A program made the translations under genes and the position numbers. The notes beneath the pieces were generated by a model. That model worked only from the letters and a program-made list of their open reading frames with translations, was not told where the DNA came from and searched no databases. A stretch of DNA of 20,088 nt from a virus: positions 1-20,088 of the IMG/VR virus record IMGVR_UViG_3300034198_001850. One strand, 5' to 3'. Position 1 is the stretch's first letter, and each line of letters begins with the position of its first letter. Positions 1-20,088 of the stretch are shown here, in pieces.

Positions 1-63
1 TAGACTAGACACACTAGTTGTGCCTGTAATTGTTTGTACGTTTACTATATTTGGAGCTGCCAT
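1..63 (-). CDS. Virion structural protein, N-terminal fragment (partial, cut by window edge)
   Basis: An ATG at 61-63 on the minus strand opens a frame that stays open to base 1, giving 21 codons beginning MAAPNIVNVQTITGTT. A good ribosome site (AAGGAA) lies about seven bases before the ATG, and a T4-late-like GATAAATA lies further upstream. From memory, a start of the type M-A-x-P-N-I-V-N-V-x-T-I-T-G is common in small structural proteins next to fibre genes in T4-like aquatic phages; I cannot confirm this without a search. The gene follows the 979-residue fibre gene by 20 bases on the same strand. Only the N-terminus is visible, so the function stays at 'probable virion protein'. Confidence 0.6.
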   Translation of the reverse strand, partial: MAAPNIVNVQTITGTTSVSSL

Positions 64-80
64 GATCTATTCCTTTTGTA

Positions 81-88
81 TATTTATC
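81..88 (-). promoter_or_regulatory. T4-late-promoter-like box GATAAATA
   Basis: On the minus strand the sequence reads CGGATAAATATAC, 18 bases before the ATG at 63 and overlapping the TAA stop of the upstream fibre gene. It matches the T4 late consensus TATAAATA at 7 of 8 positions. The same string CGGATAAATAT occurs upstream of the gp13 gene at 4456-4463 with nearly the same spacing to its start, which argues against chance. Confidence 0.55.
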
Positions 89-3023
89 CGCCAAAAACCA
101 TCGACATGGCAATTGCTTTACCAGTGCTCGCTGGCTTGATTCCGCCTACAAACACTGTTGTTCCGGCTTGTCCAATGTTAATTGTACCTGTAACACCGGC
201 ACCTACGTTTAGTATACCACTAGTTACGTTGGTTGTTATTGTAGCTGTACCACTAGTGCCGTTACCATATACGCTTAAGATGTTGTTGTAAGTAGGATTA
301 CCTAAAATCCAAGTTGTAGCACTGGCCGCGCTGGTCGCTACGTTGATGCTAGTTGCCGCACTGTACTCGTTTACAGTAGTTGCGTTGCTGGTAGCATGGT
401 TAAATGTAGTACCAGATGCTACGATAGCCGGGGTATTAATGTTAGTGGTAGCTAGGAATGTAGCTGTCTTGATAGTACCATAAGTACCACTTGAGAAGGT
501 GTTACCAGATTCTGTACCATTTACAAACCATTCTAGATAGTTTGTTGCATTAGATAATACCAGAGCGGCATTAAGATCAGCGCCGTTATAGTAGTGGAAT
601 CGTAAACCGATATCCTTACCATCACTCGATCCCCATGTTCCACCTACGCCACCTGTTGGTGCATGTAGCTCGATCAAGTTGTCAGTGTAGACTGTGTTGT
701 TACCTTGAACGTATGTTGTAGTACCGTTGAATGTGGCCGTTCCTGTAACAGTCAAGTTACCTGGAACGGTTACGTTACCAGCACCAGTACTTGAAATTGC
801 CAGTGTACCTGAGTTATCAGTTAGAGTGACTGTACCAACTGTGATTGAACCAGGACCAACATATAGACTTCTCCAACGTTTGCTAGGACTACCCAGGTCA
901 TAGGTAATGTCAGTTGCTGGTGCAATAGTTTGATAACTTGCACCTAAGAATGTGCGTACCGCACGTTGAGTCGGAACTTTTGTATCCGAGTTTTGACTTA
1001 TTGTACCGTCTGTTGAAAATTCATCTACTTGTGCGCCAAGCTGTGCGCCGATTGAACCTAGTTTCAAACTGGTCAAACCGCTCAAATTAAACGCTGACGC
1101 ATTAAGTGTTGCGGCACCAGTTGCTTGGTTAACACTAAAATATTGACCTACACTAAAATTACCATCTTGGTCGGTGGCCACATAGTAAACACGACCCGGT
1201 AGTGCGTAGACTGTTTGATTAGCAGGTGTCGGGCTTTGACTTGGAACGCCAGGATAGTTAGTAGTAGCAATACTACCAGTACCAATACTTAGGAAATCGT
1301 GTCCAGTTAGTCGTACCTGACTAAAGTTGTAGCGAATTTGCAGTGCATTTCCGTCTACGCTTGGAGTTGTTTTTTGTCCTGCTAGTGTAACTGTAATAAC
1401 GCTACCGGTATTGATCCAACTGCCCGACACTGCTTGGATAACATAAGCGCCACCTGAATCAGCACCGTTAGTAAACTGTAAACTTGCACCAACTGTTGGT
1501 GCCGCTGTTAGACTGCTAAGGACCAGTAGGTAGTTTGATTGACCAGTTGCCGCTGTTACTGTAGCTGTTGCGTTACTTGTGCCGCCAGTAATCACGTTGG
1601 TTCCGTTAAATGTTCCGCTAACGCCCTTGTAATAAATGTAACCTGTTTGTACACTAGTTACAGTACCAGTTGCATTGCTGGTTGCCTGAGTAATTGTTTC
1701 ACCAACTTGGAATGACCCAGATAATGTTGCTGTGTTGATAGTCAACATGTTACCATACACGGTACCAGTTACTGGCGATTCTGTAGTGTCATATCCTCTT
1801 GATACTGCACCATACTGTCCGTATGAGTTATTACCTGATAGTGAACGAATCTTACCACCACCTGTAGTAGCATAGCCAAAATAGCAATAGTAGGTAAACA
1901 CTGAAACTGCTTCAACACGACCGCCGTCTTTGGCCCATAGACCAACACCTAGGTCTAGTATACAGTTGTAAGCCCAGAATACAATACTCTTGTTGCCACT
2001 TGCTTGTACGCTTCCGTCGACAATAGCACCAACACCGCCTGAGCTTTGTGCTGTACAATCTTTAACATAGGGACTTTTTGTAATCGTTGACGCAGGATTG
2101 AGACGGAAATATACCCCGCCTATCGTTGCCTGAGTAATATCGTTTGCAGGACTGCCGGCAGTAAAACCAGTCATACCTGTTAATAACAATCCCTGTACCA
2201 TGCTTTGGTCGCTGAGCAAGAACATAGTACTTAGATTATTAAGTACTGGACTAGCATCTAAACTTCTAAACGTAAATGTCAGTGTTCCGCTTGGTGTTGT
2301 ATCAGGACTTGCTGAAATAATCAATGTATTACTATCAACTACAGTTGAAACTTTTTGTCCGCTAGTGAAACCTGTACCAGTGATAGTCATTCCAACTTGA
2401 ACACTAGCGGTGTTGTTGACTTTTAAGGTAGTTCCGCTCGATCCGCTAGCAGTGTAAGTTGCAGTTGTTGTAGCTGTTTTTGGTAAAATCTTAGTATCAC
2501 GCATGCCGTCACCGATAACACTAACGTTAGCTGGAACTGTGATAGGTAATGTTTCTAAGTAGTTACCGGCTTTAACGTAAATTGTTGCTGGACCTGATAC
2601 TGTTGCGCAGGCCTTTTGTAAACTGGCCCATGCATTGTTCATGCTAGTACCCGAGTTAGTATCTGAACCTTCTGGAGTTACATAAAATACAGCACCAGTT
2701 ACATTAGGGTATGCCCAACTAGGAACACCACTTGCTACTGTTAATACTTGACCGGTTGAACCAACTGCTAGTCTCTGATTTGAACTAGCACCATAGTAGG
2801 TAATGTCACCTGTAGTAGTATTCGAGTTTTGACCTTGTGCCATTATCTGCCAATCTACGGCAGCTAGGTCTGTGGCCCAAGTTCCTGAAGTATGTGCAAC
2901 TACGCAGATATAGCTTGATCCGCTAAAGCTGACAGCATCGTTAATCTGATAAGCAGTACTGGTTGTCCAAGCACCGCGCCAGTTAACTCTTAGTTTTCCT
3001 AAATTTATTGTGGTTATACTCAT
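84..3023 (-). CDS. Long tail-fibre-like protein with beta-helix domain (979 aa)
   Basis: This is a probable long tail fibre or tail-spike-like adhesin. Near the N-terminus (about residues 10-64) lies a Trp/Tyr-rich module (WRGAWTTSTAYQINDAVSF) like a small carbohydrate-binding module. It is followed by a 'GDITYYGASSNQRLAVGS' module seen in many fibres. From about residue 110 to 430 a right-handed beta-helix is likely: it starts VFYVTPEGSDTNSGT, contains IYVKAGNYLETLPI and VSVIGDG (pectate-lyase-like rungs), and ends with GGKIRSLSGNNSYGQYG. Residues about 190-250 hold a VGM-type repeat module. From about 567 a cassette starting [10 protein letters not shown] is shared with the giant protein at 12501-20088. 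The C-terminal third contains VYTDNLIELHAP, DIGLRFHYYNGAD and NYLEWFVNGTESG, familiar from fibres of T4-like aquatic phages. It follows a 199-residue fibre protein by 22 bases. The ribosome site is weak (GGATC). No catalytic residues were identified, so depolymerase activity is not claimed. Confidence 0.85.
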   Translation of the reverse strand: MSITTINLGKLRVNWRGAWTTSTAYQINDAVSFSGSSYICVVAHTSGTWATDLAAVDWQIMAQGQNSNTTTGDITYYGASSNQRLAVGSTGQVLTVASGVPSWAYPNVTGAVFYVTPEGSDTNSGTSMNNAWASLQKACATVSGPATIYVKAGNYLETLPITVPANVSVIGDGMRDTKILPKTATTTATYTASGSSGTTLKVNNTASVQVGMTITGTGFTSGQKVSTVVDSNTLIISASPDTTPSGTLTFTFRSLDASPVLNNLSTMFLLSDQSMVQGLLLTGMTGFTAGSPANDITQATIGGVYFRLNPASTITKSPYVKDCTAQSSGGVGAIVDGSVQASGNKSIVFWAYNCILDLGVGLWAKDGGRVEAVSVFTYYCYFGYATTGGGKIRSLSGNNSYGQYGAVSRGYDTTESPVTGTVYGNMLTINTATLSGSFQVGETITQATSNATGTVTSVQTGYIYYKGVSGTFNGTNVITGGTSNATATVTAATGQSNYLLVLSSLTAAPTVGASLQFTNGADSGGAYVIQAVSGSWINTGSVITVTLAGQKTTPSVDGNALQIRYNFSQVRLTGHDFLSIGTGSIATTNYPGVPSQSPTPANQTVYALPGRVYYVATDQDGNFSVGQYFSVNQATGAATLNASAFNLSGLTSLKLGSIGAQLGAQVDEFSTDGTISQNSDTKVPTQRAVRTFLGASYQTIAPATDITYDLGSPSKRWRSLYVGPGSITVGTVTLTDNSGTLAISSTGAGNVTVPGNLTVTGTATFNGTTTYVQGNNTVYTDNLIELHAPTGGVGGTWGSSDGKDIGLRFHYYNGADLNAALVLSNATNYLEWFVNGTESGNTFSSGTYGTIKTATFLATTNINTPAIVASGTTFNHATSNATTVNEYSAATSINVATSAASATTWILGNPTYNNILSVYGNGTSGTATITTNVTSGILNVGAGVTGTINIGQAGTTVFVGGIKPASTGKAIAMSMVFGG
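2270..2460 (-). repeat. VGM-type fibre repeat module in the 979-aa fibre
   Basis: The translated segment runs SGSSGTTLKVNNTASVQVGM, then TITGTGFTSGQKVSTVVDS. It shares the pattern 'GTTLxV...VxVGMxITGTGxxxGxxV' with modules in the giant fibre (17862-18084 and around 19180-19660) and in gp15 (7314-7530). It is probably a small beta-sandwich unit inserted in the beta-helix. Boundaries are approximate. Confidence 0.55.
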
Positions 3024-3042
3024 GTTAGATCCATTATTCTAA

Positions 3043-3050
3043 TATTTAGC
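3043..3050 (-). promoter_or_regulatory. Degenerate late-promoter-like box GCTAAATA (weak candidate)
   Basis: The minus strand reads GCTAAATATT 20 bases before the ATG of the 979-residue fibre. That spacing matches the better boxes at 81-88 and 4456-4463, but only 6 of 8 positions match TATAAATA, and part of it is the stop codon of the upstream gene. It is listed only because of its placement. Confidence 0.25.
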
Positions 3051-3645
3051 TGGAAAACGTAGCTATAAGGTTTCCGTTGCTGTCAAGACTGTATGCGTAT
3101 TGACTATTGCCCACATCGTAGGTGACATAAGTGCTGTTAACACCATCTGTGGTCATTGTTATATTTGTATCATCAATTTTACTATAAATCAAGTTGTAGT
3201 TAGCATCAAAACTAAAAGCGTGTACCAGAGTATTTCCGCTGATATTTCCCGAACCGTCTACTTTTAAGCCACCACTAGCAGGTACTATCACACTGCCTGA
3301 AACTGAGCTAGTTGCTACAGGAGTGCTGGTAACTGAAATCGTTCCGTCGCCTGCAACACTAATTCCAGAGCCAATTTTAACTCCGCCTAGTAGGCTGTTA
3401 GTGGCAGCGGCAATCGGTGCAGTAATCGATATATTACTAGAGCCATCAAAACTTACACCGTTAATGGTAACCGAGTTGGCCAACTTGGTCGCTGTGGCCG
3501 CATTGCCTGCAAGTATAAAATTCTTAACTACTGTTAGTGTAGTTTGTTCGCTGGTTAAGGTGCCCGATTCATTTTTAACAATCGCAGTTATTTCTGCGCC
3601 AGTTAGCGTACTGGTACTTGGGAGATCGGTAAACTTTACAGTCAT
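3046..3645 (-). CDS. Small tail-fibre-like structural protein (199 aa)
   Basis: The middle of the protein contains AGNAATATKLANSVTING followed directly by VSFDGSSNISI. The 'ATKLAxxxxINGVxFDGSxNIxI' motif recurs in tail fibres of many phages. After it comes LLGGVKIGSGISVAGDGTI, another common fibre unit. The N-terminus (MTVKFTDLPSTSTLTG) resembles attachment segments of short fibre proteins, and the C-terminus (about 140-199) is a less repetitive region rich in D, N, S and Y. No signal peptide or membrane segment is seen. The start is supported by AGGA about seven bases upstream, inside the end of the gp13 gene, whose stop is only three bases away; translational coupling with gp13 is likely. 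The partner and position in the virion are unknown. Confidence 0.7.
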   Translation of the reverse strand: MTVKFTDLPSTSTLTGAEITAIVKNESGTLTSEQTTLTVVKNFILAGNAATATKLANSVTINGVSFDGSSNISITAPIAAATNSLLGGVKIGSGISVAGDGTISVTSTPVATSSVSGSVIVPASGGLKVDGSGNISGNTLVHAFSFDANYNLIYSKIDDTNITMTTDGVNSTYVTYDVGNSQYAYSLDSNGNLIATFSS

Positions 3646-3648
3646 TTA

Positions 3649-4437
3649 TTATCCTATTACAAAATAATAACCAGTTCCGCCAGCGGCTAAACTAGTAACT
3701 TCCTTGTCTAATTTTTCTATTTCTTCTTTACTTTCTGCTAGAAGTGCAGTGCCGTTAAGTTGTATAGCACTTTGCGGTCCGGCAATTGATCCAAACTTGC
3801 TACGGCCCTGTCCTAGTATCTGTTTGCATACCGCTAGCGTGTAGTTGCGTAACCACTGTTTGGCATAAAGGTCTTGTAGTAACACCCAGTCAGGACGATA
3901 GTTATAGCTTTGTATAAGAATTTGCTCGCCTTGAGCAAAAGGGCGTTGTAGGATATTAAGAATATGTGTAGTTGATTTCCAGCTAAATTCAATAAAACTA
4001 CCAAACATACGTCCAACTAGTTTTTGATAGCCGGCAAACATATCATAAGTTGCTAGCCCGCCCATCATAGAGCCCGACATTAAATAGGTATTTGTATATG
4101 CCAAGTTGAAAGGTTCAAATAGTGTGCCGCCAGCACCCATACCAGTACGACTACCAATAGCTCTGCGAAATACTTGACGAACAGTAATAACTTCATCGGG
4201 CAGTCTGTATTCATTTTGATCCTGTATTAGTTCTAGGAACATATAACTTTCTTCAACTGCGTTAGGACTGCGCTGGCGATACTGTGCTAGAGCACGATCT
4301 AGTGCTATTTCGTAGTGCTTAGGGTCTAATTCTACGTCTACAATTCCATCGGCAAGCATGAGTTTAACATAGTCAAATACTGCGTTACGCTCTATAGTGC
4401 TGTTGCTCTGGGGTGTTGATGGTACTGGATCTGCCAT
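3649..4437 (-). CDS. 13: Neck protein gp13-like (head completion/connector, 262 aa)
   Basis: In T4, gp13 joins gp14 at the portal vertex after DNA packaging to make the collar that accepts the tail. The match to T4 gp13 as I remember it spans both ends. Near the N-terminus, 'AVFDYVKLMLADGIVDVEL' followed by a D-P-x-H-Y-E-I-A-L-D-R-A-L-A-Q-Y stretch parallels the T4 '[26 protein letters not shown]' region. Near the C-terminus, KQWLRNYTLAVCKQILGQ, then IQLNGTALLAESKEEIEKL and the terminal VIG, parallel the T4 'RWVKDYATALAKELNGQ ... TIDGQRLIEEA ... ILVG' order. Length is close to that of T4 gp13 (about 309). AGGAG lies about nine bases before the ATG and a late-promoter-like box lies 19 bases upstream. 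In T4 genes 13, 14 and 15 run in one direction; here 13 is inverted relative to the 14- and 15-like genes. Confidence 0.85.
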   Translation of the reverse strand: MADPVPSTPQSNSTIERNAVFDYVKLMLADGIVDVELDPKHYEIALDRALAQYRQRSPNAVEESYMFLELIQDQNEYRLPDEVITVRQVFRRAIGSRTGMGAGGTLFEPFNLAYTNTYLMSGSMMGGLATYDMFAGYQKLVGRMFGSFIEFSWKSTTHILNILQRPFAQGEQILIQSYNYRPDWVLLQDLYAKQWLRNYTLAVCKQILGQGRSKFGSIAGPQSAIQLNGTALLAESKEEIEKLDKEVTSLAAGGTGYYFVIG

Positions 4438-4455
4438 TATTTTGTTCTCCTATGA

Positions 4456-4463
4456 TATTTATC
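4456..4463 (-). promoter_or_regulatory. T4-late-promoter-like box GATAAATA driving gp13 block
   Basis: The minus strand reads CGGATAAATATC, then AGGAG at 4451-4447, then the gp13 ATG at 4437. It matches TATAAATA at 7 of 8 positions. If initiation falls 6-7 bases past the box, as in T4, the leader is very short with the ribosome site almost at its 5' end. Confidence 0.6.
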
Positions 4464-4467
4464 CGAC

Positions 4468-4475
4468 TATAAATA
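4468..4475 (+). promoter_or_regulatory. T4-late-promoter-like box TATAAATA driving gp14 block
   Basis: This is an exact match to the T4 late promoter -10 consensus TATAAATA, five bases before the ATG at 4481. With T4-like geometry transcription would begin at or next to the start codon, giving a leaderless or nearly leaderless message. It is back to back with the minus-strand box at 4456-4463, four bases away. Confidence 0.6.
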
Positions 4476-4480
4476 CTATT

Positions 4481-6034
4481 ATGCCAAGACTCTCCCTCTA
4501 TAAACCAGAAAAAGGTAATGATTATAAGTTCATGGATCGCACAGCCAGCGAAATGTTTCAAGTTGGCGGTACTGATCTTTACCTACACAAGTACCTAGGA
4601 CCCGAGCTTAAAACGTCCGGAACAAGCGACCAGCCTGTATACGGTGCTGTTAATGTAACTAATATACAAGATCTGCTGTTTTTAGAAAATCGTGATCGTA
4701 AATATGACACTGAAATCTACAGATTACGGGGCCATTATAGCGTGTCAAATATAGATTTTAATCTTAGTCAATTTGGACTTTTTATTGATAATGATACGAT
4801 CTATATGACTGTACATATTAATGATATTATACATACGATCGGTCGTAAACCCGTTAGCGGGGACGTATTTGAATTGCCGCATTTGCGTGATAATTTTGCA
4901 CTTAATGATTTTTCAGTAGGACTGCCGCGTTATTACGTTATCGAAGATGTAGGTCGTGCTAGTGAGGGATTTAGTGCCACTTGGTATCCGCATTTATACA
5001 GATTAAAATGCAAGAAAGTTGCAGACAATCAACAATTTGCCGAGATTTTTAATCAGCCTGCCAGAGACGCTAACGGAGATCCAATGGCGGACGGCACTAC
5101 ACTCCGTGATCTACTAAGTACTCACTCTAAAGAACTACAGATCAATGATCAAGTTGTGGCGCAAGCTGAAGCAGATGCTCCTAAGAGCGGTTACGAAACT
5201 CGTCAGTTTTACACTCTAGCAGTAGACACACAAGGTAAAGCTGTGCTTAACACAGCAGACCAAGCAGATTTAGATGCTAGTAACGTAGGTGGCGTTGCTG
5301 CCGGTGCTAATGATGCTGTACCTAATCGTACTGGCTACACTGGTTATCTAGTAGGTGACGGATTTCCAGTCAATGGATATGATTTTGGATTTGGAATACA
5401 ATTTCCAAGTGCTCCGGCTGAGAACGATTTTTTCCTAAGAACAGATTTTTTACCTAATAGACTATTTCGATTTGATGCTACTCGTTGGGTTAAAGTCGAA
5501 GATGCTGTTCGTATGAATATGACTAATAATGACTCACGTAGTACTCTTAAAACTGGATTTATCAACAACAACTATAACACTTATAATGATCAAGTGGCTG
5601 TGGATTATGTAGAGCTAGCTGTGGGTGCTACTATTATTAATACCACGATACCATATGTAACAGCACCGTATGTGACTATCAAATATCAAACAACGCAATT
5701 AGAATATGATCTTGCCACATATCCTACACTTATTTCAAGCTATCAGCACACTAGTCCGATTGGTATTATATCAAATTGCGTAAGAATTACCTTGCCATAC
5801 ATTGCTAATATAGAATCTTTAGATGCAGGATCAGCAAGTCAGAATTACGAACCTACAAACGTTGATGATGGCGGTACAGCATACAGTCAATCAGTAACAC
5901 CGGACAATATATTAGACGATGCTCCACAACAGACCATTCCGTTTGCTGGCGCATGGACAGTTACATTGTGGAACTACAGAGAAAGTCAACGCCAGAGCTT
6001 GTCAACAGCACTTAAACCAAGGGCAGATTTATAA
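4481..6034 (+). CDS. 14: Neck protein gp14-like (517 aa, extended)
   Basis: This is the probable partner of gp13 in the neck. The first 190 residues carry the expected order for gp14-like proteins of T4-like phages: MPRLSLYKPEKGNDYKF at the start, GGTDLYLHKYLGP, LLFLENRDRKYDTEIYRLRG, NLSQFGLFIDNDTIYMTVH, KPVSGDVFELPHLRD, and YRLKCKKVADNQQFAEIF. Around residues 285-345 comes a segment with FPSAPAENDFFLRTDFLPNR. The conserved-looking ends 'LKTGFINNNYNT' and 'RQSLSTALKPRADL' are separated by about 130 residues of unfamiliar, beta-rich sequence. T4 gp14 is about half this length. I chose ATG 4481, not the frame's upstream opening at 4397, because the MPRLSLYKP start is the family-like one and the late-like box lies directly upstream. 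No ribosome site precedes it. The stop overlaps the gp15 start by one base (TAATG). Confidence 0.75.
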   Translation: MPRLSLYKPEKGNDYKFMDRTASEMFQVGGTDLYLHKYLGPELKTSGTSDQPVYGAVNVTNIQDLLFLENRDRKYDTEIYRLRGHYSVSNIDFNLSQFGLFIDNDTIYMTVHINDIIHTIGRKPVSGDVFELPHLRDNFALNDFSVGLPRYYVIEDVGRASEGFSATWYPHLYRLKCKKVADNQQFAEIFNQPARDANGDPMADGTTLRDLLSTHSKELQINDQVVAQAEADAPKSGYETRQFYTLAVDTQGKAVLNTADQADLDASNVGGVAAGANDAVPNRTGYTGYLVGDGFPVNGYDFGFGIQFPSAPAENDFFLRTDFLPNRLFRFDATRWVKVEDAVRMNMTNNDSRSTLKTGFINNNYNTYNDQVAVDYVELAVGATIINTTIPYVTAPYVTIKYQTTQLEYDLATYPTLISSYQHTSPIGIISNCVRITLPYIANIESLDAGSASQNYEPTNVDDGGTAYSQSVTPDNILDDAPQQTIPFAGAWTVTLWNYRESQRQSLSTALKPRADL

Positions 6035-7770
6035 TGCAATTTTTCTATGACGGACAGATAAGACGTTACATCACACAGACTATTCGTGTGTTTAGTAATT
6101 TTGTAGTCAAATACGGAGACGGAACTCTTCATCGCATACCGGTCATGTACGGAGATCCTGATCGTGCCGTAGCTAGCATCATACGTAATAACTCAGAAAA
6201 CAAAGCTATGAGTGTGCCACGTATTTCCATCTATGTTAAACAACTTAGTTTAGATCGAGATCGCACTAGTGATGCTACATTTGTTAGCAAAATGCATTTT
6301 CGTGAAAGAGATATTGACACTACTGGACAGTCCTATACTCATGGGCAAGGACGTAACTATACTGTAGAACGTCTAATGCCTACTCCATTTAAACTTGATT
6401 TTACAGTTGATATATGGACCAGTAGCACTGAACAAAAATTGCAAGTATTAGAGCAAATCTTAGTCTTGTTTAATCCAAGTTTAGAACTACAAACTACTGA
6501 TAATTACATTGATTGGACCAGTTTAACTGTTCTTAATCTAAACGGCATTACTTGGGACAGCAAAACAGTGCCAGTTGGAAATGATACTCCGCTTAGTGTT
6601 AGTTCTCTCAGCTTAGAAACCCCAATTTGGATCAGCCCGCCTGTTAAGGTTAAACATCTTGGTGTTATTACTAAGATTATTACCAGCTTATGGGGCGCCA
6701 CAGATACTAGCCCAGTCGGTTATATTGAAGGTCTTGGTGAAGATCTAGCTGGTCCAACTGGAACTCCTGGTTATTCAGATTTACTAGCTCAGGAAATTAC
6801 CACCATTACTGACTATACTCTACAGGTATATAACAGCCAAGCTATAATTCTAAGCCCTACAGAGGGATATATTCCACGTGAACCTACACTGGATATTCCC
6901 GTTAGACAAGGGCAACCAATAGACTGGCACAATGCTATCAACTTGTATCCTGGAAAATTTACAGCAGGTTCGAGCAGACTCTATCTAGTACAAAGTAATG
7001 GTGCAGAAGTTGTAGGAACAGTGGCTATTAATCCTGCTGATTCAACACTACTACTAGTAACTTGGGATCCAGATACTCTAGTTACTAACACAGGTATCGA
7101 CAGCAATGGTATTTTTGATTATGAAGTAGGTTATACAGCACCTGCTTATCGAAACGGTCAAACAGGTAGTCAGGGTAGTCCCGGAACATTTGATGCTATT
7201 ATTAATCCGCAGACCTTTGTGCCAGCTGCCGCAGTTGCTGGAACACGATATCTAATCATTGAAGACATTGGGTCAACTGCTAATCTTGTAGACAGTCAGT
7301 GGACTACATCAAACGGTATTACTATAACAATGTCAGGTGCTTCAATTAATGGCACTACACTAACTATTAATGGACTAATATCTGGTCAAATCCAAGTAGG
7401 TATGTATCTAAGTGGCACTAATGTTTTGCCGGGAACTCGTATCACTGATGGCAATGCTAGAACTTGGACTGTAAGTAACACACATGGCTACGGTGGCGGT
7501 ACAGGATCACAAACTATCACCGGCTCGTTTGTTGGTCAGCCTGCTACTAACTACGCTACTGCATGGGGACCGTTGGTAGCAAAAGCTAACGACATTATAG
7601 AATATACTGGCACTCAATGGAAAGTTATATTTGCACATGCTCAAGAAACAACTACTATGGTATGGCAAACTAATATATACACTGGGGTTCAATACAAATG
7701 GAATGGAATTTCATGGGTTAAGAGCTTCGAGGGAGAATATACGCCAGGATCATGGAGACTAGAACTTTAA
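6034..7770 (+). CDS. 15: Tail completion and sheath stabiliser protein gp15-like (578 aa, extended)
   Basis: In T4, gp15 forms the hexameric terminator that caps the tail tube and contracted sheath and binds the neck. Residues 1-215 follow T4 gp15 in order: FFYDGQIRRYITQTIRVFSN (T4 GYFYNSSFRRYATLMGDLFSN), HRIPVMYGD, VPRISIYVKQL, RLMPTPFKLDFTVDIWTS, LQVLEQILVLFNPSLEL, and SLETPIWISPPVKVK (T4 'VNGWMYPPV'). T4 gp15 is 272 residues, so the remaining 360 or so are additional: a linker, a domain around residues 275-375, then GTRYLIIEDIG and the terminal region ending KWNGISWVKSFEGEY and WRLEL. A fibre-type repeat (about residues 427-499) interrupts this last region. Its start overlaps the gp14 stop by one base, with AAGGG about 11 bases upstream; its last 19 bases overlap the oxygenase gene. 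Confidence 0.82.
   Translation: MQFFYDGQIRRYITQTIRVFSNFVVKYGDGTLHRIPVMYGDPDRAVASIIRNNSENKAMSVPRISIYVKQLSLDRDRTSDATFVSKMHFRERDIDTTGQSYTHGQGRNYTVERLMPTPFKLDFTVDIWTSSTEQKLQVLEQILVLFNPSLELQTTDNYIDWTSLTVLNLNGITWDSKTVPVGNDTPLSVSSLSLETPIWISPPVKVKHLGVITKIITSLWGATDTSPVGYIEGLGEDLAGPTGTPGYSDLLAQEITTITDYTLQVYNSQAIILSPTEGYIPREPTLDIPVRQGQPIDWHNAINLYPGKFTAGSSRLYLVQSNGAEVVGTVAINPADSTLLLVTWDPDTLVTNTGIDSNGIFDYEVGYTAPAYRNGQTGSQGSPGTFDAIINPQTFVPAAAVAGTRYLIIEDIGSTANLVDSQWTTSNGITITMSGASINGTTLTINGLISGQIQVGMYLSGTNVLPGTRITDGNARTWTVSNTHGYGGGTGSQTITGSFVGQPATNYATAWGPLVAKANDIIEYTGTQWKVIFAHAQETTTMVWQTNIYTGVQYKWNGISWVKSFEGEYTPGSWRLEL
7314..7530 (+). repeat. VGM-type fibre repeat module embedded in gp15-like protein
   Basis: The segment contains GTTLTINGLISGQIQVGMYL, SGTNVLPGTRIT and, after a Gly-rich stretch, SQTITGS. 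The same order ([31 protein letters not shown], then [16 protein letters not shown]) occurs in the giant fibre at 17862-18084. It lies between two parts of gp15 that look continuous without it: GTRYLIIEDIGS before, and NYATAWGPLVAKANDIIEY after. Confidence 0.6.
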
Positions 7771-8276
7771 AATATCAAGTAATTGACAATTTTTTGTCAC
7801 CGGAATCACTGAAAAAACTTCAGGATGCCATGCTTGAGATTACCTGTACAAATCCTATCCCCTGGTTTTATAGCAGTAGCGTTGACTATATTGATCCTGC
7901 TAACGATTACCTAAATAATTTCCAGTTTACTCATACATTTTATATAAATGCTAGGCCATGTAGTGATAGATTTCATTTATTAGAAGAAATGCTGTTTAAA
8001 CTTAAACCGGCTGCGCTAATTAGAATCAAGGCTAATCTACAAACTGTTACTGAAAAAAGAATTACACATAAATTCCATGTGGATGTTGAAAATATAAAAT
8101 GTAAAACTGCAATATTTTATGTAAACTCTAATGACGGAGTCACTATATTTGAAGATGGAACAGAAATAAACAGCGTGGCCAACAGACTAGTTTGTTTTGA
8201 TTCTGATATTAAACACGTAGGTACCAGTTGTACTGATCAAAAAGTACGCTGTGTAATAAATTTAAATTATTTCTAA
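7752..8276 (+). CDS. 2-oxoglutarate/Fe(II)-dependent oxygenase, phage type (174 aa)
   Basis: This is a probable non-haem iron dioxygenase of the prolyl-4-hydroxylase-like double-stranded beta-helix group, which couples 2-oxoglutarate decarboxylation to substrate hydroxylation. The metal triad and co-substrate residue can be placed: H109-V-D111 in THKFHVDVENI, the distal H155 in SDIKHVG, and R166 in KVRCVINLNYF, 11 residues after the distal His as expected. The core strands AIFYVNSNDGVTIFEDG and NRLVCFDSD lie between. The N-terminus (YQVIDNFLSPESLKKLQDAM) is the typical lead-in. Length is normal for small phage versions. The start overlaps the gp15 gene by 19 bases, with AGGA only three bases upstream and GGGAG 16 bases upstream, so translation may depend on coupling. 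The substrate is unknown: a virion protein, a host protein or a nucleic acid base are all possible. Confidence 0.8.
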   Translation: METRTLKYQVIDNFLSPESLKKLQDAMLEITCTNPIPWFYSSSVDYIDPANDYLNNFQFTHTFYINARPCSDRFHLLEEMLFKLKPAALIRIKANLQTVTEKRITHKFHVDVENIKCKTAIFYVNSNDGVTIFEDGTEINSVANRLVCFDSDIKHVGTSCTDQKVRCVINLNYF

Positions 8277-8277
8277 T

Positions 8278-8718
8278 ATGGAAACATCAGAAAAAATCAT
8301 CTGTAGTGGAGCATTATTTTATGCTAAGTCTACAGGCAGGATTTTGTTGCTTCAAAAAGCCACAGGTAAACACGAAGGAACTTGGGGGCTAGTTGGCGGT
8401 ACTACAATTGAAGGTGAAACTCCCTGGCAGGGACTTCAGCGTGAAATAGTTGAAGAAATTGGTCATTGCCCTACAATAATTAAAACAATACCTCTTGAAA
8501 CATTTGTGTCAAATGATACTGTGTTTAATTTCCACACATACTTGTGTGTGATTGATGAAGAATTTGTACCTACTCTCAGTGATGAGCATAGTGCTTGGGC
8601 TTGGGCTATAATAGATAGAGCTCCAAAGCCCCTACATCAAGGGCTAAGGAATAGTTTCTCAAATAAAATTATTCGTACTAAACTTCAGACTGTGTTTGAT
8701 CTAATAGATTTAATATAA
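8278..8718 (+). CDS. Nudix hydrolase (146 aa)
   Basis: This is a pyrophosphohydrolase acting on nucleoside diphosphates linked to another group. A complete Nudix box is present: G41-x5-E47-x7-R55-E56-x2-E59-E60-x-G62, read from GGTTIEGETPWQGLQREI followed by VEEIGH. The upstream beta-strand ALFYAKSTGRILLLQKATG and the W-G-L-V-G entry to the box are typical. Length is normal for a single-domain enzyme. The ATG is one base after the oxygenase stop (TAATATG), with no separate ribosome site, so translation is probably coupled. Substrate (mutagenic dNTP, ADP-ribose, capped RNA, ppGpp) cannot be assigned from sequence. It is the last gene before the convergent block. Confidence 0.88.
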   Translation: METSEKIICSGALFYAKSTGRILLLQKATGKHEGTWGLVGGTTIEGETPWQGLQREIVEEIGHCPTIIKTIPLETFVSNDTVFNFHTYLCVIDEEFVPTLSDEHSAWAWAIIDRAPKPLHQGLRNSFSNKIIRTKLQTVFDLIDLI

Positions 8719-8738
8719 AAATTAGTTTTCTAATTTTT
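8717..8738. terminator. Bidirectional AT-rich inverted repeat between convergent genes
   Basis: A perfect 9-bp inverted repeat (AAAAATTAG, loop TTTT, CTAATTTTT) lies exactly where the Nudix gene and the four-cysteine gene meet. It overlaps the last bases of both stop regions and has T-runs on both strands. The stem has only one G-C pair, so it would be weak. Confidence 0.45.
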
Positions 8739-9051
8739 TAATATTAGGGTCTTGTATCGTAGCTGATACTTTAGTAGGTTCTTGATTAGCTACTGCTAGC
8801 AATACTTCTAAATTACTTTGGTTAGCTTTGACCATTTCATTTCTAAAACTCTCAACCGCGGCTCCTGCTTGACGTGACTGTTGTGCAGTTTCAATAGTTA
8901 GCACAGGCATCCATGCTATTGCACAACCCCATTCGTCTACATCTTTTCCTGTGTTAGGATTTTTACCTCTTACCTGTGTAAACCATGAGCATTTGAGCTC
9001 TATGCAGTCTTTTTTAATTAGTGGACAAAATTTTCCAGGTTTGATTTCCAT
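8722..9051 (-). CDS. Conserved-looking phage protein with four cysteines (109 aa), unknown function
   Basis: I do not recognise a characterised family, although the N-terminal half resembles small proteins I associate with aquatic phages. The four cysteines are C9, C16, C21 and C43 (spacing C-x6-C-x4-C-x21-C) in CPLIKKDCIELKCSWFTQV and DEWGCAIAWMPVL. This could bind zinc or an iron-sulphur cluster. The middle (about 50-85) reads TAQQSRQAGAAVESFRNEM and should be helical. The C-terminus is polar and ends KKLEN. AAGGAA lies about six bases before the ATG, and the start is 16 bases after the stop of the preceding small protein, so the two are probably co-transcribed from the late-like box at 9365-9372. 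No membrane segment or signal peptide is present. Confidence 0.65.
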   Translation of the reverse strand: MEIKPGKFCPLIKKDCIELKCSWFTQVRGKNPNTGKDVDEWGCAIAWMPVLTIETAQQSRQAGAAVESFRNEMVKANQSNLEVLLAVANQEPTKVSATIQDPNIKKLEN

Positions 9052-9067
9052 GCTTTTCCTTATCGAA

Positions 9068-9349
9068 TTAACTTCCCAATACTGGATTACCAGTTAGTGG
9101 CTGTTTATTTAAGTTTTCGACAACATCGTAATGTGCGAAAATGGCCACTGCCCAGTCGGGTAGTTGATTGATAGGTTCGTTAGCAGGTCTAATATCGTCT
9201 TCGCCTTCTTTAAATTCAATCCAACCTTTGTTGGTTGCAGAATTAAATTGGAGTGCGTGAACATTAGTAGGAGCTCCAGATACATCAACTTCTAGAGCAC
9301 TTCCATTCTTATATGCTAGTTTGTCTTCAATAATTATTGTATGTCTCAT
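9068..9349 (-). CDS. Small collar-associated protein, paralogue 1 (93 aa)
   Basis: Function is not established. It is paralogous to the 85-residue protein at 9915-10172: both start with a short strand and an AY motif (DKLAYKNGSALEVDV / DQTAYINNVPLVVEM), then VHALQF or IHALQF, then GWIEF, an acidic patch, RP, and LPDWA or LPSWA. Each copy lies immediately downstream of a collar-domain gene, which suggests a dedicated assembly partner (chaperone or adaptor) for that collar protein; this is inference from position. The C-terminus (DVVENLNKQPLTGNPVLGS) differs from the paralogue. AGGAA lies about six bases before the ATG, and an exact late-like TATAAATA lies 16 bases upstream. Confidence 0.65.
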   Translation of the reverse strand: MRHTIIIEDKLAYKNGSALEVDVSGAPTNVHALQFNSATNKGWIEFKEGEDDIRPANEPINQLPDWAVAIFAHYDVVENLNKQPLTGNPVLGS

Positions 9350-9364
9350 AATATTTCCTGTTGA

Positions 9365-9372
9365 TATTTATA
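9365..9372 (-). promoter_or_regulatory. T4-late-promoter-like box TATAAATA
   Basis: The minus strand reads TATAAATATCAACAGGAAAT and then reaches the ATG at 9349. This is an exact match to the T4 late consensus, followed by a ribosome site. It lies in the short gap after the collar protein stop at 9375 and would give the last two genes of the block their own late start. Confidence 0.6.
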
Positions 9373-9374
9373 TA

Positions 9375-9902
9375 TTAGTTTCTAGACGCTATAATAGTGT
9401 CTACATATTTAACTCTGAGGTCAAAAGTGCCACCGCTAAAGCTCAAACTTAATCCATGATTATGACTACCGCCGCCGCCCTGGCCTAGAATATTGCGGCC
9501 TGCGCCATAGTTAGGGTCGTTAGCTGAATAACCACCAGCGTCACTACCTACGCCGTGTGTTTGCCCGTTACTTTGTGTACCTGTTCTGTTATTATCGTCT
9601 ACTGGATAAGCAGAGCACCAATGTGCATGGCTAGGAATATTGTTAGTATCCAAAGTAGTTGAACCAGATCCTGGATTACTAACAGATCCTGACCAAGTTT
9701 GATTAGCCCAAACGGAACTGTAAGCCACACTGCCTCCATTACCCACACTGCCTGATACGATTCGCAATGCATGATCACCAAATGTGTTTACTTTAGACCA
9801 ATCACTAGTTGGAGCCGCTGTTTGTTGGAATACAATAGCAGTTCCGCTTGCAAATGCGTCTACTGGTACTCCGCCGATTGTTGAACTTTGTAGGGTTGCC
9901 AT
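9375..9902 (-). CDS. Collar-domain short-fibre protein, copy A (175 aa)
   Basis: This is a probable receptor-binding or tail-tip protein of the phage collar family, related to the C-terminal part of short tail fibres. The N-terminal half has the family order: GTAIVFQQTAAPTSDWSK, FGDHALRIVSGSVGNGGS, then NNIPSHAH. Two His-x-His pairs (H92/H94 in IPSHAHW and H147/H149 in GSHNHG) are placed as in trimeric fibre proteins that coordinate metal along the trimer axis; T4 gp12 and gp37 are known cases. The stretch between the pairs (DDNNRTGTQSNGQTHG, DPNYGAGRNILG) is the part that differs most from copies B and C and is the likely binding surface. The ribosome site is modest (AAGAG). It is the third collar gene in the transcript. 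Confidence 0.78.
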   Translation of the reverse strand: MATLQSSTIGGVPVDAFASGTAIVFQQTAAPTSDWSKVNTFGDHALRIVSGSVGNGGSVAYSSVWANQTWSGSVSNPGSGSTTLDTNNIPSHAHWCSAYPVDDNNRTGTQSNGQTHGVGSDAGGYSANDPNYGAGRNILGQGGGGSHNHGLSLSFSGGTFDLRVKYVDTIIASRN

Positions 9903-9914
9903 GTTTAATCGCTC

Positions 9915-10172
9915 TTAGTTATATGTTTCGCCTGCTAGCTGTTTCCATTGATATCGTTTAATGATATCAGTTGCCCAGCTTGGCAGTTCTGTTATATTTA
10001 AATTATCTGGTCTCTGATAGTCGCTATTTTCGACAAATTCAATCCAGCCTATACTGCGGTCTGTATCAAACTGTAGAGCGTGTATGCCTGTAGGTACTTG
10101 AGACATCTCCACTACTAATGGAACATTATTAATATATGCTGTTTGATCGTTGACTAACACAGTAAATTTCAT
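9915..10172 (-). CDS. Small collar-associated protein, paralogue 2 (85 aa)
   Basis: Paralogue of the 93-residue protein at 9068-9349, with the shared core TAYINNVPLVVEM, IHALQF, SIGWIEF and LPSWATDI. Its acidic patch and C-terminus (KRYQWKQLAGETYN) differ, and it lacks the extra tail of the longer copy. It sits five bases after the stop of collar copy B and 12 bases before the start of copy A. No Shine-Dalgarno-like sequence is visible before its ATG (an A/T-only run), so its translation probably depends on ribosomes leaving copy B. A role as partner of the neighbouring collar protein is inferred from the repeated arrangement only. Confidence 0.65.
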   Translation of the reverse strand: MKFTVLVNDQTAYINNVPLVVEMSQVPTGIHALQFDTDRSIGWIEFVENSDYQRPDNLNITELPSWATDIIKRYQWKQLAGETYN

Positions 10173-10177
10173 TTTAA

Positions 10178-10702
10178 TTAATTTTTTGAAGCTATAATAC
10201 AGTCAACATATTGTACAGCAAGATTGACTGCGTTACCAGATAGTGATACACCGACTGACGGGTGACTATGACTGCCTCCCGATCCTGTCCCTAGTCCATA
10301 TCGTCCGTTACCGTAGTTAGGATCATTAGGTGTATAACCACCAGCGTCTGATACTACTCCGTGATTTTGGCCGTTGCCCGAACTACCTGAGAAATTGTAG
10401 TCGTCAATGTTGGATGCTGAGCACCAATGAGCGTGGCTGGGAATTTGATTAGTGGCCAGTGTCATTGCACCGATGTTAACCGTGCCAGACCCGCCTACTG
10501 CTTGTGAAGTAAAGCAACTACTAAATGCCACACTGCCGCCTGAACCCACTGTGCCATTAACCACACGCATGTGGTGATCGCTGTAACTAGCTGATTTTGT
10601 CCAACCTGTTGGAGCTGTTGACTGCCTAAATGCCATGGCAGTTCCCGAGGGCAACGCTATTACCTTTACGCTATTAACTGTTGATGCTTGTAACTGTGCC
10701 AT
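10178..10702 (-). CDS. Collar-domain short-fibre protein, copy B (174 aa)
   Basis: Second of three tandem collar-family paralogues. It shares with A and C the segments SGTAMAFRQSTAPTGWTK, HMRVVNGTVGSGGSVAF, NQIPSHAHW and VQYVDCIIASKN. His pairs are present in IPSHAHW and in GSHSHPS. The variable middle reads DDYNFSGSSGNGQNHG and DPNYGNGRYGLG. The N-terminus MAQLQASTVNSVKVIALPSG parallels MATLQSSTIGGVPVDAFASG in copy A, so A and B seem the closest pair. The start has a good ribosome site (AAGGAAAAAAC before the ATG). The downstream small gene follows within five bases. It probably forms a trimer at the tail or baseplate periphery and binds a host surface glycan, by analogy with the family. Confidence 0.78.
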   Translation of the reverse strand: MAQLQASTVNSVKVIALPSGTAMAFRQSTAPTGWTKSASYSDHHMRVVNGTVGSGGSVAFSSCFTSQAVGGSGTVNIGAMTLATNQIPSHAHWCSASNIDDYNFSGSSGNGQNHGVVSDAGGYTPNDPNYGNGRYGLGTGSGGSHSHPSVGVSLSGNAVNLAVQYVDCIIASKN

Positions 10703-10711
10703 GTTTTTTCC

Positions 10712-11239
10712 TTAGTTTAAGTAGGCAATAATATGGTCTACGTAGTTTACAGCTAGGTTGAATGAGTTGCCGCCAAAACTAGCACTGATCGAGCCGTGAT
10801 CGTGTGCGCCACTGCCACCTTGCGCTAACATGTAGCGGCCGTAACCGTAGTTAGGGTCATTTGATACATACGGTGGAGCATCAGACATTAGACCATACAT
10901 CTGGCCGTTACCGCCCGTACCTGTCCAATTGTTATCATCAGTCGGTGCTCCTGAATACCAATGTACGTGACTTGGAATTTGATTAGTTGCCAGTGTTGTA
11001 CTTTGTGTACTACCACTGATACTACCTGATACAGTGAACCCAGTGTATGCTGAAGTAAAAGCCACACTGCCGCCTGCGCCAACTGTTCCATTAACTACAC
11101 GAACAGCATGATTATCGTATGTAGTGTCTTTAGTCCAGCCAGTTGGAGAAGCTGTCTGGTTGAATAAGCAACGAGTATTAGACGGCCATGCTGTAATAGG
11201 ATTGCCGCCTGCTGTTGATCCAGTGACTAGTGATGCCAT
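10712..11239 (-). CDS. Collar-domain short-fibre protein, copy C (175 aa)
   Basis: Third paralogue and first of the three to be transcribed. Shared segments are NQTASPTGWTKDTTYDNHAV, RVVNGTVGAGGSVAF, NQIPSHVHW and VNYVDHIIAYLN. His pairs are in IPSHVHW and GAHDHGS. The middle differs most from the others: DDNNWTGTGGNGQMYGLM and APPYVSNDPNYGYGRYMLA, with more Trp, Tyr and Met. Unlike A and B it has no small partner gene after it; copy B follows directly after nine bases. Its ATG overlaps the stop of the S74 protein by one base (TAATG), with AAAGGTAAG upstream, so it may be translationally coupled to that chaperone-containing protein. Confidence 0.78.
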   Translation of the reverse strand: MASLVTGSTAGGNPITAWPSNTRCLFNQTASPTGWTKDTTYDNHAVRVVNGTVGAGGSVAFTSAYTGFTVSGSISGSTQSTTLATNQIPSHVHWYSGAPTDDNNWTGTGGNGQMYGLMSDAPPYVSNDPNYGYGRYMLAQGGSGAHDHGSISASFGGNSFNLAVNYVDHIIAYLN

Positions 11240-12132
11240 TATTTCTTACCTTTTAAAAAATCAAGTTCGGCTTTTAGTGCCTTAACGCTTTCAATTAAAA
11301 ATGCAGTAACTTTGGTATATTGGATACCGTATGGTTTGCCGTGTTCGTCTAGTGTGACTAGCTCGGGTGCTATCTTATAAACATCTTCAGCAATTAACCC
11401 AACTTCGCTTTGCTTGTGACCATCTTTACGATCATAGGTAACGCCCATCATGCTTAATACCTTGTCTAAAGGATTAACCAAAGGTTGTACATTTTCTTTA
11501 AATGCGATGCTAGATGTTTCAACTAGACCAACGGTGTAAATCGTACCGTTAACACCAACGCCGCCACCGATCAATACTGACTGGCCTGATGTTGCAAGAG
11601 TACCTTGTGTAATATCAGTAGTGACAAGTGTTGTAAAACGGCCGGTGGCTGCTGTTGTCGCACCAATACTAGTATTATTGATAGTACCAGCAACCGTAGC
11701 TGGAGCTATAGTCAAACCGCCAGTTGGACTAATTGTAACACTTGCACCACTTGGACTTAGTGTAACAGTTGAACTAGCTGTTAGTGTTGTAGCACTTACT
11801 GGTCCACCTGAACCTAAAACCACTGCATAAGTATTGCCGTCTGATGCTAGGATCGTAGTATTACCAGAACCTAAAACATAAGTGTTACTCGATCCAGTTT
11901 GTCCAGGACCTTTAAAGTATTGACCCGCTGTGGGAGTAACTAATGAAACGCTACCGGAAGTATTGTTCCAGAATGTTTGTGTAGTACCTAAATACAGTGT
12001 TGGATCCGGTAGTGTAATAGTATATCCGCCAACACCTGTAAATTCTGTAAATTGACCTGTGCCTGGTGCTGGAATTGTAGTTACTGTTCCAGTATTAATC
12101 GTTGACGTTACTACGGTATTATAACGAGCCAT
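11239..12132 (-). CDS. Fibre protein with C-terminal S74-type intramolecular chaperone/peptidase (297 aa)
   Basis: The last 91 residues form an S74-type intramolecular chaperone, a trimerising domain that helps a beta-rich fibre fold and then cuts itself off. The catalytic Ser-Lys pair fits S207 and K212 (SSIAFKENVQPL, Lys five after Ser, as in endosialidase-type domains). It is followed by LDKVLSMMGVTYDRK, SEVGLIAEDVYKIAPELV, YGIQYTKVTAFLIES and a helical C-terminus ALKAELDFLKGKK. The first 200 residues are a low-complexity beta-rich shaft with TLPDPTLYLGTTQTFWNNT, an SVTLSPSG-type repeat and INNTSIGATTAATGRFTTL, a common fibre unit. The shaft is short compared with large S74 spikes. GAGAG lies upstream of the ATG. 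It is transcribed before the three collar genes and may also help neighbours fold, but S74 domains usually act in cis. Confidence 0.85.
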   Translation of the reverse strand: MARYNTVVTSTINTGTVTTIPAPGTGQFTEFTGVGGYTITLPDPTLYLGTTQTFWNNTSGSVSLVTPTAGQYFKGPGQTGSSNTYVLGSGNTTILASDGNTYAVVLGSGGPVSATTLTASSTVTLSPSGASVTISPTGGLTIAPATVAGTINNTSIGATTAATGRFTTLVTTDITQGTLATSGQSVLIGGGVGVNGTIYTVGLVETSSIAFKENVQPLVNPLDKVLSMMGVTYDRKDGHKQSEVGLIAEDVYKIAPELVTLDEHGKPYGIQYTKVTAFLIESVKALKAELDFLKGKK

Positions 12133-12148
12133 ATTATTATCTCTCTAA

Positions 12149-12481
12149 TTATGATGTTGCAGTTTCAAAACCGTAGACTGTAGCGTTAATAGCACTACCG
12201 GCACTGGCTGTTCCTACTAGGCTGTAACCAGCTTGTAGTACTAGACCTGTACGTTCAAACACACCGTAACCTACGATAGTTGTTTGTGATTCGATAATTT
12301 CATTTGCACTCGGTGATGTTGTACTAGCCAATGCTAACGTCACTGTCTTTGATGTTGATGTAGTGTTTGTATAACTAACGTTACATACTGCGTAGTATCC
12401 GCTTGGAACTGTATATAGGGTAGTATTTCCTGTACCAAGCTGTATACCTACTCCGCCGTAATTTAATCTTCCTGTTGCCAT
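12149..12481 (-). CDS. Small beta-rich virion protein (110 aa)
   Basis: I cannot assign a characterised function. The sequence is Gly/Thr/Ser-rich with alternating hydrophobics: LNYGGVGIQLGTGNTTLYTV, SGYYAVCNVSYTNTT, TVTLALAST, then FERTGLVLQAGYSLVGTA and INATVYGFET. This suggests a small jelly-roll or beta-sandwich, like minor decorating proteins found next to fibre genes in aquatic T4-like phages. There is one cysteine and no signal peptide or membrane segment. GGAG lies about nine bases before the ATG. It follows the giant fibre gene by 19 bases and precedes the S74 protein by 16, so it belongs to the same transcript. It could be a fibre tip or an attachment protein for the giant fibre; the sequence does not decide. 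Confidence 0.6.
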   Translation of the reverse strand: MATGRLNYGGVGIQLGTGNTTLYTVPSGYYAVCNVSYTNTTSTSKTVTLALASTTSPSANEIIESQTTIVGYGVFERTGLVLQAGYSLVGTASAGSAINATVYGFETATS

Positions 12482-12500
12482 TTATGTTTCTCCAATTATT

Positions 12501-15500
12501 TTATTTCTGACCAAAATACCAAAGTGCTACTGGTGCTCCGTCGACGCCGCCGCCTCCTGGAGTAATACCAGCACCTCCACCACCTGCAAAATACATCTTT
12601 GATCCCACGTATATTTGCGTTCCGTTCGTATTACTTATCGTATTACCAGCTATATAAATCTGGCCTGCTGTAATGGTATTTACGTTTAACACGCTTTGTC
12701 CACCACCAATTTGGGCTGTAATATAGCTCTTAATAGCTTTTTGTGTTGGTAATATGTTGTCGCTGTTAGCAGTAAAGTAAGGATCTGTACTAAATTGTGT
12801 AATAGTAGCTGATCCAATACCCAATGTTACAGCACCGAGTGTCAACGATTGTAGTCCAGCTAGGTTAAATGCACTAGCATTTAATGTAGCAGTACCAGTT
12901 GACTGTTGAACTCCAAACAAATTACCAACGTTGAAGTTACCGTCTTGGTCAGTACTTGTAAAGAACACACGCCCGCCACCGTTTGGATATGTTTGGTTAG
13001 CCTGTATTGCTGTGGCCGCATTAACATAAGGATAGTTAGTTTGTGTTTGGTTTCCAGTACCGATATACAAGAAGTCATGTCCTGTTAGGCGAACCTGACT
13101 ATATTTTAACCTTGTAGTAATAAGTGTATTATGTGCTGGTGCTAGTAGTGTTGTCAATGCCGGATTAACTTGGAATTGTGCTGTGTAGTTACCAGCTGTG
13201 CCCAACTGATTAGTAATAGCCACTAGTTTATACCACTGACTTGTACCAGTAATTGTTGCAAACTGTACGTTTGCTCCAGCTTGTGGAATACTAAACAATC
13301 CAGACACATTAATATATGCTGAATTTTGATAAACATCTGAGAAACCGTCGCCTAGTGTAGTTGCTGTAGCAGTGGCATTATTAGTACCTCTGTTAATGAA
13401 ACTTGGATTACCTAGGGCGCCGTCACCCATGCGCACACGTAGCGCCGCAGTGTTTACACGATTTGGATCAATTTGTGTAGGTATAGGACCTGCACGATAT
13501 ACTGCCGTTGACGATGTACCTGTTGATAGTGTTACTGCTGTAGTGCTACCTGCTGATGCAGTAACACTGAACTGTGTGCTAGTTACAGATGAACCAATTA
13601 CATAGTAAGTTGTATTAGTAACTAGACCAACGCTATCTAATCCAGTAAATTCTATTGGTTGATTGTTAGCTAAACTCGTTGACAAGTTTGTAGTATCGTC
13701 TGCTGTGATCAAATTAGTTGATACAGTGGTAGCAGTTACGTTACCTTTTGGATATCCACTGCCTGGTTCAAGAACCCGTAGTTCGGTAACTATACCGCCG
13801 GCTGCCTTCATACGTCCCAAAGTAGTTGCGCCAGTTCTAATACTTGCGGCTATTGTTCCACTTGTAGCACTTACTCCAACAAACAATGGTTGCGCACCGA
13901 TCGTTGAACTTAGCACGTTACCAAATGTGATTGAAGTCCATGCTGAACTGCTTGGCATAGCTCTTACAGTCCAGTTAATACCATCTGGACTTGTAGCACA
14001 AACAGACGTACCACTTGCTATGGCAAAGAACAATCCTTGACCATATGTTAGTCCTGACCAAGTCAAACTAGAACTTAGAACGCTAGTAGTTGTTCCAGTA
14101 CTGTTTGGAACTGCTGTCCATCCAGCAACTGCTGGACTTGAAGTTCCGCCATTATTAATACTGTAGGCAAGTTTTCCGTCTGATCCTAATACAACAAAGC
14201 GTCCGTTACCGTAGGCAACTGCTATTGCACTAGTAAATCCTGAAGGTAAGTTAGCACCTTGTGTCCATGAAACTGCATTATTAGACCAGCTAGTAACTAG
14301 GCCGCCGTTATTAACAGCCATAAATGTTCCAGTGGTAGCACCAGTAGCACCATAACATATCGATGAATAGTAACCTGCGCTTAGTGCAGATATCGATCTT
14401 GAAATCCAGTTAGCTGAGTTTGTTGGACTTGAACTTGATGCCGCTGTTGCTGTGCCGCTTGCGCCACCTACTGCAACATAAAGTCCGTTGCCATAAGCAA
14501 CTGATCTTAGATTAAGCACCGCAATAGTTGTACCAGTGATAGCAGTCCACGCTGAATTTAAACCAGATGCTGTATTATAGGCAATCTGTGTACCTGTGCT
14601 AGCATTATTAGCTACTGCTAAAAATACCGCAGTAGTATCCAGAATAGTCACAGCCGGTACTGCGGTATATCCGTACCCGTTTACAGTCAGTGCTATTGCA
14701 CTTACTCCACCGTTGGTAATAGTTGAACTTACTTGTGCTTGAGTAGCGATATAAGTTAATTTGGCTGTACCGTTAGTTACGTTAGTATAGGTTGTACTAG
14801 TATAATCAAATGCTGGAGTAACTGAAGCATCTGTTGTACCTGCTTGAGTTACTTGATAGATCCTTCCAGCAGTAGTTTGGATATATGCATTTAAACTAAC
14901 TGAAGTATTCAAAGCAAATGCTGACGGTGTTAATCCTTGTGGTTGATCGATAGTAATCTGTGGTGAGCCTGGATAGTTCCTACCCCACGCATTAACTGTC
15001 ACGCTGGTCAATGCACTAGTAACTGCTGTCACAGTCGGTGTACTTGAGTAACTGCTACCATTGATAGTCATTGTTACTGATTGAATTACACCATTTAGTA
15101 CGGTACATGTTGCAGTTGCTCCAGAACCACCGCCACCGGTAATTACAATAGTTGGGGCAGTGGTATAGTTGTAGCCACCGCTGACAACAGTAATACCTAC
15201 GATCTGGGTAGCACTTCCGCCAGTGCCAACTATTGCTGTAAGTACTGCGCCCTGTCCACCAAAACCACCTACTACTGCGGTTGCTCTTGCGTTTTGGCCG
15301 CCTCCATACACTAGACTTTGCCATGTTGTGCTTGCTGGTAATACTCCACCAGCTGACCATGTTTTACCATCTACTGAATAGCTAGTTGTAGTGCTACCAC
15401 TTGCAATAGCCGCATAACGTTGAGCTCCATAAGTTACTGCTGACCAAGTTGCTGTACCGATTAAGCTTCTAACCGTACCAGGATTATAACCTGGACTACT

Positions 15501-18500
15501 GTAGCTAATTCTAGGTTCAATAATATATGTAGTTGTTAAGTCTGTTGTGTTGGCAAGACTTGTATTTGCAATTACTTGAGGAACAGTATGATCCCAACCA
15601 GCGGCAAACATTGCTGTGCCAACTGTACCGGTTACACTTACACTTCCTGTTGCTGTGATAGTTACAGCGGTGCTAGTAAATGGTGTGGTTGATATTGAAA
15701 AAGTTGTCGGTGATAAGTTTGCTGCCACAATATAGTAAACGGTGCTAGCATCAACTCCGTTAAACGCACTATTAAATGTGATAGCGTTACCTGCAGCCAA
15801 TACTGAAACTGTAGCTGTTACAGTTAATCCAGTTGTTGTACCTATACTTAATGCTGTACCGCCCGGTGTTAAGGAAATACTTAAACTTGTACCTGAACTG
15901 GCTTGTACATAATATGTTGTGCCTGCTCCTGCTGTACCAACCGCGCTGGCAAATGATATTGGTGCACCAATAGTTAAACTTGCACTGGCACTTAATGTAA
16001 TTGTTGATCCGCTACTTGAGTTTACAGTTACAGTAGTTGCTGTAGCAGTTAATAAGTTATTAGTAATAGCTGTTGCTGTCACTGATATAGTAACTGATGC
16101 AATATTTGAACCAACTGTTACTGCTGTACCGCTACCGCCACCAGTTAAACTCAATTGAAACTGTGTACTGCTAAAGTTTGCTGAGTTAACATAGTAAACT
16201 GTGCTGGTCGCTAGTAGTGTACTAAATGCAGTGTATACTAATACCGGCATACCTGCATATAAGTTAGCAGTGCTAGCCACTGTAAACAAGTTATTTGTTG
16301 TTGCGGCAGAAGTAATGATTAATGGAGCAACTGAATCTTTAACTATGTTAGCAGTTTTACTACCGTTTGAATAGGTTAAAATATTAGCATACTGTCCGAC
16401 TCCTGTACCAGCAGTAAGTTGTATGCGCATACCCACATACGCACCGGTTAGTGCTGTATCAGTATTAGCGATTACAAACTGGCCAATTGGTCCACCTGTG
16501 ATTGATGCATTACTCTGTCCTGTGTTAGCTGTTGATACGTAGCTCGATCCGCCAACGCCTTTGCTGTCGTTAAGGTCGATCAATCGTGTTTCAAACAAGG
16601 CCGCATCTCTGTATTCGTCTTGTGATGCTTGAGCATTATAACCACTACCGCTAATTGTAGGTACACTATTAGTGTAATTGGATCCAGCGTTAGAATATTC
16701 TAAACGTAGTATTTGACTTGTAGCATCTGTAACTACGTTTGTGATTAGTGCTTGATTGTATCTGTTGTTTAAATTAGCGTAGATTGGTGTTTCAAATGTA
16801 TCAACACCTTCGGCTAGTACACCGTATGTACCATATGATGAGTTACCGTTAGTAGCACGGATCTTACCACCTAGTTCACTTAGGTAACCAGCATAACCAT
16901 AGTAGTTAAACACTGAAACTAATTCAGCAAGAGCATTAGAACCAGTTACCCAGTAACCAATGCCGTCACCTAAAATTGTTGTATAGTCGTTAGCAACCAT
17001 TGAACGGTTACCACCGTTATGCAAGGCTCCGTCTACTTTTGCTCCTACTGCGGCATAACCGAACATAGTACAGTTTTGTGTATAACAACTTCTTGTACTA
17101 ATCCATGAGTTGCTGTCGTTTGGTCCGTATCCTGGATCAAGACTAGCGTATGCACCACCTGTTGGTCGTTTTGTACCAAAGCTATTTGCTGAACCTAATG
17201 TACCTGTAATACCGTTTAAGGTCATGTTGCGTAGACCAGTACCGTTGCGCACTTGATACATGTTTTTAGCTGTTGATCCGCTGACTGCATTATTGTATAA
17301 TTCTACAGCTCGCATCATTTTATAATTGCCTGGATACTGGATATCGTATATGAGAGCGTTAACAAACGATGTTGTATCACGTAAGCATGATGCTGTGTTA
17401 TAATAGTAGGTTAAGGTAGCAGTACCGTTACCAGCAACTGCCGTTAGCACACTCTGTGTTCCTTGTCCAGATTGAATAGGACTTAAAATTACTGAAGTTG
17501 TTGAAGGAGTTGACAGTACATAGTAAGGTGTAAGTGTTGATGCTCCACCAAAAATACCTCCAAATGATGCAGTTAGTGAACCAGTTGTTGTAGCTCCAGG
17601 AGTAAACAATGATCCGTTGTATGTAGTACTTAATGTAACAGTAGTTCCGCTAGCACTTAACACATAATAAGTACCAGACGTTAATGTACTGATGCTACCA
17701 CCGCTTATTAGCACCTGCATGTTTACTAGAATGCCTGTTGTAGATCTAACAGTAATATTACCGTTAGTATTTGTGCCGGTAATAGTTGTAGTAGCAGTAG
17801 TAGCAGTAAATTGCACAGGGTCACCTACACTTAAATTATGAGCTGATACTGTACTAAACAAGTTGCTAGTGCCTGTAATAGTTGTTGCTGAACTTACAGA
17901 TTGAGCAGTGCTGATTGTGTAATTACCAGCTCCTCCTGTACCAGTTCCTAATGCTGTAATGAATGTTCCTGGGGTTACACCGTTACCAGTAAGTACCATA
18001 CCTACAACAAACGTACCTGTTACTGATCCGCCAATTGTAAGTGTTAGACCGCTGATAGTACTTGAAGTGCCGCTGGCAGTTGTTGTATTTGATGATTGAT
18101 AGTAAGTACCGCCATATGTGGCTGCTGTGTAAGCACTGGCTTCATAAGCTAAAAAGTTAGTATTAGCACGTAGTACTTCAATACCCTGTATTGTAGTACG
18201 TGTATTATCGTAAGTTAATGAACCACATGTAGTAGCAAAACTACTCACTGATCCAGTTGAGTTACTAATACCTGCTGTTGCAGTGGCTGTCATACTTGTC
18301 ACAGTATTTTGTATTGTGTAAGCTGAACCATTAAATGATGTGCTAATAGTTAGTGTTGTTGTACCAGGAACACTGGCAATGTAATATACATTGTTATTCC
18401 ATAAATTGGCAGCATTATTAACAATGGCATTCATAGTAGAAGCCGGCGTAACGTTGGCCAATGCTACTGCACTTCCGCCTGCTGTTAAACTAATTTGTAT

Positions 18501-20088
18501 AGTACTTGCTGACGGATTGATTACATAATACATTTGATTTGGTACGATAGGATAAGCCACTGTACCTGTAAAATATATCTGTTGGCCGGCTACGATTCCT
18601 AAACTAGTGGCTGTGGCGGGCAAGTTAATTAAGTTTGTGCTAGCTGTTGTACTTGAAACTGTGGTTGTAATGTTTGCAGGTAGCCCAGTAAAGCTGATAG
18701 GCATGCCAACTACCATATTAGTTGTACTTGTAACTGTTAACAAATTAGTACTTGTAGTCGCAGTTGTTAGAGTAGTAACTTTTTGTCCATAAATGGTTTG
18801 TACTGCATCATTAATAATAGTTTGCGCACGGATTACTGAGCCGCTGGCGGCGATTGCTTTAACCTTGTATGCAATTAAATTGATAGCACCAACTGTAGCA
18901 TTTAATTCTTGTATAGTATTGGCTAGTAAGGCTTGAGCACTAGCATTGGATCTATTAAATGCGCGGCCAATTACAATAGCATTAAAGTTACTGCTGAATA
19001 AAATATCCCAAGCTAAACCAGCGGAAATTAAACCAGCATCTCTATTGCTTAATGTTTGGCTAATAGGATATGCTTGATAGAATTTTGTCACAAACACCTG
19101 TGCGTCACTAGCAATTTCACTATTACGTGCAACCACTTGTGTATAGGCAGTCTGTAACGCTGTACTTGAGACAAGTGCGTATGCTCCACTAGCTACAGGA
19201 GTAATCGTTGCATTACCTGTTAGAGTTGTACTCGATACCGTTTGACTTACACTAACTGTATACGTACCTGTTCCACCTGCTGTATAAAAGTTGATGGTAC
19301 CACTTGGGGTACTTACAAAATTGTTTGGATATCCAAAATAGTTTACTAGAGTAATTGTTGTGCCACTTGTATATGTTGAAATAACATAACTACCTGCTGG
19401 AATGTTTGTACCAGTTACAAATTGCCCTGCGACAATACCAGTTGCACTACCAACTACAAATGTGTTTGTACCGCCTGCACCACCGCTTGAATATGTTGGG
19501 CTTGCTACTGCTGTAACACCTGTGAGTTGATTTACTAGATATGTTGGAGTAGTCACACCAGTACCAGTAATTAACATTCCAGGAACTAATACGCCGCTGG
19601 TTACCGCAGTCACAGTCATTGTTGTGCTTGATGCGCCAATTGATCCAGTCACAGACGGTGTGCTAGAATTAGCGGCGCCATTCTGTATCCAATAGATAAC
19701 GTCTTGTATACGAGCCGATGCAAATGATGCTGATGATGCACTACCTGCTGTGCCTGACGTTACTTGTGCGATTGTATAAGGTGCAGTTTGTGAACTAGTC
19801 GTTACACTAGTAGCTGTCACAACTTGACCAATAATCGCTGAAAGACGCTGTAGACCAGCCACAGTCGCGGCTTGGTTGGCGGTAGGAATTTGATTAATGT
19901 TTAAAGAATAGTAACTGCTACCATTGATAATGCTTTGATTATTACAACCGTAGGCCATATCATATTGCAAGCCATCTAAAATATATCCGATAGTTTGTAA
20001 GGTAGATATTTGTGTAGCACTTCCAAATGCCGACCATGCAGAGCTATAGTTTACATTCAAGAAATTAGCAACTTCGCCTTTGATAAAA
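12501..20088 (-). CDS. Giant tail-fibre-like protein, 5' end outside window (at least 2,528 aa)
   Basis: One uninterrupted frame fills 7.6 kb and remains open to the right edge. The first possible start (TTG at 20060) is preceded in frame by F-I-K-G-E-V-A-N-F, so the true start lies outside. From N to C: a helical region with three diverged copies of a 'D-I/M-x5-N' unit ([15 protein letters not shown] near 19960, [18 protein letters not shown] near 19000, [18 protein letters not shown] near 17330) separated by VGM-type repeats; a beta-helix-like stretch around 16770-17400 ([38 protein letters not shown]); low-complexity repeats; a probable beta-propeller at 13830-15446; a [10 protein letters not shown] cassette at about 12700-13098 shared with the 979-residue fibre; and a Gly-rich end finishing [11 protein letters not shown]. 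No enzymatic motif is visible. This is probably a major host-recognition fibre. Confidence 0.85.
12700..13098 (-). repeat. Shared fibre cassette, giant-protein copy (second copy at about 930-1326)
   Basis: Both copies contain [16 protein letters not shown], then GRVxxxxTDQDGNF, then [16 protein letters not shown], then LG and FSTDxxxxxNSD and PTQxAxxxxx. The giant protein reads [17 protein letters not shown] and [17 protein letters not shown]; the 979-residue protein reads [17 protein letters not shown] and [17 protein letters not shown]. Sequence after the cassette is unrelated: a short Gly-rich end in one and about 280 further residues in the other. Confidence 0.75.
13830..15446 (-). other. 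Probable seven-bladed beta-propeller domain inside the giant fibre
   Basis: Seven successive segments start with a hydrophobic strand ending in YG or FG, followed by an 'F/Y-x-A/V-V/I' strand and often S-x-D-G-x-x-W: [23 protein letters not shown] (split), [58 protein letters not shown] and [16 protein letters not shown] and SPDGINWT resemble Asp-box turns of sialidase-type propellers. No catalytic sialidase residues were recognised, so glycan binding is more likely than cleavage. Confidence 0.6.
14631..15296 (-). other. 222-residue insert splitting propeller blade 2
   Basis: Blade 2 begins WQSLVYGGG and its expected continuation [20 protein letters not shown] appears 222 codons later. Between lie different modules: [32 protein letters not shown] and [12 protein letters not shown] (a repeated 'GxxYxxxPxxxI' motif), then [20 protein letters not shown] and [10 protein letters not shown] (a separate fibre unit), then [13 protein letters not shown]. 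Boundaries are judged from the blade pattern. Confidence 0.5.
17862..18084 (-). repeat. VGM-type repeat module in giant fibre
   Basis: The module reads [40 protein letters not shown], then [20 protein letters not shown]. It is the best visible match to the module embedded in the gp15-like protein at 7314-7530. The shared order is L-T-I-x-G, V-G-M, T/S-G-x-x-V-x-P-G-T, and a terminal T-I-T-G. Confidence 0.6.
19277..19515 (-). repeat. In-frame 231-bp nested repeat insertion with 8-bp flanking direct repeats
   Basis: On the minus strand TACAGCAG occurs at 19515-19508 and again at 19284-19277, exactly 231 bases (77 codons) apart and in the same codon phase. The 77 residues between (starting [12 protein letters not shown], ending SGTINFY) include a [20 protein letters not shown] unit. 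Removing them joins [20 protein letters not shown] to [19 protein letters not shown], which restores a continuous VGM-type repeat. Confidence 0.6.

Follow-up and report, generated by a model that had tools for sequence, protein, structure and literature searches.

A predicted seven-bladed beta-propeller split by a nested domain in a giant fibre protein of an uncultured T4-like phage

Interrupted propellers and the fibre gene

Beta-propellers interrupted by whole domains are already known. In the SU10 nozzle protein, blade 1 is extended by the fibre dock and the nozzle domains come in at the boundary of blades 2 and 3 (PMC9509320), and in the seven-bladed propeller of integrin alpha an I domain, present in some members only, adds ligand binding (PMC12422189). 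Propellers also occur in phage host-recognition proteins, with five blades in the phi11 RBP (gp45) and seven, as in the locus described here, in PhiKZ gp131C; a nested insert is mentioned for neither in the part of that source available to us (PMC4901313). A small beta domain at the C-terminal end of the beta-helix tailspike of cyanophage Pam1 (7eea) has been proposed to recognize polysaccharide (PMC9382816). A closely similar fold is predicted in the locus described here, there as part of a propeller insert.

This locus lies in a 20,088-nucleotide stretch of DNA (IMG/VR virus record IMGVR_UViG_3300034198_001850, hereafter the window), in which a giant fibre frame is predicted to contain a seven-bladed propeller. 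Like the SU10/T7-type nozzle, it would be a phage tail protein with a seven-bladed core broken by inserted domains. However, the nozzle is a hexameric tail-tube part with Ig-like inserts and no sequence relation to the fibre was seen, and whereas its inserts enter between blades 2 and 3, the insert of the window falls within blade 2 itself, where it parts strand a from strand b, in the AF2 (AlphaFold2) model. The integrin I domain is likewise different, being a vWFA domain between blades 2 and 3 of a protein with no sequence or host relation to this one. Literature searches did not find this propeller and insert architecture described, that is, an insertion inside a blade a-b hairpin of a phage fibre, affecting two blades across relatives and carrying a further nested module.

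The fibre gene and its conserved part are located as follows:
12501..20087 (-): open frame of a giant tail-fibre-like protein, 2528 aa in the window, 5' end lost at the contig end
12711..13121 (-): conserved fibre segment (...TDQDGN) common to Kyanoviridae fibres and a 979-aa fibre of the window

A near-identical contig (L002/L140) carries the entire gene, 3651 aa counted from the start codon, with 10 mismatches between L002 and the fibre frame of the window in 7588 bases; the window covers residues 1125-3652 of the complete fibre in a numbering that starts one codon earlier. The frame matches PHROG 9851 (tail fiber protein, E 6.7e-64) through its conserved C-terminal segment, and in tblastn it resembles Kyanoviridae tail fibres (Pelagibacter phage Mosig, Synechococcus S-CAM1 and others). 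Together with a neck protein whose nearest counterparts belong to large phages (Atu_ph07 and PA5oct, for instance), these likenesses indicate that the source is an uncultured T4-like myophage. The stretches that flank the propeller region are shared with tail fibres of Kyanoviridae, Mosig gp63 among them (42% and 40% identity), but Mosig gp63 itself is without a propeller. One deposited model, BFVD A0A6J7WHK8_3 from an uncultured Caudovirales phage (47% identity, TM 0.80, whole query including the insert), is a member of the same family deposited as a prediction, and its annotation, 'ChiC_BD domain containing protein', is an automatic domain name only.

Several other genes of the window were also observed. 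The 979-aa second fibre (84-3023, minus strand; PHROG 9851, E 4e-196) shares two paralogous segments with the giant fibre (42% and 35% identity). A 297-aa protein adjoining the giant fibre (11239-12132, minus strand) carries, towards its C-terminal end, an intramolecular chaperone domain of the Peptidase_S74 family (E 1.6e-10). At 9068-11239 (minus strand) three paralogues of 174-175 aa, 53-55% identical and with HNHG/HSHP-type collar-like ends, are interleaved with two paralogues of 85-93 aa (45%), in a pattern suggestive of gene-pair duplication; none of these matched in a Pfam search. At 7752-8718 (plus strand), between tail genes, are a NUDIX protein and one with a weak likeness to 2OG-Fe(II) oxygenases.

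Predicted fold of the propeller and its nested domains

A sequence-only reading of the window had proposed a probable seven-bladed propeller at 13830-15446, with blade 2 split by a 222-residue domain at 14631-15296. Residues 1530-2102 of the window's fibre (P0001) were modelled with AF2 from an alignment of 55 homologues (pLDDT 89.3, pTM 0.83), and the following features were assigned:
13836..15485 (-): whole seven-bladed propeller with its insert (P0001 6-555; AF2, VIA-align)
15450..15485 (-): strand at the N-terminus (P0001 6-17) that would close blade 7 as its fourth (DSSP order)
15351..15446 (-): blade 1, strands a-d (blade HMM, AF2); its a-b hairpin is the module site in the L087/L121 group
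15303..15323 (-): blade 2, strand a, WQSLVYG (AF2, joined-halves scoring)
14628..15302 (-): inserted domain, 225 aa (P0001 67-291), in the a-b hairpin of blade 2 (AF2; folds alone)
14538..14627 (-): blade 2, strands b-d, restarting at VFLAVANN (blade HMM, AF2, joined-halves scoring)
14397..14510 (-): blade 3 (blade HMM, AF2)
14259..14372 (-): blade 4, with a longer a-b turn (AF2; weak HMM match, 6.0 bits)
14097..14231 (-): blade 5, with a longer c-d loop and, in some relatives, a canonical Asp box (HMM, AF2)
13944..14063 (-): blade 6, with an SPDGINW turn (blade HMM, AF2)
13836..13940 (-): blade 7, strands a-c (AF2; the HMM sees the first 8 positions only)

The predicted strands follow one another as seven blades in sequence, each with strands a-d except blade 7, which is without a fourth strand. 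VIA-align superposed the model on virginiamycin B lyase (2z2o; Z 31.0, 285/295 residues, rmsd 2.4) and on a '7-bladed designer protein' (7big; Z 26.8, 278/286 residues), both alignments covering it from residues 1-9 to about 558, and ribosome-associated, G-protein and designed propellers scored nearly as high as the best match. Strand order and structural alignment thus agree on a closed seven-bladed propeller in the model, and the predicted fold was neither open nor of another blade number. All seven YG/FG blade starts were recovered on the minus strand (residues 1553, 1594, 1865, 1912, 1959, 2015 and 2055), two further such motifs (FG 1609, YG 1805) lying within the insert. The proposed interval held for the seven blades and fell short at its N-terminal limit: the propeller should begin near 15485, because the strand at P0001 6-17 would supply the fourth strand that blade 7 lacks. 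Judging from strand order in the model, blade 7 seems to be closed in velcro fashion by this strand.

A blade HMM trained exclusively on uninterrupted propellers of other phages recovered blades in their order along the chain: blades 1 and 3 to 6 were found, as were the b-strand half of blade 2, which follows directly on the insert, and the first part of blade 7. Its top scores were 56.6, 26.3 and 20.2 bits, and the best among 200 shuffles reached 6.6; blades 4 (6.0 bits), 2b and 7 each fall inside the shuffle range when taken alone and rest on the structure model. When the two halves of blade 2 were joined in a script, as the reading had suggested they would join, the median score over 51 members was 14.7 bits (12.3 for the window), compared with 2.8 when the second half was shuffled. 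Pfam matched neither the whole window fibre nor the propeller region, a PDB sequence search with P0001 returned nothing significant (best 0.24), and tblastn of P0001 against 50,697 phage records gave no match. Over 55 members, Pfam returned EPTP in 8 (best E 5.6e-7), DUF6242 and otherwise only stray weak matches, none of them to an enzyme family.

The insert lies between strand a2 (P0001 60-66) and strand b2 (292-297) in the model, so that its place was correctly read and its limits were slightly off. Predicted in isolation it reached a pLDDT of 96.4, and since it folds alone it would be a separate Gly-rich domain of its own that splits blade 2, and no eighth blade. The split seven-bladed propeller was in this way confirmed at the level of structure prediction. 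The insert had been described as a string of GxxYxxxPxxxI units; four such units are present, yet they do not make up the whole, as a CBM5/12-like module is embedded among them:
15141..15179 (-): GxxYxxxPxxxI unit 1, 13 aa
15024..15062 (-): GxxYxxxPxxxI unit 2, 13 aa
14949..14984 (-): GxxYxxxPxxxI unit 3, 12 aa
14742..14930 (-): embedded module of about 60 aa, CBM5/12-like or Pam1-tailspike-tip-like, optional in the family (VIA-align)
14643..14681 (-): GxxYxxxPxxxI unit 4, 13 aa

Inserts of all 48 members examined matched PHROG virion profiles (virion structural protein, head closure, baseplate wedge), and these matches to assorted virion proteins indicate that the GxGY unit is a common phage building block. 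The GxGY part had no good match among solved structures (best E 1.1; Z < 3 among the matches listed), and the insert profile had none among PDB sequences; as matches to the embedded module took up the list, we do not read this as a new fold. Mean pairwise identity was 0.57 in the GxGY part and 0.52 in the propeller.

The embedded module aligned best with the Pam1 tailspike (7eea, residues 586-641; Z 8.6, rmsd 1.4, 56 residues, 23% identity). Over 46-48 residues it also aligned with CBM5/12 folds, namely the C-terminal module of a Vibrio chitooligosaccharide deacetylase (Z 6.5) and the C-terminal domain of ChiB (4.5), and T4 capsid proteins matched it as well (Z 4.8). Of 48 members, 36 have it, and the other 12 have a loop of 11 residues in its place. 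Proteins of CBM family 5/12 bind sugar through an aromatic surface pair of WW type. The module of the window is without tryptophan, so that this sugar-binding pair is absent; in 38 members no WW pair was found (WY inside a strand segment occurred in six), and no CBM profile was among the Pfam hits of 48 members at E <= 1. On the absence of tryptophan and of a profile match, we describe the module as resembling CBM5/12 in its predicted fold and do not count it as a sugar-binding CBM. Tandem CBM5/12-like stem repeats (W..ST.Y...D.V.Y.G..Y) were also observed at the N-terminus of the complete fibre (residues 18-270 of L140/L002), and by sequence they are of the same general module kind as the one nested in the insert.

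The SxDGxxW turns of the propeller had been taken as a sign of glycan recognition. We set this argument aside, because these are structural c-d turns of Asp-box type and such turns are a signature of the fold. The 51 members contain 127 motifs of the short form (SxDGxxW) and 20 of the canonical form, for shuffle means of about 0.2 and 0.015; the window propeller has the short form alone (SVDGKTW and SPDGINW). Despite these turns, the propeller is on profile evidence not filed as a BNR member, the expected Pfam profile (PF02012) being unmatched by the window protein and matched by 1/55 members at E 0.095. Asp-box propellers include the sialidases, in which the Asp-box turns lie on the face opposite the active site. 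Propellers normally have their a-b loops on the same face as their c-d loops, and together with the strand order this would put the insert on the side of the Asp-box-type turns. Sequence variability was also considered as a marker of a binding face and dropped, as the loop entropies were nearly alike (a-b 1.31, c-d 1.60, b-c 1.71, d-a 1.56) and named no face.

States of the fibre site among relatives

Scans of IMG/VR recovered relatives in which the same site of the fibre occurs in four states. The insert in blade 2 is found in the window and about 70 loci. A second group (L087, L095, L108, L110, L111, L115, L117, L119, L121, L124, L132, L134 and L138) has a different module of about 90 aa, placed in the a-b hairpin of blade 1 by sequence and HMM hits, and an uninterrupted blade 2. 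Where the window has its insert, L087, L095 and L097 have 9 residues. The bare state is seen in L126, with seven uninterrupted blades between the same flanks, and in more diverged form in L127-L131, where the HMM misses some blades. In L136 the propeller is missing altogether: the flanks TFSTPAGDG and IRAIGRAKV are all but joined, with tblastn matches on both sides. Bare seven-bladed propellers of about 370 aa were also observed as three or four adjacent genes in L090-L094 and L099.

These states were mapped on a tree, with a bootstrap that is not fully settled, built from the downstream part of the fibre, a stretch free of the trait itself. The blade-2 state forms a single clade (47 rows, support 100/99), which suggests a single origin of this insert. 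Counts of change, which do not separate gain from loss, were four for the blade-1 state (single clade rejected, p 4e-6), three for the bare state (single clade not rejected, p 0.16) and three for the presence of the embedded module, at least two of the latter being required by well-supported branches. The blade-1 module is clearly akin to a stand-alone module near residue 500 of the complete fibre, in its N-terminal part (44% identity, E 2e-14), so that a donor exists within the protein family. Comparison of the blade-1 insert with the blade-2 insert, to see whether a single domain had moved from one blade to the other, gave E 0.10 in blastp. With layers absent or located elsewhere in relatives, the fibre seems to be put together like nested boxes.

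Possible roles of the propeller and its nested domains

By prediction and comparison, the seven blades, the insert site, the nesting and the optional layers are strongly supported; the orientation of the disc, a trimeric fibre, surface exposure and receptor binding we infer. The explanation that we favour, and hold to be reasonably probable, is that the disc is a rigid side platform from which nested domains reach the cell surface, and that disc or module binds host polymers. The seven-bladed disc would be a cassette set in the fibre chain. The compact Gly-rich beta-domain would project from this disc at the turn that joins strands a and b of blade 2, on the face of the Asp-box-type turns, and would bear the small CBM5/12-like module. 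The nested domains would lengthen the reach of the platform, and the other face of the disc, the projecting module, or both may bind the host-surface polymers; modules could be swapped or lost at tolerant turns with the propeller core undisturbed. The propellers of other phage receptor-binding proteins, the Pam1 domain and the patchy distribution of the layers all support host-surface binding, and receptor binding by the propeller or its insert is plausible.

The conservation of the GxGY part, at least equal to that of the propeller, is unlike a fast-evolving receptor-binding tip and fits more easily with a structural role. The lack of the aromatic pair in the window's module also speaks against the explanation that we favour. 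Propeller and nested inserts could be spacers that widen and stiffen the fibre or link neighbouring subunits, and receptor binding would then fall to other proteins, such as the one with the S74 chaperone, the collar-like ones or a different fibre. The GxGY units match virion proteins, those of head closure and the baseplate wedge included, and CBM-like repeats make up the N-terminal stem, so that both modules may be no more than ordinary structural parts. The structural matches of the embedded module also include T4 capsid proteins. A chitin-binding-like insertion in a T4 capsid protein bridges neighbours and stabilises the capsid (PMC3185693). However, the fibre of L136 is without a propeller and inserts shift or disappear among relatives, for which a variable accessory or recognition role is the easier explanation, and we regard a spacer role as rather unlikely.

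A role as an enzyme appears improbable; the propeller would then be, for instance, a lyase or glycosidase that trims polymers on the host surface, with its active site positioned or covered by the insert. Virginiamycin B lyase is among the closest folds and sialidases are among the Asp-box propellers, but propeller fold matches are blind to function, ribosome-associated, G-protein and designed propellers being matched nearly as well, and no enzyme family was found by Pfam. The suspicion that PhiKZ gp131C is a cell-degrading enzyme (PMC4901313) would also fit such a role.

For the platform that we favour, the relatives suggest how it may have been assembled. Possibly, though we hold this with less than even confidence, the fibre was built by repeated in-frame nesting, with layers gained and lost separately and the a-b hairpin acting as an insertion hot spot that changes binding. 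If true, a propeller would sit in a fibre loop, Gly-rich domains in the hairpin of blade 1 or blade 2 according to lineage, and a CBM5/12-like module inside these. The relatives form a natural series, from no propeller through a bare propeller, a blade-1 insert and a blade-2 insert to an insert within an insert. With such a series one can test which turns of a propeller accept whole domains, and whether host recognition in large freshwater and marine phages may be retuned by swaps of nested modules.
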